Shown here piece by piece: positions 1 to 64,000 of a stretch of DNA of 64,000 bases. Position numbers and translations under genes: made by a program. The stretch covers positions 2,232,001-2,296,000 of the forward strand of contig NZ_CP132938.1 of assembly GCF_040358255.1 (NCBI RefSeq), read 5' to 3'. Positions within the stretch are counted from its first letter, which is position 1, and each line of letters begins with the position of its first letter. The notes beneath the pieces were generated by a model. That model was given only the letters and a program-made list of their open reading frames with translations. It had not been told where the DNA came from and did not search any database. The stretch comes from Tunturibacter gelidoferens (GTDB taxonomy: Bacteria; Acidobacteriota; Terriglobia; Terriglobales; Acidobacteriaceae).

Positions 1-291
1 GTGTTTCTCAACGGAGATATTGCCAAAAAAATCGCTGAACTTAAGCAACAGGAAGGCCCGGATTTGCACGTTTATGGAAGCGCAAATCTCGTGCAGACGC
101 TTATGAAGCATGATCTGGTCGATGCGTTCTGGTTGAAGATATTTCCGATCACGTTGGGCGGTGAAAAACGATTGTTTGCCGAGGGCACGATCCCGGCGGC
201 ATTCAAGGTGACGGAGAGCACAGTCACCTCGAAGGGCGTGATTTTCGTGAACTACGAGCGTGCAGGCGCGGTCCAAACCAGAAGTCTATGA
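1..291 (+). CDS. Dihydrofolate reductase/RibD C-terminal family protein, 5' partial
   Basis: The 96 visible residues match the C-terminal half of the DHFR-like RibD_C fold. They show a glycine-containing turn '[11 protein letters not shown]', then '[19 protein letters not shown]', and end in the usual 'YERAG' segment. Members are small NADPH-dependent reductases, usually of unknown substrate. The window starts inside the gene, so the GTG at base 1 is probably not the true start. A second member of the family lies at 1832-2395, with a VOC protein between them. Such proteins often cluster as small accessory enzymes; no specific reaction can be assigned. Confidence 0.8.
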
Positions 292-599
292 ACATCTGGC
301 GGAGGACTCCGGCTTCGCGTGGATGGCTCGATAGACCAAACAAAAAAAGAGGGCTGGGTGTTGTATACGTCGTACGCGGCGAGATTCCGAAGACCGCATA
401 AACACGGTATCCCGAAGGTCGCGGCGGCGATGGTAGTGGGAAGGGGCTGGGCGCTTGTCCCTTGAACGAGTCAGTAGAGAATCGCGGCTGTTGCCAGGAG
501 TTTTTGCCATGTTCGCAGGATTTTTGAGTGGCGCCTTCATCTTCGTTTGTATTCGTACGGCGGGGGAGTTGTTGTCATGGCGAGAGATAAGGAGACGGC

Positions 600-628
600 T
601 TGACACTGTACCTACCGGTGGGTATGTT
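600..628 (+). promoter_or_regulatory. Predicted sigma-70 promoter with a palindromic operator in its spacer
   Basis: TTGACA (600-605) and TATGTT (623-628) are separated by exactly 17 bases. The near-palindrome TACCTACCGGTGGGTA (609-624) fills the spacer and touches the -10 box, a placement typical of a repressor site. It lies in the 500-base gap 292-792, which holds no convincing gene. The next gene starts at 793, giving a leader of roughly 160 bases. The shape suits a TetR-family operator, but no TetR gene is present in the window. This is inference from sequence only. Confidence 0.4.
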
Positions 629-792
629 GGTGGCCAGAATTTGCCTGACGGGTTTTTACTTCGGAAGTGAACTTGATCCGGGTTCGTGCGTAGTCAGTGC
701 AGGACGGGGCTTCGTGATTGCCGGCTGGGCCTGGCCGATTTGCGGGGACCGTCGAGATGCTTTCTGTTTCATCAACCAAAGGAGAGAAGACG

Positions 793-1587
793 ATGACGCT
801 TAATAATGGGAAGGCCGGGCCCTCGAATTTTGTCTGGTATGAGCTGGTGACCTCGGATGCGAAGGCGGCTGAGGCCTTCTATCGCGGCGTGGTGGGGTGG
901 GAGGCGGATACGCAGGCGGGCGTGACTCCGGGGGAACCTTACACCATCTTGAAGGCGGGAAAGGTGCCGGTTGCGGGGATGATGGCGATGCCGAAGGAGT
1001 TCTTTACCGGTGGGACGAAGCCGGGATGGATCGGCTATATCGGGGTTGATGACGTGGAACGATTTACGAAGCGGGTGCAGGAGGCGGGTGGGAAGCTGCA
1101 TCGTCCGGTTCGGGAGATTCCGAGTGTTGGGAGTTTTTCGGTGGTGGCCGATCCGCAGGGAACGGTGTTTGTGCTGTTTCAGCCGAAGGAGGGAGCAGAG
1201 AGACCGCCGGAGCCGCCGGCGGGGACGCCTGGCTATACGAGCTGGCATGAGCTGCATGCTGTGGATGGGAAGTCGGCGTTCGAGTTTTACTCCGGAATGT
1301 TCGGCTGGAAGAAGACTGAGGCGATGGATATGGGGCCGATGGGGGTGTATCAGATGTTCGCGGCAGATGGGCCTCCGATTGGCGGGATGATGACTGCTGA
1401 GGATCAGGCGAATCGTCCGGGTTGGATTTACTACTTCAATGTGGAGAGCGCGGAGGCGGCGGCGGGGAGAGTGAAGGAGAAGGGCGGCAAGGTGTTGATG
1501 GGGCCGCATGAGGTTCCGGGCGGGAGTTGGATTGTGCAGGGGATCGATCCGCAGGGGGCTCTGTTTGCGGTGGTTGGGCCTAAGTAG
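793..1587 (+). CDS. VOC family (glyoxalase-like) protein with two domains
   Basis: 264 residues forming two tandem vicinal-oxygen-chelate modules, about residues 8-130 and 140-262. Each opens with the same pattern ('FVWYELVTSDAKAAEAFY' and 'SWHELHAVDGKSAFEFY') and closes with 'DPQGTVFVLF' or 'DPQGALFAVV'. This duplicated PhnB/glyoxalase-like layout is common in soil bacteria; the substrate is unknown. The start at ATG 793 is chosen because AAAGGAGAG lies just upstream and the homologous region begins here; an in-frame extension to 718 looks non-coding. The gene lies between two DHFR-like reductases. Confidence 0.85.
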   Translation: MTLNNGKAGPSNFVWYELVTSDAKAAEAFYRGVVGWEADTQAGVTPGEPYTILKAGKVPVAGMMAMPKEFFTGGTKPGWIGYIGVDDVERFTKRVQEAGGKLHRPVREIPSVGSFSVVADPQGTVFVLFQPKEGAERPPEPPAGTPGYTSWHELHAVDGKSAFEFYSGMFGWKKTEAMDMGPMGVYQMFAADGPPIGGMMTAEDQANRPGWIYYFNVESAEAAAGRVKEKGGKVLMGPHEVPGGSWIVQGIDPQGALFAVVGPK

Positions 1588-1682
1588 GTACTGCTTTGGA
1601 GACGGCAGTAGATTCTCCCGTTGCAGAGCGACAGAAAGAAGACAGGGGCACCAGCAAAGACGAGATGCGGGGGTTTCTCCAA

Positions 1683-1738
1683 CTGCGCTGCTCACGGTGA
1701 GACTGTGAGCAGCTTCGGTCGAAATGACCGTTTTTTTG
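1683..1738. repeat. Palindromic dispersed repeat, copy 1 of the TTCGGTCGA family
   Basis: The unit has a 9-bp hairpin (1687-1695 with 1705-1713), then CGGTC/GACCG (1716-1720 with 1726-1730) and a T-run. A second copy with the same order of elements lies at 5381-5435. Both have 'ACGGTGAG', 'GCTTCGGTCGA' and 'ATGAC' followed by TTTTT. The element occupies the gap after the VOC gene and could also act as a transcription terminator. Confidence 0.6.
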
Positions 1739-1751
1739 TTGGACTGGAGGA

Positions 1752-1806
1752 CAAGCAAAGGCAACGGCAAAGGCAAAGGCAACGCAACGACAAAGGCAAC
1801 GGCGAC
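1752..1806. repeat. Hexamer low-complexity tract (GGCAAC/GGCAAA)
   Basis: About nine imperfect copies of the hexamers GGCAAC, GGCAAA and close variants run directly upstream of the reductase gene at 1832. The same hexamer type recurs at 6724-6900 and 39655-39790, each time next to a short palindrome. In frame it would encode K-G-N or A-T-A-T, which explains spurious upstream extension of the downstream reading frame. Confidence 0.7.
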
Positions 1807-1831
1807 TACGGCAGAGATAAAGGAGAGTGGA

Positions 1832-2395
1832 ATGCAGAGAGTGATGGTGTTCAACAACGTGTCAGTTGATGGCTACATTGCGGATGAGAAGGGCGACATG
1901 AGCTGGGCTCGTAATGATGACGCAGAGTGGAATGAGTTTGTACAAGGCAATGCCAGCGGGAAGGGCATGCTTTTGTTTGGACGGAAGACGTACGACCTGA
2001 TGGTGAGCTTCTGGCCAACGTCTGCCGCGATTGCGATGATGCCTGAGGTCGCGGAGAAGATGAATAGTGCGAAGAAGGTGGTGTTTTCGAAGTCGATGGA
2101 GACAGCGGGGTGGAAGAATACGACGCTGATGAAGGATGATCCGGTCGAGGCGGTGCGCAAGATGAAGGCGAAGGCCGGGGAAGGGATGGTGATCTTCGGG
2201 AGTGGAACGATCGTCGCGCAACTGGCGGATGCGGGGCTGATCGATGAGTATCAGATCGCGGTGGTGCCGGTGGCTTTGGGTGGGGGAAGGACGATGTTTG
2301 AAGGGCTGGAGAAGAAGTTGAAGTTGAAGCTGACCAAACATCGCGTGTTTGGGAATGGGAGTGTGCTGCTGCACTATGAGCCGGTGCAAGTGTGA
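1832..2395 (+). CDS. Dihydrofolate reductase family protein (RibD C-terminal domain)
   Basis: 187 residues covering a complete RibD_C/DHFR-like domain. It has an N-terminal strand 'VMVFNNVSVDGYIA', a 'LLFGRKTYDLM' helix, 'MVIFGSGTIVAQLADAGLIDEYQIAVVPVALGGGRTMF' and a C-terminal 'GSVLLHYEPV' strand. The fold binds NADPH; members reduce unknown small molecules. ATG 1832 is preceded by AAGGAGAGTGG. Reading upstream only enters the hexamer repeat, so longer starts were rejected. It is a paralogue-type neighbour of the partial gene at the window start. Confidence 0.85.
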   Translation: MQRVMVFNNVSVDGYIADEKGDMSWARNDDAEWNEFVQGNASGKGMLLFGRKTYDLMVSFWPTSAAIAMMPEVAEKMNSAKKVVFSKSMETAGWKNTTLMKDDPVEAVRKMKAKAGEGMVIFGSGTIVAQLADAGLIDEYQIAVVPVALGGGRTMFEGLEKKLKLKLTKHRVFGNGSVLLHYEPVQV

Positions 2396-2428
2396 GCCGG
2401 TGAAGCCTGAGACGGCAGGTGATGGCTG

Positions 2429-3316
2429 CTATTGCGTCGCTGAGACGACGGTGAATCTCGAGCCAAATTGTCTTCCTGAGGATTCGAAGGCGTGGCAGAC
2501 GCGGTTACGGCCGGTGGCTTTGGCAGAGTAGAGCGCTTCGTCGGCGATCTCGATCAGGTCTTCGGAGGTTTCCTTCCATCCGAAGGCGGTGGCGATGCCG
2601 ATGCTGATGGTGGGGGAGCTGATGGGTTTTGCTTCGTACGCGATCATCGTGGACTGAACTGCTTTGCGAACGCGTTCGGCGACGCTCCAGGCCTCGCTGG
2701 AGGCGGATTGAGGGAGGATCACGAGAAACTCCTCTCCGCCGTATCGTCCGATGTATCTGGAGTCGGGGATGATGCGTGCGATGACGCGGCCAAGCTCTTT
2801 GAGGACGATGTCTCCGGCGCGGTGGCCGAAGGTGTCGTTGATGGTTTTGAAGTTGTCGATGTCGATGAGAAGGATGGAGAAGGGTGAGTTGTGCTCGCTG
2901 GAGAGCTGGCATTGCGCGTCGAGAAGAGCCATGATGTGACGGCGGTTGAAGAGCTCGGTGACGGGATCGACGATGGCTGCAAACTCGAGAGCAGCAATCT
3001 TCGAGACATCCTTGGCCGTGTTGAGCGCCAGGGTGCAGACGGTGACGACGAAGATGGATGCGGCGAGGAAGACAAGGCTGACGAGCCAGTCTTCGTGGTG
3101 GTTTGGGCCTTCTGTGCTGTTGATGCGCAGGAATACGGTGACGCCTGCGGCAGAGAGAAGGATGAGTATGCTCATGGAGCGCCAGGTGGAACGTGCGAAT
3201 CCACGAGGGAGCATACCGCAGATCCACCGGATGGGGAAGAGGGCCGAGAGAAGTAATGCGACGGAGCTGGCCAGTATGCACTGAATTATGAGATTTGGGA
3301 TGGATGGAATGATCAT
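2429..3316 (-). CDS. Membrane-bound diguanylate cyclase (GGDEF)
   Basis: 295 residues. Three hydrophobic segments (about 8-28, 46-63, 79-98) form the membrane part, followed by a GGDEF domain. The active-site signature is GGEEF at about 193-197, preceded by the metal/nucleotide segment 'IDIDNFKTINDTFGH'. It should make cyclic di-GMP from two GTP. The product-inhibition RxxD motif expected just before GGEEF is absent (the sequence reads PDSRYIGRY), so feedback inhibition may be lost. No EAL domain follows. The gene is convergent with the preceding reductase. Confidence 0.9.
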   Translation of the reverse strand: MIIPSIPNLIIQCILASSVALLLSALFPIRWICGMLPRGFARSTWRSMSILILLSAAGVTVFLRINSTEGPNHHEDWLVSLVFLAASIFVVTVCTLALNTAKDVSKIAALEFAAIVDPVTELFNRRHIMALLDAQCQLSSEHNSPFSILLIDIDNFKTINDTFGHRAGDIVLKELGRVIARIIPDSRYIGRYGGEEFLVILPQSASSEAWSVAERVRKAVQSTMIAYEAKPISSPTISIGIATAFGWKETSEDLIEIADEALYSAKATGRNRVCHAFESSGRQFGSRFTVVSATQ

Positions 3317-3479
3317 GGACGGTGCGGCGGGATTGATATTGGTTTGATGCTAAAAGGCGCGTGGATGTTGGTCGGGCTGGCTTTGTTTGAACGGATGATG
3401 AGCAAGTGACGCTATCGCAGCGGTTACAGAGACGGTCGATGAAAGGTGACGACTGGGCGACATCTAATTGGAACTGCGG

Positions 3480-3983
3480 ATGGTGCAATTTGCGCCTATT
3501 GGGGTTGACGGGATCAATGGAGATGAATACGGAAGAAACCTGTTGCGAGTGAAGCGATTCTCAAGGGTAGAGGGTTTTGTGCCGAATGAAGAGAAGCGTG
3601 ATGTGAAGAAGAGAGCGGTGAAGAAGGCTTCCTCGAAGTCCATGCGGGCGAAGGGTAAGGATCCGAAGGGCGGGCTGACGGCGGCGGGAAGAGAGTTTTA
3701 TAAGAAGACGGAGGGGGCGAATTTGAAGCCGGGAGTGAAGGGCAAGGCGGATACTCCGGAGAAGATGCGAAGGAAGGGATCGTTTTGACGAGGCACTTTA
3801 CTCATCCTCGTGGGCCGATGGTGAAGGATTGGAGAATCGACGCGGCTGGCTTTGAGTGCGCATGCGTGGGGAGAGGCGGTGCCGAAGACGGAGGCTGCTG
3901 CGAAGAAGCTGGGGGCTAAGGGAAGGACGCTGTTGGAGAAGTATCGTGCGGCGAAGGAGAAGGCCGCGAAGGCAACGAGATAG
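3480..3983 (+). pseudogene. DUF6321-type small basic protein broken by two frameshifts
   Basis: The first frame ends at TGA 3786 after 'KMRRKGSF'. The family-like continuation 'LTRHFTHPRGPMVKD' appears in another frame (3785-3829). A second shift near 3830 then gives 'RLALSAHAWGEAVPKT...KGRTLLEKY' back in the original frame, to TAG 3983. The three pieces join into one plausible protein rich in K and R ('GGLTAAGREFYKKTEGANLKPGVKG'). The shifts lie at a T4 run (3783-3786) and at 3830. Either the gene is dead or the assembly carries two compensating indels. The start is uncertain (ATG 3480 or GTG 3603). The family name is from memory. Confidence 0.6.
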
Positions 3984-4002
3984 CGTGAGATAGACTGCGG
4001 CG

Positions 4003-4296
4003 ATGACTTTCGTCGGGATTTTATTTGGTCTGGCAGCTCTTTTGGTTTACGTAAGGCTTGTGCAGGCAACGATCAAGTTGGTTCGTGAGACCAACGAAGC
4101 ATGTTCTGGGAGAGAATTTAAATGGTATCGATGGGACAGAGCTTGGCGGCCTCACCGTTCCTTTTTCCCGGACAGTCGATTGCGGAGATCCATCCTGTTG
4201 CGTTTTGTCCTCTGCTGGGTGTTGATGTGCTTGGGTGTGGCTTGCATTGGGCTGGACAAAATTCATCGATATGGATCGCCGATACACTCGCAGTGA
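4003..4296 (+). CDS. Small hypothetical membrane protein
   Basis: 97 residues with a hydrophobic N-terminal segment (about 3-21) and a second one (about 66-85), separated by a basic, tryptophan-rich stretch with 'WYRWDRAWRPHRSFFPDSRLRR'-like composition. I recognise no family. It lies between the broken DUF6321-type gene and the convergent GlxA-type regulator. The start ATG has only a weak ribosome binding site. The two membrane segments and open frame support a real gene, but this is a modest-confidence call. Confidence 0.5.
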   Translation: MTFVGILFGLAALLVYVRLVQATIKLVRETNEACSGREFKWYRWDRAWRPHRSFFPDSRLRRSILLRFVLCWVLMCLGVACIGLDKIHRYGSPIHSQ

Positions 4297-4312
4297 CTGT
4301 GGTTGTCTTCGT

Positions 4313-5278
4313 CTAGGTATGGGTGGGGCGTTTGAAGCGGTGGATGTATTCGGCTGGGGTGATGCCGAGGATGCGGGAGAAGGTGCGGCGCATCGCGTCT
4401 GCGGTGCTGAAGCCGGTGGCGTCGGCTATTTCTTTGAGGCCCATGTTGGAGCTGTCGATCATTTGTTGCGCGGCTTCGACGCGCATGCGATCGACGAACT
4501 GGCCGGGGTTCATGTTGGTTTCGCGAAGGCAGATGCGGGTGAAGTGGCGGGGGCTTATTCCCATGCGCTCGGCTAGGCTGTCTACGGTGAGATTGTCGCG
4601 GAGGTGTTCGAGCATCCAGACCTGGAGCTCGCGGAGGGGCCGCGAGGTGACGGCCTGGTGGGAGAGCATGTGGCTGTATTGAGCCTGGCCTCCGGGGCGG
4701 ACGAGGAACATGACGAGCTTACGGGCGATGGCGAGGGCTGTGGCGTGGCCGTGATCTTCTTCGACGAGGGCGAGGGCGAGGTCGATGCCGGCGGTGATGC
4801 CGGCGGAGGTGTAGACGGAGCCGTCGCGGAGGAAGATGGGGTCGGGCTTGACGTGGACGGCGGGGAATTCGCGGGCGAGGCGGTCGCAGAAGTCCCAGTG
4901 GGTGACGGCCTGGCGGCCGTCGAGGAGGCCTGCGGCGGCGAGGAGGAAGGCTCCGGTGCAGATGGAGGCGACGCGGCGGGAGCGGGTGGCGGCGGCGGCG
5001 ATCCACGCGATGTAGGCGGGGTCGTAGGTGCCGGATTCGGCGCCGGGGCCGCCGGTGACGAGGAGGGTGTCGATCTTGCCGGTGATTTCGGTGAGTGGAA
5101 CGGCGTTGGTGAGGGCGAAGCCTCGGTTGGTTTGGAGGAGGTGAGTGGTGTCGGGTGTGGCGATGGTGATGTCGTAGTCGGGGGAGTGGGCGAAGACGGC
5201 GTTAGCGAAGACTTCGAGGGGGCCGGCGATGTCCAGGATTTGGACGGGTGGAGGGCCGGTGATGACGATCTTTCGCAT
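4313..5278 (-). CDS. GlxA-type transcriptional regulator (DJ-1/PfpI domain + AraC HTH)
   Basis: 321 residues. Residues 1-165 form a DJ-1/PfpI-like amidotransferase fold with the nucleophile-elbow cysteine in 'SICTGAFLLAAAG'. Residues about 215-315 form the AraC double helix-turn-helix ('LTVDSLAERMGISPRHFTRI' and 'LKEIADATGFSTADAMRRTF'). GlxA-type regulators usually sense small metabolites through the first domain. The start at 5278 (MRKIVITGPPP) matches the family start; reading further upstream gives non-homologous sequence. The target genes are not evident from the neighbours. Confidence 0.9.
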   Translation of the reverse strand: MRKIVITGPPPVQILDIAGPLEVFANAVFAHSPDYDITIATPDTTHLLQTNRGFALTNAVPLTEITGKIDTLLVTGGPGAESGTYDPAYIAWIAAAATRSRRVASICTGAFLLAAAGLLDGRQAVTHWDFCDRLAREFPAVHVKPDPIFLRDGSVYTSAGITAGIDLALALVEEDHGHATALAIARKLVMFLVRPGGQAQYSHMLSHQAVTSRPLRELQVWMLEHLRDNLTVDSLAERMGISPRHFTRICLRETNMNPGQFVDRMRVEAAQQMIDSSNMGLKEIADATGFSTADAMRRTFSRILGITPAEYIHRFKRPTHT

Positions 5279-5380
5279 GAGTTTCAGGGTACGACAAGTG
5301 CAAAGGCGAACTACGGGGGTCTTGACGGATACCGCAACATGAATCGGTTCGCTGCAACTGGGAGCTGTGGCTGCAATCCA

Positions 5381-5435
5381 CTGCGCAACGGACGGTGAGG
5401 CTGTCCGCCGCTTCGGTCGAGATGACGAGTTTTTA
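5381..5435. repeat. Palindromic dispersed repeat, copy 2 of the TTCGGTCGA family
   Basis: This lies in the 359-base gap 5279-5637 between the divergent GlxA-type regulator and the HD-domain gene. It has CGGAC/GTCCG arms (5389-5393, 5403-5407), then GCTTCGGTCGAGATGACGAG and a T-run, in the same order as copy 1 at 1683-1738. An A/G-rich tract with GACAAA repeats follows. Nothing else recognisable occupies the gap. Confidence 0.6.
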
Positions 5436-5637
5436 TCTGGCCGAAAGAGAGCGAGCCAGACAAAGACAAAGTTGAGTTCGATGGTGTACAGGGGCAAGCT
5501 TCGCTGCGGAATGGCAAGAAAAGACGGAGACGGCCGGCGCGGAGGGATGTCCGAATTTGCTGTATCTGTGTCGTGGCGGTGCGGGCGGGGGAGGCGCAGG
5601 ATTGGGGTGTTAGTGAGTTGTGCCAAAGGAGAGTGCC

Positions 5638-6288
5638 ATGAGCCTTACGATTTCCGCTACTGCGATTCCCGATACCAAGCTTGCCAAAGAGGCGACAGAG
5701 ATTTTGCGTGAGCAGGGTACGGATCTGTTGTTCAACCATTCGAACCGGGTTTATTTGTTTGCTGCTGAGCTGGGGCGGCAGAAGAAGCTCAGGTTCGATC
5801 CTGAGCTGTTGTATGTGAGTGCAGCGTTTCATGATCTTGGGCTGGTGAAGAAGTACATCAGCGAGACGGAGCGGTTTGAGGTGGATGGTGCGAATGCGGT
5901 GCGGCAGTTTTTGACTGCACATAACGTTCCCGAGGAGGAGGTGCAGACGGCTTGGACAGCGATTGCGCTGCATACGACTCCGGGGGTGACGCAGTATATG
6001 AAGCCGGAGGTGGCACTGTTGTTTTCGGGCGTCGGGCTGGATGTGCTGGGGGAGGGATTTGAGAGTTTTCCGTCGGACGTTCGCGAGGCGATTGTAGCGG
6101 AGTATCCGCGGGTGAACTTCAAGGACGGGATCGTGAGGGCATTCTTTGGCGGGTTTGAGCATAAGCCGGGGACGACGTGGGGGACGGTGAAGGCGGATGT
6201 TTGCGAGCGGTTTATTCCGGGGTACAAGAGCCCGAACTTCTGCGATTTGATTGCGAATTCTCCGTTTCCGGACTCGCCTGTGCGATGA
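5638..6288 (+). CDS. HD domain-containing hydrolase
   Basis: 216 residues with an HD-domain signature: 'HSNRVYLFAAELGR' supplies the first histidine and 'AFHDLGL' the HD doublet, with a later 'ALHTTPG'. This resembles cyanamide hydratase-like HD phosphohydrolases, metal-dependent enzymes of varied substrates. The start at ATG 5638 follows CAAAGGAG at proper spacing; the in-frame codon at 5620 lies upstream of that site. The gene stands alone before moaD. The substrate cannot be inferred. Confidence 0.8.
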   Translation: MSLTISATAIPDTKLAKEATEILREQGTDLLFNHSNRVYLFAAELGRQKKLRFDPELLYVSAAFHDLGLVKKYISETERFEVDGANAVRQFLTAHNVPEEEVQTAWTAIALHTTPGVTQYMKPEVALLFSGVGLDVLGEGFESFPSDVREAIVAEYPRVNFKDGIVRAFFGGFEHKPGTTWGTVKADVCERFIPGYKSPNFCDLIANSPFPDSPVR

Positions 6289-6380
6289 GGATTGCTGTAG
6301 GACGATGTTGCTCCCGGTGGGGAGTGATGTTTGAGGTTGGCTGAACGTCAAAGACTCGTGCTCGCGTATCCTGATGGGAT

Positions 6381-6650
6381 ATGCGGGTGCGAGTTCTTTA
6401 TTTTGGGGTGCTGAAGGATGCGTTTGGCCGGGGTGTTGAGGAGATGGAGTTGGCCGAGGGTGCTTCGGTGGCGGATTTGATTGCTGCTTGTCAAGGGCGT
6501 TCTGCGGGAGCCGGTGGGGTTTGGGATTCGATAGCTGTGGCGGTGAATCAGGAGTATGCAAGAGCGGCGGATGTGTTGAAGGATGGCGATGAGGTGGCTT
6601 TGTTGCCGCCGGTGAGCGGCGGGAGTTTTGGAGTTGGATGGCAGGGATAG
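6381..6650 (+). CDS. moaD: Molybdopterin synthase small subunit MoaD, with C-terminal extension
   Basis: 89 residues with the ubiquitin-like MoaD fold: 'VRVLYFGVLKDAFG' at the start, 'DEVALLPPVSGG' at the end of the domain. MoaD carries the thiocarboxylate sulfur on its C-terminal Gly-Gly for molybdopterin formation with MoaE. Oddly, eight residues (SFGVGWQG) follow the Gly-Gly before the stop at 6648-6650. In the usual family the Gly-Gly is terminal, so this protein would need trimming or a different chemistry. moaE follows at 6915 after a repeat-filled gap. Confidence 0.85.
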   Translation: MRVRVLYFGVLKDAFGRGVEEMELAEGASVADLIAACQGRSAGAGGVWDSIAVAVNQEYARAADVLKDGDEVALLPPVSGGSFGVGWQG

Positions 6651-6723
6651 GAAGGCTTCCAAAGGGGCTAAAGCCCCAGTTGGTTGGTCGGTAGAGGGCC
6701 AAGGCTGAAGCCTTGGCGTACCT
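6651..6723. repeat. Cluster of short palindromes in the moaD-moaE gap
   Basis: GAAGGCTTCC (6651-6660), GGGGCTAAAGCCCC (6664-6677) and CCAAGGCTGAAGCCTTGG (6699-6716) are three palindromes within 73 bases, directly after the moaD stop. Paired 'gctaaagc/gctgaagc' stem-loops of this kind look like a REP-type element. In RNA they would form consecutive hairpins between the two cistrons. Confidence 0.65.
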
Positions 6724-6900
6724 AGAGGCAACGGCAAGGGCGATACAGCAGATCCCCTTCGGGGATGACAACCAAGGAGGCAACGGCAACTGGAGATGCA
6801 ACGTCAACTTCAGCGGCAACTGCAACTGCCGAGGCAACTGCAAAGGTAAAGGCAACTGCAACTGCAAAGGTAAGGGCAACTGCGAAGGTGAGGGTATGCG
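6724..6900. repeat. Palindrome plus hexamer array upstream of moaE
   Basis: The perfect palindrome ATCCCCTTCGGGGAT (6752-6766) is followed by GACAACC and then about 110 bases of GGCAAC, TGCAAC and GGTAA-type hexamers. The same order (palindrome, ATGACAAC, hexamers) recurs at 39632-39790, and a variant lies inside priA at 43733-43770. Because the unit is six bases long, the moaE frame stays open through the array as an A/T/K-rich extension that is unlikely to be translated. Confidence 0.75.
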
Positions 6901-6914
6901 GGGACGAGGATAGG

Positions 6915-7568
6915 ATGATGCGGGTTGAGATGACGGATGAGGTGATTGCGGGGGAGGAGATCGTCGCGGAGATTAAGGCTGGTGCGGACGGCGCGGTGTG
7001 CGTGTTCGATGGAATCGTGCGGGATAATACGCGGGGAAGGAAGACGCTGTATTTGGACTATGAGGCCTATCGGGAGATGGCGCTGGAGAAGATGCGCGGG
7101 CTGGCGGGTGAGGCGGTGGAGCGGTTCGGGGTGCGGGATGTGACGCTGGTGCATCGGCTGGGGCGGCTGATGGTGGGCGAGACGAGTGTGTTGATTGTGG
7201 TGGCTTCTGCGCATCGGGGTGCGGCGTTCGAGGCTTGCCGCTGGTTGATCGATACGTTGAAGAAGACGGTGCCGATCTGGAAGAAGGAGCAGTTTGTGGA
7301 TGGCGCGATCTGGGCGGATGGGGAGCCGTTTCCTGAGGCGGTAGGGTTGGGTGTTATGGATGCGGAGGAGAGCGGTCGCCCTTCGGACGATGCCCACATC
7401 TCAGAATCGAGATATGGGGCACCCGGTGAGACGGGGGATGCTTCTGAGGCTTTGGATTCGGGAGATGGGGAGCAGAGCGGTCATGCTGCGCATGATGCAC
7501 CTACATCAGAAGCGACGTATGGGGCACCGGGTTCTTTGGCGAAGGTCGAAGGTGGAGGCGGTCGGTGA
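6915..7568 (+). CDS. moaE: Molybdopterin synthase catalytic subunit MoaE with repeat-derived C-terminal tail
   Basis: 217 residues; a normal MoaE is about 140-155. Residues 1-145 are a standard MoaE: 'VCVFDGIVRDNTRGR', 'HRLGRLMVGETSVLIVVAS' and the catalytic-lysine region 'KKTVPIWKKEQF'. It transfers sulfur from MoaD thiocarboxylate to precursor Z. The last 65 or so residues are low complexity and contain two related blocks, DDAHISESRYGAP and HDAPTSEATYGAP. These are encoded by DNA repeats, one of which recurs in an intergenic region at 13221-13255. The start is ATG 6915 (or 6918). The stop overlaps the next start (GTGA). Confidence 0.9.
   Translation: MMRVEMTDEVIAGEEIVAEIKAGADGAVCVFDGIVRDNTRGRKTLYLDYEAYREMALEKMRGLAGEAVERFGVRDVTLVHRLGRLMVGETSVLIVVASAHRGAAFEACRWLIDTLKKTVPIWKKEQFVDGAIWADGEPFPEAVGLGVMDAEESGRPSDDAHISESRYGAPGETGDASEALDSGDGEQSGHAAHDAPTSEATYGAPGSLAKVEGGGGR
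7390..7424. repeat. REP-like palindromic repeat inside moaE, copy A
   Basis: This 35-base stretch is identical to the intergenic copy at 13221-13255. It is an imperfect palindrome with core arms ATCTC and GAGAT around AGAATC, flanked by CCCAC and ATGGGG. Here it is read in frame as part of the MoaE tail. Confidence 0.8.
7494..7529. repeat. REP-like palindromic repeat inside moaE, copy B (diverged)
   Basis: A diverged copy of the element at 7390-7424, sharing ATGC, CACATC/TACATCAGA and CGTATGGGGCACC. It encodes the second tail block HDAPTSEATYGAP, in the same reading frame as the first. Confidence 0.65.
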
Positions 7569-8650
7569 GATTGGTGGTCGGGGCTCTGGTTGGGTTGCTG
7601 ATGGTGCAGGGTGATCTGCTGTCGCAGGCTCCGGTGGTGCGGCAACCGCCGCCGACGGTAGGGGCGCAGGCGCCGAAGGATCCGGATGATGTGCAGAGTC
7701 CTCCGGTGGCTGATGCGCAGACGAACGGCGCGCAGGCTGGTGGGAAGACGAATGGCACTGCGACAAATGGTTCCACGAATGGCTCTCCCGCGGGTGGGTT
7801 TCCTACGATTAAGGTGGAGACGCGGCTGGTGAATGTGGCGTTGAATGTGGTGGACGCGAAGGGTTCGCCGGTGGGTGGGTTGGGAAGGGACGATTTCGAG
7901 ATTCTGGAAGATGGGAAGCCGCAGAAGATTGCGGTGTTTGAGAAGGAGGCTACGACGCCGCTGTCGATCGTGCTTGCCATTGATGCGAGTGAGAGCGTGA
8001 TGACCAGTGAGCGGCTGGAGAAGGAGGCGGCAAAGCACTTTGTGCGGGCGCTGCTGCGGGAGCAGGATGAGCTGGACCTGATGGAGTTCTCGGATGTGGT
8101 GCGGGAGATTGTGCCGTTTACGAATCAGCCGAAGCGGATTGAGAGTGGGTTGAACGCGATTCAGCATGGAGACGCTACTGCGTTGTATGACGCGATCTAC
8201 CTGGCGTCGGACCGGCTGGCGGGGACCTCGGCTGCGAATGGGCGGAGGCGGGTGATTGTGCTGATCACCGATGGCGGAGATACGGTGAAGGGCGCGCGGT
8301 ATACGCAGGCGCTGGAGCAGGCGCAGAGGGCGGGGGCAATGGTGTACTCGATCATTATTGTGCCGATCTATGCGGATGCGGGCAGGAACACGGGTGGAGA
8401 ACATGCGCTGATTCAGATGGCAGAGGATACGGGCGGGAAGTACTACTACGTGGTGGATCCCAAGGACCTGGAGCCGGCGTTTGCGCATGTGTCTGATGAT
8501 CTGAGGACGCAGTATTTGCTGGGTTACTATGCGCCAAAGCGGGGGACGGACAGCTCATTTCGGCAGATCAAGGTGCGGATGACGGATGCGGAGATGAAGG
8601 GGAAGTATGACCTTCGCTACAGATCTGGGTACTACGCGGACGCGCGGTGA
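7565..8650 (+). CDS. Secreted VWA-domain protein (acidobacterial VWFA-related type)
   Basis: 361 residues. An N-terminal hydrophobic segment (about 2-20) acts as signal, followed by a low-complexity linker rich in N, G and T, then a conserved strand block 'VNVALNVVDAKGSPVGGLGRDDF'. The von Willebrand factor A domain has the MIDAS motif DASES at about 139-143 and 'ITDGGDT' later. The C-terminal 'LRTQYLLGYYAP...FRQIKVRM' block is typical of the acidobacterial VWFA-related family. The function is unknown, probably extracytoplasmic protein binding. The GTG start overlaps the moaE stop by four bases. Another VWA protein lies at 17075. Confidence 0.85.
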   Translation: MRLVVGALVGLLMVQGDLLSQAPVVRQPPPTVGAQAPKDPDDVQSPPVADAQTNGAQAGGKTNGTATNGSTNGSPAGGFPTIKVETRLVNVALNVVDAKGSPVGGLGRDDFEILEDGKPQKIAVFEKEATTPLSIVLAIDASESVMTSERLEKEAAKHFVRALLREQDELDLMEFSDVVREIVPFTNQPKRIESGLNAIQHGDATALYDAIYLASDRLAGTSAANGRRRVIVLITDGGDTVKGARYTQALEQAQRAGAMVYSIIIVPIYADAGRNTGGEHALIQMAEDTGGKYYYVVDPKDLEPAFAHVSDDLRTQYLLGYYAPKRGTDSSFRQIKVRMTDAEMKGKYDLRYRSGYYADAR

Positions 8651-8653
8651 GGT

Positions 8654-8929
8654 TTATGCGTCGGCGTAGTTGGGGTCAATCGTGGACCGGATGAGGGTGA
8701 TGACGTTGGCAGGGAAGCCGCCCTCGAAGGCGTTGCGGCGGATGATCTCTTCGTCGGGCGCGATGTAGATGCAGAAGATCTTGTCGGCGGTGACGAAGGA
8801 GGTGATCCACTTCACTTCGGGATCGATGCCTCGGAGGGTAGAGCAGGAGCTTTTGGAGATGGCGAGGAGTTGCTCGGGCGTGAAGTTACCAGCTCCGGGG
8901 ATGTCGCGTTCGATCAGAAATTTTGGCAT
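8654..8929 (-). CDS. DUF4242-type small protein
   Basis: 91 residues matching the small ferredoxin-like-fold DUF4242 family: 'FLIERDIPGAGNFTPEQLL' at the start, 'EVKWITSFVTADKIFCIYIAPDEEIIRRNAFEGGFP' in the centre and 'ITLIRSTIDPNY' at the end. Proteins of this family have been linked to nickel binding, but the biochemical role is open. It is convergent with the VWA gene with a three-base gap and divergent from the inositol monophosphatase gene. Confidence 0.8.
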   Translation of the reverse strand: MPKFLIERDIPGAGNFTPEQLLAISKSSCSTLRGIDPEVKWITSFVTADKIFCIYIAPDEEIIRRNAFEGGFPANVITLIRSTIDPNYADA

Positions 8930-9035
8930 GACTGACCTCGAGAGAGATGGAGTTTCGAGCAGGCTCGGCGGGCACAGGATACTCTGGAGGACAACGATAG
9001 CACTGGAGACGGCTGCGGTCGATGGGAGGGTTACC

Positions 9036-9917
9036 GTGAAGAAGTTCGAGTTTGCGCATCTTGCTGAAGGGATCGCGCGGCAGGCGGGGGCGTTGCTGCG
9101 TGGGTTTTATGTGAAGGGGGTGGCAACCGAGTACAAGGGCGATGTGGACCTGGTGACGGAGGCCGATCGGGCGAGCGAGCAGTTGATTACGGAGAAGTTG
9201 AAGGCGGCTTTTCCTTCGCATGGGGTGTATGGCGAGGAGGGGACGAGGAGTGGGTTGGAGAGCGAGTTCCGGTGGTACGTCGATCCGCTGGATGGGACGA
9301 CGAACTTTGCGCATGGGTTTCCGGCGTTTTGCGTGGTGCTGGGGCTGGAGAGGCGCGTCGCGGGGCTGGCTACGGATCAGGATGGAGAGATGGTTGCCGG
9401 GGTGATCTACGATCCGCTGCGCGACGAGATGTTTTCAACGGAGAGAGGTAAGGGCGCGTGGCTGAATGGGAGGAAGATCTCGGTTTCGAAGATAGCTTCG
9501 CTGCAGGAGTCGCTGACGGCTACGGGGTTTCCGAGCAAGAAGCGGCATGAGAGCCCGAATATTAACTTCTATAACGAGATCACGCTGCGGTCGCATGGAG
9601 TGAGGCGAGCGGGGAGCGCGGCGCTGGATATGGCTTATGTGGCTTGCGGGCGGCTGGATGGGTTTTGGGAGTTCAATTTGAATCCGTGGGATACTTCGGC
9701 TGGTTTCTTGTTGGTGGAGGAGGCGGGTGGGACGGTGACTCACTTCGATGGGGGGAAGTTCACGCTGGATAGTCGCGAGGTGCTGGCGACGAATGGGCTG
9801 GCCCACGGAATCCACGGGGAGATGGTGCATCTGTTTACGGAGATGTTTGCGGGGCGGGAGCTGACGGCGATTCCTTCAGCGGCGGAGTTTGCAGCGAAGC
9901 GGTTGGCGGCGAAGTAG
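9036..9917 (+). CDS. Inositol monophosphatase family protein
   Basis: 293 residues with the three metal-binding motifs of the family: GEEGT, 'VDPLDGTTNFAHGFP' and 'PWDTSAGFLLVEEAGG'. It should be a Mg-dependent sugar-phosphate or inositol-phosphate phosphatase (SuhB-like). The GTG start at 9036 is preceded by GGGAGGG at proper spacing and begins just before the domain. Upstream in-frame sequence up to 8769 is antisense to the DUF4242 gene and was excluded. A Nudix gene starts one base after the stop, so the two are probably co-transcribed. Confidence 0.88.
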   Translation: MKKFEFAHLAEGIARQAGALLRGFYVKGVATEYKGDVDLVTEADRASEQLITEKLKAAFPSHGVYGEEGTRSGLESEFRWYVDPLDGTTNFAHGFPAFCVVLGLERRVAGLATDQDGEMVAGVIYDPLRDEMFSTERGKGAWLNGRKISVSKIASLQESLTATGFPSKKRHESPNINFYNEITLRSHGVRRAGSAALDMAYVACGRLDGFWEFNLNPWDTSAGFLLVEEAGGTVTHFDGGKFTLDSREVLATNGLAHGIHGEMVHLFTEMFAGRELTAIPSAAEFAAKRLAAK

Positions 9918-9918
9918 G

Positions 9919-10377
9919 GTGCGGAAGAGACGAACGGCACGGGTGATGCTGTTTGATGAGTCCGGAGAGGTTTTGCTGATTCGATTTGTGGTGCCGCGAG
10001 AGGATGGCGAGTTCGTCTTCTGGGCTTTGCCGGGTGGAGAGATAGAGGCGGGCGAGACGGAGACTGAGGCGGCGGCGCGCGAGGTGCGGGAAGAGCTTGG
10101 TTTGGATTTGGTGATGACTGGACCGGTCTATTGCGACAGGAATCAGTTTCTGCATCAGGGGGAGATGCAGGACAATACGGATTTTCTCTTCAGGGCGAAG
10201 TGTCGGCGCGAGGAGCCTCAACTGATGGGAGTTACGGCTGATGAGAGGGAGATCATGCGAGAGATTCGCTGGTGGAGTGGAGATGAGATTGCGAATTCGG
10301 AGGAGAGAATCTTTCCGGAGAATTTGGCGGAGCGGACGCGGGAACAGAGCGACAAAGTGCGACGGAGTGAGGTTTGA
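9919..10377 (+). CDS. Nudix hydrolase
   Basis: 152 residues with a complete Nudix box, GEIEAGETETEAAAREVREELG in pattern Gx5Ex7REVxEELG, at about residues 40-62. It hydrolyses a nucleoside diphosphate linked to another group; the substrate is not predictable. The GTG start at 9919 lies one base after the phosphatase stop and gives the usual 'RRTARVMLFDESGEVLL' opening; ATG 9946 would cut into the first strand. The tail is rich in E and R. Confidence 0.85.
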   Translation: MRKRRTARVMLFDESGEVLLIRFVVPREDGEFVFWALPGGEIEAGETETEAAAREVREELGLDLVMTGPVYCDRNQFLHQGEMQDNTDFLFRAKCRREEPQLMGVTADEREIMREIRWWSGDEIANSEERIFPENLAERTREQSDKVRRSEV

Positions 10378-10460
10378 AGAGGTCGCAATTGCGTAGCGGC
10401 CGAGTTGCGAAGGAGTGCGGTTGTGCTGCTAGAATCTAGCTACGAGCTGATTTTTGCGCG

Positions 10461-10498
10461 GCGAATTTAGACGGTGAATTTAGACGTGAGTTTACACG
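10461..10498 (+). repeat. Three imperfect 12-13-bp tandem repeats upstream of ferredoxin
   Basis: GCGAATTTAGACG (10461-10473), GTGAATTTAGACG (10474-10486) and TGAGTTTACACG (10487-10498) stand head to tail, ending 21 bases before the ferredoxin start. Spacing near one helical turn and the location suit repeated binding sites for a regulator. No regulator can be named. Confidence 0.45.
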
Positions 10499-10519
10499 TA
10501 AATAAGGGAGATTTTTGAG

Positions 10520-10780
10520 ATGGCTTATGTGATTGCGGAACCGTGCATCGGGACGAAGGATTCGGCTTGCGTGGATGCCTGCCCGGTGGACTGTATCCAT
10601 CCGAAGAAGGATGAGTCCGGGTTCGGCGAGTCTGAGCAGTTGTTTATCGATCCGGTGGAGTGCATCGATTGCGGCGCGTGCGTGCCGGTGTGTCCGGTTT
10701 CGGCGATCTATGCCGGCGATGACCTTCCAGAGAAGTGGGCGGAGTATCAGACGAAGAATGCGGCTCACTTCGGGCGGTAA
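10520..10780 (+). CDS. Ferredoxin, 7Fe (3Fe-4S/4Fe-4S) type
   Basis: 86 residues resembling FdxA-type seven-iron ferredoxins. The first cluster region has C9, C17, C21 and C25 ('CVDACPVDC'); the second has 'CIDCGACVPVCP'. The cysteine normally found three residues after C9 in many homologues is replaced by threonine, which is not a cluster ligand. It carries electrons in the cytoplasm. AAGGGAG lies upstream of ATG 10520. The gene stands alone, ends at a clear terminator, and is preceded by three short tandem repeats that may be regulatory. Confidence 0.9.
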   Translation: MAYVIAEPCIGTKDSACVDACPVDCIHPKKDESGFGESEQLFIDPVECIDCGACVPVCPVSAIYAGDDLPEKWAEYQTKNAAHFGR

Positions 10781-10800
10781 TTTGTTTTAGGGGATTTCAA

Positions 10801-10838
10801 AAGAGACGCGTGGCCAATGGGCTGCGCGTCTCTTTTTG
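10801..10838. terminator. Bidirectional rho-independent terminator
   Basis: Ten-base arms AAGAGACGCG (10801-10810) and CGCGTCTCTT (10824-10833) are followed by a T-run, with A's before the left arm. It lies between the ferredoxin gene (+) and the convergent secreted-protein gene (-), so it can serve both. Confidence 0.85.
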
Positions 10839-10857
10839 CGTGCCGGCTCGGTTCAGT

Positions 10858-11220
10858 TCATCTTGAGATGGTGTCGATGACGAGACCGTGGGAACCGTTT
10901 TTGGCGTAGTCCTTTCCAGTGACCGTAACGTGCTCGCCTGCGTAGGGGAGTAGTCTGGCGTTCTGCGATGCGGAGGGTGTGTTGCTGTCGATCGGCAGAT
11001 AGATGGTTCCGTCGTCTTGCAGAATGACCAGCGGCGAACCGTTTTTGGCGCAGGCTTTCGCGCACGCTACTCCGATGGGTTTGCTGAGGCCTTTGGTGTA
11101 CGCACACGCGGAGTCGATAACCCAGCCGGTGACTTTGACGTTTGAGCCGCGTTCTTGTGCCATTGCGATTAGAGACACCGTCATTGCGGCTCCCACAAAG
11201 AATCCTTGGATTTTCTTCAC
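10858..11220 (-). CDS. Small secreted protein with conserved cysteines
   Basis: 120 residues. An N-terminal signal peptide (about 1-21, 'GFFVGAAMTVSLIAMAQ') precedes a compact domain, 'VTGWVIDSACAYTKG...GVACAKACAKNGSPLVIL...HVTVTGKDY...GLVIDTI'. This pattern (GxVxDSxC, CxxxC, then an HVTVTG strand) recurs in acidobacterial secreted proteins resembling DUF5818, from memory. It is probably periplasmic; function unknown. The GTG start has a strong GGGAGGAAT ribosome binding site. Confidence 0.7.
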   Translation of the reverse strand: MKKIQGFFVGAAMTVSLIAMAQERGSNVKVTGWVIDSACAYTKGLSKPIGVACAKACAKNGSPLVILQDDGTIYLPIDSNTPSASQNARLLPYAGEHVTVTGKDYAKNGSHGLVIDTISR

Positions 11221-11561
11221 GCTATTCCTCCCAAAGTATTGCTGGCGGCAGAAGTGGTGCTCGCCGACGCAATCCTACACCTCGCATCGCCGATTTTAGA
11301 GAGGGCGCGGGGATCTCCGGCGATAAACCCGTGTTTGCTGGCTTGTTGCCGTGGTTGTAGCTGGCGTGGGAGGCACGGAGGCAGTTTTTGGGGACGCTTT
11401 CAGGAGGCGGCTCCTGGTTAGCCTGTTTTATTAGGACAAGCGCTTCTGCGATTTGGCTTATTTCGCGCTCATTTGGAAACCTCATTCGTTCGATTGAATC
11501 AATTAGAAGTGCCGGCGATTTTCTCGGGACCTTGATAATTCTGTCGGCCAGGAAAGGTTCT
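11221..11561. other. Intergenic region, no gene recognised
   Basis: This 341-base gap lies between the divergent secreted-protein gene (-) and SDR gene (+). Frames through it are shadows, and I see no repeats, hairpin of note or RNA gene. It presumably holds both promoters, but no clear -35/-10 pair stood out. Confidence 0.5.
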
Positions 11562-12401
11562 ATGTCAAAGGTTTGGCTTATTACGGGAAGTTCTCGGGGA
11601 CTTGGACGCGCGTTTACGGAAGCTGTGCTGGAAGCAGGCGATCGCGTGGTGGCGGGTGCGCGAAATCCGGCGCAGCTTGCCGATCTAGAGAAGAGGTTTG
11701 GGGAGAGGGTTCGTGCGGTTTCTCTGGATGTGACGAGTGAGGCACAGGCGAAGGATGCTGTCGAGGCGGCGATTGAACGCTTTGGTGGGCTGGATGTGCT
11801 CGTGAACAATGCGGGCTATGGGAATGTAGCTCCGGTAGAAGATACGACGCTTGAGGAGTTTCGTGCGCAGATCGAGACGAATCTGTTTGGCGTGATCATC
11901 ATGACGAAGGCGGTGATTCCCTACTTTCGCGAGCGCGAGGCGGGACATATTATCCAGGTGACTTCGATCGCTGGACGACTTGGACCGGTGGGGCGGGCGC
12001 CTTATGCGGCTGCGAAGTTTGGGGTGGAGGGATTTTCGGAGTCGCTGTCGCGGGAGCTTGGACCGCTTGGGGTGAAGGTGACGATTGTGGAGCCGGGTGG
12101 CTTTCGTACGGACTTTGCTGGCTCGTCGACGGAGCTTCGGGAGGGTCGGGCGGAGTATGACTCGACTGTGGGGGCGACGGTGCGGTTTCAGCGGAGCTAC
12201 AACGGGAGGCAGCCGGGTGATCCGGTTAAGGCTGCTGCGGCACTTCTGCAGCTGGTGTCGCTGGCGGAGCCTCCGCTGCGGCTGTTGCTGGGAAGCGATT
12301 GCTATGCGGCGGCTGAGAAGAGCGCTCTTGCGACGCTTGAGGCTGACAGGAGATGGAAGGATCTTAGCGTCTCGACTGACTTCGAGAGAGATGACGGCTG
12401 A
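11562..12401 (+). CDS. Short-chain dehydrogenase/reductase (classical SDR)
   Basis: 279 residues with the Rossmann NAD(P) motif 'TGSSRGLGRAF' (TGxxxGxG), 'NNAG' and the catalytic 'YAAAK' (YxxxK) with an upstream serine in 'VTSIAG'. It is an oxidoreductase of unknown substrate, of the retinol-dehydrogenase-like bacterial type. ATG 11562 follows GGAAAGG; the in-frame extension to 11388 lacks homology. The 3' end overlaps the predicted recO start by 11 bases, suggesting co-transcription. Confidence 0.88.
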   Translation: MSKVWLITGSSRGLGRAFTEAVLEAGDRVVAGARNPAQLADLEKRFGERVRAVSLDVTSEAQAKDAVEAAIERFGGLDVLVNNAGYGNVAPVEDTTLEEFRAQIETNLFGVIIMTKAVIPYFREREAGHIIQVTSIAGRLGPVGRAPYAAAKFGVEGFSESLSRELGPLGVKVTIVEPGGFRTDFAGSSTELREGRAEYDSTVGATVRFQRSYNGRQPGDPVKAAAALLQLVSLAEPPLRLLLGSDCYAAAEKSALATLEADRRWKDLSVSTDFERDDG

Positions 12402-13185
12402 GCGGTCTGTTACGTGGATTAGTCTTGGAGGGATGACAGAGCGGCAGGGAGAGGCGATTGTGTTGCGGGTGTGGCCGTTTCAGGAGGCGGACCTGCTGGT
12501 GAGCCTGTTTACGCGGGAACAGGGGCGGGTGAAGGGGGTGGCTCGTCATGCGATGCGGTCTCGACGGCGGTTTGGCGGGGCGCTGGAGCCGATGACGTAT
12601 GTGCGCGCGACGTATGCGGAGAGGCCGAAGCAGGAGCTGGTGCGACTGGATGCGTTTGAGATTTTGAGTTCGCCGCTGTCGCGGCCGATTGATTATGCGC
12701 GGACGGCGGCGCTGCAGTTTGTGGCGGAAGTCGTGGAGGAGGCGCTGCCGGAGCAGGCTCCTGAGGATGCGGTGTTTCGGCTGGTGCTGGCAGTGCTCGA
12801 CCAGATACAGGTGGGCAGGGTGTGGATGCCGGTGACGTATTTTTCGCTGTGGATGAGCCGGCTGATGGGATGGATGCCGGAGTTGGGACGGTGTGTTGTG
12901 TGTGGACTCGTGCTGGATCCGAGAGACGGGGGCGGGGGAACGGTTTGGTATTCGTCTACAAGTGATGGGGTAACGTGCGAGGATGACCGGCGGCCGGGGA
13001 GTGTGGCGCTGTCGGCGGCGTCGGTGGGTGAAGCGGTGCGGATGTTTCGGGGGACGGTGGGCGAACTGGCGAAGGAGGAGTGGCCTAAGGGGCGGGCGGC
13101 GGATCTGCGGCGCTTTGCGGTGGAGACGCTGGAGCGGCATCTGGAGCGGCGGTTGGTGAGTGCCAGGGCGTTGGGGAGAGCGTGA
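12391..13185 (+). CDS. recO: DNA repair protein RecO
   Basis: 264 residues from ATG 12391, or 250 from ATG 12433. The N-terminal OB-fold strand is recognisable ('GEAIVLRVWPFQEADLLVSLFTREQGRVKGVARHA'), as is a later C-terminal helical domain with 'RCVVCG'. RecO binds single-stranded DNA and anneals strands, and with RecR loads RecA in the RecF pathway. ATG 12433 is closer to the typical RecO N terminus, but neither start has well-spaced SD sequence. It overlaps the upstream SDR gene when the longer start is used. Confidence 0.85.
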   Translation: MTAERSVTWISLGGMTERQGEAIVLRVWPFQEADLLVSLFTREQGRVKGVARHAMRSRRRFGGALEPMTYVRATYAERPKQELVRLDAFEILSSPLSRPIDYARTAALQFVAEVVEEALPEQAPEDAVFRLVLAVLDQIQVGRVWMPVTYFSLWMSRLMGWMPELGRCVVCGLVLDPRDGGGGTVWYSSTSDGVTCEDDRRPGSVALSAASVGEAVRMFRGTVGELAKEEWPKGRAADLRRFAVETLERHLERRLVSARALGRA

Positions 13186-13220
13186 GAGTTAGCCAGGAGA
13201 GCGGTTCGCGCGCGGCGCGA

Positions 13221-13255
13221 ATGCCCACATCTCAGAATCGAGATATGGGGCACCC
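13221..13255. repeat. Intergenic copy of the REP-like repeat found in moaE
   Basis: 35 bases identical to 7390-7424, here in the 276-base gap between recO and the convergent diguanylate cyclase. The gap also holds an imperfect hairpin (CTGACCGG near 13261 with CCGGTAGTCAG near 13292), which may terminate recO transcription. No gene is seen in the gap. Confidence 0.8.
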
Positions 13256-13461
13256 TGCTGTCTGACCGGGACGTTTCCGAAAACGCCGTTTCCGGTAGTC
13301 AGACGATCAAGCCGTCACCGTAGGTTTCCGATGAGCCGATTTCACTATACCGATGCGAGATCCTATGCAACGTGCAGGTCCATGTCTAAGATGGAAGCGC
13401 CTGGCAGAGCGCTTTGATTTGCTTCTTAACCCCAAATCCACGGCGATAAGTCGCGGAGCGC

Positions 13462-14673
13462 TCACGAAGTAATCGCCTCGCCGACATGAACATGCACACC
13501 GTCCTCTGAAGCGTCTTCGACAGACGCCAGAAGCACCCTGATGCAGTTTCGTCCAGCCCGTTTCGCGTTGTAGAGAGCCCGGTCCGCCCGCGCGAGCGTC
13601 GACACCGCGGTCTCGCACGGTCTGGCAAAGGTGAGCCCGATGCTCAGCGTAATCGGAAGCGCGAATCTCGAGACCGCAAGCCCACTCACCGCGTGTTCTA
13701 TCCGTTCCGCGATTCGCAGCGCGTCTTCGTAGGAAGTCTGCGAAAACACCAACAGGAACTCGTCGCCTCCGTAGCGCCCGAAAAAATCATACGAGCGAAG
13801 CCGCGAGGAGATGACCTCGACAACCTGCTTCAGCGCCGCATCTCCTGCGGCATGGCCTGCCGTGTCATTAATCTGTTTGAAGTGGTCGATGTCGATCAGC
13901 GCCACAGCAAGCTCATAACCGTTTCGCTCCGCACGAACCAGCTCAAGGGCAAGCCGCTGATCAATTCCTCGCCTGTTCAGCGCACCTGAGACGTGGTCAT
14001 ACAGGGACTGCGCCTCAACAATCGCTACCAGTTCACTGCTCAGCATCAGCAGAAAGAACAACCCGATAATGCAGATGAACAGAAGGTTCACCACCAGCGA
14101 CGGTGTCTGAAATCGGCTGGTCTGCATGAAGTCGTATGGAGGGCCATGCAGAAAAGTCGCGATCGTCCGGACCGCACCAAATGACGCGTAGGCTGCCATG
14201 AGCGCCGCGAAGACGTTCAGGATCGACCGCTGTCTGGCCTGGTGGAACAACTCCACCGCGATCAGCCCGCGCGAAACCAACAGCACGCACGACACGATAA
14301 CGATCCGCGCGGCGACCCGGTCCTGCACCGCGCTGAAGTACGTCAGCAGCAAAAGGGCGACAACGCACATGATCGAAAGGAAGCGAGTCGTCCGTGGACT
14401 ACGAAAGAAAAGCAATATCCCGCGATAGAACAGCACAAATGTCGAGAAGATCAGGGAATGCTCGACAACGACAGCGACAGAGTTCGGCACGCCGCTTCGT
14501 AGAAGAATCAGGATGCACGCCAGAAAGCCCGAAAAAAATCCCAGCGCGAAGGACCCGGTGCCAGGCAGATGACGATACATCCGCCTCATTCCCAGAAAGG
14601 CGATCGAGTAAACCATCGTCAGCAGAATCTGACATGCGAAGAGCGTTCTGTTATCCATCCACGAGAGCCACAT
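13462..14673 (-). CDS. Membrane diguanylate cyclase (GGDEF) with intact I-site
   Basis: 403 residues from the chosen start (MWLSWMDN; longer and shorter starts at 14754 and 14658 exist). About six hydrophobic segments cover the first 220 residues as an integral-membrane sensor. A GGDEF domain follows with 'IDIDHFKQINDTAGHAAGD' and the GGDEF signature near residue 302. Unlike the cyclase at 2429-3316, it retains the RxxD inhibitory site (RSYD) before GGDEF. It should synthesise cyclic di-GMP and be product-inhibited. There is no EAL domain. Confidence 0.9.
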   Translation of the reverse strand: MWLSWMDNRTLFACQILLTMVYSIAFLGMRRMYRHLPGTGSFALGFFSGFLACILILLRSGVPNSVAVVVEHSLIFSTFVLFYRGILLFFRSPRTTRFLSIMCVVALLLLTYFSAVQDRVAARIVIVSCVLLVSRGLIAVELFHQARQRSILNVFAALMAAYASFGAVRTIATFLHGPPYDFMQTSRFQTPSLVVNLLFICIIGLFFLLMLSSELVAIVEAQSLYDHVSGALNRRGIDQRLALELVRAERNGYELAVALIDIDHFKQINDTAGHAAGDAALKQVVEVISSRLRSYDFFGRYGGDEFLLVFSQTSYEDALRIAERIEHAVSGLAVSRFALPITLSIGLTFARPCETAVSTLARADRALYNAKRAGRNCIRVLLASVEDASEDGVHVHVGEAITS

Positions 14674-14921
14674 AATCTTGTGCAAAGTGCAATAAAGCGG
14701 TGCAGCCAGGTTAAGCGGACACGAGTTGAGGTTTGCGGCGCGTCCGACGCTCACATCACTGGGAAACAGGCTGGTTCAGCTGGTTCTAACTGCTTCTATT
14801 GATCGGCAATCAGCGAGAAACCGAGAGGAGGAGAGACAATTTGAACAACGGAGATCGACGAGTTGCCGAAAACTCGACTTTCGATTGCGTTGCGGCGATG
14901 GGTGTGGCATTTGCGCTTTGG

Positions 14922-15617
14922 TCAGGGTTGTTTGAAGTTGAGCCAGGCAAGGTTCATGTTGCCGCCGGTGAGGATGTGGACGGTGAGGACGCTTTTGCCG
15001 GCGGGGAGGTTGAGTTTGAAGAGGCTTGGGGTTAGGTTCCAGTGGTGCCACTGACGCCAGGCGAGGGGGTCGGCCTGGTTGAAGGTGGATTGGATGGTGA
15101 GGGGGCCGGTGGCGGGTTTGCCGTTGAGGTCGATGGAGATGGTCCCTCCGCGGTTGGAGGTGTAGAGAAGGTCGGCGGGGTAGAGGCCGGCGTGGGCGAC
15201 TTCGACGGTGATGTTGAACCACTCGCCGGGCTCGGTCCAGCCGACGTAGAGCTGGTCTTCGGGCGGGAGGACGAGAGAGTAGGGGCTGTTGTCGGTGGGG
15301 TCGGGCGTGGTGTGGAACTTGGTGTAGGAGGTGTCGACGCCCTCGTGGATGCGGAACTCGTGGAGGTAGGAGCCGTCGGCGGGATTGAGCTCGCCGGAGC
15401 CGTGATTGACGGAGTCGGTGTCGTGGTAGGCGATGCCTTCGCCGCCGGTGTCGTAGTAGGCGCACTCGACTTTGCCGGGGATGATTTGCGGCGCGTTTTT
15501 GTGGCGGTCGTCGTGGTAGGGCGTGCCCTTGTAGTCGCTGGGCAGATTGTTTTGAACGGCGAAGACGGTGGTGGTGAGGAGCGTGGCGAGGAGGGCTGCG
15601 AGCGGTCTTCTTTGCAA
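14922..15617 (-). CDS. Secreted carbohydrate-binding (CBM6-like) protein
   Basis: 231 residues with a signal peptide (about 1-20). Most of the remainder resembles a family 6 carbohydrate-binding module: 'GKVECAYYDTGGEGIAYHDT', 'GWTEPGEWFNITVEVAHAGLYPADLLYTSNRGGTISIDLNG' and a C-terminal 'NLAWLNFKQP' strand. Such modules normally hang on glycoside hydrolases, but no catalytic domain is present here. It probably binds a polysaccharide outside the cell. It stands alone upstream of an SDR gene on the same strand. Confidence 0.75.
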   Translation of the reverse strand: MQRRPLAALLATLLTTTVFAVQNNLPSDYKGTPYHDDRHKNAPQIIPGKVECAYYDTGGEGIAYHDTDSVNHGSGELNPADGSYLHEFRIHEGVDTSYTKFHTTPDPTDNSPYSLVLPPEDQLYVGWTEPGEWFNITVEVAHAGLYPADLLYTSNRGGTISIDLNGKPATGPLTIQSTFNQADPLAWRQWHHWNLTPSLFKLNLPAGKSVLTVHILTGGNMNLAWLNFKQP

Positions 15618-15708
15618 GAGGGTAGTGGCCTTTCGGAGACGGGTGCGGTGTTGGAGACGAGATGATGGTACACCGCACCTTCTTGCAGGCCTGGTTCGTG
15701 TGGTCGGG

Positions 15709-16485
15709 TTAATGGGGGTCGGTGGCCATGGCGTCGTTGAATTGTTTGAAGAAGGCGTTGTACTTTTCGGGGCCGTTTTGTTCGGAGAAGCGGAGAGGCT
15801 TGACGCGTTCGACGAGGACTTCGGTGACGTCGGGTTGGGATTTGAGGATGTTGATGGTCTCGTTGAGGTAGTCGGCTAGCGGCATGGCGCGTGGGTCGGA
15901 GGCTTGCTTGCTGCCCATAAGCTCGGTCTGGACGTAGGGTGGGATGAGTTCGATGACCTGAATGTTGGTGGACTTCAGTTGATAGCGCAGGGCCTGGGTG
16001 TAGGAGTGGATGGCGGCCTTGGTGGCGTTGTAGGTGGGGGTCATCGCCATGGGGATGAAGGCAAGGCCGGAGGTGACGGTGAGAATAGCGGCGTGGGGTT
16101 GCTTTTCGAGGTGAGGAAGAAGAGCTGCGGTGAGACGGATGGGGCCGAGGAGATTGGTGGTGATGATTGCCTCGGCGTCGGTGAGGTCTTCTGGTTGAGC
16201 GAGGAGTTTCTCGGGGCGCATGATGCCGGCGTTGTGGACGACGGCGTTGAGGGCGGGGAAGTCGGCGATGAGCTTGGCGGCGAAGGCGCGTATGCTGGCG
16301 GCGTTCTCGATGTCGAGGATCGCGGAGGACATGCCGGGGTTGGCGGCTACGGTGTCGTCGAGGGCTTGTTTGCGGCGACCGGCGATGATGACGTGGTTGC
16401 CGAGTTTGTGAAAGGCCTCTGCCAGGCCGCGGCCGATTCCGGAGCCGCCGCCGGTGATGAGGATCGTATTTCCAGTGGTGTTCAT
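15709..16485 (-). CDS. SDR family oxidoreductase (DltE-like)
   Basis: 258 residues with 'TGGGSGIGRGLA' (NAD(P) binding), 'VHNAGIM', a serine in 'VTSGLAFIP' and the catalytic 'YNATK'. Proteins like this have been called DltE-like. ATG 16485 is preceded by CAGGAG at suitable spacing; the in-frame extension to 16530 adds non-homologous residues. It is divergent from an HxlR-type regulator, a pairing often seen when the regulator controls the oxidoreductase. Confidence 0.88.
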   Translation of the reverse strand: MNTTGNTILITGGGSGIGRGLAEAFHKLGNHVIIAGRRKQALDDTVAANPGMSSAILDIENAASIRAFAAKLIADFPALNAVVHNAGIMRPEKLLAQPEDLTDAEAIITTNLLGPIRLTAALLPHLEKQPHAAILTVTSGLAFIPMAMTPTYNATKAAIHSYTQALRYQLKSTNIQVIELIPPYVQTELMGSKQASDPRAMPLADYLNETINILKSQPDVTEVLVERVKPLRFSEQNGPEKYNAFFKQFNDAMATDPH

Positions 16486-16584
16486 GGTGTTGAATTCTCC
16501 TGACTTAATAGTAGGATTGTTTGTATCCATTGGGAAGTAGGCACCTTAAATATCTATACTTACCTAAAAGAGAGTGAAGAATTT
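16486..16584. promoter_or_regulatory. Divergent promoter region SDR / HxlR regulator
   Basis: This 99-base AT-rich spacer separates the two divergent starts. It contains 'AAGTAGG' and 'ACTTACCT' half-site-like segments (about 16534-16565) flanking an AT-rich centre, a possible operator for the adjacent HxlR protein. No exact palindrome is present, so the operator is only a suggestion. Confidence 0.35.
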
Positions 16585-17037
16585 ATGGGAAAAACGAAGG
16601 TTGCGGCTAAGAAACCGGTTCGTAATAAGACGACGACAAAGGAACGGTCGAAGTATCCGGCTGAGGCGGACCCAAAGGTCGAGGCACTGGTCCGAGAGAT
16701 TATTGCGCGTGTGGCGGACAAGTGGACGATGCTGGTGCTGGAGGTTTTGGAGGAGCACGGGGTGGTGCGGTTTACGCGGCTCGGGGAGCTGGTGGGCGGT
16801 GTGAGTCAGAAGATGTTGACCAAGACGGTGCGGCAGATGGAGAGGGATGGGCTGGTGACACGGAAGGTGCATCCTGTGATTCCGCCGCGAGTGGAGTATG
16901 AGTTGACGGCGCTTGGTTCGAGCCTGGGGGAGGCGTTTTGCGGGGTGTGGATCTGGGCGGAGAAGCATGGTGAGGAGATCGAGCGGGCGCGCGTCGCGTT
17001 CGAGAAAAATGCGGTCGAACGGCAGGATTCCGTATAG
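16585..17037 (+). CDS. HxlR family transcriptional regulator
   Basis: 150 residues. After a lysine-rich N terminus, residues about 35-130 form the HxlR winged helix: 'IARVADKWTMLVLEVLEEHGVVRFTRL', 'VSQKMLTKTVRQMERDGLVTRKVHPVIPPRVEYELTALG'. HxlR proteins bind DNA as dimers, sensing redox or electrophile stress in some cases. No cysteine stands in the usual N-terminal sensor position. Divergent transcription from the SDR gene suggests it controls that gene. Confidence 0.9.
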   Translation: MGKTKVAAKKPVRNKTTTKERSKYPAEADPKVEALVREIIARVADKWTMLVLEVLEEHGVVRFTRLGELVGGVSQKMLTKTVRQMERDGLVTRKVHPVIPPRVEYELTALGSSLGEAFCGVWIWAEKHGEEIERARVAFEKNAVERQDSV

Positions 17038-17074
17038 ATGGTTGTTGCCGACTAAGTTCTGGCATACTGCTGGG

Positions 17075-18190
17075 ATGGCGAGGGCGGGTGGGTTCGCGTT
17101 TGGGTTGGGTATGGCGGGCCGGTTGGCAAAAGCTTGTGTGTGGGCCTTTGTGTGGGTATTCGTATGGGCTTTGTGGATGGCGGGGTGGGGACTGGGCTTG
17201 CCGGCCAGGGCACAGGATGCGGATATTCCAACGTTGCATGTCTATGCGAATACGATTCAGATCCCAGTGCTGGTGCTGGGGGAGGATCGGAAGAAGATTG
17301 CGCCGATCGCGCCGAACAGGTTCAGCGTAAGCTTCGACGGAGGACCGCCGTTCCGCGTCTCGCATGTTCGTCTGGAGGGGGATGATCCGATCTCGCTTGC
17401 GATTTTGCTGGACATGAGCGGGGCGGAGGCGGAGTTATCGTCGAAGCTTGAGGATGCGATTGCGGGGCTTGCGCCGTTGTCTCTGCGTTCTCAGGATCAT
17501 GTCTCGGTCTACGGGCTGGATTGCGAGCTTACTCGCTATGCGAGTGACGTGCCAGCCGACCAGGCGCATTTGAAGAAGCTGGTCCATGAAGCGCTACAGT
17601 CATGGGTCGACCGGAGGCGCGATAAACAAGGGTCGAAGTGCAAACCACAGGTGCAGCTATGGGACGCACTGGCCTTCGCTACCAATCAACTGTCGGCGCT
17701 TCCCGGCCGGCGGGTGATTCTTGCGGTGACCGATGGGAACGATAAGGGAAGCACGCATCGATGGAACGAGGTGAGGGTGTTCGCGCAGGCTAGTGCGGTT
17801 GCGGTCTTTGGCGTGACGTATGTACCGTGGCTTTCGGTTGGATCCCCCAGCGTGGGTAACGCATTGGAAGATCCCTTCCGTTCGATCTGTGAGTGGAGTG
17901 GGGGGTTGGTGTTTTCGGCGAACAGAAGTGACGTGGCGAAGAGGCTAAAAGGGTTTATGGAACTGGTTAGAGGACGCTACATCCTGGAGTTTCCTCGACC
18001 GTACAACTCGACGAAGGGACTACACGAGCTGGTGGTGGCTATCGATAAGAGCAAGGCGTTTATTCGCTCGACGGGGATCTCAGTACCTGTGCAGGATGCG
18101 AAGGTGCTGGCCGATCCGACGACGGTACATACGGATCCTGCCTTGGCCCCGGAGGTGGGGACGCATCATATTCTGACGCCGCCACAGTGA
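17075..18190 (+). CDS. Secreted VWA-domain protein
   Basis: 371 residues with a long hydrophobic N-terminal signal (about 10-45, ending 'LPARAQDA'). A von Willebrand A-like domain follows: the 'LLDMSGA' strand in the MIDAS position is DMSGA (DxSxx conserved), with 'LAVTDGNDKG' later, and a C-terminal 'GRYILEFPRP' strand. It is related in layout to the VWA protein at 7565. The function is unknown; it likely acts in the periplasm or outer membrane. It ends before a strong bidirectional terminator. Confidence 0.8.
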   Translation: MARAGGFAFGLGMAGRLAKACVWAFVWVFVWALWMAGWGLGLPARAQDADIPTLHVYANTIQIPVLVLGEDRKKIAPIAPNRFSVSFDGGPPFRVSHVRLEGDDPISLAILLDMSGAEAELSSKLEDAIAGLAPLSLRSQDHVSVYGLDCELTRYASDVPADQAHLKKLVHEALQSWVDRRRDKQGSKCKPQVQLWDALAFATNQLSALPGRRVILAVTDGNDKGSTHRWNEVRVFAQASAVAVFGVTYVPWLSVGSPSVGNALEDPFRSICEWSGGLVFSANRSDVAKRLKGFMELVRGRYILEFPRPYNSTKGLHELVVAIDKSKAFIRSTGISVPVQDAKVLADPTTVHTDPALAPEVGTHHILTPPQ

Positions 18191-18235
18191 TGTCGTGAAG
18201 GCGATGAGGCGGTCTCCGGAGAGACGCCGATGTAA

Positions 18236-18275
18236 ACCTACCCCGCACCTCTTCAGGTGGTGCGGGGTAGGTTTG
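18236..18275. terminator. Bidirectional rho-independent terminator
   Basis: Fourteen-base perfect arms ACCTACCCCGCACC (18236-18249) and GGTGCGGGGTAGGT (18259-18272), with TTT after and AAA before. It lies between the VWA gene (+) and the FecR gene (-), which converge here. Confidence 0.88.
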
Positions 18276-18289
18276 AAGGGGAGCCGCGC

Positions 18290-20488
18290 CTATTTGGGAG
18301 GCGGCTGCTTCGACTCTGTTTTGGGTTGTGGGGGATGGGCGACTGGATGAGGAATAGGCTCGGGCTGCTCATGTGGACCGGCTGGGCGTCCGCTGCGCAG
18401 ATTTTCGACCTGCTGTGGACCAAGAGGGCGGCCGGGGTCGGTCTTCTGTATGGCCTGTCGTTGCTGAACGAAGGTGGGTTGCGCGGGCGGGGGCTCGCTT
18501 CGGTTGATGAGCGGACGAGGTTGATCGACGGGCCGTGGCTGCGGCTTCGGTTGAGCGGCTTGCGCCGGAGGCTCGGGCTTCGGCTGGATGACCGGAGGTG
18601 GCGGCTGCGGTCTAGGTTGTGTTGCTTGCGCGGGCGGTTCGGGCCTTGATTGGTTGACGGGAGCCACGCTTTGCGGCTTCGGCTGGATGACCGGAGGTGG
18701 CGGCTGCGGTTTTGGTTGGGCCACTTGCACCGGAGGCTCGGGCTTTGGTTGGTTGATTGGAGCTACAGGTTGAGACCGTGGCGGGTTGGACTGGGCTGTG
18801 GGCTGTGCGGGTTGTGCCGGGACGGCGCGCGCGGGCTGGTTTGGAGTAGGTCGTTCTACGATTGCTTGTCGTTGAACGGGTGCGGGTGCGGGCTGCTGGA
18901 TCGGTTTCTGGCCGCCGGGCAGAGGTTGGAGTTTGACTGCCTGCTGTTGCGGGGTGAGGGTATGGACTGGGACGGGGTGGGCCTGGGCTCCGGGGACGGC
19001 CTGCGCAAGGCCAACGCGGGTTTGCAGGACGGGGCGTGCGAGGTTGACGGGAACGGCTCGGGCTGGGGCAGGCGCCACGATCTCATGGGTGGGTGTGATC
19101 ATGGGGTGGGGCATGACCTGAGCCTGGACGAGCTGCTTTGGATCTACGTGAACGGCTGCTGACGCTACCGGACGTCCGGCAGCGAATGCGCGCTGGGGAA
19201 CGACGGTGGTGGCGGCGGTGCGATTGACGTAGGTGATGTTGTTGATGGTGGTGTTGTTGACGGTTGTCTTGTTGATGTAGGTGTTGGTGGTGCGGTTGTT
19301 GTAGATGTTGCGGATCTCGGTGTCGTTGCGGCTATAGATGTTGGTGACGTTGACGCGGTTCACGTAGCCGGGGCTCGCGTGATACCAGGGAACGTAGGTT
19401 TCGCGCGGGCCGAGTGGGAACCATGCGGCGAGACCTCCCCCGTTGCCGCCGCCGAAGCCAACGCTAACGGAGAAGTTGGATCCTCCGACGAAGGCTACCA
19501 GAGCTGGAGAGTAGACGGGACGCACGATGGTGGGGCCAGGGATCCATCCCCAGCGTCCGTTGAAGCTGGCCCAGCGGCCGTAGTGGAAGGGTGCGAATCC
19601 CCAGGGTTCGGCTTCGACCCAGGTCCAGCCCCAGGGGGCGATCCAGGCCCAGTGGCCGTTATGGTAGGGGGTCCAGCTGGCGTCGACGTTGCGGGGATAC
19701 CAGACCTGACCGTAGTCCGATTGGGAAAACCATTCTCCATACTCTTGAAGGTCGCTGTATCCGATCATGTTTGGGTTGACGTACTGCTGCTGGGCGGCGC
19801 GGTCGGCCATCTGGCGGCGGTCGCGATCCTGATCGAAGCGGTCGAGGTTGTCGCCTGGGGCGAGCTCAACATATTCGACGTAGATGGGGTTGGAGCCGGT
19901 GAGGCGGAGGGCCTGGCCGGGATTGATAGCTTGAGAAAGATTGGGCCCGGTGGCTTCGGCCTCTCCGGAGTTGACGGTGACGACGGTGGTGTCGTCCTGG
20001 GGGTAGCTGTCGATGCGCACGTCGCCGGGACGGACAATGGTGATGGTGCCGTTGGGGGTATCGATTTCGATGGTGGCGCCGTTCTGGAGGTCCCAGCTGC
20101 GGATGTGGACGGAGCCCTGGGCGAGGCCGAGTTGGGCGACCTGATCGGTCATGCTGGTGAGGGAGAGGTCGGCACCGAGGCCCATGCGGATGGCGAGGGC
20201 GTCGCTTTGAAGTTCGGCGAAGCTGGAGTTGTCGACGTAGATGCGGTCGCCGTTGGTGAGGGGATAGTTGGTTTCGGCCTGGCTGAACTGATCGACGCCA
20301 GCGGGCTGGAGGGAGACGTTGCCTTGAAGGATGCTAAGGCGGGCGACGCGCTCGGGTGGGTCTGTGTTCTGAGGATAATCCTGGGCATGCAGGGAGAGGG
20401 CAGAGAGGAGGGTGAGGACGAATGAGGCGATGATGCTCTGCTTGAAGAAGCCCCTAATGGTCGTACTACGTGTTTGTGGGGTTTTCAT
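18290..20488 (-). CDS. FecR-domain protein with aromatic central domain and proline-rich tail
   Basis: 732 residues. Residues 1-36 are a signal peptide, 60-190 a FecR-like beta domain ('LQGNVSLQPAG', 'DRIYVDNSSFAEL', 'GSVHIRSWDLQ'). A Trp/Tyr/Gly-rich region with 'HWAWIAPWGWTWVE' and 'HYGRWASFNGRWGW' (DUF6600-like) spans about 250-370. An Asn/Thr tract follows, then a long P/Q/A-rich tail (about 480-732) with repeated 'QPKPQPPPPVIQPKP' blocks. It is probably a surface or periplasmic structural protein. The start at 20488 is set by CGAGGAACG and the signal peptide. Confidence 0.8.
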   Translation of the reverse strand: MKTPQTRSTTIRGFFKQSIIASFVLTLLSALSLHAQDYPQNTDPPERVARLSILQGNVSLQPAGVDQFSQAETNYPLTNGDRIYVDNSSFAELQSDALAIRMGLGADLSLTSMTDQVAQLGLAQGSVHIRSWDLQNGATIEIDTPNGTITIVRPGDVRIDSYPQDDTTVVTVNSGEAEATGPNLSQAINPGQALRLTGSNPIYVEYVELAPGDNLDRFDQDRDRRQMADRAAQQQYVNPNMIGYSDLQEYGEWFSQSDYGQVWYPRNVDASWTPYHNGHWAWIAPWGWTWVEAEPWGFAPFHYGRWASFNGRWGWIPGPTIVRPVYSPALVAFVGGSNFSVSVGFGGGNGGGLAAWFPLGPRETYVPWYHASPGYVNRVNVTNIYSRNDTEIRNIYNNRTTNTYINKTTVNNTTINNITYVNRTAATTVVPQRAFAAGRPVASAAVHVDPKQLVQAQVMPHPMITPTHEIVAPAPARAVPVNLARPVLQTRVGLAQAVPGAQAHPVPVHTLTPQQQAVKLQPLPGGQKPIQQPAPAPVQRQAIVERPTPNQPARAVPAQPAQPTAQSNPPRSQPVAPINQPKPEPPVQVAQPKPQPPPPVIQPKPQSVAPVNQSRPEPPAQATQPRPQPPPPVIQPKPEPPAQAAQPKPQPRPVDQPRPLINRSEPPPAQPTFVQQRQAIQKTDPGRPLGPQQVENLRSGRPAGPHEQPEPIPHPVAHPPQPKTESKQPPPK

Positions 20489-20733
20489 GGTCGTTCCTCG
20501 ATACTTCGGTTGTATGAACCCGGCTTTTCCCGGATGTTGTCGCCGACAATTGAAATTGGGTTGTAAAGTACTGGGCAATCATAGATGGGAAACCCGGTCG
20601 CAGGATCGGAGAAGGCGCGGAAGTTGCTTGGATGGCGCGCCAGGGTAAGGGTTGCGTGACCACGGTTCGGTGCGGGTGGGAATTGACCGATTGCATTTAG
20701 AATCGGTGGATTGCCGTTTGTGAAGAGAGATGC

Positions 20734-21687
20734 ATGACTGAGATAGCTGGAAAGAAGCGCGCGCTGACGTTTCAAGAGCTGTTGTTTACGCTGCAGCGTT
20801 TTTGGGCAGATCGGGGTTGTGTGCTGCAGCAGCCTTACGATGTTGAGGTGGGCGCGGGGACGATGTCTCCGGATACGTTTTTGCGGGTGCTGGGGCCGAA
20901 GCCGGTGCGGATCGCTTATGCGCAGCCCTCGCGCAGGCCTGCGGATGGCCGGTATGGAGAGAATCCCAATCGGCTGTTTCGGCATACGCAGCTGCAGGTG
21001 ATTCTGAAGCCGCCACCGGTACGGATTCAGGAGATGTATCTCGAGTCGCTGGTGGCGATTGGGATTGACTTGAAGGAACACGACATCAAGTTCGAAGAGG
21101 ATAACTGGGAGTGGCCGGTGGGCGGCGCCTGGGGCGTGGGCTGGCAGGTGATGCTGGATGGGCTGGAGATTACGCAGTTCACTTACTTTCAGCAATGCGG
21201 CGGGATGGATCTGGATCCGATCTGCGGCGAGATTACGTATGGGCTGGAGCGGATCGCGGGGTTTCTGCAGGATGTGGATTCGATCTACGACATTGTGTGG
21301 GCGGTTGAGCCGGATACCGGGCGCAAGGTGACTTACGGCGAGATGCGCCTGGCTGAGGAGGAGCAGTTTTCGGCTTACAGCTTCGATTACGCCGATGTGG
21401 GGAGGCTTTGGGAGCACTTGAATTCGTATGAAGCGGAGTGTTTGGGACTGCTGTCGCAGGTGAAGGATTTTGGTGAGATGGATGTGCTGAAGTTGAAGCG
21501 CTTTCCGGTGTTGGGCGCGTATGAGTTGGCGCTGAAGTGCTCGCATCTTTTCAATCTGCTGGATGCTCGCGGGGCGATCTCGGTGACGGAGCGCGTTGGA
21601 GTGATGGCGCGGATTCGGACGCTGGTGGTGGGAGTGGCGAAGGCGTATGCGGCGCAGGGTGAACGAGTCAGCGAGTTAGCAAGTTAG
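20734..21687 (+). CDS. glyQ: Glycine--tRNA ligase alpha subunit
   Basis: 317 residues, the usual length for GlyQ. The hallmark class II motifs are clear: '[25 protein letters not shown]', '[16 protein letters not shown]', '[17 protein letters not shown]', '[16 protein letters not shown]'. It makes the catalytic half of the heterotetrameric synthetase that charges tRNA-Gly. glyS follows 41 bases downstream. The last residues and the gap are made from short AGCGAGTTAGCAAG-type direct repeats, so the extreme C terminus is likely variable between strains. Confidence 0.97.
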
Positions 21688-21714
21688 CGAGTCAGCAAGT
21701 TAGCGATTTGGAAT
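21661..21714 (+). repeat. Short direct repeats at the glyQ-glyS junction
   Basis: 'AGCGAGTTAGCAAGTTAGCG' followed by 'AGTCAGCAAGTTAGCG' is a run of overlapping 8-10-base units (GAGTCAGC, GAGTTAGC, AAGTTAGC). It begins inside the glyQ 3' end and extends into the intergenic gap. The pattern looks like slippage-prone sequence. Confidence 0.6.
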
Positions 21715-21728
21715 TTTGCGAGAGTGTG

Positions 21729-23840
21729 ATGGCTGATTTTTTGTTTGAGATTGGTTTGGAAGAGGTCCCGGCGCGGATGATAGCCGGGGCGCAGGCGGAG
21801 CTGGAGCAGCGCGTGGTGAAGATCCTGGAGCGCGAGCGCCTGATGAGGTCGGGCGCAGGGACGAAGAGCTTTGCTACGCCGCGACGGCTTGCGGTGTGGG
21901 TTGAGGGAGTTGCGGAGCAGCAGGAGGATGTGGCTGAGGAGTTGGTGGGACCCTCGGTGAAGGTGGCTTACAAGGATGGTGTGGCGACTCCGGCGGCAGT
22001 GGCATTCGCGAAGAAGGCTGGGGTGGAGGTTGCTGCACTGAAGACGATTACGAATGCCAAGGGGGAGTATCTTGCGGCGACTTTAGTGAAGGCGGGACGC
22101 GAGGCGGCGGAGGTGATTGCTGCGGAGATGCCGAAGGAACTGGCTGGGATTTATTGGGCTAAGAATATGTACTGGCGCGCGGGGCGGCCGGAGCGATTTG
22201 TGAGGCCGGTGCGGTGGATGGTAGCGATGCTGGGTGAAAAGACGGTGCCGGTGGAGTTCGGCGGATATGTAGCTGGAAGTGTTACGTATGGGCACCGGGT
22301 CTTGTTTGGGGAGAAGGAGATTGTGCTGAAGGCTCCTGGGGACTACGAGGATGCGCTGCTGGGCGGCTTTGTGATTGCGGATGTGGAGGTACGGAGGCAG
22401 AGGATTCGGAAGGCTTTGGATAAGGTGACGCGGGCTGGTGATCTCAAGGGGTCGGGACTGCGGTGGCGCGAGGACCATGAGCTGGTGGATAAGCTGACGC
22501 AACTGACGGAGTGGCCTTCGGTGCTGATGGGTGGGTTTGAGAAGGAGTACCTGGCGCTGCCGGAGGAGGTTCTGGTGACGGTGATGCGGGATCATCAGAA
22601 CTACTTTGCAGTGGAGGATAAAAGTGGAAAGCTGGCTCCGCATTTTCTCGCGGTGCTGAATACAGAAGCCGATGAGGCTGGTGTCGCGGTGATTCGGCAT
22701 GGCAATGAGCGGGTGCTGAGAGCGCGGTTCAATGACGCGCGGTTCTTCTGGGAGTTCGACCAGCGGGTGCCACTAAACGAGCGGTGTATGTTGCTCGAAA
22801 ATGTGACCTTTCAGAAAGACTTGGGAAGTTATGCTGTGAAGACAGGTAAAGTACGGAAGGCTGCGGCCGCGCTTGCGGGACGCGTCGTGGAACGCGGCTT
22901 GGAAGTGGATGTCCTAGCACTGGATCACGCGGCGCGATTAGCGAAAGCGGACCTCACGGCAGAGCTAGTGAAGGAGTTTACGGAGCTGCAGGGCGTGGTG
23001 GGCGGCCTGTACGCACGGGCTCAGGGGTTTCCTGCGGCGGTGGGAGATGCGATATATGACCAGTACAAGCCTGAGTCGATGGAAGATGGCGTACCTCGGA
23101 CAACGGAAGGTGCGCTGCTGGCGATAGCAGATAAGGCGGATACGATTGCGGGGATGTTCGGGTTGGGATTGGAGCCTACGGGGTCGAAAGATCCGTTTGC
23201 GCTGCGACGGGCGGCGAATGGGATTGTGAAGATTTTGGCCGAGACGAAGGTAACGCTGCCGTTGAAGCTGGATGAGATCGCGGAGATGGGTAGCTACGAT
23301 GCTGCGGTGGTCGCGAAGATGCGAGGTTTTTTTGCGGAGAGGCTGGAGTTCTATCTAAAAGAGGCGCGCGGGCAGGCTTATGACGTGGTGAAGGCTGCGT
23401 TGGCGGCTGGTGCGAGTGATGTTCGAGATGCGGTAGCGCGGGCAGAGGCGGTAACTGCGGTGCGCGGGTCGGATGATTTTGTTGCGGTGAGTTCGGCGTT
23501 CAAGCGGATGAAGAACATTCTTTCGCAGGCGAGGGAGAAGGGGATTTCAGCGGCGCGCGGTGTTGATGCTGCGCTCCTGACGGAGCCAACAGAAAGGGCG
23601 TTGGCGGATAGGTCGGCGGAGTTGGCTGATCGCGTCTACACGCTGCGGGCGGAGAAGAGTTACAGGGCAGCGTTGGAGGAGATTGCTACGCTGCGGCCGC
23701 AGGTGGATGCGTTCTTCGAGGCGGTGATGGTGATGGCGCCCGATGAGGCAGTGCGGGCGAATAGGTTGGCGCTGCTCGAGAAGGTGCTCGGGGATTTTTC
23801 CGGGATCGCGGACTTCTCGGAGATTGTGATCGCCGGCTAG
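21729..23840 (+). CDS. glyS: Glycine--tRNA ligase beta subunit
   Basis: 703 residues, normal for GlyS. The N terminus is typical ('DFLFEIGLEEVPARM'), the centre has 'VMRDHQNYFAVED' and 'DPFALRRAANGIVKIL', and the C-terminal part holds the DALR-like tRNA-binding helices ('ANRLALLEKVLGDFSGIADFSEI'). It recognises tRNA-Gly and completes the alpha2-beta2 enzyme with GlyQ. ATG 21729 fits the family start. Its stop shares a CTAG with the convergent small gene. Confidence 0.97.
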   Translation: MADFLFEIGLEEVPARMIAGAQAELEQRVVKILERERLMRSGAGTKSFATPRRLAVWVEGVAEQQEDVAEELVGPSVKVAYKDGVATPAAVAFAKKAGVEVAALKTITNAKGEYLAATLVKAGREAAEVIAAEMPKELAGIYWAKNMYWRAGRPERFVRPVRWMVAMLGEKTVPVEFGGYVAGSVTYGHRVLFGEKEIVLKAPGDYEDALLGGFVIADVEVRRQRIRKALDKVTRAGDLKGSGLRWREDHELVDKLTQLTEWPSVLMGGFEKEYLALPEEVLVTVMRDHQNYFAVEDKSGKLAPHFLAVLNTEADEAGVAVIRHGNERVLRARFNDARFFWEFDQRVPLNERCMLLENVTFQKDLGSYAVKTGKVRKAAAALAGRVVERGLEVDVLALDHAARLAKADLTAELVKEFTELQGVVGGLYARAQGFPAAVGDAIYDQYKPESMEDGVPRTTEGALLAIADKADTIAGMFGLGLEPTGSKDPFALRRAANGIVKILAETKVTLPLKLDEIAEMGSYDAAVVAKMRGFFAERLEFYLKEARGQAYDVVKAALAAGASDVRDAVARAEAVTAVRGSDDFVAVSSAFKRMKNILSQAREKGISAARGVDAALLTEPTERALADRSAELADRVYTLRAEKSYRAALEEIATLRPQVDAFFEAVMVMAPDEAVRANRLALLEKVLGDFSGIADFSEIVIAG

Positions 23841-24013
23841 GTTGTGATGAGCATGACCCCGAGCATGAAGAGAAAGACCGCGAAGAGGGAACCCAGTGGG
23901 ATGAGGACACCTTCGCAGAGGCCGCTCCAGCGGCTGCGGTCGAGTAGACCGTCTTCAGCGCGATTGTTGGACTGGAAGGTTGGTGCTATTTCTTTCGATT
24001 CGATGTAGTTCAT
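23837..24013 (-). CDS. Small single-pass membrane protein
   Basis: 58 residues. A charged N-terminal half ('NYIESKEIAPTFQSNNRAEDG') is followed by a hydrophobic helix near the C terminus ('LIPLGSLFAVFLFMLGVMLI'). AGGAAAACAAAG precedes ATG 24013. The stop codon (TAG, reading CTA on the + strand) overlaps the glyS stop on a shared CTAG. I recognise no family; the good ribosome binding site and membrane segment argue that it is real. Confidence 0.55.
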   Translation of the reverse strand: MNYIESKEIAPTFQSNNRAEDGLLDRSRWSGLCEGVLIPLGSLFAVFLFMLGVMLITT

Positions 24014-24242
24014 CTTTGTTTTCCTGTGCGAAGTGTCGCTGGCTCCGGCAAAACGTTCAGGCAGAGAATGCATTTGTCCTGCTTTGCATAAGATGCCGGA
24101 TGCGAGGTGCGAAGAAGGCAGCGCGGGCTGCCATTTCTTCGACGGCCGTGTTTGTTGCTCGTCATCATGCATGACGAAAACTGCTGACGGCAAGGGTAAC
24201 GTGAAGGGGTGGAGCCTTGAATGACACTTCCGGGTGATGCGC

Positions 24243-24935
24243 TCAGAGCTGGAGTTGTACCAGCTCTGAGTGGTGCCGGGGCAGGAAGGTGTCGTTCTGC
24301 GGGTTGTCTGGCGAGACGGGGAGCTCGCCGAGGGCCATCGCGGTCTCGTCGCAGGCATTGCGGCGGGAGCAGTGGATGCAGTCTTTGAGCACCTTGTCGT
24401 GCAGAGCTTGACGCTCGGTCACGTAGAAGTGGAAGTGTTTGAAGAAGGACGGGATGCGGGTGAAGAGGCAGACGCACCCGATGCCGCGAGCGTTGGCCTG
24501 ACGCAGGAGCTCGTGAACGAGTTGGCCTCCTGCGCCACGGCCTTTGATGTCAGGGCGGACGACGATGGAGCGGATCTCGGCCAGGTGCGGGCCGTAGATG
24601 TGGAGGGCAGCACAGCCGAGGAACTGGTGCGTGTGGGTTTCGACGACGGTGAAGGTGCGGATGTTGGCGCAGACTTCAGCGTAGGAGCGGGGAAGGAGGG
24701 TGCCGTCGTGGGAGAAGCTCTCGATCAGCTGATGGATGGCGCGGGCGTCTTGCGACTGCGCCTTGCGCGTTCGCAGGAAGATGGTTTTGGGTTCGCTGCG
24801 GAGAGTGGTGGAGCGGGCTTGTGATGGGGCGATGCGCGAGTGTGGGAAGAGGGATGAGGCTGTGGGGATGATCGTTGTTGTCGGTAGGAAGGGGAACGGG
24901 GACGCCGGAGGTTCTAGTACAGGGGACAATGCCAT
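24243..24935 (-). CDS. argA: GNAT acetyltransferase, amino-acid N-acetyltransferase (ArgA)-like
   Basis: 230 residues. Residues 52-200 are a GNAT domain with the acetyl-CoA loop in 'SIVVRPDIKGRGAGGQLV' (Q/RxxGxG/A type). The C-terminal 'KDCIHCSRRNACDETAM' cysteine pattern resembles stand-alone, short ArgA-type N-acetylglutamate synthases in other phyla, the first step of arginine synthesis. The N-terminal 50 residues are low complexity, so the start is uncertain. No arginine genes are nearby. A generic GNAT is the alternative. Confidence 0.65.
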   Translation of the reverse strand: MALSPVLEPPASPFPFLPTTTIIPTASSLFPHSRIAPSQARSTTLRSEPKTIFLRTRKAQSQDARAIHQLIESFSHDGTLLPRSYAEVCANIRTFTVVETHTHQFLGCAALHIYGPHLAEIRSIVVRPDIKGRGAGGQLVHELLRQANARGIGCVCLFTRIPSFFKHFHFYVTERQALHDKVLKDCIHCSRRNACDETAMALGELPVSPDNPQNDTFLPRHHSELVQLQL

Positions 24936-25022
24936 AGGACACTGCGCTTTTCTCTTTGAGGATCGTGGGGCCCGGGGCCGGTTGGTGAAGGTTTCGGGTT
25001 GAATTTCTGACGGAGGAGTGGC

Positions 25023-25247
25023 TTAGCTGCCGTAGTGGCGGCCTTCGCTCGAGGACTCCCATGGAATGGGGGCGAAGGTGCGCTGGAAGAAGGTGTTGTC
25101 GACGATGTAGCGCTCGCGGTTTTCGCCTTCGATGATCCAGTCGCCGGGATAGGCTTTGCGCTGTCCGGAGTCGGTAAGGATGAGGGTGGGGTGGAGGCAC
25201 TGGGTGGCGTTTACGAGGAGCGGTCTGCGGGTGCGAAAGGTGTTCAT
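25023..25247 (-). CDS. Small hypothetical protein with PGDWI motif
   Basis: 74 residues. The centre 'RKAYPGDWIIEGENRERYIVDNTFFQRTFAPI' resembles small conserved proteins that share a PGD[WY][IL] motif and an FxxTF tail; I do not know their function. AGGAGAG sits upstream of ATG 25247. It is on the same strand as the acetyltransferase gene downstream. Confidence 0.6.
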   Translation of the reverse strand: MNTFRTRRPLLVNATQCLHPTLILTDSGQRKAYPGDWIIEGENRERYIVDNTFFQRTFAPIPWESSSEGRHYGS

Positions 25248-25560
25248 CTAACTCTCCTGTCGGTCGTTGCTTCAGCCGACTTTTATATTTCAGCACTGCG
25301 TTCGTAAAGAAGGCATAAGAGATTTCGATGAAGTTCGTAAAGATGTTCGTCTTTGTTTTCTACGGTTCCTGGTGTTTTCGAGGGCTCTAAAAGCCGGTCT
25401 GGAATCTCTGGCACGGCTGAAGCGGATCTCTTGTTCCGGACGTCTGTTCTAGTAGTGAAGAGGCCTTTAGTGCTGGTCGATACGGAGCGAATCGCTACAC
25501 CGTTGCTGGTGGCTTGTGGCCTATGCTGAAGGTGCGCTTTTTCCAGAGAGGGGATTACCA
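25248..25560. other. Intergenic region, no gene recognised
   Basis: This 313-base divergent gap has the direct repeat TTCGTAAAGA twice (near 25300 and 25333), but no RNA gene, palindrome of note or promoter that I can support. It presumably carries promoters for the flanking small gene and the OpgC-like gene. Confidence 0.45.
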
Positions 25561-26742
25561 GTGACGCTCAGTAGTCCAAAGACGCAGAGGAGGCCGGAGT
25601 TGGATGCGCTGCGTGGGCTGTTCCTGGTGTGGATGACTTTCACCCATATGCCGACGCATTTCAGCGACTTCGTAAATCAGCCGGTTGGATTTGTGTCTTC
25701 GGCGGAGGGATTTGTGTTTCTGTCGGCGATGCTGGTGGGCACGGTCTATTTGCGAGACGCCTTGGAGGATGTGTCTGGTGTGATTGCGAGGTTGTGGCGG
25801 CGGACGTTGAAGATTTACGGCTATCACGTATTGATGCTGGCTTTCGCGTTTACTATTGCGGCTGCACTTGCGGCGAAGACTCACCGGTCAGCGATTTACA
25901 ACCTCATTAATTTTTATCTGGCTCATCCGAAGGTGGCGATACTTGGCGGAGTGCTGCTGATTTACTGCCCTCCTTTATTGGATATTCTGCCGATGTATGT
26001 GATCTTCATGTTTCTGACGCCGATTTCGCTGGCGGTGGGTGTGCGTTATGGGTGGAGATGGGTGCTGGGGGGCAGCGCGGCGCTGTGGGTTTGGGCACAG
26101 TTTGGACTGCGGGAGCTGGTGCATGCGTGGATCGTGCGGGTAACTCATCTGCAGATTCCGTTGCAGGAGACGGGTGCGTTCAACTTGTTTGCGTGGCAGG
26201 GAGTTTGGATCGCGGGACTGTGGCTGGGGGCAAAGAGCGCCGAGGGCGAGATGCCGTTGAAGAGGGTTCCGGGATATGTGGTGGCGGTGTGCGGGGCGGT
26301 TTGCCTCTTCTTTCTTGGGGTGAGGCATCACTGGCTGGGACCTGTGTTGACGCAGGAGTCGCTGGGGATCGGGTTGGATAAGTGGCAGATTGGGCCGATG
26401 CGGGTGGTGAACCTGGCGGCGTTTCTAGTCGTTGGATATTGGATGCGACGGTATCTGGTGAAGCTGATCTCGGTTGAGCCGTTTCTGACGCTGGGAAAGG
26501 CTTCGCTGCAGGTTTTTTGCGCACACGTCTTCTTTGTGTTCGTCGGACTGACGCTGTTGTATGAAGATACTCCGCAGCTGCATGGTGCTCGTGCTTATGG
26601 GGTACTGTCGCTGACCTTTGCGGGGCTGATGCTGGTGGCGATGAGGGAGGCAAGGTTGCGGAGAGAGGCCAGGGCTGCTGTGGCGGCGGCGAAGAACACG
26701 GCGGCACGAGGCGACGGTGCTGTGGTTGAGAGCGCTAGTTGA
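25561..26742 (+). CDS. OpgC-like integral membrane acyltransferase/succinyltransferase family
   Basis: 393 residues from GTG 25561, which follows AGAGGGGAT; an in-frame GTG at 25516 would add 15 residues. About ten membrane helices are visible. The N terminus 'RRPELDALRGLFLVWMTFTHMPTHF' is the recognisable start of the OpgC/acyltransferase_3-like family, which modifies periplasmic glucans or other envelope polymers. The exact substrate is unknown. The 3' end overlaps the convergent hypothetical gene by 8 bases. The last 35 residues are A/R-rich and likely disordered. Confidence 0.8.
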   Translation: MTLSSPKTQRRPELDALRGLFLVWMTFTHMPTHFSDFVNQPVGFVSSAEGFVFLSAMLVGTVYLRDALEDVSGVIARLWRRTLKIYGYHVLMLAFAFTIAAALAAKTHRSAIYNLINFYLAHPKVAILGGVLLIYCPPLLDILPMYVIFMFLTPISLAVGVRYGWRWVLGGSAALWVWAQFGLRELVHAWIVRVTHLQIPLQETGAFNLFAWQGVWIAGLWLGAKSAEGEMPLKRVPGYVVAVCGAVCLFFLGVRHHWLGPVLTQESLGIGLDKWQIGPMRVVNLAAFLVVGYWMRRYLVKLISVEPFLTLGKASLQVFCAHVFFVFVGLTLLYEDTPQLHGARAYGVLSLTFAGLMLVAMREARLRREARAAVAAAKNTAARGDGAVVESAS

Positions 26743-27439
26743 CGCGCTGCAGGCGGTCGATGAGCTTCTGGGCGAGGGGCTCGCCGGATTCGGTCCAGAG
26801 GAGGCGGCTGCTGATGCCGCAGTTCTTTTCGACGGAGAGGGTGAAGGCTAACAGCATCTCTACGTTCTGCTGGATGTGTTTGGTGGCGGCTTCGTCGAGC
26901 TGCTCGTCCTCGAGGGTCTCGGCGAGCCAGGGGGTGTCGAGTCCGAAGTCGACGCGGATGTGGCCGTTCTGGTCGAAGCTGGCGTGGTCGAAGTTGGGGC
27001 CGAATCCGAGGATGCGAACGGTGGCAGGCTGGAGCTTCCAGAGGGGATCGAGGGCGGCGGATTCGTACTCCGGGTCGATGTCGGAGTCGGGATCGATGTC
27101 TGGGTTGGGGTAGTTGGGGTCGACATCCGGGGACCAGAGCTTCCAGCGCATCTCGAACTCGTAGGCCATGTCGTCGTGGAGCTGCTCGGTGGCTTCGGCG
27201 ACGGCGTTTTCGATGATGGAGCCGGAGGTGTCCTGGTTTTCTTCGGCGCGGTCGTCGTTGACGTAGATGCGCTGGTAGGTGGGCGCTTCGGTGAAGCTGA
27301 TGGGGTAGACGCTGGCGGCGGCGACGCGCTTCTCTCCGCTGATGAGCGCGAACTGGCGCATGACCGAGACCATGGTCGCAGGGAGGGTTTCGAAGCGGAA
27401 GTTGGGGAACCAGAGACTGAGGTAGAGCTGATCGGCCAT
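26735..27439 (-). CDS. Hypothetical acidic protein with D-P repeats
   Basis: 234 residues, family not recognised. The N terminus 'YLSLWFPNFRFETLPATMVSVMRQF' and a C-terminal 'MLLAFTLSVEKNCGISSRLL' look like an ordered domain. The middle has an acidic tract of D/P repeats ('DVDPNYPNPDIDPDSDIDPEY', about 104-124). No signal peptide or membrane segment. The clean length and C-terminal composition suggest a cytoplasmic protein, possibly lineage specific. It overlaps the OpgC-like gene by 8 bases. Confidence 0.65.
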   Translation of the reverse strand: MADQLYLSLWFPNFRFETLPATMVSVMRQFALISGEKRVAAASVYPISFTEAPTYQRIYVNDDRAEENQDTSGSIIENAVAEATEQLHDDMAYEFEMRWKLWSPDVDPNYPNPDIDPDSDIDPEYESAALDPLWKLQPATVRILGFGPNFDHASFDQNGHIRVDFGLDTPWLAETLEDEQLDEAATKHIQQNVEMLLAFTLSVEKNCGISSRLLWTESGEPLAQKLIDRLQRVN

Positions 27440-27473
27440 AGTTTTAGTTTAGACCTTTTGGTTCGATGACTGG

Positions 27474-27662
27474 TCCTGCCGGACGGGCCCACTGCGCGTG
27501 GGGCGGGCGTTCGCACGCCTTTTTAGAGCTTCGCGTGGTCCTCCCCGCTGGTCGGAGGAAGATGATTCCGACCAACGGGAGGACCCTGCAGGTGAGTTTG
27601 CCAAGACCGGTATACACGTCACGAAGTGACCGCCCCACGCGTAGTGGGCTCGTCCGGCAGGA
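27474..27662. repeat. Nested inverted-repeat element, copy 1
   Basis: Outer arms 27474-27506 and 27630-27662 match in 31 of 33 bases as an inverted repeat. A second inverted repeat lies inside (27537-27556 with 27567-27585). The reverse complement of the whole element resembles the element at 50596-50823, so the two copies lie in opposite orientation. It fills most of the divergent gap upstream of the LptC/A-like gene. It codes for no transposase and resembles a MITE or large REP/BIME element. Confidence 0.85.
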
Positions 27663-27693
27663 CTGCGGTGCGGAATGAGAAGATAGAAGGGGA

Positions 27694-30204
27694 ATGAACG
27701 TTTCGGTAGAACGGCTGCGGGTCTGGTTGCTGGCGGGTGCAGGCCTGCTGGTGATCGTGATCGCCTCTTTTCTGGGGTACGCGCACTACCGGGCGCATCG
27801 GTTTCTGACGAATCTGCCGAAGAAGCTCGGGGTAAATGTTCGGCGGGAGACCAATGGATTTACTTATTCGCAGTCAGTGCAGGGCCGGACGATCTATACG
27901 GTTCATGCGGCCAAGGCAGTGGAACGTGGTGATGGCAAGGTGACGCTGCACGATGTGGGGATCGTGCTCTATGGGCTGAAGGAGGATCGGGCCGACAGGA
28001 TCTACGGGAAAGAGTTTGAGTATGACCAGAAGAACCAGGTGATCCGTGCGGATGGAGAAGTGCATATCGATCTGCAGGCGCCGGAGGCAGCGGATGCGAA
28101 CGCAAAGATGGACTATGCCGCAGGGAAGGATCTGCATGGCGCGGGAGCGGTTGAGACTAAGGATGTGCGGCTGATCCATGTGACGACCAGTGGGCTGGTG
28201 TTTTTGCAGAAGCTGGGTGTGGCGGCGACGGATAACGAGATTGAGTTTGCGTCGGGTGGGCTGACGGGGCATGCGGTGGGGGCGGATTACAACTCGGACA
28301 CGGGAGTGTTGGTGCTGCACTCGGCGGTGAGGGTGAATGGGCTGGAGCATGACAGGCCGGTGGTGTTGACGGCGTCGCGTGCGGAGTTGGATCGGCAGAA
28401 TGAGAGAGCGGTGCTGACTCAGGCGAAGTATGTGGCGGTGGGCGGCAAAGGGAATTCGGGGCAGACGGCGCAGGCGAGGAATGTTGTCGTGCATCTAAGG
28501 CCGGATGGAACGGCGGAGTGGGTTGAGGCGGAGGGAGAGGTAACGCTGACCGATGGGTTGGGCGGGACGGTTGTGGCTCCGCGGGGTGAGGTGACGTTGA
28601 ATGCGCAGAGTCAGCCGGCGTCGGCGGTGATGCAGGGCGGGGTGAAGTACTCGGCGGATGAACCGCTGCGGCAGGCCAAGGGAGAGGCGGCGCAGGGACG
28701 GGCGGTGTTCGACAAGGTGGGCAGGCCGGAGCATGTTGTGATGACTGGCGCGGTGCATCTGAACGAGCGGGTTCGGACAGATGCGTCGGTTGAAGCCTGG
28801 GGGGAGCGCGATTTGAACGCTGGGCAGATGGAGCTGGCATTGTCCGCAGATCGCGCAGGTAAGGCGCAGTTGCGCGATGCGAAGGCCACCGGGGATGCGC
28901 GGCTGACGGTGATGAATCCGGCTGCCAAGGGTGGCGGAACGACTGGCAGTGCTTTGGCGGGGGATGTCTTGACGGCACACTTTGTGCGTGTGGGGAACGC
29001 AGACCATCTTGCGGAGGTGCATGGCGATGGGCACACGTCGATGCGTCGGGTGAATGGAAAGGGAGTCGTCGATACGAGCTCGGGGGATTCTTTGGTGGCG
29101 CACTTTCGGCCTGTGACTGCGGGTGCGGCGCGTGGTTCGAGCGCTACAGGCAAAGGGCAAGGGGCGGATGAGATTACGAGCGCGACCGAACAGGGGCATG
29201 TGGTGATGACAGAGTTGCCGGTGAAGAAGCCGGGCGATGCGGTGGCTCCGGCAGAGGAGCGAGTGACGGCGGAACGAGCTGCTTATGACGGCGAACTGGA
29301 ACGGACGACGTTGACAGGCAACGTGCAGGTGAGCAATGGGACGAGTGTGTTGTGGGCGGATCGGGTGGTGACTGAACAACAGACGGGAGATGCTACGGCG
29401 GACGGTTCGGTGAAGGCCAGCTTTAGTCAGGTGGGCAGTGAGGCTGAGCCGGTGCATGTGCGGGCGTCGCGTGCGGAACTGAAGCATGATTCGCAGGTGG
29501 CGATATTTTATGGGGCGGGATCTCAAGGGGCTGGGGGCACGCCCGCGCGGCTGTGGCAAGGTGCTTCGCAGGTGGACGCTCCGGTGATTGAGTTTGAACA
29601 GAAGCAGAAGAGGCTGGTGGCGCACGGCGAGGGACAGGGCGCGTCTGCCGCTGTGCATACCGTGCTGGTAAGTGGTGGGTCTGGTAGCAATGCGGATTTA
29701 GCTAAGACGGGTAAGCGGACGGGAGGCGGCAAGACCAGCGTGGTCCGGGTGATCAGCCGTGAACTGGTTTATTCGGATGAGGCACGCAAGGCGGACTTTA
29801 CGGGTGGGGTTCAGGTGGATAGTGCGGATGGAAGTATGCGAGGGCAGCAGGCGGTCGTTTATCTGCAGGCGGCTCCGGCTAATGGCGCGAAGAAGCCTGA
29901 TGGGGCGGCCGGTGGATTTATGGGCGGCAACGTGGAGAGGGTTGTGGCGAGTGGGCATATCGAGATGCAACAGCCGGGCCGACGTGCGAGCGGGGAGCAG
30001 TTGGTGTACACCGCGAGCGATGGCATGTTTGTTTTGACTGGTACTCCGACGGCGTTACCGAAGGTTGTGGACGATCAGCGGGGGACCGTAACGGGTACGT
30101 CTTTGCAATTCCACACCGGAGATGACAACGTCGTGGTTTCTAATGAAGGAGAGAGTGGCGCGGGGCAACGAGTGCGCACGGAGACGCGGGTGAAGAACAA
30201 GTAA
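27694..30204 (+). CDS. LptC/LptA-like fused LPS-transport protein
   Basis: 836 residues. A single N-terminal membrane anchor (about 12-30, '[20 protein letters not shown]') is followed by an LptC-like region (about 40-210), and then by a long chain of OstA/LptA-like beta segments. These are recognisable by repeated 'TASRAELD', '[20 protein letters not shown]' and '[22 protein letters not shown]' blocks. Separate LptC and LptA are about 190 and 185 residues, so this is a strongly enlarged fusion. It should bridge inner and outer membranes for LPS export. The stop overlaps the lptB start (TAATG). Confidence 0.8.
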
Positions 30205-30932
30205 TGAAGACCTTATCGACGGAGGAGATTGGCAAGTCGTACGGCGGCCGCCAAGTGGTGAAGGGGGTCAGCCTGGAGATCGAGCAGGGCGAGGTGGTTG
30301 GGCTGCTGGGGCCGAATGGCGCGGGAAAGACGACGAGCTTTTACATGATTGTGGGGCTGGTGCGGCCGGATACGGGGCGCGTGCTTGCGGATGGGCACGA
30401 CATCAGCCGGTTGCCGATGTATCTGCGGGCGAGGAACTATGGCATCAGCTATCTGCCGCAGGAGCCTTCTGTGTTTCGCAAGCTGACGGTGCAGGACAAT
30501 ATTCTTGCGGTGCTAGAGGCGCAGCAGTTGAGCTGGGAGAGCCGGCGTACGCGTACGGAGAAGCTGATTGAACAGCTGAACCTGGGGCATGTGCGGAAGA
30601 CGCGCGGCTATGCACTGAGCGGAGGAGAGCGCAGAAGAGTGGAGATCGCGCGATGTCTCGCGATCGAACCGGCGTTCATTCTTCTGGATGAACCGTTTTC
30701 GGGTATCGATCCGATTGCGGTGTTGGATCTGCAGGAGATTATCTTCGGATTGAAGAAGAGCGGGATTGGGGTGCTGATCACCGACCATAATGTGAGAGAG
30801 ACTTTGTCCGTGACAGACAGGGCTTACATCATTGCCGAGGGAAAGATTTTTAAGACGGGAACGCCGGGTGAACTGGGGCGCGACCCTGAGGTGAGACGGA
30901 TTTATCTGGGCGAAAACTTCTCGATGGGTTGA
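30204..30932 (+). CDS. lptB: LPS export ABC transporter ATP-binding protein LptB
   Basis: 242 residues, normal length. Walker A 'GPNGAGKTT', signature '[13 protein letters not shown]', Walker B '[13 protein letters not shown]' and the switch histidine in 'LITDHNV' are present. It powers LPS extraction by LptFG and delivery to LptC/A. One-base overlap with the upstream LptC/A-like gene implies translational coupling, and the downstream rpoN-hpf-rapZ order matches the classical proteobacterial cluster. Confidence 0.95.
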
Positions 30933-31110
30933 TGAGCGGCGCGCGTTACAACTTCTGTTGTAAGACAGAGATGCTATCGGTGCAGGGCGCGCAGCCTTTG
31001 ACAGCGTTAGACTTACAGCGAGATCGAGGCAGGGCGTGTAGACTGTGGCCAAGCCAGGGAATAGCGTTCTGTTTGTAATTAATTGCACAATGAGCACGAG
31101 ACGTGCCAAA

Positions 31111-31126
31111 TGGCACATCTCTAGCA
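31111..31126 (+). promoter_or_regulatory. Candidate sigma-54 promoter upstream of rpoN
   Basis: TGGCACATCTCTAGCA fits the -24/-12 pattern, with GG and GC separated by exactly 10 bases; the only departure from TTGCA at -12 is one T to A. It overlaps the palindrome GTGCCAAATGGCAC (31103-31116) and lies 33 bases before the rpoN start. This suggests autoregulation, which is inference. Confidence 0.4.
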
Positions 31127-31158
31127 AAGTCAAAGTAATTGGGTTGTGAGGGAATAAC

Positions 31159-32895
31159 GTGTTGCTGCAACCGAAGCTGAACTTGAAAGTCTCGCAACGA
31201 CAGGTATTGACGCCTGGCCTGGTGCAGATGGTCAGCGTGCTGGCGCTGAACAAGCTTGAGCTGAGAGAGATGATCAACACTGAGATGGTGGAGAATCCGG
31301 TGCTGGAGGAGTTGGAAGAATCGGTCGCCACGCTGGATGAAAGAGCGGGCCTTGAAGGCGATCGGGAGCGTTCTGCGGAAGATGTTGCCGCGGAGAGTGA
31401 AAGGGTGGAAAAAGACCCGTTCGATGAGATCGACTTCGGCAGCTACTTTCAGGATTATCTCGATCCGGGTTTTCGCACGGCCTCTAATTTCGAAGAGTAT
31501 GACAAGCCATCGTTTGAGAACTTTCTTTCGCAGCCGAGCACACTGAGCGACCATCTGGCGTGGCAGCTTGGGTCGCTGACGCTGAGCCCGGAGGTTCGAG
31601 CAGCGGCAGAGTTGGTGGTGGGAAATCTGAATGAAAATGGCTATCTGACGGCGAGCGACGAGGAGCTGGTTGAGGCTCTGATGCAGATGCAGGAACCGGA
31701 ACGGTCGGAACCGATTCCATTTGAGCGGGGCACCAGGAGCCGGTCTGCGCATGTGTGGGATCTTCCGGAGACGAGCGAGGGAGAAGACGGCTCGGTGCAG
31801 GGTAAGTCGTTGGATTTAGCGGCTGCTTCCGATGAGACGGTCGGCGTGTTTTTGGCGGCGGTCCGCGAGGCGCGGAAGGTGGTGAATTTTCTTGACCCAG
31901 TGGGAGTGGGGTCGAGGGATTTGCGTGAGTGTCTGCTGATTCAGATATGCGCGCAGCAGGGTGAGGCGGCGATAGTGCTTCGACGCCATCAGATGCATGC
32001 TGCAGATGCAGCCGCAAAAAATGGTCCAGCCGGCGACGAAGACTACGGCGCGACAGAGGTGGTAGCAACCTCCGATCATCCGGGACGCGAAGATGTCTTC
32101 AGTATCGCGACGCACATTGTGACGAACTGTCTACCGCTGCTGCAGAAGAAGGATATGCGCGAGCTGACCCGGAGCTGCGGACGCACGGCGGACGAAGTGA
32201 ATGCGGCGGTGGAGTTTATCCGCACCTTGGATCCGCGCCCGGGGCAGCGATATAACCACAGCGAAACGCGGCTGATTGAGCCGGATGTGGCGTTTGTGAA
32301 GCGCGATGATGTTTATGTCGTGTTGATGAACGAAGAGGATATGCCGACGCTTCGGTTGAATCAGGGCTATCGCAAAATGCTGCAGCAGAAGCAGACGGAG
32401 AAGGAAGTCAAAGAGTACGTGAAGGAGCGGTACAAGTCGGCGATTCAGCTGCTGCGGAATATCGAGCAGAGGAAGAATACGATTGTGCGAACTTGCGAGG
32501 TGATCGTCAGGCGGCAGCAAGAGTTTCTGGAGCATGGTGTCAATGCATTGAAGCCGATGATGATCAAAGAGGTTGCAGAGGAGATCGGTGTGCATCCCTC
32601 CACGGTGAGCCGCGCGGTCGCGAACAAATATGTCCATACCTCGCAGGGCGTGTTCGAGCTGCGGTTTTTCTTCTCTGAGGGAGTAAACGGGCCGGAGGGC
32701 GGCGATCTTCCGTTGGTCCTGCTGAAGCGCAAGGTGAAGAAGCTGATCGAGGAAGAGGATGAGCGGAAGCCGCTGACGGATGATCAACTGGCTGCTGAGT
32801 TGCAGCGGCAGGGGATTCAGGTGACCCGAAGGACGGTGGCGAAGTACCGGGAAGATATGCAGATACCAAGCACGCACCAGCGTCGTGTGCGCTGA
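31159..32895 (+). CDS. rpoN: RNA polymerase sigma-54 factor RpoN
   Basis: 578 residues; typical RpoN is about 480. The N terminus has the Q/L-rich activator-interacting region ('LLQPKLNLKVSQRQVLTPGLVQMV'), the middle 'FLDPVGVGSRDLRECLLIQI', and the C terminus the RpoN box 'RRTVAKYRE' preceded by the DNA-binding 'HPSTVSRAVANKYV'. Two linker insertions, about 165-210 and 265-300, account for the extra length. It directs transcription at -24/-12 promoters with enhancer proteins. GTG start with GAGGGAAT. Confidence 0.95.
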   Translation: MLLQPKLNLKVSQRQVLTPGLVQMVSVLALNKLELREMINTEMVENPVLEELEESVATLDERAGLEGDRERSAEDVAAESERVEKDPFDEIDFGSYFQDYLDPGFRTASNFEEYDKPSFENFLSQPSTLSDHLAWQLGSLTLSPEVRAAAELVVGNLNENGYLTASDEELVEALMQMQEPERSEPIPFERGTRSRSAHVWDLPETSEGEDGSVQGKSLDLAAASDETVGVFLAAVREARKVVNFLDPVGVGSRDLRECLLIQICAQQGEAAIVLRRHQMHAADAAAKNGPAGDEDYGATEVVATSDHPGREDVFSIATHIVTNCLPLLQKKDMRELTRSCGRTADEVNAAVEFIRTLDPRPGQRYNHSETRLIEPDVAFVKRDDVYVVLMNEEDMPTLRLNQGYRKMLQQKQTEKEVKEYVKERYKSAIQLLRNIEQRKNTIVRTCEVIVRRQQEFLEHGVNALKPMMIKEVAEEIGVHPSTVSRAVANKYVHTSQGVFELRFFFSEGVNGPEGGDLPLVLLKRKVKKLIEEEDERKPLTDDQLAAELQRQGIQVTRRTVAKYREDMQIPSTHQRRVR

Positions 32896-32940
32896 TCGTC
32901 TGCGAAAGATCCGAACCGATCGCGGGGACGAGGTGAACGT

Positions 32941-33564
32941 ATGGACGTGGAGTACACCGGCAGACAGACAACGATTACAAAAAAACTGAAGTCACAGGCG
33001 GAAGAAGGTGTTGAGGCGATTGCGAAGATCGTCGGCAACTCCGGCAGCGTGCATGTGATTTTGTCCACGGACAAGTATCGACAGATCGCTGAGGTGACGG
33101 TGCAGACCAAGCATCAGAAGATGGTGGCACGGTGCGAGGCTACGGACATGATCGTCGCGTTGCACGATGCGCTGGCGAAGATTGAACAGCAGGCGATCCG
33201 GCACAAGAAGAGATACGGGACGATCAAGCGGCATCCCAAGTCGGATTTGAAGGGCACTGCAGCTGAGGTTGCGGCTCCTGTGGCACGGAAGACTGCCGCG
33301 GTGAAGGCGGTGGCGAAGAGCAGTGTTGGCCGCAAGGCAGTGCCGATGCTGGTGCACTCTTTTCCGTCGCACTCGCCGCTTGCGGAGCCGCATGTGGTGC
33401 GCTCGAATGATTCAGTTGCGTTGCGGCCGATGTCGATCGAGGAGGCGGTGAAGGAGGCTGCGTTCCGAGACCGCGAAGTATTTGTATTTCGCGACCATGG
33501 GGGGCAGGCGATGGTGCTCTATCGTAAGCGCGACGGAAAGATGGAACTGATCGAAGTCCCTTAG
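32941..33564 (+). CDS. hpf: Ribosome hibernation-promoting factor, long form
   Basis: 207 residues. The N-terminal domain (about 1-100) is the S30AE/YfiA fold ('DVEYTGRQTTITKKLKSQAEEG'), the linker is K/A-rich, and the C-terminal domain (about 150-205) is the long-HPF dimerisation part ('RPMSIEEAVKEAAFRDREVFVFRDHGGQAMVLYRKRDGKMELIE'). Long HPF makes 100S ribosome dimers in stationary phase. It lies directly after rpoN, as in proteobacteria, but ptsN is missing between it and rapZ. Confidence 0.93.
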   Translation: MDVEYTGRQTTITKKLKSQAEEGVEAIAKIVGNSGSVHVILSTDKYRQIAEVTVQTKHQKMVARCEATDMIVALHDALAKIEQQAIRHKKRYGTIKRHPKSDLKGTAAEVAAPVARKTAAVKAVAKSSVGRKAVPMLVHSFPSHSPLAEPHVVRSNDSVALRPMSIEEAVKEAAFRDREVFVFRDHGGQAMVLYRKRDGKMELIEVP

Positions 33565-33586
33565 ACTGGGGTGCTAGGATTTCTGC

Positions 33587-34525
33587 ATGAGGAAGCGGGT
33601 CACGAAAAGTTCTGTGAAGTCATCCACGAAGACGCGCAGGAAGAGAGTCGTGGAGGTTGTGCTTCCGGAGCATCGGGGCGAACTGGTCATTTTGACTGGA
33701 CTCTCGGGGTCGGGGAAGCTGTCGGCGCTGAAGGCGTTTGAGGATTTGGGGTACTACTCGGTCGATAATCTGCCGCTGGAGCTGGTGCCGAGTTTTGCGG
33801 ATCTTGTGCGACAGTCCGCAGAGATCGAACGTGCGGCCTTGGTGGTCGACGTGCGCGAGGGGATGCGGCTGGATGAGTTTCCGGGGATTCTAAAGAAAGT
33901 TCGCAAGGTCCTGCCGACGCGAGTGGTATTTTTGGAGGCGAGTGAGGATGCGCTGATTCGGCGATTCTCCGAGACGCGGCGGCCTCATCCAATGGGACGC
34001 AGCGATACAGTGGTGAAGTCGATTCGAGCGGAGCGCAAGCGGCTGGATCCGATTCGCAATGTCGCCGACATCGTGTTGGATACGACGAAGTTCAATGTGC
34101 ACGATCTTCGAGCTCATATCAACTCACAGTTCGAACGTGAGGAGAGCGGGCGAGCTTTGATGATCTCGTCGAACAGTTTTGGGTTCAAGAATGGAGTACC
34201 TACAGAGGCGGATCTGGTGTTCGACGTGCGCTTTTTGCCGAATCCTCACTTTGTGCCGGAGTTTCGCAAACTGACTGGCAAGCATCCTAAGGTGGCGAAG
34301 TATGTTCTACAGTTTCCGCAGACGAAAGAGTTTTTGGATAAGACGGCGGAGATGTTGAAGTTCCTTCTGCCTCATTACATCAAGGAAGGGAAGAGCTATC
34401 TGACGGTGGCGTTTGGATGCACCGGAGGACAACATCGGTCGGTCTTTATCGCGGAAGAGATGAAGAGACGGCTGGCAGATGAGGGGTATCGGGTGAAGAC
34501 CGCTCACCGGGATATGCCGAAGTAG
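33587..34525 (+). CDS. rapZ: RapZ-family nucleotide-binding protein
   Basis: 312 residues with the RapZ layout: N-terminal P-loop, 'FEDLGYYSVDNLPLELVPSF', 'LEASEDALIRRFSETRRPHP' and the C-terminal 'VAFGCTGGQHRSVFIAEEM' block. In E. coli RapZ is an RNA adaptor controlling GlmS. The Walker A motif here reads GLSGSGKLSA: the Ser/Thr that normally follows the lysine is Leu. The N terminus is an R/K-rich stretch of about 25 residues. It is part of the rpoN-hpf-rapZ cluster. Confidence 0.93.
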   Translation: MRKRVTKSSVKSSTKTRRKRVVEVVLPEHRGELVILTGLSGSGKLSALKAFEDLGYYSVDNLPLELVPSFADLVRQSAEIERAALVVDVREGMRLDEFPGILKKVRKVLPTRVVFLEASEDALIRRFSETRRPHPMGRSDTVVKSIRAERKRLDPIRNVADIVLDTTKFNVHDLRAHINSQFEREESGRALMISSNSFGFKNGVPTEADLVFDVRFLPNPHFVPEFRKLTGKHPKVAKYVLQFPQTKEFLDKTAEMLKFLLPHYIKEGKSYLTVAFGCTGGQHRSVFIAEEMKRRLADEGYRVKTAHRDMPK

Positions 34526-34598
34526 CTGCTGCGCGCGGTCTGGCGCAATAGAATAGTAAGATGCGCAATGCGATGGCAACAATCGGGAGAGTGACGGC

Positions 34599-36476
34599 TT
34601 GAAGCGCATCTGGCGATTGCTGCTGTACGTTCGTCCTTATGCGCTGTACTCAATGGCGTCGGTGGTACTGATGGCGGTGGTGGGCGCGATGGCGGCTTTC
34701 CGCGTGCTGCTGGTGAAGCCGATCTTCGACAATGTGCTGAGTCCGGATGCTTATACGCATGACGTGCTGGTGTTCCCTCATGTGCCTATTCTCAGAAGGT
34801 CTTTGAACCTGCACTTTCTGGTTCCGAGCCCGCTGCATAATGCGTGGACGGTGGTGGCGTATGCGCTGGTGGTCTCTGCCCTGGTCAAGTCGGTGTGCGA
34901 TTACGCGGGGACGTATCTCGTGAACTACGCGGGCTTCGGAATGATCACCGATCTGCGGAACGACCTGTACAACGCGGTGCTGCGACGTTCGGTCGGCTTC
35001 TTTCAGAAGCACACGACGGGGACTTTGCTGTCTACGCTGATCAACGATATCGAGCGCGTGCAGACAGCTATGTCGAGCGTGCTGGGGGAGTTTCTGCAGC
35101 AGATCTTCACCTTGATTTTTATGATCGGTGTGGCAATTTTTTACGGCGGGAAGTTGGCCTGGGTGCTGCTGCTGTTTGTTCCTGTGGTGATTTCCTCCGC
35201 GCGACGCATTGGTCGCAGGGTTCGGCAGACGACGCGCAAGGGACAGGACAAGCTGGCGGAGATTCAGAACATTCTTCACGAGACGATTACGGGCAATCGA
35301 ATCGTGAAAGCCTTCGGAATGGAACTGTGGGAGATGAATCGCTTTCGCCGCGCGGCGCGGAGGTTGTTCAGCGCGAATCTTCGCTCGGTGAGTGTGCAGG
35401 CGATCAGCTCGCCTTTGATGGATGGGCTCGGTTCGGTTGCAATCGCACTGTTGTTGCTGCTTGGCCGCGACCGCATCAAGAGCGGTTCGATGACGATCGG
35501 CTCATTTATTTCTTTCCTGATCGCGGTGTTTACCTTGTACGATCCTGTTCGGAAATTTGCATTGTTTTACAACAGCTTTCAGCAAGCGCTCGGAGCAAGC
35601 GAAGAGATCTTCAAGTTTATGGACGCGCAGGACGATGTTCAGGAGAAGAAGCGCGCGTTTGTTTTGAAAGGGTTTAAGGAGGAGATCCGTTTTGAAGATG
35701 TCGGCTTCGCCTATGAGAGCGATGGCGAGATAAGGCAGGTTCTGCATGGAATCAATTTGAACGTGCGGCCCGGCGAGGTCATTGCGTTTGTGGGGCCGAG
35801 TGGTGCGGGCAAGTCTTCGCTGGTTAATCTCATTCCTCGGTTTTTTGATGTGAACGATGGAAGGATCTTGTTGGATGAGCACGATCTGCGTGATGTGACG
35901 ATTGCATCGTTGCGACAGCAGATTGGAAAGGTGACGCAGGAGACCGTGCTGTTCAACGATACAGTGCGGAACAACATCGCTTACGGTCAGCCGGATGTTC
36001 CGATGAATAAGGTGGAAGAGGCTGCGCGGATGGCGCTGGCGCATGAGTTCATTCTCAACATGCCTGACGGGTATAACACGATGATAGGCGAGAAGGGGAC
36101 TCGGCTGAGCGGGGGAGAGCGTCAGAGACTTGCGATTGCGCGGGCGATTTTGAAGAACGCCCCGATCTTGATTTTGGATGAGGCAACATCGGCGCTCGAT
36201 ATGGAGAGCGAACAGTTTGTGCAGGCGGCGTTGGCGAATTTGATGCAGGGCCGGACGGTGTTTGTGATCGCTCATCGCCTTTCGACGGTGCGGAGAGCTT
36301 CTCGGATTGCGGTGATTGAAGGGGGACGGATCACGGAGATCGGCACGCACGACGAGCTGATGCAGCACTCGGGGACCTATCGGCGGCTCTACAACATGCA
36401 GTTCAGTGAGGACGATGTTGTGCCGGCGAGTAACAGCGAAACTGCGCTACCGGTGGGGCTGGAGGGGATCGCGTGA
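34599..36476 (+). CDS. msbA: Lipid A/ABC exporter MsbA-type
   Basis: 625 residues: a six-helix ABC exporter membrane domain (about 1-330), then a nucleotide-binding domain with Walker A 'GPSGAGKSS', signature 'LSGGERQRLAIARAI' and 'ILILDEATSALD' Walker B, and the H-loop 'IAHRLSTV'. MsbA flips lipid A-core across the inner membrane. Nearby lptC/A and lptB, and lipid A genes later in the window, support that role, but other ABC exporters look similar. TTG start at 34599; the stop overlaps yicC. Confidence 0.88.
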   Translation: MKRIWRLLLYVRPYALYSMASVVLMAVVGAMAAFRVLLVKPIFDNVLSPDAYTHDVLVFPHVPILRRSLNLHFLVPSPLHNAWTVVAYALVVSALVKSVCDYAGTYLVNYAGFGMITDLRNDLYNAVLRRSVGFFQKHTTGTLLSTLINDIERVQTAMSSVLGEFLQQIFTLIFMIGVAIFYGGKLAWVLLLFVPVVISSARRIGRRVRQTTRKGQDKLAEIQNILHETITGNRIVKAFGMELWEMNRFRRAARRLFSANLRSVSVQAISSPLMDGLGSVAIALLLLLGRDRIKSGSMTIGSFISFLIAVFTLYDPVRKFALFYNSFQQALGASEEIFKFMDAQDDVQEKKRAFVLKGFKEEIRFEDVGFAYESDGEIRQVLHGINLNVRPGEVIAFVGPSGAGKSSLVNLIPRFFDVNDGRILLDEHDLRDVTIASLRQQIGKVTQETVLFNDTVRNNIAYGQPDVPMNKVEEAARMALAHEFILNMPDGYNTMIGEKGTRLSGGERQRLAIARAILKNAPILILDEATSALDMESEQFVQAALANLMQGRTVFVIAHRLSTVRRASRIAVIEGGRITEIGTHDELMQHSGTYRRLYNMQFSEDDVVPASNSETALPVGLEGIA

Positions 36477-37378
36477 GGAGTGTTTATTCGATGACTGGGT
36501 ACGCCAGTCTGCGTGGGGCGGTGCGCGATAGCATCTCTTTTACCTTGGCTATGAAGAGCGTGAACCATCGGTTTCTCGATCTTCATCTGCGGTTGCCAGC
36601 CTCCTGCGATGGGCTGGAGGTGCAGATGCGGAGGATGTTGAAGGAGAATCTGCGGCGGGGGCATATTGAGGTAACACTGCAGTTGGAGCGCAGGGCGAAT
36701 GTTGAGATCCAACTGCATACGGGATTGCTGGAGGCTTATGTGCAGGCGTTCCGTGAGGCTGCCGTGACGCATGGCGTGTCGGGCGATCCGGACTTGAATG
36801 CGATGCTGCGCATACCGGGTGTGATGAGTACTGAGAGTGTCGCAGGTGCCGCGGATATTGAGGGGCTTGATGCAGCGGTGCTCTCGCAGATCGTGCCGCT
36901 TGTAGGGAAGCTGAATGAAGGGCGGGCTCAGGAAGGTGCGACGTTGGCTGTTGAGCTGAAGGCTTCGATGCTGCGGCTGCAGGCTTTCGGGGAAGAGATG
37001 GCTGGGCTAAGGAACGGCGTGCGCGAGGTGCAGTTCGAGCGGTTACGGAGTCGACTGATGGAGCTGACGCAGGGCGTTCCGGTGAGCGAGGAGCGGCTGC
37101 TGGCTGAGGCTGCGGTGCTGGCGGAGAAGAGCGATATCGAGGAGGAGATCGTTCGGTTGCGGACGCATGTGGAGCGCTTTGTGGCGATGCTGGAGGAGGG
37201 CGGTGAGTTGGGCAAGCGTCTGGACTTTCTGCTGCAGGAGCTGAACCGCGAGGCGAATACGATGCTATCGAAGACCAGCGGAGCAGCGGGCGAGAATAGC
37301 TTGCGGATTACGGAGCTGGGACTCGAGATGAAGGCCGAGATTGAGAAGGCGCGGGAGCAGGTTCAGAATCTCGAGTAG
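36473..37378 (+). CDS. yicC: YicC family endoribonuclease-like protein
   Basis: 301 residues with the conserved start 'MTGYASLRG', 'KSVNHRFLDLHLRLP' in the middle and the C-terminal 'EKSDIEEEIVRLRTHVERF...GKRLDFLLQELNREANTMLSKT' segment. YicC proteins are endoribonucleases linked to stationary-phase and sRNA turnover in E. coli. The GTG start overlaps the msbA stop by four bases. gmk follows 58 bases later, the usual yicC-gmk pairing. Confidence 0.93.
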   Translation: MRSVYSMTGYASLRGAVRDSISFTLAMKSVNHRFLDLHLRLPASCDGLEVQMRRMLKENLRRGHIEVTLQLERRANVEIQLHTGLLEAYVQAFREAAVTHGVSGDPDLNAMLRIPGVMSTESVAGAADIEGLDAAVLSQIVPLVGKLNEGRAQEGATLAVELKASMLRLQAFGEEMAGLRNGVREVQFERLRSRLMELTQGVPVSEERLLAEAAVLAEKSDIEEEIVRLRTHVERFVAMLEEGGELGKRLDFLLQELNREANTMLSKTSGAAGENSLRITELGLEMKAEIEKAREQVQNLE

Positions 37379-37436
37379 CTCGAGTGGGCGCGGTTGTTAG
37401 ACTGGCAGAGACAAATTGATTAGGTGATTGAGGCGC

Positions 37437-38096
37437 ATGGCAGGAATTCTTTTTATCATTTCGGCGCCGTCGGGTTCGGGGAAGTCGACGCTGGTGAGTC
37501 AGCTGCGGACGTTGGTGGAGGGATTGGATTTTTCGATTTCGTATACGACGCGGGCGCCACGGGGGTCCGAGACGGATGGGCGCGAGTACCACTTCACGAC
37601 CCGGGAGGAGTTCGAGCGGATGATTGCGGCGGGAGACTTTCTGGAGTGGGCAGAGGTCTTTGGCAACTACTACGGGACGGCGATTTCGGCACTGGGACAT
37701 GCGAAGGACGCGGGAAAGGACCTGCTGCTCGATATCGATGTGCAAGGCGCGGTGCAGGTGATGAAGAAGATGCCGAGGGCGGTTTCTATCTTCATTCTGC
37801 CGCCGAGTCCGCAGGTATTGGAGATGCGGCTGCGCAACCGGAGCGAGGCGGAGCATGTCACGTCTGAGAAGGTGATTCAGAGCAGGTTAGCTGAAGCTCG
37901 GACTGAGTTAAAACAGATGTGGGATTACAAGTATGCGCTGGTGAATGATGTGCTTGACCAGGCTGTGGCGGAGCTGCGGGCGATTGTTTTGTGTGAGCGC
38001 GGTGAGCGGGACGGAGTGCAGGCGCTGGCTTCGAGTTGCAGAACCGATGCCGCTTCGCCTCGGTTGAAGAAGGCTCTGAGTACCTTTCACGAATAA
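37437..38096 (+). CDS. gmk: Guanylate kinase
   Basis: 219 residues with P-loop 'SAPSGSGKSTL', 'YTTRAPRGSE', 'YHFTTREEFERMI' and 'LLLDIDVQGA'. It phosphorylates GMP to GDP. ATG 37437 gives the usual short N terminus; TTG 37428 is also in frame. It lies between yicC and rpoZ, the common gmk-rpoZ order. Confidence 0.95.
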   Translation: MAGILFIISAPSGSGKSTLVSQLRTLVEGLDFSISYTTRAPRGSETDGREYHFTTREEFERMIAAGDFLEWAEVFGNYYGTAISALGHAKDAGKDLLLDIDVQGAVQVMKKMPRAVSIFILPPSPQVLEMRLRNRSEAEHVTSEKVIQSRLAEARTELKQMWDYKYALVNDVLDQAVAELRAIVLCERGERDGVQALASSCRTDAASPRLKKALSTFHE

Positions 38097-38173
38097 AGAG
38101 CGTGTTATCCACTACGAATTGTGTATGGCTTTTCACCGGGGTGAGTTATAACTTCTGCATCGGGGTGAAACGC

Positions 38174-38386
38174 ATGACGATTGAGAATGCTTTCCACAAT
38201 AAGTACAGTCTGGTGAAAGGTGCGGCGCGTCGCGCGCGGCAGCTACAGTCTGGCGCCTCTCCTCTGATCGTGGCCAAGTCGATGAAGGCTTGTCGCGTGG
38301 CGCAGGATGAGATCAAGCAGGGACACGTGAAGTTCGTTTTGCCGGAGAAGGTTGTAGAACCTGTACTTGATCTTCCTGTGCACTAA
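38174..38386 (+). CDS. rpoZ: RNA polymerase omega subunit
   Basis: 70 residues. 'NKYSLVKGAARRARQLQSG' and 'SMKACRVAQDEIKQGHVKF' are recognisable as the omega fold, though the protein is short. It aids assembly and stability of RNA polymerase. ATG 38174 was chosen; a longer frame upstream includes non-homologous residues. The position directly after gmk supports the call. Confidence 0.85.
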   Translation: MTIENAFHNKYSLVKGAARRARQLQSGASPLIVAKSMKACRVAQDEIKQGHVKFVLPEKVVEPVLDLPVH

Positions 38387-38404
38387 GCGCGATACCATAG
38401 AGCC

Positions 38405-39292
38405 ATGGCAGGTGAAGTAGAGCAGCAGCTGCGGGCTTACGTGGAATATCTTCGCGACATGGGCGTCCATGACTTCTATCGTCAGGGCGAGCCGGTGTAC
38501 GCGGAGACCGTTCCGGTTGCTCCTCTTGCTGCCGTTGATGTGGTTTCTGTTGTCGATGACGCGGTGGAAGCGCGACCATTGCCTGCGAAGGCGGCTGTGG
38601 CAGAACAGCGGGCTGTTGCTGTTTCGAGTCGACCTCAATTTCTGGAGCCTCCTATCGCGAAGCTTGTGAGTTTCGATGATCTTGTTCCCCTGCCTGCAAC
38701 CCGGGTGGCCGCGGCGCATAAGGCTGAGGCACTGATTGGAATCAAAACTGAGATTGGCGATTGCACGCGGTGTCCGCTGGCGTATGCGGGCAGGCGGACG
38801 ATCGTGTTCGGCGATGGCGATGCCAATGCGCGGTTGATGTTTGTCGGCGAGGGGCCGGGGGCGGATGAGGACACCTCGGGGATTCCTTTTGTCGGGAAGG
38901 CTGGGCAGCTGCTCAACAACATGATCCAGGCGATGGGCCTCAAGCGGGAGGAGGTTTACATCGCCAACATCGTGAAGTGCAGGCCGCCGGCGAACCGGGT
39001 TCCTGAGCCGGTGGAGGCCAATACCTGCGACCAGTTTTTGCTGCAGCAGATCGACGTGGTACAGCCCCAGGTGATCGTGGCGCTGGGGTCTACGGCGGCG
39101 ACGTACCTGCTGGGTGTGAAGCAGTCCCTGAGCGTGCTGCGGGGCCGCTGGCATAGCTGCAGGGGAGCGAAGCTGGCGGTGACCTACCATCCGGCGTTTC
39201 TGCTGCGGGATCCGGGGATGAAGGGTGAGGCCTGGAAGGATCTGCAGAGGGTGATGGCGGAGATGGGGTTGAAGGGCGCGAGCCGGGGCTGA
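38405..39292 (+). CDS. Uracil-DNA glycosylase, family 4 type (Fe-S)
   Basis: 295 residues. After a poorly conserved N-terminal 110 residues, the catalytic part has 'GDCTRCPL', 'FVGEGPGADED', 'KCRPPANR', 'TCDQFL' and 'YHPAFLLRD'. The four cysteines fit the 4Fe-4S family 4 enzyme, which removes uracil from DNA. The N-terminal extension is A/V-rich and likely a linker. It follows rpoZ by 18 bases, and could share its transcript. Confidence 0.9.
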   Translation: MAGEVEQQLRAYVEYLRDMGVHDFYRQGEPVYAETVPVAPLAAVDVVSVVDDAVEARPLPAKAAVAEQRAVAVSSRPQFLEPPIAKLVSFDDLVPLPATRVAAAHKAEALIGIKTEIGDCTRCPLAYAGRRTIVFGDGDANARLMFVGEGPGADEDTSGIPFVGKAGQLLNNMIQAMGLKREEVYIANIVKCRPPANRVPEPVEANTCDQFLLQQIDVVQPQVIVALGSTAATYLLGVKQSLSVLRGRWHSCRGAKLAVTYHPAFLLRDPGMKGEAWKDLQRVMAEMGLKGASRG

Positions 39293-39320
39293 CAAAGTTG
39301 TGGTCCTTTTGGGAAGTGTG

Positions 39321-39446
39321 GGGGGTACCCCCTGGGGGGTATTTACGCGCAAGTTGTTTGTTTATAGTTACTTGCATTTTTTGAAAATCTCCAAAATATT
39401 CTAAACAAAAGGGTTACAGGTAAATAAGTCTAAACAAAAGAGTTAC
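39321..39446. repeat. Palindrome and direct repeats after the uracil-DNA glycosylase gene
   Basis: GGGGGTACCCCC (39321-39332) is a perfect palindrome directly followed by TGGGGGGT. TCTAAACAAAAGGGTTAC (about 39400-39418) and TCTAAACAAAAGAGTTAC (39429-39446) are near-identical direct repeats with an 11-base gap. The 575-base gap to the RNase T2 gene contains no gene; this part is AT-rich. Confidence 0.6.
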
Positions 39447-39463
39447 GGCCTTTAACGACGAAG

Positions 39464-39492
39464 AGCCCGAGCAGAAGCTCGGGCTTTTTTCT
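39464..39492 (+). terminator. Rho-independent terminator
   Basis: Eight-base arms AGCCCGAG (39464-39471) and CTCGGGCT (39478-39485) around a six-base loop, followed by a T6 run. It can end the long + strand run of genes that closes with the uracil-DNA glycosylase gene. Confidence 0.85.
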
Positions 39493-39631
39493 ATCTTTAT
39501 CCAGTTTACGGGATTGGTGGTAACTAATACGCCACGCGAATCTCCTTTATTGGCGCGGGGATTTGCGATTTGAGGGCTTGACAGGTTTTTGAGGGGGTGG
39601 GAGGACGGGCAACGACAAAAAGCAAAAGCAG

Positions 39632-39842
39632 ATCCCCTGCGGGGATGACAACAAGAAAGGCAACCGCAACTGCAACGGCAACTGCAACTGCAACTGCAAC
39701 TGCGACCGCAACTGCAACTGCGACCGCAACTGCAACTGCGACCGCAAGTGCAACGGCAACCGCAAGTGCAACGCAACCGCAATTGCAAGCGCAACTGCGA
39801 AATACAGGGATCCTCCCCCTTCGGGACGCTCAGGGTCAGGAT
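39632..39842. repeat. Palindrome plus hexamer array (longest copy)
   Basis: The palindrome ATCCCCTGCGGGGAT (39632-39646) is followed by GACAACAAG and about 130 bases of CAACTG/CGGCAA/CGACCG hexamers (39655-39790). A different REP-type palindrome follows (ATCCT 39810-39814 with AGGAT 39838-39842, containing CCCTTCGGGACGCTCAGGG). The array starts like the one upstream of moaE. It ends about 25 bases from the 3' end of the RNase T2 gene. Confidence 0.75.
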
Positions 39843-39868
39843 GACGACTTCGGGGAGAGGTTCGTGGG

Positions 39869-40540
39869 TCAGGGTGGTGTGATTCGGACGGAGTTGGCTC
39901 GGCAGGAGCGGACGGGGCCGCAGGGGGTGGGCTGAGCGCGCTTGTCGAGGCAGACCTCGACGGCGGTGAGGTAGTTGTTGCCGCAGCTGATGGCGAGGCT
40001 TGCGGCGGGGATGGAAGGGTTCGCGGTCTGGAAGAGGTCGATGAGCTGGGCGGGCGTGAGCGAGATCTGGTGATTGAGCTGAGCGAGCGTTGGCGGGACG
40101 GCGACCGCCTTGTAGGCAATGCGGGCGAGGGTGAAGAAGGCGTCCGGAGAGAGGCCGGAGCAGGTGCCGTGGGTGCGCCACTCGTGGCGGAGGAGACCGG
40201 GGTCAGGATAGATGTCGGAGTAGGAGGAGGGATCGCGCGGACCGGGGTCGGTGGAGCAGTTCTGCGGATAGCCTCCGTTGGTGTTTTGAGGCCAGAGGCC
40301 GTGCAGTACGAAGGCGGGGCGCTGGGCGCACTCGGTTGCGGTGGGGTGTGAGTGGCAGAATTCGGGGGACCAGGAGAGGTTGAGGAGGTAGAAGTCGAAC
40401 GGTTGAGTGGTGATGGGTTCGATGGCTTGCGCTGCGACCGCGCCTGGACGTGGAGCAGGCTCAGGCGTGGGCCGAGGAGGCGGGTTGCAGGCGGTGAGCA
40501 GAAGAAGGATCAGAAGCGAGAGTGCGGCTTTCTTCTTCAT
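39869..40540 (-). CDS. RNase T2 family lipoprotein
   Basis: 223 residues. A lipobox signal peptide ('LLILLLLTAC') leads to a P-rich linker and an RNase T2 domain. Both conserved active-site segments are visible: 'FVLHGLWPQ' (CAS I) and 'HEWRTHGTC' (CAS II), with extra cysteines for disulfides. It should be a lipid-anchored extracytoplasmic ribonuclease cutting single-stranded RNA. The gene is divergent from the alcohol dehydrogenase gene. Confidence 0.9.
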   Translation of the reverse strand: MKKKAALSLLILLLLTACNPPPRPTPEPAPRPGAVAAQAIEPITTQPFDFYLLNLSWSPEFCHSHPTATECAQRPAFVLHGLWPQNTNGGYPQNCSTDPGPRDPSSYSDIYPDPGLLRHEWRTHGTCSGLSPDAFFTLARIAYKAVAVPPTLAQLNHQISLTPAQLIDLFQTANPSIPAASLAISCGNNYLTAVEVCLDKRAQPTPCGPVRSCRANSVRITPP

Positions 40541-40759
40541 AGTGGGAGAAGGATAGCGTTTGTGGATGGATGACGCCAGCGAACTTACGATGCCATGTTC
40601 TGTAAGGAGTGGACTTGTTGTTGTGCGTCTTCGCAGGGTTGGCGGTGCGTTTTTGGATGTAACCGAATATTTTTGAATCGAAGAGTGGAGGCGTATTCTG
40701 CATATAGAATGGCGTGTTTCGCATATCAGTGACCAGTTGTGACGGTCTACATTTGAACC

Positions 40760-41821
40760 ATGTACAACGCAAAAGCATACTCCGCTGCCAGTGCGTCATC
40801 GCCGCTTGCATCCACTACGATCGCGCGGCGCGATCCAACCGAGACAGACGTGCAGATCGAGATTCTCTTCTGCGGAATCTGTCACTCTGATCTACACCAG
40901 GCCCGTAATGAGTGGAGCGGTGTGATGCCCACTGTTTATCCGTGCGTTCCCGGTCATGAGATTGTGGGCCGTGTAACCAAGACCGGCTCGGCTGTAACTA
41001 AATTCAAAACCGGCGACGTTGTTGCGGTCGGCTGCATGGTCGACTCGGATGGTGTGTGCGAGGAGTGCAAGGCGGGCCTGGAGCAGTTCTGCCCGAACTT
41101 GACGCTCACTTACAACTTTCCTGACAAGCATACCGGCGGCGTCACGTATGGCGGCTACTCGGACAGTGTTGTTGTGGATCAGAGATTTGTCCTTAGAGTT
41201 CCGAGCAATCTTGATCCAGCGGGAGCTGCTCCTCTGCTCTGTGCCGGCATTACCACCTACTCGCCGATGCATCACTGGGGCGTGACGAAGGGCAAGAAGG
41301 TTGGCGTTGTGGGCCTTGGCGGACTTGGCCACATGGGAGTGAAGTTCGCTCATGCGCTGGGTGCGCATGTCGTACTGTTTACGACTTCGCCTAACAAGAA
41401 GGACGATGCTCTTCGTCTCGGAGCAGATGAGGTTGTCATCTCTCGCAATGCGGACGAGATGGCAAAGCATGCGGGCAGCTTCGACTTTATCCTCGATGCG
41501 GTGTCGGCTGACCACGACATCAACGCTTATTTGAATCTGCTGCGCCGCGACGGGAATCTCTGCCTGGTGGGTGCGCCGGAGAAGCCGTTGTCGGTGTCTG
41601 CGTTCGGCCTGCTGTTCGGTCGCCGGAGTCTGTCGGGTTCACCGATCGGAGGCGTTGCGGAGACACAGGAGATGCTTGATTTCTGCGGCAAACATAACAT
41701 CACCGCGGATGTCGAGATCATTCCTATTCAGAAGGTGAATGATGCTTACGAGAGGTTGCTGAAGGCTGACGTGAAGTACCGGTTCGTCATCGACATGGCC
41801 TCTCTGAAAGGTGCGGCGTAG
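40760..41821 (+). CDS. Zinc-dependent NAD(P) alcohol dehydrogenase (YahK/cinnamyl type)
   Basis: 353 residues. The catalytic zinc site is in 'GICHSDLHQAR' and 'PGHEIVGRV', the structural zinc cysteines in 'CEECKAGLEQFCPN', and the Rossmann motif is 'GLGGLGHMGVKFA'. It resembles YahK-type aldehyde reductases that reduce many aldehydes with NADPH. ATG 40760 lies downstream of a 219-base divergent gap. The AraC-type regulator starts eight bases after the stop, so the pair forms an operon. Confidence 0.9.
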   Translation: MYNAKAYSAASASSPLASTTIARRDPTETDVQIEILFCGICHSDLHQARNEWSGVMPTVYPCVPGHEIVGRVTKTGSAVTKFKTGDVVAVGCMVDSDGVCEECKAGLEQFCPNLTLTYNFPDKHTGGVTYGGYSDSVVVDQRFVLRVPSNLDPAGAAPLLCAGITTYSPMHHWGVTKGKKVGVVGLGGLGHMGVKFAHALGAHVVLFTTSPNKKDDALRLGADEVVISRNADEMAKHAGSFDFILDAVSADHDINAYLNLLRRDGNLCLVGAPEKPLSVSAFGLLFGRRSLSGSPIGGVAETQEMLDFCGKHNITADVEIIPIQKVNDAYERLLKADVKYRFVIDMASLKGAA

Positions 41822-41828
41822 TTCAACG

Positions 41829-42836
41829 ATGAGTAAGCATTTTCGGGTTTCCGGCCGTCTAGCGTCGAAGTTGAACGAGTCGGGAGTTCGTGTGTCCTCT
41901 GTGCTGGAGCGTGCGGGGTTGCCTTCGGGTCTGCTCTATCAACCTCGCATTCTCTTATCGACAGGAGAGTTCTTTGCGCTGTGGCGGGGGATTGGGCAGG
42001 TAAGCTCTGATCCCGCCATCGGGCTTGTGTTGGGCACGGAGACGAAGGCTGAGCACTTCGATCCTGTGGTGCTTGTGGCTCTTTCGACGGGCAGCTTTGG
42101 CGAGGCGATGCGGCAGATCGCGCGCTATAAACAACTCTCTTGTCCGGAGGAGGTTGTGCTTGAGCCGGGTGACGCGGAGTGGACTATTCAGTTTCGTTGG
42201 CTGCTGGCGAACGAGGCTGAGCCTGCGGTGCTGACGGATCTTTGCTTCGCGTGGGTACTTGGGATTGCGCGGCTTGGGACGGGAGTGCGGGTTTCGCCGT
42301 TGCGTCTTGAGCTGCAACGGCCGCGTGCGAATGCAAGATCTCTTGAGCGCCACTTTGGCTGCGCGGTTGTGTTTGGTGCGGCGCGTAATGCGATTGTGTT
42401 TCGTGCGTCGGATGCTGAGCTTCGCTTTGTGACTCGTAATGCGGAGCTGTTGGCGATGCTTGCGCCGCAACTGGATGAGGAGTTGAAGCAGCATAAGGGC
42501 GAGGAGAGTTTTCCGGAGCGGGTTCGCGCGACGATTCAGAGGAAGCTTACGGGGAGCCGTCCGAAGATGGAGGAGATCGCTCGCGAACTTCATATCAGCT
42601 CTCGTACGCTGCAGCGGCGGTTGCAGGATGCCGGCTCGAGCTTTCAGAAGGCTTTGGAAGAGGCGCGGCATCAGCTGGCGCGGCACTATTTGACCAACTC
42701 GTTGCTGGAGTTGGGTGAGACGGCACACCTGCTGGGATATGAGGATTCGAACTCATTTGTGAGGGCGTTTCGGATATGGGAGGGTGTTCCGCCGGCGCAC
42801 TGGCGGGGAGCGCAGCGGGCGAAGGCTGCTTTGTAG
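41829..42836 (+). CDS. AraC family transcriptional regulator (arabinose-binding-like N domain)
   Basis: 335 residues. The N-terminal domain (about 15-200) resembles the Arabinose_bd_2 / OruR type ('RVSSVLERAGLPSGLL', 'ALWRGIGQVSSDPAIGL'), and the C terminus is the double HTH ('MEEIARELHISSRTLQRRLQ' and 'LGETAHLLGYEDSNSFVRAF'). It probably responds to a small ligand and controls the alcohol dehydrogenase gene with which it is co-transcribed. ATG 41829 was chosen over an upstream in-frame codon that overlaps the dehydrogenase. Confidence 0.88.
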   Translation: MSKHFRVSGRLASKLNESGVRVSSVLERAGLPSGLLYQPRILLSTGEFFALWRGIGQVSSDPAIGLVLGTETKAEHFDPVVLVALSTGSFGEAMRQIARYKQLSCPEEVVLEPGDAEWTIQFRWLLANEAEPAVLTDLCFAWVLGIARLGTGVRVSPLRLELQRPRANARSLERHFGCAVVFGAARNAIVFRASDAELRFVTRNAELLAMLAPQLDEELKQHKGEESFPERVRATIQRKLTGSRPKMEEIARELHISSRTLQRRLQDAGSSFQKALEEARHQLARHYLTNSLLELGETAHLLGYEDSNSFVRAFRIWEGVPPAHWRGAQRAKAAL

Positions 42837-42897
42837 ATTCTTCGCGAGGGCAAGGGTGGAGATCGGGCTGTGGGGGCTGGTCGGTTAAGCTGGTGGG

Positions 42898-45564
42898 ATG
42901 GCTTTGTTTTGCGATGTTGCTTTGCCGGTGCCTCTGGATAGGACGTTTACCTATGCGGTGAACGGGGTGGTGCCGGTGGTGGGGGCGCGGGTGCTGGTGC
43001 CGTTCAGCGGGCAGAGGCTGATGGGCGTGGTGGTGCGGGTGCATGAGGATGCGCCGGTGGAGGAGTTTGAGATCAAGCCGGTGCAGCAGGTGTTGGATGA
43101 TGCGGCGCTGTTGCCTGAGGAGTTGATGAAGCTCGCGGGGTGGATCGCGCAGTACTATGTCGCGCCGCTGGGTGAGGTGCTGCGAGGGATGCTGCCGCTG
43201 GCGGCGGAGGTGAAGCGGCATTTTTCTTATCGGATCGCGGAGGCTGGGAGGAAGGTGTTGTATGAGGGGGCGGTGAAGGGGTCTTCGCGGCGATCGAAGC
43301 TGACGGTGGAGGAGCAGAATCGCGAGTACTCGGTGCTGAATTATCTGGAGGGGGGCGAGGCGGCGAAGATGTCGGCTCTGCGATCGGCTACGGGGGCGAA
43401 TAAGGGGTTGCTGGAGGGGATGGTTCGAAAGAAGTGGCTGGTGAGGGAGGCGGTGGCGGAGGAGAGAGATGCGCGGCGGCTGGAGAAGGTCGCGGTGTTA
43501 GTGACTGAAGCTCGGCTACCGAAGTTGAATGAGAATCAGACGGCGATTCTGGCGGAGTTGGCAGCGGTGGGTGGGCGGATGCGGGTGCGAGATCTGCGGT
43601 TGAGTTTGACGCGTGCGGGAGTGCCGGAGTCTACGTTAGGGACGCTGGTGAAGCGCGGGCTGGTGGGGGTTGAAGAGGTGAAGCGGGAGTTCTGGATGGG
43701 AGGGCTGGTTGCGGAGGGTGGAGAAGAAGCAGATTCCTCCGCTGCGCTGCGGAATGACAACCAAAAAAACAGGAACTTGCGTGCCCCCGAGGACCGGACG
43801 ATGCGTGCGCAAGAGGATACGACGATGCGTGCGCAAGAGGATACGACATTGCATGCGCAAGAGAACAGGACGATGCATGCGGGCGAGAAGAGGAAGAAGC
43901 ATGCGCATGAACATGCTTTGAACGAGGCGCAGATGGAGGCGCTCGGGACGATCGCGGCAGCGATGGAGAAGGGTGGGTTCAGGCCGCATCTGCTGTATGG
44001 GATTACGGGGAGTGGAAAGACTTCGGTTTATTTTGCGGCGATGCAGAGGGCGCTGGATGCGGGGAAGAGCGCGTTGCTGCTGGTGCCGGAGATTGGGTTG
44101 ACGCCGGCGATGGCAGGGCAGATGGTGGCGGCGTTTGGCGGTGAGGTGGCACTGCTGCACTCGCAGCTGACGCCGGATGAGCGGGCAGAGCAGTGGCACA
44201 GGATTCGTCGGGGTGAGGCGAGGATTGTGGTGGGGACGCGGTCTGCGGTGTTTGCGCCGATGGTGGATCTGGGATTGATCATCGTCGATGAAGAACATGA
44301 CTCGAGCTACAAGCAGGAGGAGACGCCGCGGTATCACGGGCGCGATGTTGCGGTGATGCGGGCGAAGTTCAATGAAGCTGTGGTGGTGCTGGGGTCGGCG
44401 ACGCCTTCGCTTGAGAGCTGGGCGAATGCGGAGAAGGGGCGGTATGCGCGGGTGGAGATGCGCGCGCGGGTTGCGGACAGGCCGATGCCGCTGGTGGAGC
44501 TGGTGGATATGCGGGAGGAGTTTCGCGAGACGGGGCAGGAGCAGATCTTTTCGCGGAGGTTGATGGAGGAGACGCAGGCTACGCTCGACCGCGGGGAGCA
44601 GGTGATTTTGTTGTTGAATCGGCGGGGGTACTCGTCGACGGTGTTGTGCCGGAGCTGCGGGGAGAAGATCGAGTGCGAGAACTGCGCGGTGTCGATGACT
44701 TATCACAAGCCGGTGAGTGGCAATGATGCGATTGCGCAGCCGGGACAGCGATTGGAGTGTCACTACTGCGGATCGCGACGGGCGGTGCCCAAGGCTTGTC
44801 CGAAGTGTGAGAGTGAACATCTTTATTTTCTTGGAGTGGGCTCGCAGCAGGGAGAGGAGAGGCTGCAGGAGCTGTTTCCGACGGCGCGGATTGGGCGGAT
44901 GGATCGCGATACGGTGCGCGGGCGAAGTGATATGGAGCGGCTGCTGGCGAGGCTCCATGGGGGCGAGATCAATCTGTTGGTGGGGACGCAGATGATCGCG
45001 AAGGGACATGACATCCATGGAGTGACGCTGGTTGGAGTGATTGGGGCGGACTTCCAACTCGGGCTGCCGGACTTTCGCGCGGCGGAGAGAGTGTTTCAGT
45101 TGCTGACCCAGGTGTCAGGCCGGGCGGGGCGTGGGGATCTGATTGGGAAAGTGCTGGTGCAGACGTACCATCCGGATCACTATGCGATTCAGTTCGCGGC
45201 GAAGCATGACTATCCTGGGTTTGTAGCGAAGGAGATGCAGTATCGGCGATGGATGCACTATCCGCCGTTTGCGGTGCTGGCGAATGTGGTGGTTCAGAGC
45301 GAGAAGCTGGAGGAGGCCACGGCGTGGGCGGGAACGCTGGGGCGATGGTTTCAGAAGGCTCGGTTGGATAAGGTGCGGGTATTGGGGCCGGCGGCGGCAC
45401 CAATTGTCCGGTTGAAGCGGATTTACCGGTACCACTTTGTGCTGAAGGCGGAGCGGCGGCAGACGCTGGGCGAGACGCTGCGGGCGATGCTGGCTTATGC
45501 GGAGACGCAAGGGATTGCGCGCCGAAACCTGATGGTCGACGTGGATGCTGTGCACCTGATGTGA
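42898..45564 (+). CDS. priA: Primosomal replication protein N' (helicase PriA) with repeat insertion
   Basis: 888 residues. The N-terminal DNA-binding domain has 'PLDRTFTYAVNG', the helicase has Walker A 'GITGSGKTSVYF' and 'IIVDEEHDSSYK', and the zinc domain has 'CRSCGEKIECENC' and 'CHYCGSRRAVPKACPKC'. It restarts stalled replication forks. Residues about 275-340 are foreign to the family: a short palindromic DNA repeat (43733-43770) and then six 24-bp tandem units (43774-43917) that give octapeptides such as TMRAQEDT. They sit between the DNA-binding part and the helicase core. Confidence 0.95.
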   Translation: MALFCDVALPVPLDRTFTYAVNGVVPVVGARVLVPFSGQRLMGVVVRVHEDAPVEEFEIKPVQQVLDDAALLPEELMKLAGWIAQYYVAPLGEVLRGMLPLAAEVKRHFSYRIAEAGRKVLYEGAVKGSSRRSKLTVEEQNREYSVLNYLEGGEAAKMSALRSATGANKGLLEGMVRKKWLVREAVAEERDARRLEKVAVLVTEARLPKLNENQTAILAELAAVGGRMRVRDLRLSLTRAGVPESTLGTLVKRGLVGVEEVKREFWMGGLVAEGGEEADSSAALRNDNQKNRNLRAPEDRTMRAQEDTTMRAQEDTTLHAQENRTMHAGEKRKKHAHEHALNEAQMEALGTIAAAMEKGGFRPHLLYGITGSGKTSVYFAAMQRALDAGKSALLLVPEIGLTPAMAGQMVAAFGGEVALLHSQLTPDERAEQWHRIRRGEARIVVGTRSAVFAPMVDLGLIIVDEEHDSSYKQEETPRYHGRDVAVMRAKFNEAVVVLGSATPSLESWANAEKGRYARVEMRARVADRPMPLVELVDMREEFRETGQEQIFSRRLMEETQATLDRGEQVILLLNRRGYSSTVLCRSCGEKIECENCAVSMTYHKPVSGNDAIAQPGQRLECHYCGSRRAVPKACPKCESEHLYFLGVGSQQGEERLQELFPTARIGRMDRDTVRGRSDMERLLARLHGGEINLLVGTQMIAKGHDIHGVTLVGVIGADFQLGLPDFRAAERVFQLLTQVSGRAGRGDLIGKVLVQTYHPDHYAIQFAAKHDYPGFVAKEMQYRRWMHYPPFAVLANVVVQSEKLEEATAWAGTLGRWFQKARLDKVRVLGPAAAPIVRLKRIYRYHFVLKAERRQTLGETLRAMLAYAETQGIARRNLMVDVDAVHLM
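43733..43917 (+). repeat. In-frame dispersed repeat plus six 24-bp tandem units inside priA
   Basis: ATTCC (43733-43737) pairs with GGAAT (43751-43755), followed by GACAACCAAAAAAACAGG, which resembles the intergenic palindrome-ATGACAAC repeats. Six 24-bp units follow at 43774, 43798, 43822, 43846, 43870 and 43894. Units 2 and 3 are identical; the others differ by several bases. Each encodes an octapeptide like TMRAQEDT, TLHAQENR or TMHAGEKR. The reading frame is kept because every unit is a multiple of three. Confidence 0.88.
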
Positions 45565-45645
45565 CGCATCGTTGGCGGTGAAATGTTGGGGAGGTTGATG
45601 CTAACAAGTCGCGACTGCTGGTGCGTCAAGACTTAGACAAATGCT

Positions 45646-45915
45646 CTAGTCAAGCAGATGGAGTTCTTTGCCTGGCTTGAAGCGAACTGCTTTGCCTGGG
45701 GCAATGGTGACTTCGGCGCCGGTCCTGGGATTGCGGCCGATTCCGGTTTTGCGCGGCTTGACGGTAAATACACCAAATCCGCGGAGTTCAATGCGATCTC
45801 CCGCGATGAGAGTGGCTTTCATGCTTTCAAAGATCGCATCGACAGCCGACTCTGCTTTTGTCCTTGGAAGGCCGGTTCTTTCTACCACCCTCTGTATGAG
45901 ATCCTGCTTAATCAT
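45646..45915 (-). CDS. HU/IHF family DNA-binding protein
   Basis: 89 residues, the full HU/IHF fold: 'KQDLIQRVVERTGLPRTKAESAVDAIFESMK', 'GFGVFTVKPRKTGIGRNPRTGAEVTI' with the DNA-contacting arm 'RNPRTG' and proline tip, then 'AVRFKPGKEL'. It bends DNA and organises the chromosome. The extended arm and C terminus look closer to IHF-like subunits than to HU. It is convergent with priA and divergent from dcd. Confidence 0.92.
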   Translation of the reverse strand: MIKQDLIQRVVERTGLPRTKAESAVDAIFESMKATLIAGDRIELRGFGVFTVKPRKTGIGRNPRTGAEVTIAPGKAVRFKPGKELHLLD

Positions 45916-46158
45916 CTGGGCCGCCCTTGGGCTGTAATTTTTTTGAAACTGGATGCTGACCTGGTAGTACGGTGATGTTAGAAACTCAAACTCAGATTGT
46001 CAACGAAAGAACGCTACCGTAAGATGAAGAATCTAATGACGCAATGGGACCTGGGACACTACCGCACCCAATTTACACCCTTCTGCGACAATTAGGGATA
46101 TCACCTTCTGCGAGAATTGAAGAAATTTCAAAAAGCAGGACTGAAGGGGCACACCAGA

Positions 46159-46713
46159 GTGGCAATTAAAAGCGACCGTTGGATTCGCCAGCAGGCGAAC
46201 GAACACGGAATGATCTCTCCGTTTAGCGAAAAACAGGTTCGAGAGGGTGTTATCTCTTATGGACTCTCTTCTTATGGGTACGATCTGAGGGTATCGGACG
46301 AGTTCAAGATTTTTACCAACGTCAACAGCGCGATCATCGATCCGAAGGCTTTCGATGAGCGCTCGTTTGTGACGGTGCAGGCCGATAGCGTGATCGTTCC
46401 GCCGAACTCTTTTGCGCTGGCGCGGTCGATTGAGTACTTCAAGATTCCTCGCGATGTGCTGACGATCTGCGTAGGCAAATCGACGTATGCGCGGTGCGGG
46501 ATTATCGTGAACGTTACGCCGTTCGAGCCGGAGTGGGAGGGCTATGTGACTCTGGAGATCTCGAACACAACGCCTTTGCCGGCGCGGGTATATGCGAACG
46601 AAGGGCTCTGCCAGATCCTTTTCTTTCAATCCGACGAGGTGTGTGAGGTCAGCTATGCGGATCGGAAGGGGAAGTATCAAAATCAGCAGGGAATCGTGCT
46701 GCCTAAGCTATAA
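46159..46713 (+). CDS. dcd: dCTP deaminase
   Basis: 184 residues from GTG 46159, which follows GAAGGGG and gives the family start '[19 protein letters not shown]'. A TTG at 46117 would add 14 residues. The signature segments '[18 protein letters not shown]' and '[31 protein letters not shown]' are clear. It deaminates dCTP to dUTP for dTMP synthesis. The gene is not in an obvious operon. Confidence 0.93.
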
Positions 46714-46767
46714 AACTACAGAGTTACGATTTTTCTGAAGCGCTGAAGTCGGCCTACTAAATGCACG

Positions 46768-47469
46768 ATGCTGAGTAAAGGGGCTGCGCAGGCGATGAAG
46801 GACACAAAAGACAAGAAGGTTAAGAAGGCCAAGGGATCTCTGCGCGTCGGTCTCGTGGCTGCGGATCCGTTGCGAATCCTGGGATTGCAGACGATCTTTC
46901 CTGACGGCGGACCGGTGGAGGTTGTTCCTCTGTCGGTTCCGGGGGCGCTGGATGCGTCGGGAGTGTCGTTGATCCTGATCGATTCGGCTTGCACAGAGCA
47001 CATCTTTGAGCTGCTGGCTACGTTTCGCAGAACGCGCCCCCGTTTTCGGCTGATGGTGCTTGGGCTGGAGGAGGATCACGAACACATTCAACGAATTATC
47101 GGCGCCGGAGCGAAGGGCTACTTGGCCCATTCGGCGAAGGAGAGCGAGATTCGGATGGCGATCGATGTGGTGCAGGATGGGTCGGTGTGGGCTCCCCGCA
47201 AGGTTTTGGCGCGGTTGCTTGAGTCGACTTCAGCTGGAGCGGAGACGACGACCAAACCAGCCAAGGAGCCGAAGTTCACGAAACGGGAGCTGCAGGTGCT
47301 GCGTTTGCTGGCTGCCGGACATCCTAACCCGGCGATTGGCCGGGAGCTGGGAATCGACGTGGGCACTGTGAAGAAGCATGTGGGCAACCTGATGCGGAAG
47401 GTCGGGGTTGATAATCGCATCGCACTGTCGGTTCAGGCCGTCAATCAGAAGCTGTTGCTGAAGCGGTAA
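46768..47469 (+). CDS. LuxR-type response regulator with atypical receiver
   Basis: 233 residues. The first 25 are K-rich. A receiver-like domain (about 26-150) has the acidic residue in 'VAADPLRI', the phosphoacceptor aspartate in 'LILIDSA' and the conserved lysine in 'GAGAKGYLAHSA', but the switch Thr/Ser after the fourth strand is Gly ('LMVLGLEED'). The C terminus is a LuxR HTH ('FTKRELQVLRLLAAGHPNPAIGRELGIDVGTVKKHVGNLMRKVGV'). No histidine kinase is adjacent. Confidence 0.88.
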   Translation: MLSKGAAQAMKDTKDKKVKKAKGSLRVGLVAADPLRILGLQTIFPDGGPVEVVPLSVPGALDASGVSLILIDSACTEHIFELLATFRRTRPRFRLMVLGLEEDHEHIQRIIGAGAKGYLAHSAKESEIRMAIDVVQDGSVWAPRKVLARLLESTSAGAETTTKPAKEPKFTKRELQVLRLLAAGHPNPAIGRELGIDVGTVKKHVGNLMRKVGVDNRIALSVQAVNQKLLLKR

Positions 47470-47575
47470 CCCGGAGTTTTGGTAAGAAATTTGATCGACT
47501 GGAACCGTTGGTGGGTCTCGTTCGTTGCAAATGCTGATACAGGATGAGTTAGTGAATTTTTATTGTCCAAATGGC

Positions 47576-47745
47576 GTTAACTACTAAGTTAACAAAAACC
47601 GCTCAAAGGTCTACCCACCTTCGTACCGTTGTGAGCGAAGGTAATGTGGGGCAAAGTACTACCAAGCAACACAGACCTGGGAGAGGGGTTGTAGAGATAG
47701 CGTCGGAGTTCTGCCGACACTATCTCTACAACCCCCATTTTTTTG
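47576..47745 (+). ncRNA. Candidate structured small RNA ending in a terminator
   Basis: This stretch, in the 427-base gap between the LuxR-type gene and the SYLF gene, holds nested pairings. GTTAAC is repeated (47576-47581, 47588-47593). AGGTCT (47607-47612) can pair with AGACCT (47673-47678), enclosing the hairpin ACCTTCG/CGAAGGT (47617-47623, 47636-47642) with CCC/GGG stacking. A 22-base arm hairpin with one mismatch follows (47685-47706, 47714-47735), then T7. I recognise no known RNA family. Strand is inferred from the T-run. Confidence 0.5.
47685..47744 (+). terminator. Long-stem rho-independent terminator
   Basis: Arms of 22 bases (47685-47706 and 47714-47735) with one G-A mismatch and a seven-base loop, followed by CA and T7 (47738-47744). 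It ends the candidate RNA above, or read-through from the LuxR-type gene 215 bases upstream. Confidence 0.8.
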
Positions 47746-47896
47746 GGTGTGTGGGGCCATTCCGGCATATGCTGGTTCCGTTCTATTGACGGGACAACTT
47801 GGAGCGGTTTCCCCCCATCTCACATATTGTTGGAAATAGGCAGCTTGCTGAGACCTCTCCAAATTACAGATTAAGAACGTGAAAGGGATAACAATA

Positions 47897-48598
47897 ATGT
47901 TGAAGAAGATTTCAGTGGCACTTTGTGGTTTGGCGATGATGGCCGGTTCTCTGTCTGCGCATGCGCAGGGCGATAAGGCGAAGATTGCGGATCGTATGAC
48001 CGCTGCTGGCGAGGTGCTTAACCAGATCATGGCGACACCAGATAAAGGCATACCAAGCGGGATTCTGTCGGGTGCATCGTGCGTGGTAGTGATTCCGAGC
48101 TTTAAGAAGGGCGCCTTTGTTGTGGGAGCGCAGTACGGACAGGGTGTCGCGACTTGTCGTACGCCTAGCGGAAAGTGGAGCGCTCCGGTTTGCGTTCAAC
48201 TAGCCGGGGGCAGCTTCGGGTTCCAGATTGGCGGTCAGGCGACGGACCTCGTGTTGATTGCGATGAATCAGCAGGGTCTGCAGGACATGTTGAAGAACAA
48301 GTTCAAGCTGGGAGCTGATGCTGCTGCCTCTGCTGGTCCAGTGGGACGAAATGCCCAGGCTGGAACGGACTGGAAGTTGAATGCGGAGTTTCTAAGCTAC
48401 TCGCGTAGCAAGGGGCTGTTTGCCGGCATCGATCTCGATGGCACGGTGCTGTCGCAGAATCAGGACGACACCCGCGCGCTGTACGGTTCCGACATTCAGT
48501 TCGAACAGATTCTTGGTGGCAAGGAAGTGACTCCGGTTGAGGCTCGTCCGTTTGTGCGAACGGTGGCGAAGTATTTTGTGGTTGCCAAGAACCGGTAG
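47897..48598 (+). CDS. SYLF/YSC84 domain lipid-binding protein, secreted
   Basis: 233 residues with a signal peptide (about 1-24, ending 'SAHAQ'). The SYLF domain follows: 'ADRMTAAGEVLNQIM', 'GIPSGILSGASCVVVIPSFKKGAFVVGAQYGQGV', 'SFGFQIGGQATDLVLIAMN', 'AEFLSYSRSKGLFAGIDLDG'. SYLF domains bind phosphoinositides in eukaryotes; bacterial secreted forms are of unknown role. ATG 47897 follows AAAGGGAT. It ends at a good terminator. Confidence 0.9.
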   Translation: MLKKISVALCGLAMMAGSLSAHAQGDKAKIADRMTAAGEVLNQIMATPDKGIPSGILSGASCVVVIPSFKKGAFVVGAQYGQGVATCRTPSGKWSAPVCVQLAGGSFGFQIGGQATDLVLIAMNQQGLQDMLKNKFKLGADAAASAGPVGRNAQAGTDWKLNAEFLSYSRSKGLFAGIDLDGTVLSQNQDDTRALYGSDIQFEQILGGKEVTPVEARPFVRTVAKYFVVAKNR

Positions 48599-48621
48599 TG
48601 GCATTTGTTGTTTGATCATGG

Positions 48622-48655
48622 AAGGGCGGCTGATTTGGCCGCCCTTTCTGTTTTT
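48622..48655 (+). terminator. Rho-independent terminator after the SYLF gene
   Basis: AAGGGCGGC (48622-48630) pairs with GCCGCCCTT (48638-48646), followed by TCTG and T5. It lies 24 bases after the SYLF gene stop. Confidence 0.8.
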
Positions 48656-48690
48656 AAGGCGTCGAGGATGGGAATCGGTAGACTAGAGGC

Positions 48691-49635
48691 TTGAGCAAGG
48701 TTCCAAAAAAAGAGCAGGTTGACGCGGAGGTGAGCTTCCGCGAACGAGTTGAGTTTGCCGTGGTGTGGTTGGCGGTTCGTGGGATGCGTTTGTTTCCGCG
48801 TGGAGTGGCCAGGTCGGTGGGCAAGGGGATTGCGACGATTGCGTTTCACGGGTTGGGACGGCTACGTGGAGTGGGCGCACGGAACCTGAAGCTCGCGTTC
48901 CCTGCGATGCCGGAGGTGGAGCGTGAGAGGATTCTGCGGTCGTTGTACCGGCGTCTTGGCTGGCTGCTGGCGGAGTTCTGCCTGATGCCGGGATACACGC
49001 CGGAGAGTGCGAGCAGGTTTATTCGCTATGAGGGACTGGAGAATTACCTGGCGGCTCGCGAGCGCGGGAAGGGGGTGCTGGTGTTGACGGGGCACTTGGG
49101 GGCGTGGGAGCTGTCGAGTTTTTATCACTCGCTGATGGGGATGCCGATGGGGATGGTGATACGGCGGCTGGATAATCCGCTGGTGGATGAGTTTGTGAAT
49201 CGCATTCGGTGCCTGCATGGAAATCGAGTGATTCATAAGGACGACTTTGCGCGGGGGCTGATTGCGTCGATGCGCGCGGGGGAGACGGTTGGGATTCTGA
49301 TGGACACGAATATGACTCCGCCGCAGGGTGTGTTTGTGCCGTTCTTTGGAGTACAGGCTTGTACGGCCTCGGGGATGGCACGGATTGCAGGCAAGACGGG
49401 AGCGGCGGTAGTGCCGGGGTTTCTGCTGTGGGAGGAGAGCGAGCAGAAGTACGTGCTGCGCTTCGGCAGAGAGCTTGAGGTGACGCATACTGGAGACTCT
49501 GAAACCGATGCGGTTACAAATACAGCGGCGTTTACGGCGGCGATTGAAGCAACGATTCGACGGTATCCTGATCAGTGGCTTTGGATGCATCGGCGATGGA
49601 AGACGCGGCCTCCGGGAGAAGAGGGGATCTACTGA
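48691..49635 (+). CDS. LpxL/HtrB-type lysophospholipid/lipid A acyltransferase
   Basis: 314 residues. The acyltransferase box is HxxxxE in '[16 protein letters not shown]' (His and Glu conserved), with '[20 protein letters not shown]' and '[29 protein letters not shown]' typical of the LpxL family. It likely adds a secondary acyl chain to lipid A in the inner membrane. The start is TTG 48691. lpxD lies 16 bases downstream, in agreement with a lipid A operon. Confidence 0.88.
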
Positions 49636-49651
49636 TGGCGGGGATTTACTG

Positions 49652-50590
49652 ATGACAACGATGAGCAAGATCGCGGACTGGGTTGGGGTGAGCGCACCGC
49701 TGTTGGAGGTGGAGATTACATCGGTCTCAAGCATCGAGGACGCCGGGGAGAGTTCGGTCGTGTTCGCGGTCGAGGGTGAGGCGCTGGGCAGGGCGCTGCG
49801 GTCGAGGGCTGGGGTGATTCTGGCGAGCAGGAAGCTGGAGTCGGCGGAGCTGCCGCCCTATCGGACGCCGGACCCGCGGGTTTTGTGGGTGGCGGATGCG
49901 AGGTATGCGTTTGCTTTGGTGGCGCGGAAGTTGAATGTCGATGGGGTTCGGGCGGGAGTGCATGCCTCGGCCGTGGTGGGGCAGAAGGGGGCGATTGGCG
50001 TGGGGACGGCGGTGGGGCCGGGTGCTGTGCTTGGCGACGGTGTGGTGATTGGGAGTGGATGTGAGATTGGTGCGCAGGTGACGATTTACGCGGGTACGAT
50101 GCTGGGGGACCGCGTGGTGGTGCAGGCGGGGGCGGTGCTGGGGTCGACAGGATTTGGGTATGTGAGGAGTGCGGAGACGGGAGAGTATTTGATTTTTCCG
50201 CAGCAGGGGCGGCTGGTGGTGGAGGACGATGTTGAGATCGGGGCGAATACGACGATCGACCGTGGTGCGCTGGGGGAGACACGGATCGGACGTGGCACGA
50301 AGATCGATAACCTGGTGCACATAGGGCATAACTGCGTGATTGGGAAGAACGTGATCATCGCGGCACAGACAGGGATCTCGGGTTCGAGTGTGGTGGAGGA
50401 TGGCGCGATTCTTGGTGGGCAGGTGGGGATTGGAGAGCACGCGACGGTGGGAGCGGGTGTGATTCTGGGCGGTGGGGCTGGCGTGCTGAGTGGGAAGAAG
50501 ATGCGGGGGGCCGGGGAGGTGTTCTGGGGCCGGCCGGCGCGACCTTTGAAGGAGTATCTGAGGGATCTTGCGAGGTTGAAGCGGCGCTGA
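49652..50590 (+). CDS. lpxD: UDP-3-O-acylglucosamine N-acyltransferase LpxD
   Basis: 312 residues. After the N-terminal domain, a left-handed beta helix of hexapeptide repeats covers about 100-270 ('GVHASAVVG', '[21 protein letters not shown]', '[35 protein letters not shown]'). The acyl-transfer histidine is in 'VHIGHN'. It adds the N-linked acyl chain to UDP-3-O-acyl-glucosamine. ATG 49652 (or 49661) is used; a 16-base tandem duplication separates it from the LpxL-like stop. Confidence 0.93.
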
Positions 50591-50595
50591 GGGTG

Positions 50596-50823
50596 TCCTG
50601 CCGGACGGGCCCACTGCGCTTGTTACCCCACGAACGAAGACCTATTCGTGGGGACCCCGATTCGGGCGGTCACTTCGTGACTTGTATACCGGTCGTTGCG
50701 AACTCATCAGCATGGGTCCTCCCGTTGGTCGGAATCATCTTTCTCCGACCAACGGGAGGACCATGCGAAGCAATCACGCGTCACGAAGTGACCGCGCCAC
50801 GCGCAGTGGGCCCGTCCGGCAGG
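50596..50823. repeat. Nested inverted-repeat element, copy 2
   Basis: Outer arms 50597-50619 and 50801-50823 are perfect inverted repeats of 23 bases. An inner perfect 19-base inverted repeat lies at 50715-50733 with 50744-50762. A further hairpin (CCCCACGAA 50637-50645 with TTCGTGGGG 50655-50663) is present only in this copy. The element is the reverse complement of copy 1 at 27474-27662 over most of its length. It fills the 279-base gap after lpxD. Confidence 0.85.
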
Positions 50824-50869
50824 GCATCCGCCTGGCAAGAGCGACTAAAATTACTGGATTGTGCGGTGA

Positions 50870-51493
50870 GTGATGGCGATTGTGGTGGTTGGCGGACATA
50901 CGAGGAATATCGGGAAGACAAGCGTGGTGGCTGGGTTGATCGCCGCGATGCCGGAGATGCATTGGACCGCGTTCAAGATTACGCAATTCGGGCATGGGAT
51001 GTGCTCGGCTAATGGCGAGCCGTGCGACTGCGAGACCGCTGAGCATACGGTGGCAGTCAGCGAGGAGCGGGTGGGGGGCGATGCTACGACGGATTCGGGA
51101 CGGTATCTGGCGGCGGGTGCGATGCGTTCGTTCTGGGTGAGGACGCGGCAGGGCGATCTGTCAGAGGCGATGCCGCGGATTCGGAAGGAGATTGAGCGAG
51201 CGGAGAATGTGGTGATCGAGTCGAACAGCATCCTGCGGTTTCTGCGGCCGGATCTTTATCTGAGCGTGCTCGATCCGGAGACTGCAGACTTCAAAGATTC
51301 GGCTAAGTACTTTTTGGACCGCGCGGACGCCGTGCTGGTAGCTGAGGGTGTGTTGGGAAGGCCGGAGTGGAAGGGAGTTTCGCTGAAGCTGGTGGAGGGG
51401 ACGCCGGTGCTGCCGATGCGGCCACCGGTCTATGTGACGGAAGAGATGGTGGAGTTTGTGAGAGAGCGGCTTCGAGTTCGTGCGGTTGTTTGA
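50870..51493 (+). CDS. P-loop NTPase, MobB-like, function unknown
   Basis: 207 residues. Walker A is 'GGHTRNIGKTS' at the N terminus and a Cys-rich 'GHGMCSANGEPCDCE' segment follows at about 42-56. The C-terminal half has 'RADAVLVAEGVLGRPEWKGVSLKL'. P-loop plus conserved cysteines recalls MobB-type GTP-binding proteins of molybdenum cofactor maturation, but the family is not certain. The start is GTG 50870 or ATG 50873. It ends at a bidirectional terminator. Confidence 0.65.
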   Translation: MMAIVVVGGHTRNIGKTSVVAGLIAAMPEMHWTAFKITQFGHGMCSANGEPCDCETAEHTVAVSEERVGGDATTDSGRYLAAGAMRSFWVRTRQGDLSEAMPRIRKEIERAENVVIESNSILRFLRPDLYLSVLDPETADFKDSAKYFLDRADAVLVAEGVLGRPEWKGVSLKLVEGTPVLPMRPPVYVTEEMVEFVRERLRVRAVV

Positions 51494-51512
51494 GTGAGTT
51501 CGCTGGAGATGC

Positions 51513-51550
51513 AAAAGAGCCGCGGCTTTAAGGCCGCGGCTCTTTTCTTG
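51513..51550. terminator. Bidirectional rho-independent terminator
   Basis: Fourteen-base perfect arms AAAAGAGCCGCGGC (51513-51526) and GCCGCGGCTCTTTT (51533-51546) with A's on one side and T's on the other. It lies between the convergent P-loop gene (+) and ferritin-like gene (-). Confidence 0.9.
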
Positions 51551-51568
51551 TTGATGTGGTGCGTGGAG

Positions 51569-52588
51569 CTATGCGATGAGACCGTTGAGGCCATTGGGGA
51601 AGAAGACTCCCTGATGGACTGTTGCGGTTGGCGTAGTACCGGTGACGATTGCGAGGATCTGGGAGGTGTTACGGGACCAGCCCAGAGAGTTCTGATCGCA
51701 GTCGACGATGGTTGAGGCTGTTATGTTCGCGGTGGCGGTGTTGAGCGCTACCTGGGTCGTGGAGACTCCGATGTCGTCTGCCGCTGAGCCTGTGAAGGTT
51801 ACAAACGGAGTTGTGATCGGGTTCTTAGGATCAGGATTGGCCAGCGAGGAGCGAGCCGCCGAGATCATCTGAGTCAACGTGCTGAGCGGTCCGGTGCCAC
51901 CGCCGCCATCGAGACCGTTGATGGTGGTGCGGATGAGACCGGCGTGATAGGCCTCGACCGCGTGGATACCTACTGCAGCCGGGAGGACATTGACCTTGTC
52001 GGTGATCAAGGGGGCAGCACCGTGGTATGCGGAGACACCCACGTCCTCGAAGATATAGGCGCCGATGAGGAAGTTTGCGTCGCTTGCGAAGGGGTTGAAA
52101 GTCCCGCCTGCGATGTTCGCTGCAGCTGCGAGAGCGTTGAAGGAGTTGAACAGGTCGATGTTGGGCATCGAGACTGCCTTGGATCCGAGAGCGCCCTGGA
52201 GAAAGGTGACGTGCTTGCCTTCTTCGGTAGCTGTCTCGGTGGCATAGGCCTGAATGTACGAAAGCGCGAACGGGACCTTGGAGAAGGTCGGGCTTAAGGT
52301 GACGGTTCCAGCGGCTACGCCGTTGACGCTGACGGGGATCGGCGTCGGCAGCTTGTCGATGGTGACGCCATAGACTGCGAGGTTGTAGAACTGTGCCTCG
52401 AGATACTCCAGGTTGAGGGCGAAGTTGAGGATGTCCGAGTCACCGATGGCGGCTGCCTGGGCCTCTGCTTTGGGTGTCGTTGTTGCGCCGAAGGCAAGAG
52501 CAGCCAGCGCGGCGCCTCCCTTGGTGAGCATCTTTCGGCGGGTACTTACGATAATTTCATCGAGTTGCTGTGTCTCTAAAGTTGCCAT
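51569..52588 (-). CDS. Ferritin-like domain protein with Tat signal, second of a tandem pair
   Basis: 339 residues. The Tat-type signal has 'TRRKMLTKGGAALAALAFGA'. The ferritin-like four-helix bundle carries metal-ligand patterns 'LEYLEAQFYN', 'TEEGKHVTFLQ', 'FEDVGVSAYHG' and 'AVEAYHAGLIR'. Members of this Ferritin_2-type family are exported; their biochemistry is not settled. Its C terminus 'GVFFPNGLNGLIA' matches the end of the paralogue (52602-53540), which lies 13 bases upstream in the transcription direction. Confidence 0.85.
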   Translation of the reverse strand: MATLETQQLDEIIVSTRRKMLTKGGAALAALAFGATTTPKAEAQAAAIGDSDILNFALNLEYLEAQFYNLAVYGVTIDKLPTPIPVSVNGVAAGTVTLSPTFSKVPFALSYIQAYATETATEEGKHVTFLQGALGSKAVSMPNIDLFNSFNALAAAANIAGGTFNPFASDANFLIGAYIFEDVGVSAYHGAAPLITDKVNVLPAAVGIHAVEAYHAGLIRTTINGLDGGGGTGPLSTLTQMISAARSSLANPDPKNPITTPFVTFTGSAADDIGVSTTQVALNTATANITASTIVDCDQNSLGWSRNTSQILAIVTGTTPTATVHQGVFFPNGLNGLIA

Positions 52589-52601
52589 GATGTCTCCGTC
52601 C

Positions 52602-53540
52602 TTAGGAAGCTGTTACTGAGATGTTGCCGTTGAGACCATTGGGAAAGAAGCCGCCCTTGGAGAGGCCCGCGCCCAGTGCGCCGTACACAATGTGCAGAAC
52701 CTGGTCGGTTGTGCGGTGGAAGGCGATGGCGTTGGTGGGATCGGCCGCGACGATGCTGCTGACGCTGAGGGTGGTCTCATTGCCGCCGCCGAGCTTACCG
52801 CGGAGAGCCGACACCTGGTTGGCAATCGTGGTGTAGGTCTGATTGCCAGCCGCACCATCAACGGCAGTGATCAAGGTGCGGATCTCTGCTGCGTGGTAGG
52901 CCTCCGTCGCCTGGATGCCGGCGGCGGCGGATAGGATGTTGTTGTTGGCGAGCAGGGGAGCAGCGCCAGTGTAAGCGGTAACGCCTACATCTTCGAAGAC
53001 GAATGCTCCGATGAGGAAGTCGTTGTTGCTGTCGAAGGGATTGAAGGTGGGTGCCGTTGTAATGCCTGCGGCGACCGCGAGGGGACCGAAGAAGGTGAGG
53101 TCGAGAGCAGGACGGGGAACTGGCGTTCCACTGTTTTTTGTGATGGCTGCCTGCAGGAAGCGAACGTGATTCAGTTCATCCTGCGCGATCTCGGCGGCGT
53201 ACTGAGCGAAGACCGAATTGGTCCATGGCACTGCCTTGATTCCCTGAGGAACGGTGGTGGTACCTGCACCCGTGAGTGCATCGGCCGAGGAGAGACCAGA
53301 GCCGGTTGATGCGTAGAGGTAGAACTCGGCCTCAAGATATTCGAGGTTGAGGGCGAAGTTCAGAATGTCGTTGTCGGGAATGTCGAGCGGGGTTGGCGTC
53401 GGTGTCGGCGTGGTGGTGGGCGCTGGTGTGCTGCTGTTGCAACCGATGATCATTGCCCCAGCGGCTGCTGTACCTGCTCCGGCCAGAAACTTTCGGCGGG
53501 ACAGAGCCTTATCTATTAGTTCGTTTAGCTTTTTTTCCAC
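52602..53540 (-). CDS. Ferritin-like domain lipoprotein with Tat signal, first of a tandem pair
   Basis: 312 residues. The signal has 'SRRKFLAGAGTAAAGAMIIGC', a twin-arginine motif followed by a lipobox cysteine, then a T/P-rich linker. The four-helix bundle has 'LEYLEAEFYLY', 'AQDELNHVRFLQ', 'FEDVGVTAYTG' and 'ATEAYHAAEIR'. It is a paralogue of the next gene; this one appears lipid-anchored, the other free. Both end in 'GFFPNGLNG'-like sequence. The role may be iron storage or an oxidase activity in the periplasm. Confidence 0.85.
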   Translation of the reverse strand: MEKKLNELIDKALSRRKFLAGAGTAAAGAMIIGCNSSTPAPTTTPTPTPTPLDIPDNDILNFALNLEYLEAEFYLYASTGSGLSSADALTGAGTTTVPQGIKAVPWTNSVFAQYAAEIAQDELNHVRFLQAAITKNSGTPVPRPALDLTFFGPLAVAAGITTAPTFNPFDSNNDFLIGAFVFEDVGVTAYTGAAPLLANNNILSAAAGIQATEAYHAAEIRTLITAVDGAAGNQTYTTIANQVSALRGKLGGGNETTLSVSSIVAADPTNAIAFHRTTDQVLHIVYGALGAGLSKGGFFPNGLNGNISVTAS

Positions 53541-53637
53541 AATATACCTCTCCTCAGTGCGTGGTGCTGGCTTCCTATGTCATTTGGATGACGCACTGTG
53601 GAGTGTATCGGATTTACAGATGCTTTGAAAATAAAGG

Positions 53638-54369
53638 TTAGATTGATGGAACAGAAAGAAGCATCACGTCATCAACGAGACTGACTTCCTTTTGAACGAA
53701 GGGTTCAGCGTAGCGGACGCCGGCAAGCAGACCATAGTGGCGGGCGGTGGCGAAGGTTCGCTCGCGAATCTCATCTTCGGGGACGAAGAGGCCGGTGCCC
53801 TCCGGTTGAGTGCCGTATTGGGATCGGTAAGCCAGTAGAGATTGCAGGCGCTGCTCGGCGAAGGGTGTGATGTCGACGACGAAGGTGGGGCGCACATCTG
53901 CGTAGAGGCTTGCGTAGAGGATCTTGTAGGGCCGATGAGGTGGGGCGGGGTCGCCGGGCGTTATGACTTTCGCAAGGCCGCTGACGAAGCAGGCTTCATA
54001 GCCTAACGTGGCCGAGGTGTAGTGGTCGGGGTGACGGCCTTGCCAGTAGGGAAGGATGACCACGCGGGGTCGCAGGCGGCGAAGAACGGCGGCGAGCTTG
54101 AGGCGGTTGAGCAGGGTGTTCTCGACGTTGCCGTCGGGAAGGTCGAGAGCCTCGCGATGGGCTACGTTGAGGATGCGGGCTGCGGCGGTGGCTTCGGCTT
54201 CGCGGTCGGCTGCGGTGCCGCGGGTGCCGGACTCTCCCTGGGTGAGATCGAGGATGCCGGTGGTCCAGCCGCGAGCGTGCATGGCGAGAAGAGTGCCGCC
54301 GCAGGTCTGTTCGACGTCGTCGCGATGGGCTGCTATGGCGAGGATATCGAGTTGGGTGGGCGAGGGCAT
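53638..54369 (-). CDS. bshB1: PIG-L deacetylase, BshB1-like
   Basis: 243 residues. The zinc-binding start reads 'AIAAHRDDVEQTCGGTLL' (family AHPDDxE, here with Pro to Arg), and 'GRHPDHYTSATLGYEACF' supplies the later HxDH-type ligands. BshB1 deacetylates GlcNAc-malate during bacillithiol synthesis. The match to BshB1 is by pattern; other PIG-L deacetylases are possible. No bshA or bshC is adjacent. Confidence 0.72.
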   Translation of the reverse strand: MPSPTQLDILAIAAHRDDVEQTCGGTLLAMHARGWTTGILDLTQGESGTRGTAADREAEATAAARILNVAHREALDLPDGNVENTLLNRLKLAAVLRRLRPRVVILPYWQGRHPDHYTSATLGYEACFVSGLAKVITPGDPAPPHRPYKILYASLYADVRPTFVVDITPFAEQRLQSLLAYRSQYGTQPEGTGLFVPEDEIRERTFATARHYGLLAGVRYAEPFVQKEVSLVDDVMLLSVPSI

Positions 54370-54457
54370 AGGACTTAGGGCGTAAAGCCTAGGGTTCAGG
54401 CGGGAGACCAGAGGCGGGATCTTCTCCGGACCTAAGGCCTGTTCCCTAAGCCGGGCA

Positions 54458-56011
54458 TTAGTTGGCAGCGTCGGTAACGGCGTCCATGTAGGCTACGTCG
54501 AGGGCTGTGCCCTGAACGGTGATGTTCGCGTTGTTGATCTCGGAGCCGTCTGCAGTGTTGAAGGCATGAACCTGTCCACCGTAGGCGGTGTAGACCTTGT
54601 GGAAGCCCTGGACCCAGCAGAGTCCTGTCAGGTCGCCGTAGTAAAACTGGTTTTGGTTCGTGTTTGGATAAGGGACGACGACGGGCGACGTTGTACTTTG
54701 GGTGACCGCAGGAATGATCGATGCGCTGGCGCCGGTTGAACCCGAGGGAAGAACGACGCGGGTGAGGCAGTTGTAGTTGGCGCTCTGGTCGGTAGCCTGG
54801 CCTGCTGCGATCTGCTGCGCTGCACGCGCCGCGCGTTCGCCTGTGGCGCAGAACTGAGAGCCGATCCACAGAGTGTTGTCGTCGGCGAAGAGGATTTTAG
54901 TGTGAGTACCGTCGGAGATGGAGGTGGTGCTGGTGACGGCGTTGGTCGCGAGGCTGATGATGGAGAGATTGCCCGCAAAGAGGCCGTCGGGCTGTCGCTG
55001 CTGGCCTGCGACGTAGAGATTATTTCCATCGGAGACTGCCGTTGTGACGCCGCCAGCAACCGGGAGATTCGAGACGAAGGCGTTCGGGTTCTGTTGTGCA
55101 GGCACAGTGCTGTTGGTGTAACTGTTAACTTGAAGCGCGCCGGGCGAGAGATAAGTGACGCTGGAGGTGTTTCCACCGCACTCTGCTCCACAGTTGAGAA
55201 CGTAGACAGTGTTGCCGTCGAGGGAGAAGTAGGCTCCGGTAGGGCGGTCGAAGGCGTTTGCGTTGGTTCCGGTGTTGACGGGAATGATGCAGTAGGCGGG
55301 AAGGTTGAAGGGCTGACAATCCACCGCGCCAATTGCGGCGATGGCGGCGGTCGAGGTGAGGTACTGGTTGGCGTTCAGCTTGATGACGCGGTAGAGCGAG
55401 TTGGAGTTGCGGACCATCGCAAGTATGACGGTGTCGCCCTGGTTGACGACGACCTGGAAGACGTTGGGGAGATTAAGACCGTAGGTTGCGCCGGTGGTCT
55501 TGTCGATGATGCCGAGCAAGCCTGCGCCCTCTTCGGCAGAGTAGACGTGGCCGAAGGTTGGAGGGACAGCGATGCTGGTTGACTTGGCCGGGAAGGTGCC
55601 GGCAGAGCCGACGGTGGATTCGGTACCGTAGTTGATGATCTGCACGTCGCCCAGCGTGTTGGAGTACACGTAGCCGGTGATCTCAGAGGGGAAGTTGAGG
55701 ATGAGATTGGGGAAACCGGACGAGTATCCGCTGATGGAGAATGATGGTTTGGTGTTCTGTACGTTGTTGCGGAGGTCGCGAAACGCATCGAGGATCTGCA
55801 GGCTGCCGCTGGTGCCGCCGTTGGCAGTGACACCAACCATCACCCGTTGGGCAAGCTTGCTGGGAGGAATGGGCCGATTGGCGAAGGTGTATTGCGGGAA
55901 CTTGTAGAACTGCGTGCTGCAGGCTGTGAGGCCCAGCGTGACAGCGGCGATCAGGAGGCCGCAGAAGATCTGGGCACGGAGAGACTGGGTAAAGAGACTT
56001 CGATTCGTCAA
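54458..56011 (-). CDS. Lipoprotein with YncE-like beta-propeller appearance
   Basis: 517 residues. The signal has a lipobox, 'AAVTLGLTACS', after a charged N terminus. The remainder consists of many short strand-turn units: 'VYSNTLGDVQIINYG', 'VYSAEEGAGLLGIIDKTTGATYGLN', 'AYFSLDGNTVYVLNCG', 'GNNLYVAGQQ', suggesting a YncE/NHL-type beta-propeller. It is probably exposed in the periplasm or on the surface. The function is unknown. The gene is divergent from the methyltransferase fusion. Confidence 0.7.
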   Translation of the reverse strand: MTNRSLFTQSLRAQIFCGLLIAAVTLGLTACSTQFYKFPQYTFANRPIPPSKLAQRVMVGVTANGGTSGSLQILDAFRDLRNNVQNTKPSFSISGYSSGFPNLILNFPSEITGYVYSNTLGDVQIINYGTESTVGSAGTFPAKSTSIAVPPTFGHVYSAEEGAGLLGIIDKTTGATYGLNLPNVFQVVVNQGDTVILAMVRNSNSLYRVIKLNANQYLTSTAAIAAIGAVDCQPFNLPAYCIIPVNTGTNANAFDRPTGAYFSLDGNTVYVLNCGAECGGNTSSVTYLSPGALQVNSYTNSTVPAQQNPNAFVSNLPVAGGVTTAVSDGNNLYVAGQQRQPDGLFAGNLSIISLATNAVTSTTSISDGTHTKILFADDNTLWIGSQFCATGERAARAAQQIAAGQATDQSANYNCLTRVVLPSGSTGASASIIPAVTQSTTSPVVVPYPNTNQNQFYYGDLTGLCWVQGFHKVYTAYGGQVHAFNTADGSEINNANITVQGTALDVAYMDAVTDAAN

Positions 56012-56065
56012 CGGTAACTAACTCCAACCTGAGCGCTGCGGCATAATTTTGGCGGCCACGGCTAT

Positions 56066-56094
56066 CTGCCGAGTATAACAAAGGACTCGGCCAG
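56066..56094. promoter_or_regulatory. Hairpin in the divergent region upstream of the methyltransferase fusion
   Basis: CTGCCGAGT (56066-56074) can pair with ACTCGGCCAG (56085-56094) with one bulged base. It lies between the lipoprotein gene (-) and the homocysteine methyltransferase fusion (+), about 100 bases from the latter. I see no SAM or cobalamin riboswitch signature. It may be a regulatory stem or just a palindromic patch. Confidence 0.3.
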
Positions 56095-56191
56095 TCCACG
56101 GTTTGGGAGCAATCAGCAAAGGGTTGAGTTTTATTGGTTTGGAGCGGATCCGCCGGGTGGCTTAAGATGGTGAGAACACTTGGAGACGGCT

Positions 56192-58132
56192 ATGGCGGAT
56201 GGTGTAGGTGGTGCGGAATCGGTGTCTGTTGCAGGATATGCTGCGGCCGACCGGCTGTTTGACGGCGGGACAGTGCTGTGCGATGGAGCCATGGGTACGA
56301 TGCTGTACGCGCGCGGCGTCTTCATCAACCGGTGTTACGACGAGCTGAATCTTTCGCAGCCGGATCTGGTGCGGGAGATTCACGCGGAGTATCTGCAGGC
56401 GGGTGCGGAGGTGGTCGAGACCAATACCTTTGGGGGAAACAGGTTTCGCCTGGGCCAGCATGGGTTGCAGGATCAGGTGCGCGCGATCAACGTAGCGGGC
56501 GTCAAGCTGGCGCGGGAGTGCGTGAACCAGATACGGGAGAAGCAGGCCTCTGAGGCCTTTGTGGCGGGGTCGATCGGGCCGCTGGGCGTGCGGTTGGAGC
56601 CGCTGGGTAAGGTTGGACTCGAGGAGGCCCAGGAAGCTTTTGCGGAACAGATTCGTGCTTTGGTAGAGGGTGGGCCGGGCGTGGGCGTGGATCTGCTGAT
56701 TGTGGAGACGATGACGTCGCTGACCGAGGCGGAGCAGGCGATTCTGGCAGCGCGCAGTGTGGCTCCGGGAGTTCGTGTCGTCGTAATGATGACGGTCGAT
56801 GAAGACGGGAACTGCCTCGACGGTGCATCGGCGGAGACTGCCGCGATCAAGCTGACGGAGTGGGGCGCGGACGCTGTGGGATGCAACTGCAGCGCGGGTC
56901 CGGCTACGGTATTGAGCGTGATTGAGCGGATGCGGCCATTGACCGCACTTCCCTTGGCTGCGATGCCGAACGCCGGAATTCCACGAGCCGTCGAGGGGCG
57001 AACGATCTATCTCACGTCGCCCGAGTACATGGCCAGCTTTACCCGCAAGCTGGTGAAGGCGGGCGCGAGCATCGTTGGCGGATGTTGCGGTACCACGCCG
57101 AGCTACACGCGGGCGATGAAGAGCTCGCTGCGCGCGTTGGGAGCGATGGAGGGCGGCATTGAGGTGATGCAGCGCAGCGGTACGGGCAAGGCTACGACCA
57201 TCAAGGAGAGCAAGGTTGCGCCGCCGCCGCTGGCCGAACGGTCCAAGATCGGTTCGATGGTAGCGGCGGGCGAGTTTGTAACGATGGTGGAGATCGTTCC
57301 GCCGAAGGGCATCGACTGCAGCAAGGAGCTGGATGGTGCAGCGCAGTTGCACCGGCTCGGCGTGGATGCGATCAATGTGCCGGATTCGCCCCGGGCCAGC
57401 GCGAGGATGAGTGCGCAGAGCCTGTGCGTGCAGATTCAACAGCATGTCGGCATCGAGACGATTCTGCACTACACCTGCCGCGACAGAAACGTGCTGAGCA
57501 TTCAGAGCGATCTGCTGGGCGCCTCGTCGATTGGGCTGAAAAATATTCTTTGCCTGACGGGCGATCCGCCGAAGCTGGGCAACTATCCGAATGCGACGGC
57601 GGTGTTTGATGTCGATGCGATCGGTCTAGTGAATGTGGTGAAGAATCTGAACTACGGACTCGACATTGGGAGCAACTCTATCGGAGAGTCCACGGGCTTC
57701 TCCATTGCGGTAGCGGCGAACCCAGGCGTGCAGGATATGGATCAGGAGGTTCGCCGGTTCGCGTTCAAGGTGGAGGCTGGGGCGGAGTACGCCATCACGC
57801 AACCCGTCTTCGATATGCGCGTGCTTGAAGAGTTTTTGCGCAGGATCGAAGGCTTCCGCATTCCGGTGATCGCGGGCATCTGGCCGTTGACTAGTCTGCG
57901 CAACGCGGAGTTTATGAAGAACGATCTGCGCGTGAGTATGCCGGATGAGATTATGGCGCGGATGGCCACGGCGCTGACCCCCGAAGCAGGCAGGCTGGAG
58001 GGCGTCAAGATTGCGCAGGAGATGCTGGCTGAGGCAAGGCCGATGGTGCAGGGCGTTCAGGTGAGTGCGCCCTTCGGACGATATGGCGTCGCGGCCGACG
58101 TGCTCGGGCTGGCAGAGGTTGAGGTTGCGTAA
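56192..58132 (+). CDS. Homocysteine S-methyltransferase / methylenetetrahydrofolate reductase fusion
   Basis: 646 residues. The N-terminal domain (about 15-310) is a homocysteine methyltransferase with zinc cysteines in 'AVGCNCSAGP' and 'VGGCCGTTP'. The C-terminal domain (about 350-640) is a methylenetetrahydrofolate reductase ('MVEIVPPKGID', 'LCLTGDPPKLG', 'AEYAITQPVFD', 'PVIAGIWPLTS'). The fusion resembles YitJ-type proteins. No cobalamin-binding module is present. ATG 56192 follows TTGGAGA; xseB begins at the overlapping stop (TAATG). Confidence 0.9.
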   Translation: MADGVGGAESVSVAGYAAADRLFDGGTVLCDGAMGTMLYARGVFINRCYDELNLSQPDLVREIHAEYLQAGAEVVETNTFGGNRFRLGQHGLQDQVRAINVAGVKLARECVNQIREKQASEAFVAGSIGPLGVRLEPLGKVGLEEAQEAFAEQIRALVEGGPGVGVDLLIVETMTSLTEAEQAILAARSVAPGVRVVVMMTVDEDGNCLDGASAETAAIKLTEWGADAVGCNCSAGPATVLSVIERMRPLTALPLAAMPNAGIPRAVEGRTIYLTSPEYMASFTRKLVKAGASIVGGCCGTTPSYTRAMKSSLRALGAMEGGIEVMQRSGTGKATTIKESKVAPPPLAERSKIGSMVAAGEFVTMVEIVPPKGIDCSKELDGAAQLHRLGVDAINVPDSPRASARMSAQSLCVQIQQHVGIETILHYTCRDRNVLSIQSDLLGASSIGLKNILCLTGDPPKLGNYPNATAVFDVDAIGLVNVVKNLNYGLDIGSNSIGESTGFSIAVAANPGVQDMDQEVRRFAFKVEAGAEYAITQPVFDMRVLEEFLRRIEGFRIPVIAGIWPLTSLRNAEFMKNDLRVSMPDEIMARMATALTPEAGRLEGVKIAQEMLAEARPMVQGVQVSAPFGRYGVAADVLGLAEVEVA

Positions 58133-58380
58133 TGGCGAACTTTGAAGAGCAGTTGACGGCGTTGGAGACGGTGGTGGAGAAGCTGGAGCGCGGAGACCTT
58201 TCGCTCGACGAGTCGGTGCGTCTGTTCGAGGAGGGTGTGAAGCTCTCGAACGCCTGCAAGAAGGAGCTGGAGGCAGCAGAGGGAAAGATCCAGGTGCTGG
58301 TGGAGCAGGGTAAGGGTAAGAAAGGGGTGGAGGATCTGGATATGTCTGAGAATGGTCAGTTGGGTGACGACGAGGAGTAG
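58132..58380 (+). CDS. xseB: Exodeoxyribonuclease VII small subunit
   Basis: 82 residues with the compact helical XseB pattern 'FEEQLTALETVVEKLERGDLSLDESVRLFEEGVKLSNACKKEL'. The C terminus adds an acidic tail (about 60-82). It is the small subunit of the single-strand exonuclease; xseA is not in the window. One-base overlap with the upstream fusion gene (TAATG) implies coupling. A membrane-protein gene follows 33 bases later. Confidence 0.9.
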   Translation: MANFEEQLTALETVVEKLERGDLSLDESVRLFEEGVKLSNACKKELEAAEGKIQVLVEQGKGKKGVEDLDMSENGQLGDDEE

Positions 58381-58412
58381 AGGATGGGCCGTAGGGAGGG
58401 CAGGTCCCGATC

Positions 58413-59090
58413 ATGTTTCTCGGTCATTTCGCAGTCGGTTTTGCGAGCAAGAAGTTTGCGCCTCGTACCAACAGGGGTGTCCTGATTGCGGCCCCCATGT
58501 TTCTGGATATGCTGTGGCCGGTGTTTCTTCTGACTGGCTGGGAGCGAGTACGTATCGACCCTGGCAATACGCGGTTTACTCCGCTCGATCTTGAATATTT
58601 TCCGTGGTCGCACAGCTTGTTGATGTCAGTTGTCTGGGCCTCGGCGTTCGGGCTTCTGTACTACCTGACCACACGCTATCGGCGTGGCGCGGTTGTGATT
58701 TGGATTGGCGTGGTGAGCCACTGGTTACTCGACTGGATTACGCATCGTCCGGATATGCCACTCTATCCTGGCAGTCCTCTGTTCGGTCTGGGGTTGTGGA
58801 ACCATGTGGGCGCAACGCTGGCCGTCGAATTGACCATGTTTCTGCTGGGCATCTGGTTGTATGTTGGCGTTACTCGCGCTCGCGATCGAGTTGGGCGATA
58901 CGGATTTCTCGCTTATGTCGTGTTGCTGCTGGTGCTATACCTTGGAGATCGATTCAGTAGTCCACCTGCTAACGTCGCACAAGATATTGCGTGGCCTGGA
59001 ATCGTTGCTGAGTTAGTTTTGATTCCGTGGGCGTGGTGGTTTGATCAGCATCGTGCGCTGCGCGCAGAGATGGGTGAGGCAGTGATCTAG
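58413..59090 (+). CDS. Membrane protein of the metal-dependent hydrolase (YdjM/DUF457-like) type
   Basis: 225 residues with six or so hydrophobic helices. Conserved polar sites sit within them: 'GHFAVGFASKK' at the start, 'MFLDMLWPVF', 'PWSHSLLMSVVW' and 'SHWLLDWITHRPDMPLYPGS'. These His/Asp positions are characteristic of the membrane-bound metal-dependent hydrolase family. The substrate is unknown. It could share a transcript with the methyltransferase fusion and xseB. Confidence 0.75.
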   Translation: MFLGHFAVGFASKKFAPRTNRGVLIAAPMFLDMLWPVFLLTGWERVRIDPGNTRFTPLDLEYFPWSHSLLMSVVWASAFGLLYYLTTRYRRGAVVIWIGVVSHWLLDWITHRPDMPLYPGSPLFGLGLWNHVGATLAVELTMFLLGIWLYVGVTRARDRVGRYGFLAYVVLLLVLYLGDRFSSPPANVAQDIAWPGIVAELVLIPWAWWFDQHRALRAEMGEAVI

Positions 59091-59116
59091 TTTCTCTTTC
59101 GCGGGATCTTTCGATG

Positions 59117-60121
59117 TCAGCGGTCGCGGCTGGTGACGAAGCCGGGTACCCAGAGGAGCGCGCGCTTGGCGTCGGAGTCGGGCAGCTCTGCGATGGTGAG
59201 GCGGGCTGCTTCGGCGTAGGCGCAGGCGGTGTCCATGGCGTAGTCGATGGAGCCGTGGCGTTGCAGAATCTCAAGGATCTGCGGGTGGGAGACACGGGCG
59301 AAGCTGCGGTCGGCGAGGACGGTGCGGATGGCCTCGCGGTCGGCTCCTGTGCCGCGCTCGAGCGCGTGGATGACGGCGAGAGTGGCCTTGCCTTCGCGCA
59401 GGTCCGAGGCGACAGGCTTGCCGAGGACATCTTCAGCGGCGGTCAGGTCTAAAACGTCGTCGACGATCTGGAAGGCGAGGCCCAGGTTGCGGCCGTACTC
59501 GCCGAGCTGGGATTCAAGTTCATCGGGGTCACCGAAGCCGTGAGCAGGCGTGATCGCCGCACCGAGCTGCATCGAGACCTTGAAGAGGCAGGCGGTCTTG
59601 CGGAAGATGAGGTCGAAGTACTCCTCTTCGTTGATAAGGTGGCCGAGCTTTTCAATCTGGAGCAGCTCGCCCTCGACCATCTGCTGGGTAAGCGAGATCA
59701 GCAACTCAAGGACGCGAAAGTTCCGCTCCTCAAGGGCCGCCGAGAAGGACTGCATGTAGAGCCAGTCGCCCGCGAGAACGCACTTGGCGTTGCCCCATGT
59801 CGTGTTGGAAGAGGGGCGTCCGCGGCGCGTGTCGGCTTCATCGATGATGTCGTCGTGGACCAGGGTTGCGGTGTGAAGCATCTCGACGACGGCGCCGAGA
59901 CGGATGCGGCTCTCGCTGGTACAGCCTAGAGCCTTGGCCGAGAGCAGCAGAAGAAGCGGCCGGATGCGCTTACCGCCCCCAGCGATCAGGTACCGCGCGA
60001 TGTCGGTGATGACCTCGACGTTGGAAGCCGATTGGCGGGAGAACTCCTGCTCGATGGCGGCTAGATCGTCACGGAGGAGGTCGAACACCTCGGCTGCGGT
60101 CGCGATGGAGAGCGTGCTCAC
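59117..60121 (-). CDS. Polyprenyl diphosphate synthase (trans-isoprenyl)
   Basis: 334 residues. 'GGGKRIRPLLLLL', the first aspartate-rich motif 'HDDIIDEADTRRG' and the second 'FQIVDDVLDLTA' are clear. It condenses IPP with allylic diphosphates to a long-chain polyprenyl diphosphate; the size and sequence resemble IspB-like octaprenyl-type enzymes used for quinone side chains. The chain length is not predictable from sequence alone. It is convergent with the membrane protein gene. Confidence 0.88.
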   Translation of the reverse strand: MSTLSIATAAEVFDLLRDDLAAIEQEFSRQSASNVEVITDIARYLIAGGGKRIRPLLLLLSAKALGCTSESRIRLGAVVEMLHTATLVHDDIIDEADTRRGRPSSNTTWGNAKCVLAGDWLYMQSFSAALEERNFRVLELLISLTQQMVEGELLQIEKLGHLINEEEYFDLIFRKTACLFKVSMQLGAAITPAHGFGDPDELESQLGEYGRNLGLAFQIVDDVLDLTAAEDVLGKPVASDLREGKATLAVIHALERGTGADREAIRTVLADRSFARVSHPQILEILQRHGSIDYAMDTACAYAEAARLTIAELPDSDAKRALLWVPGFVTSRDR

Positions 60122-60259
60122 TTACTAGTCAGAGTATCAGGATGTGGATTTGGCTTCAGAATAGGCTCGAAAAAGTAAGTCAGAATTTTGATCGCAGCAA
60201 TGGGTTGGTGAGCGGCAGCGAAACGAGGCCTTCTGCCGCCTTGAGGAAGAGGACGCAGG

Positions 60260-60760
60260 TTAGTTGGAGCGGAAGTTGGTGAACTGAAGGTCGACGCCGA
60301 TATCTTTGCCCTTCAGAAGCGCCATGACCTCCTGCAGAACATCGCGGTCTTTGCTGACGACGCGCACGGTGTCGCCCTGAATGCTGGCCTGCGCCTTCTT
60401 CTTCGAGTCTTTGATCGCCGCGACGATGATCTTCGCCTTCTCCGACGGAATCCCCTGGACGAGCTTGATCTTCTGGCGAACGCTGGAGTTGGCTGCCGGC
60501 TCGATCTTTTCGAACTCGAGGTTCTTGAGCGAGACGCCGCGTTTGACCAGCTTCTGCGAGAGGATCTCGGTGACGGCCTGCAGCTTATACTCGTCCTGCG
60601 AGGCGAGCTGGATGGTGTCGGTGCCTTCGAGCTCGATCTTCGACTTCGAGTCCTTGAGATCGAAGCGGGCGTGGACCTCCTTCGAGGCCTGATCGATGGC
60701 GTTTTTCACTTCCTGAATCTCTACTTTGCTCACTACATCGAAGCTGTTATCGGATGCCAT
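60260..60760 (-). CDS. yajQ: YajQ family nucleotide-binding protein
   Basis: 166 residues, full YajQ: 'SFDVVSKVEIQEVKNAIDQASKEVHARFDLKDSKSKIELEG', 'EYKLQAVTEILSQKLVKRGVSLKNLEFEKIEPA', 'IQGDTVRVVSKDRDVLQEVMALLK' and the ending 'LQFTNFRSN'. YajQ proteins bind cyclic di-GMP in some species, acting as transcription co-factors. The presence of two diguanylate cyclases in the window fits a signalling role, but this is inference. Confidence 0.93.
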   Translation of the reverse strand: MASDNSFDVVSKVEIQEVKNAIDQASKEVHARFDLKDSKSKIELEGTDTIQLASQDEYKLQAVTEILSQKLVKRGVSLKNLEFEKIEPAANSSVRQKIKLVQGIPSEKAKIIVAAIKDSKKKAQASIQGDTVRVVSKDRDVLQEVMALLKGKDIGVDLQFTNFRSN

Positions 60761-60828
60761 GGGTGTGTTCCTTCTTATGTAACTTTGTCGATCTCTATTC
60801 GTCTGTAACTCGGTCGATCTCTATTATG

Positions 60829-61695
60829 TCAGCGCTTGAGAGCTTCGCGGGTTGTGGGGAACAGATTTTTGAAGTTCGCTGTCGTCTGGGTGGCGAGCTC
60901 TTCTGGTGAGATGCCGCGAAGTTCCGCCAGGGCTGCCGCGGTATGTGTGACAAAAGCAGGCTCGTTGCGTTGGCCACGAAGCGGAATTGGCGCGAGAAAC
61001 GGCGCATCGGTTTCGACGAGGATACGGTCCGGCGGGGCCATGGCGGCGGCGTCACGGATGGCCTGCGCCTTCGGATAGGTAAGGTTACCCGCGAAGGAGA
61101 GATAAAAGCCTGCGGCGAGGGATCGTTCCGCCTGGTCGACGGTACCAGAGAAGCAGTGCATGATGCCGCCCAGCGCATGCGGCGTCCAGTGTTGGTCGAT
61201 GAGCGCAAGAAGGTCCTCCCAGGCGTCAGCCTCTCCGAACTTCTCTTTGGCCTGCGGCGTTGCCAGCTCGCTCGTGCGGCAGTGGATCAGGATTGGCTTA
61301 CGCATATTCGCCGCAAGACGCATCTGGTCGATGAAGGCCTGCTTCTGCGTGGTGATGTCGGGGTTGTCGAAGTGGTAGTAATCGAGCCCGATTTCACCAA
61401 CTGCGACACACCTCTCCTGGACAGCCAGCGCGGCTAGTTTGTCGAGTGCTTCGGGGGTGGCGTGAGTTGCCTCCTGCGGGTGAATCCCTGCGCTTGCGTA
61501 GATTTGCGGAAGCCCGGCGCCGGCTGTGGAATTTGCGATCTCGAGCGCTTGATTCATGGTCGTGGGGCCATCGCCGATGCCGATCGCGAGGATGGTATGG
61601 ACTCCTGCGGTATAGGCGCGGCGCAGCACTTCTTCGCGCTCCGTTGGAGTCTCTGTGTAGAAATCGAGGTGGGCGTGAGAGTCGATCAGAGGCAT
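60829..61695 (-). CDS. tatD: TatD family hydrolase
   Basis: 288 residues with the metal-binding residues of the family: 'DSHAHLDF', 'GEIGLDYY', 'PILIHCR', 'MHCFSGT' and 'ETDAPFLAP'. It is a Mg-dependent DNase/amidohydrolase-fold enzyme. The start at 61695 (MPLIDSHAH) is set by homology; the in-frame extension to 62076 overlaps the divergent cupin gene. It is on the same strand as yajQ and upstream of it. Confidence 0.93.
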   Translation of the reverse strand: MPLIDSHAHLDFYTETPTEREEVLRRAYTAGVHTILAIGIGDGPTTMNQALEIANSTAGAGLPQIYASAGIHPQEATHATPEALDKLAALAVQERCVAVGEIGLDYYHFDNPDITTQKQAFIDQMRLAANMRKPILIHCRTSELATPQAKEKFGEADAWEDLLALIDQHWTPHALGGIMHCFSGTVDQAERSLAAGFYLSFAGNLTYPKAQAIRDAAAMAPPDRILVETDAPFLAPIPLRGQRNEPAFVTHTAAALAELRGISPEELATQTTANFKNLFPTTREALKR

Positions 61696-61794
61696 CTCTT
61701 TCAGGGTATCCCATCGGGGCGCGACATTGAGGCTGACAGGGAGGCGGCGAAGGAGTGCGTGACTGGTATAGTTCGGACCGCGTAGTATGTCGGC

Positions 61795-62259
61795 ATGAAA
61801 AATCTTAATCGACGTGATCTTTGTGTTGCTCTTTCGGCTCTGGCGGCGATGGGCGGTGTGATGGCGGAGGGGCAGAGCGGTACCGGGGCGGCAGAACCCG
61901 TGCTCGCTCACTCGGAGATATTTCCCTTCGACAAGCTGCCCGTGCATGCTTCGGCGAATGGCGGAGCGAGCCGTGCGGTGATCCAGGGGCGGCTGGCTAC
62001 AGGCGAGTTTGTTGAGGTGCACGAGACTGCGCTGCCCCCCGGCCAGATGCCGCACCAGCCGCATCGGCACACGCACTCGGAGTTCCTGATGATTCGCGAG
62101 GGGAAGCTCGAAGTCACCAGTGACGGACAGACGGGCATCGTCGAGCCGGGCGGAGTCATCTTCACCGCGTCAGGCGTCTTGCACGGATTGAAGAACGTTG
62201 GCGACGTGATGGCGAACTACTTTGTCGTTGCAATCGGCGTGCAGAAGGCGATCGTCTGA
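61795..62259 (+). CDS. Secreted cupin domain protein
   Basis: 154 residues. The N terminus '[20 protein letters not shown]' is a twin-arginine-like signal. A single cupin barrel follows: '[32 protein letters not shown]' gives the metal-binding His/Glu set (HxH, H, E), and '[11 protein letters not shown]' the second histidine. It may be an exported dioxygenase-like or binding protein; the substrate is unknown. It is divergent from tatD. Confidence 0.85.
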
Positions 62260-62321
62260 ATGAGGATGCGGCGAGTGGTCGATGACAGACTAAGGATGGC
62301 AGATCAATGGGATGAATCCAA

Positions 62322-62873
62322 CTAACGCGAGTCCCGGCTATACTTCCTTCGCGCAAGGCTAACGAGGCCGAGGACACCAGTGGTCAGCAGGGCCAGCGTC
62401 GAGGGCTCAGGCGTCGGTGCGGTCGTCTCGGGCGTAATTGTGAGGCTGTAATCGAGGAAAGGTGGGGACCCTTTGGGGTTGAGCGCAGTCAGGTCAAAAG
62501 TCCCTGTCAGGAAGGTAGGATTGGCGGCGTCCGGTGCGAAGAGCTGCTCGCCGAACAGTCTTCCAGGGATCAGGCCAAGGCTCAGGCCTCCGAGGAAGCG
62601 GCCCGTCGGGAAGACGATGCTCTCCTCGCTGGAGACGCCGTTGGTTGTGACCATTGTGGACGCGGAGAAAGAGGTCTCCGAACCCGGGAGGCAGGAGGTG
62701 ATGATGCCTGTAGGGCAAGTACTCTCATTGCCCGGAGGTGAGGCCGGCAGGGAGAACGTGATGTCGAGGCCATTGCCGGTTAGGACGAAGCCGTCGATCG
62801 TGTCGGCGCGGGCGGTTAGAGGTTGGACGAAGGCAGAGAAAAGAAGAGCAAGCGGGAAGACAATATTTCTCAT
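62322..62873 (-). CDS. PEP-CTERM sorting domain protein
   Basis: 183 residues. Signal peptide about 1-23 ('FPLALLFSAFVQPLTARA'), a beta-rich middle, and the C-terminal sorting signal 'TPEPSTLALLTTGVLGLVSLARRKY' in pattern PEP, hydrophobic helix, basic tail. PEP-CTERM proteins are processed by exosortase for surface or EPS association. No exosortase lies in the window. ATG 62873 was chosen from the signal peptide; the longer frame to 62915 has an unlikely N terminus. Confidence 0.85.
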   Translation of the reverse strand: MRNIVFPLALLFSAFVQPLTARADTIDGFVLTGNGLDITFSLPASPPGNESTCPTGIITSCLPGSETSFSASTMVTTNGVSSEESIVFPTGRFLGGLSLGLIPGRLFGEQLFAPDAANPTFLTGTFDLTALNPKGSPPFLDYSLTITPETTAPTPEPSTLALLTTGVLGLVSLARRKYSRDSR

Positions 62874-63115
62874 AATGAGAGCTTCCTTCTTGAAGCTATT
62901 CGAATTTACGGACAAGGATGCGACCGGCCTGTCGGGATGTCAAGGAGATTCTTGGTCTTGTTTTACGCAGCTTTCCAATGATGCGAGTACTGGCGCGGGT
63001 CTTCGTGGCAACAGTGATTGGGTATACGACGACGATTAAAACGGACTTGCTGCGCTGGATGCCGCCGTCGCATGAGACCGGCAAGGTAGCATCCAGCTTG
63101 CGGCCTTAACGATGT

Positions 63116-63997
63116 CTAACGTAGGCGAGAGCCCAGGGCAATCTCTTCGCCGAAGGTTGCGAGGACGGGCTTTCCGTCTTCACCGTGCGAGGCGGCCAGC
63201 AGCATGCCGTGAGATTCGAAGCCGCGCATCTTGCGTGGTGCGAGATTGGCGATGACGACAATCTTTTTGCCGAGGAGTTCTTCGGGCGTGTACCACTCGG
63301 CGATGCCGGAGAGGATCTGGCGTTTTTCGTAGCCGAGATCGACCTCGAGGCGGAGGAGCTTGTCGGCTTTGGGGATGCGTTCGGCGACGACGATCTGCGC
63401 GACGCGAAGGTCGATCTTGACGAAGTCGTCGATGACGATCTGCGGGGTGTCGGGCGCAGTGCCGGAGATGTTCGACTGCGCGGCAGAGTTGGCGAAGATG
63501 CCCGAGGCGGGGGCTTCGGTGTGCGAGGGCGTGCCGGTGCGCTCGGTGCTGACGGCGTGACTTCCGCCGACGGTAGTTCCAGGCGCAGCTTCGGCGAGGT
63601 AGGAGGTGCGGGGGGCGGCGGCGGGATCGGTGGGGTCGATGGGAGCCGCGGAAGTGTGGGTGGTCGTCTCGTCGACGAACTTGGAGGGCTTCGGATGCTC
63701 GGGCTTTGGCGGGGTGGTCGGGTTTTCCATGTCGGTCATGATTTGCGCGAGTCCTTTGTCTGCTCGGGGGAAGATGGGGGCGAGTGGGCCAAGTTTTGTG
63801 CCGGGTTTCAAGCCTCCCCATTTAAGATTTTTCAGTTCGCCGTTTTTCGCGGCGTCTTCGATGTCGCCGAGGCCCAATTGGGCCCACACTTTGGCTGTAG
63901 AGTAGGGAAGGACGGGGTAAAGCAGGGCGGAGATAACCCGAATGGATTCGGCAGCAGTGTAAAGTATGCATTCAAGCTGGATGACGTCTTTTCGCAA
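63116..63997 (-). CDS. metG: Methionine--tRNA ligase, C-terminal part (5' end beyond window)
   Basis: 293 residues visible, open to the window edge. The first part is the MetG anticodon-binding helix domain ('LYTAAESIRVISALLYPVLPYSTAKVWAQLGL'). A long T/P/A-rich linker (about 90-180) follows, then the C-terminal tRNA-binding OB fold ('IDDFVKIDLRVAQIVVAERIPKADKLLRLEVDLG', 'ANLAPRKMRGFESHGMLLAAS'). It charges tRNA-Met. The linker is unusually long and low in complexity. The gene ends 242 bases from the divergent PEP-CTERM start. Confidence 0.93.
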   Translation of the reverse strand: MRKDVIQLECILYTAAESIRVISALLYPVLPYSTAKVWAQLGLGDIEDAAKNGELKNLKWGGLKPGTKLGPLAPIFPRADKGLAQIMTDMENPTTPPKPEHPKPSKFVDETTTHTSAAPIDPTDPAAAPRTSYLAEAAPGTTVGGSHAVSTERTGTPSHTEAPASGIFANSAAQSNISGTAPDTPQIVIDDFVKIDLRVAQIVVAERIPKADKLLRLEVDLGYEKRQILSGIAEWYTPEELLGKKIVVIANLAPRKMRGFESHGMLLAASHGEDGKPVLATFGEEIALGSRLR

Positions 63998-64000
63998 CTC

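Follow-up and report, generated by a model that had tools for sequence, protein, structure and literature searches.

The priA gene and its in-frame repeat

In the window, by which we mean the whole 64-kb stretch of DNA that was analysed, the plus strand encodes at 42898..45564 a PriA protein of 888 amino acids, identified by Pfam domains and by alignment with PriA proteins of the PDB. The product contains PriA_3primeBD (residues 6-100), DEAD, Helicase_C, Zn_ribbon_PriA and PriA_C, that is, the 3'BD, helicase, zinc ribbon and C-terminal domains of a PriA. Alignments with the PDB entries 4nl4 and 6dgd cover residues 5-105 and 340-885 and leave out an insertion that is absent from the priA genes of relatives. 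Despite this insertion the frame stays open over 888 amino acids with all domains.

The insertion begins with a REP-like palindrome and its A-rich tail, AGCAGATTCCTCCGCTGCGCTGCGGAATGACAACCAAAAAAACAGG (43728..43773, plus strand), which reads in frame from 43729 as ADSSAALRNDNQKNR. It is a full copy of an element dispersed in the genome. The reverse strand reads TTGTCATTCC and carries an end tag of the CGTC/TGTC/CCTC type; inspection of 43728-43773 revealed no GTAG tag. A hairpin with a stem of 5 bp and a loop of 6 is predicted from RNA energies.

The palindrome is followed on the same strand by an array of 24-bp units: NLRAPEDR (43774..43797, from Tandem Repeats Finder, TRF, and reading of the units), two units TMRAQEDT identical to each other (43798..43821 and 43822..43845), TLHAQENR (43846..43869) and TMHAGEKR (43870..43893, from reading). 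TRF calls the array at 43797-43881 with score 121 and, in a longer version, at 43768-43907 with score 91; when priA was codon-shuffled 200 times, the scores reached 83 at most. The first-pass annotation, which described a palindromic repeat and six 24-bp units in frame within the PriA linker, two adjacent ones being identical, is largely right: all parts are in place and the identical neighbours are units 2 and 3. However, five units were added (43774-43893), not six, because the last one (43894..43917, plus strand, in register with the array) is the native PriA segment KKHAHEHA, retained in uninserted relatives.

This native segment may have seeded the array. In the uninserted priA of G002, it is the best of 826 in-frame 24-mers for unit 4 (14/24 identical positions with a run of 9 bases), and it also ranks first of 826 for units 4 and 5 of a second inserted genome, G014. 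Its ranks for units 1, 2, 3 and 5 are 5, 3, 3 and 13 of 826, and unrelated places in the window agree better with a unit, at up to 18/24 positions. A recurrence of the octapeptides elsewhere in the genome, for which the annotation suggested a search, was not borne out: blastn of the whole stretch against its own genome, with 40 of 68 first-look candidates scored, gave nothing beyond a match of 19-20 bases (E 1.8).

Upstream of the palindrome lies a patch of 13 codons, KREFWMGGLVAEG (43681..43719, plus strand), identical at 22-24 of 39 bp to the five nearest uninserted species. The flanks of the patch are identical to the same species at 102-107 of 120 bp upstream and 104-111 of 120 bp downstream. 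This strong divergence of the 13 codons would not be expected from a clean insertion.

The AlphaFold model of the protein (45 sequences) has a mean pLDDT of 87. Its sole segment with pLDDT below 50 is 273-336 and coincides with the insertion, although the low value is partly expected, since the aligned relatives lack the insertion. As the PDB alignments skip it and the model assigns low confidence there, the insertion is placed in a linker for which no fold is predicted and which connects the winged-helix part with lobe 1 of the helicase. Among its 56 residues, 11 are acidic and 10 basic. Given a tolerant linker and a preserved frame, PriA most likely still works.

A dispersed family of palindromes with downstream arrays

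The core pattern of the element occurs at 47 places of the 5.58-Mb genome with at most 3 mismatches, and the reversed control gives 0. By blastn the genome contains at least 46 matches to the priA element at E 2.9e-7 or better, itself counted. The suggested similarity of the palindrome to other genomic repeats thus holds. The 25-base core in priA coincides with the family pattern without a mismatch and is followed by the A-rich tail of the family; within the window, the 31-base core (43730-43760) is matched at a single place with no more than 3 mismatches, against 0.00 expected in shuffled sequences.

The statement that repeats of this type lie between genes of the same window holds in part. 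Two intergenic elements, at 6748-6883 and 39628-39798, have a similar layout, GCAGAT...ATGACAAC followed by GCAACT-type arrays, but have another stem, and elsewhere in the 64 kb the family pattern finds no match better than 5 mismatches. As the pattern fails to match them, these two elements are recognised by reading only. A separate tandem repeat of the window, at 18576-18763, consists of 1.9 copies of a 99-bp unit (TRF score 278).

With a longer pattern and at most 1 mismatch, the element was found in 42 of the genus's 62 genomes; single genomes have from 0 to 258 copies, 1092 altogether, and the reversed pattern gave no hit. The 40 genomic copies that were inspected mostly start with GCAGATT at the 5' end, continue with the palindrome and the A-rich tail, and are often followed by GCAAC-type repeats. 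Tandem arrays with TRF score 50 or more within 150 bp were found 3' of 15 of the 40 copies (that of priA included), 5' of 3, and in 2 of 400 control pieces. The excess of the 3' over the 5' side has Fisher p 0.0025, and that of the 5' side over the control p 0.006. When the threshold is lowered to 30, the counts are 17/40, 11/40 and 13/400, and the 3' excess is weaker. Thus an array is common for the element and not peculiar to priA. Close pairs of elements at L001, L005, L007, L014 and L026, examples and not a systematic count of dimers, have the same orientation within each pair.

A search for a dedicated transposase yielded one Y1_Tnp match in the genome, the RAYT-like L202 (G000:C2:2656756-2657007), and its 3252-bp locus contains zero copies of the element at 3 or fewer mismatches. 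Another palindrome beside this gene, with GAGATATGGGGCACCC, was considered as a dispersed repeat and rejected, as its exact 16-mer occurs in 0 of the other 341 loci.

Palindromic elements inside protein-coding genes (RPE) were reportedly described in Rickettsia by Ogata et al. in 2000. According to the passages on RPE in PMC3767692 and PMC10969869, these are dispersed palindromes of 100-150 bp inside open reading frames of Rickettsia and Wolbachia, which keep the frame; ATGAC is a common motif in some classes. The priA element is likewise a dispersed multicopy palindrome containing ATGAC, with an in-frame position in a conserved gene that is left unbroken. Unlike these RPE, it is about 46 bp long, belongs to Acidobacteria and has a local 24-bp array behind it. 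Moreover, the orthologues treated in that part of PMC3767692 each have the RPE at the same locus, whereas sister species of the present genome have no insertion.

Intragenic REPs of the CGTC and GTAG types, many of them in replication and repair genes, are the subject of Di Nocera et al. 2013 (PMC3733652), so that palindromes in frame within such genes are already described. In the parts of that paper concerned with structure, CGTC REPs have stems of 8-9 bp and loops of 4-5 and mostly form head-to-head dimers, and TGTC is a stated variant of CGTC. The present element resembles them in being a short palindrome with many copies, an unpaired end tag (here TGTC) and some copies in replication and repair genes; it differs in its predicted stem of 5 bp and loop of 6 and in the same orientation of close pairs. 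Acidobacteria is absent from the five phyla listed there for CGTC REPs, and the main text of the paper names neither PriA nor RecG. Unlike RAYT-mobilised GTAG REPs, the element has no GTAG tag and does not flank the sole Y1_Tnp locus. Our literature search found no paper on extragenic palindromic repeats together with RecG and PriA, nor on Granulicella repeats with RecG.

Coding tandem repeats (VNTR) are made by slippage. The priA array is similar to them in a period that is a multiple of three, in identical neighbouring units and in a copy number that differs within a species (5 against 6 units, in two genomes only). It differs in its position directly behind a dispersed palindrome and in the native codons as a possible seed.

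Helicase linkers across the genus

A DNA search with the units, in which at most 13 candidates were scored in each genome, gave matches in 45 of the 62 genomes of the genus; among the matches listed, those of G000 (the present genome) and G014 cover the units, and those of the other 43 cover the native end. The PriA set comprised 61 loci, 58 with a readable linker; G060 and G061 were left out, L113 and L121 gave no PriA open reading frame, and L084 ends at a contig end. Between two anchor motifs the linker measures 62-74 amino acids in 56 of the 58 readable loci, against 125 in G000 and 133 in G014. The insertion is absent from the five nearest species, which are 97-98% identical over residues 329-888. 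G014, assigned to the same species, has the same palindromic element with six units, one more than G000. Thus the copy number varies, as the first-pass annotation had anticipated, and neither linker length nor unit number is the same in all relatives. The array lengths come from two genome assemblies.

In the single-contig genome G023 (L118), PriA is apparently split between two frames near residue 415. At L084 and in G036 (L121) contig ends cut PriA in the linker region; repeats there could cause such cuts.

Ten of the 61 loci have inserts of at least 21 amino acids in a second PriA linker, located between KVAVLV and RLPKLNENQ; nine of these were measured, and that of L079 was identified by reading. 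Five of these inserts were queried against seven genomes, with PriA itself included in the counts and no more than 40 candidates scored; the site-A inserts of G022 (L108) and G027 (L117) were outside the queried set. The G030 insert has at least 11 matches in G030, the G040 insert at least 17 in G040, 22 in G034 and 3 in G030, the G031 insert at least 41 in G031, and the G044 insert at least 28 in G044 and 5 in G032. The G043 insert has 2 matches in G043 including PriA itself, among the matches listed, and is not a proven repeat. The palindrome inserted in G030 is related to that of G000, and a 24-bp array with 4.9 copies (TRF score 178) begins in its 3' arm; this is the design of G000, placed in the other linker. 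The assembly of G030 (listed contamination 6%) contains two different PriA genes, L075 and L120, with different inserts in the same linker.

On a tree of 56 genomes, which omits G030 as a mixed assembly with two PriA and two RecG open reading frames, the PriA repeat class requires at least seven changes, the unproven G043 insert being counted and gains not distinguished from losses. As there are four repeat classes, at least four gains occurred in PriA. PriA is not enriched for the element of G000 alone (2 related genomes against 0.74 copies expected), and the case for recurrence in PriA depends on the other repeat families.

The RecG of the same genome (L017, minus strand 768-3023; G000:C2 near 2388945) contains the element in frame between the Pfam domains DEAD and Helicase_C. 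Among 62 RecG open reading frames from 61 genomes (L247-L308, some of them partial; two from G030 and none from G004), 11 contain the pattern with at most 1 mismatch, at either of two sites. Uniform placement would give 0.69 copies in 62 genomes, an expectation that ignores shared descent. Mapped on the tree, the element requires 3 changes at site 1 and 5 at site 2; a single gain with several losses may account for this. At 5 or fewer mismatches, PriA and RecG together give 16 pattern hits, every one in the same orientation and frame, which could point to selection on the peptide. Variant palindromes in PriA of G030 and RecG of G046 use another frame. In RecG of G042 and G060 (L275 and L277), the palindrome adjoins a second insert, HPTHHGETAMDGAP, in one linker, and inserts like HPTHHGETAMDGAP recur in RecG of G025, G053, G003 and G037.

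In Mfd, taken as a control helicase, the pattern was found in 0 of 27 open reading frames. This absence tells little, because only about 1.07 copies are expected even in all 62 genomes. Individual genomes (G042, G022, G043) have inserts in Mfd, and close to its C-terminus the protein varies over a stretch of up to 66 amino acids.

Open reading frames over the element were collected for 40 genomic copies and six more (L337-L342), and eight, all from outside L337-L342, were compared with Pfam. An S9 peptidase frame (L014:1182-3023) contains two tandem in-frame copies of the palindrome, at residues 106 and 125. Besides this frame and that of RecG, three of the Pfam-tested frames matched no family, and three have the element at residues 4-25, where it probably lies upstream of the true start.

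Probable origin and possible meaning of the insert

The best explanation, to which we assign a probability of about 0.7, is that a dispersed REP-like palindrome was inserted in frame into a flexible linker of PriA, that slippage on its 3' side then built the array, and that the result is tolerated. The element family, the in-frame position, the absence from sister species, the difference in unit number, the low-confidence linker and the 3' arrays elsewhere were observed directly. From them we infer insertion over other origins, slippage, native seeding and neutrality, as follows. The palindrome (GCAGAT-palindrome-ATGACAAC with the A-rich tail) would have entered the interdomain linker in frame in an ancestor of the species. 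The DNA on its 3' side would then have slipped in replication and accumulated copies of 24 bp, for which the adjacent native codons of KKHAHEHA may have served as the seed, and the one-unit difference between the two genomes suggests an array that is still changing. The insertion would persist because translation of the element in this frame gives a hydrophilic peptide, the length of the array stays divisible by three and the linker lacks a fixed fold.

One possibility is that the insertion has been kept for a function: a longer charged linker would change the reach between the DNA-binding part of PriA and its motor, and the repeats of both helicases, PriA and RecG, would be an adaptive tuning of replication restart. 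The genome has the element in both proteins, the 11 RecG frames compare with 0.69 copies expected, the repeat class of PriA changed at least seven times on the tree, and Di Nocera et al. 2013, in the part of PMC3733652 on replication and repair genes, find REPs there hard to credit to chance. However, the peptides, their lengths and their positions in the linkers vary by species, as for tolerated filler; the RecG expectation takes no account of shared descent, the two PriA genes with this element are related and compare with 0.74 expected, and the seven changes include the unproven G043 insert and mix gains with losses. We consider this reading unlikely, and altered helicase function through the insert possible.

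The diverged patch suggests another history, in which the whole linker, element and patch together, was acquired by recombination from the priA of another lineage already holding the element. In agreement with this, the patch differs from all five sisters and has REFWMGGL in common with the distant G013, and the divergence of G000 and G014 is uneven, with 32 of 876 priA bases differing upstream of the array against 15 of 1671 downstream. On the other hand, the patch and G013 agree at no more than 25 of 39 bp, the element is missing from G013, and the units were found in 0 of the other 60 genomes of the genus, among the matches listed, which leaves such an acquisition very doubtful. Local slippage probably did shape the 24-bp units, so the palindrome and the array could both have formed within priA by chance, with a mere resemblance to the dispersed repeat. 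Against a 25-base core that equals the family pattern without mismatch, a reversed control of 0 and the presence of the A-rich tail, this is extremely improbable. Tolerated selfish DNA in flexible linkers, together with slippage, is the most likely explanation.

Of greater interest than the single case is that inserts recur across the genus in both PriA and RecG. It is conceivable, although decidedly unlikely, that the interdomain linkers of these two enzymes are standing docking sites, where unrelated palindromes repeatedly become peptide modules, mostly in one frame and sometimes with a 24-bp expansion. If that were true, selfish repeats would keep remodelling the enzymes of replication restart. 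With two fork helicases, several repeat families, uninserted sister species and an array that changes its length, the genus is well suited to a test of the argument about chance, as put forward in that part of PMC3733652. The dense set of relatives makes the question of whether such insertions are tolerated junk or useful linkers an answerable one.
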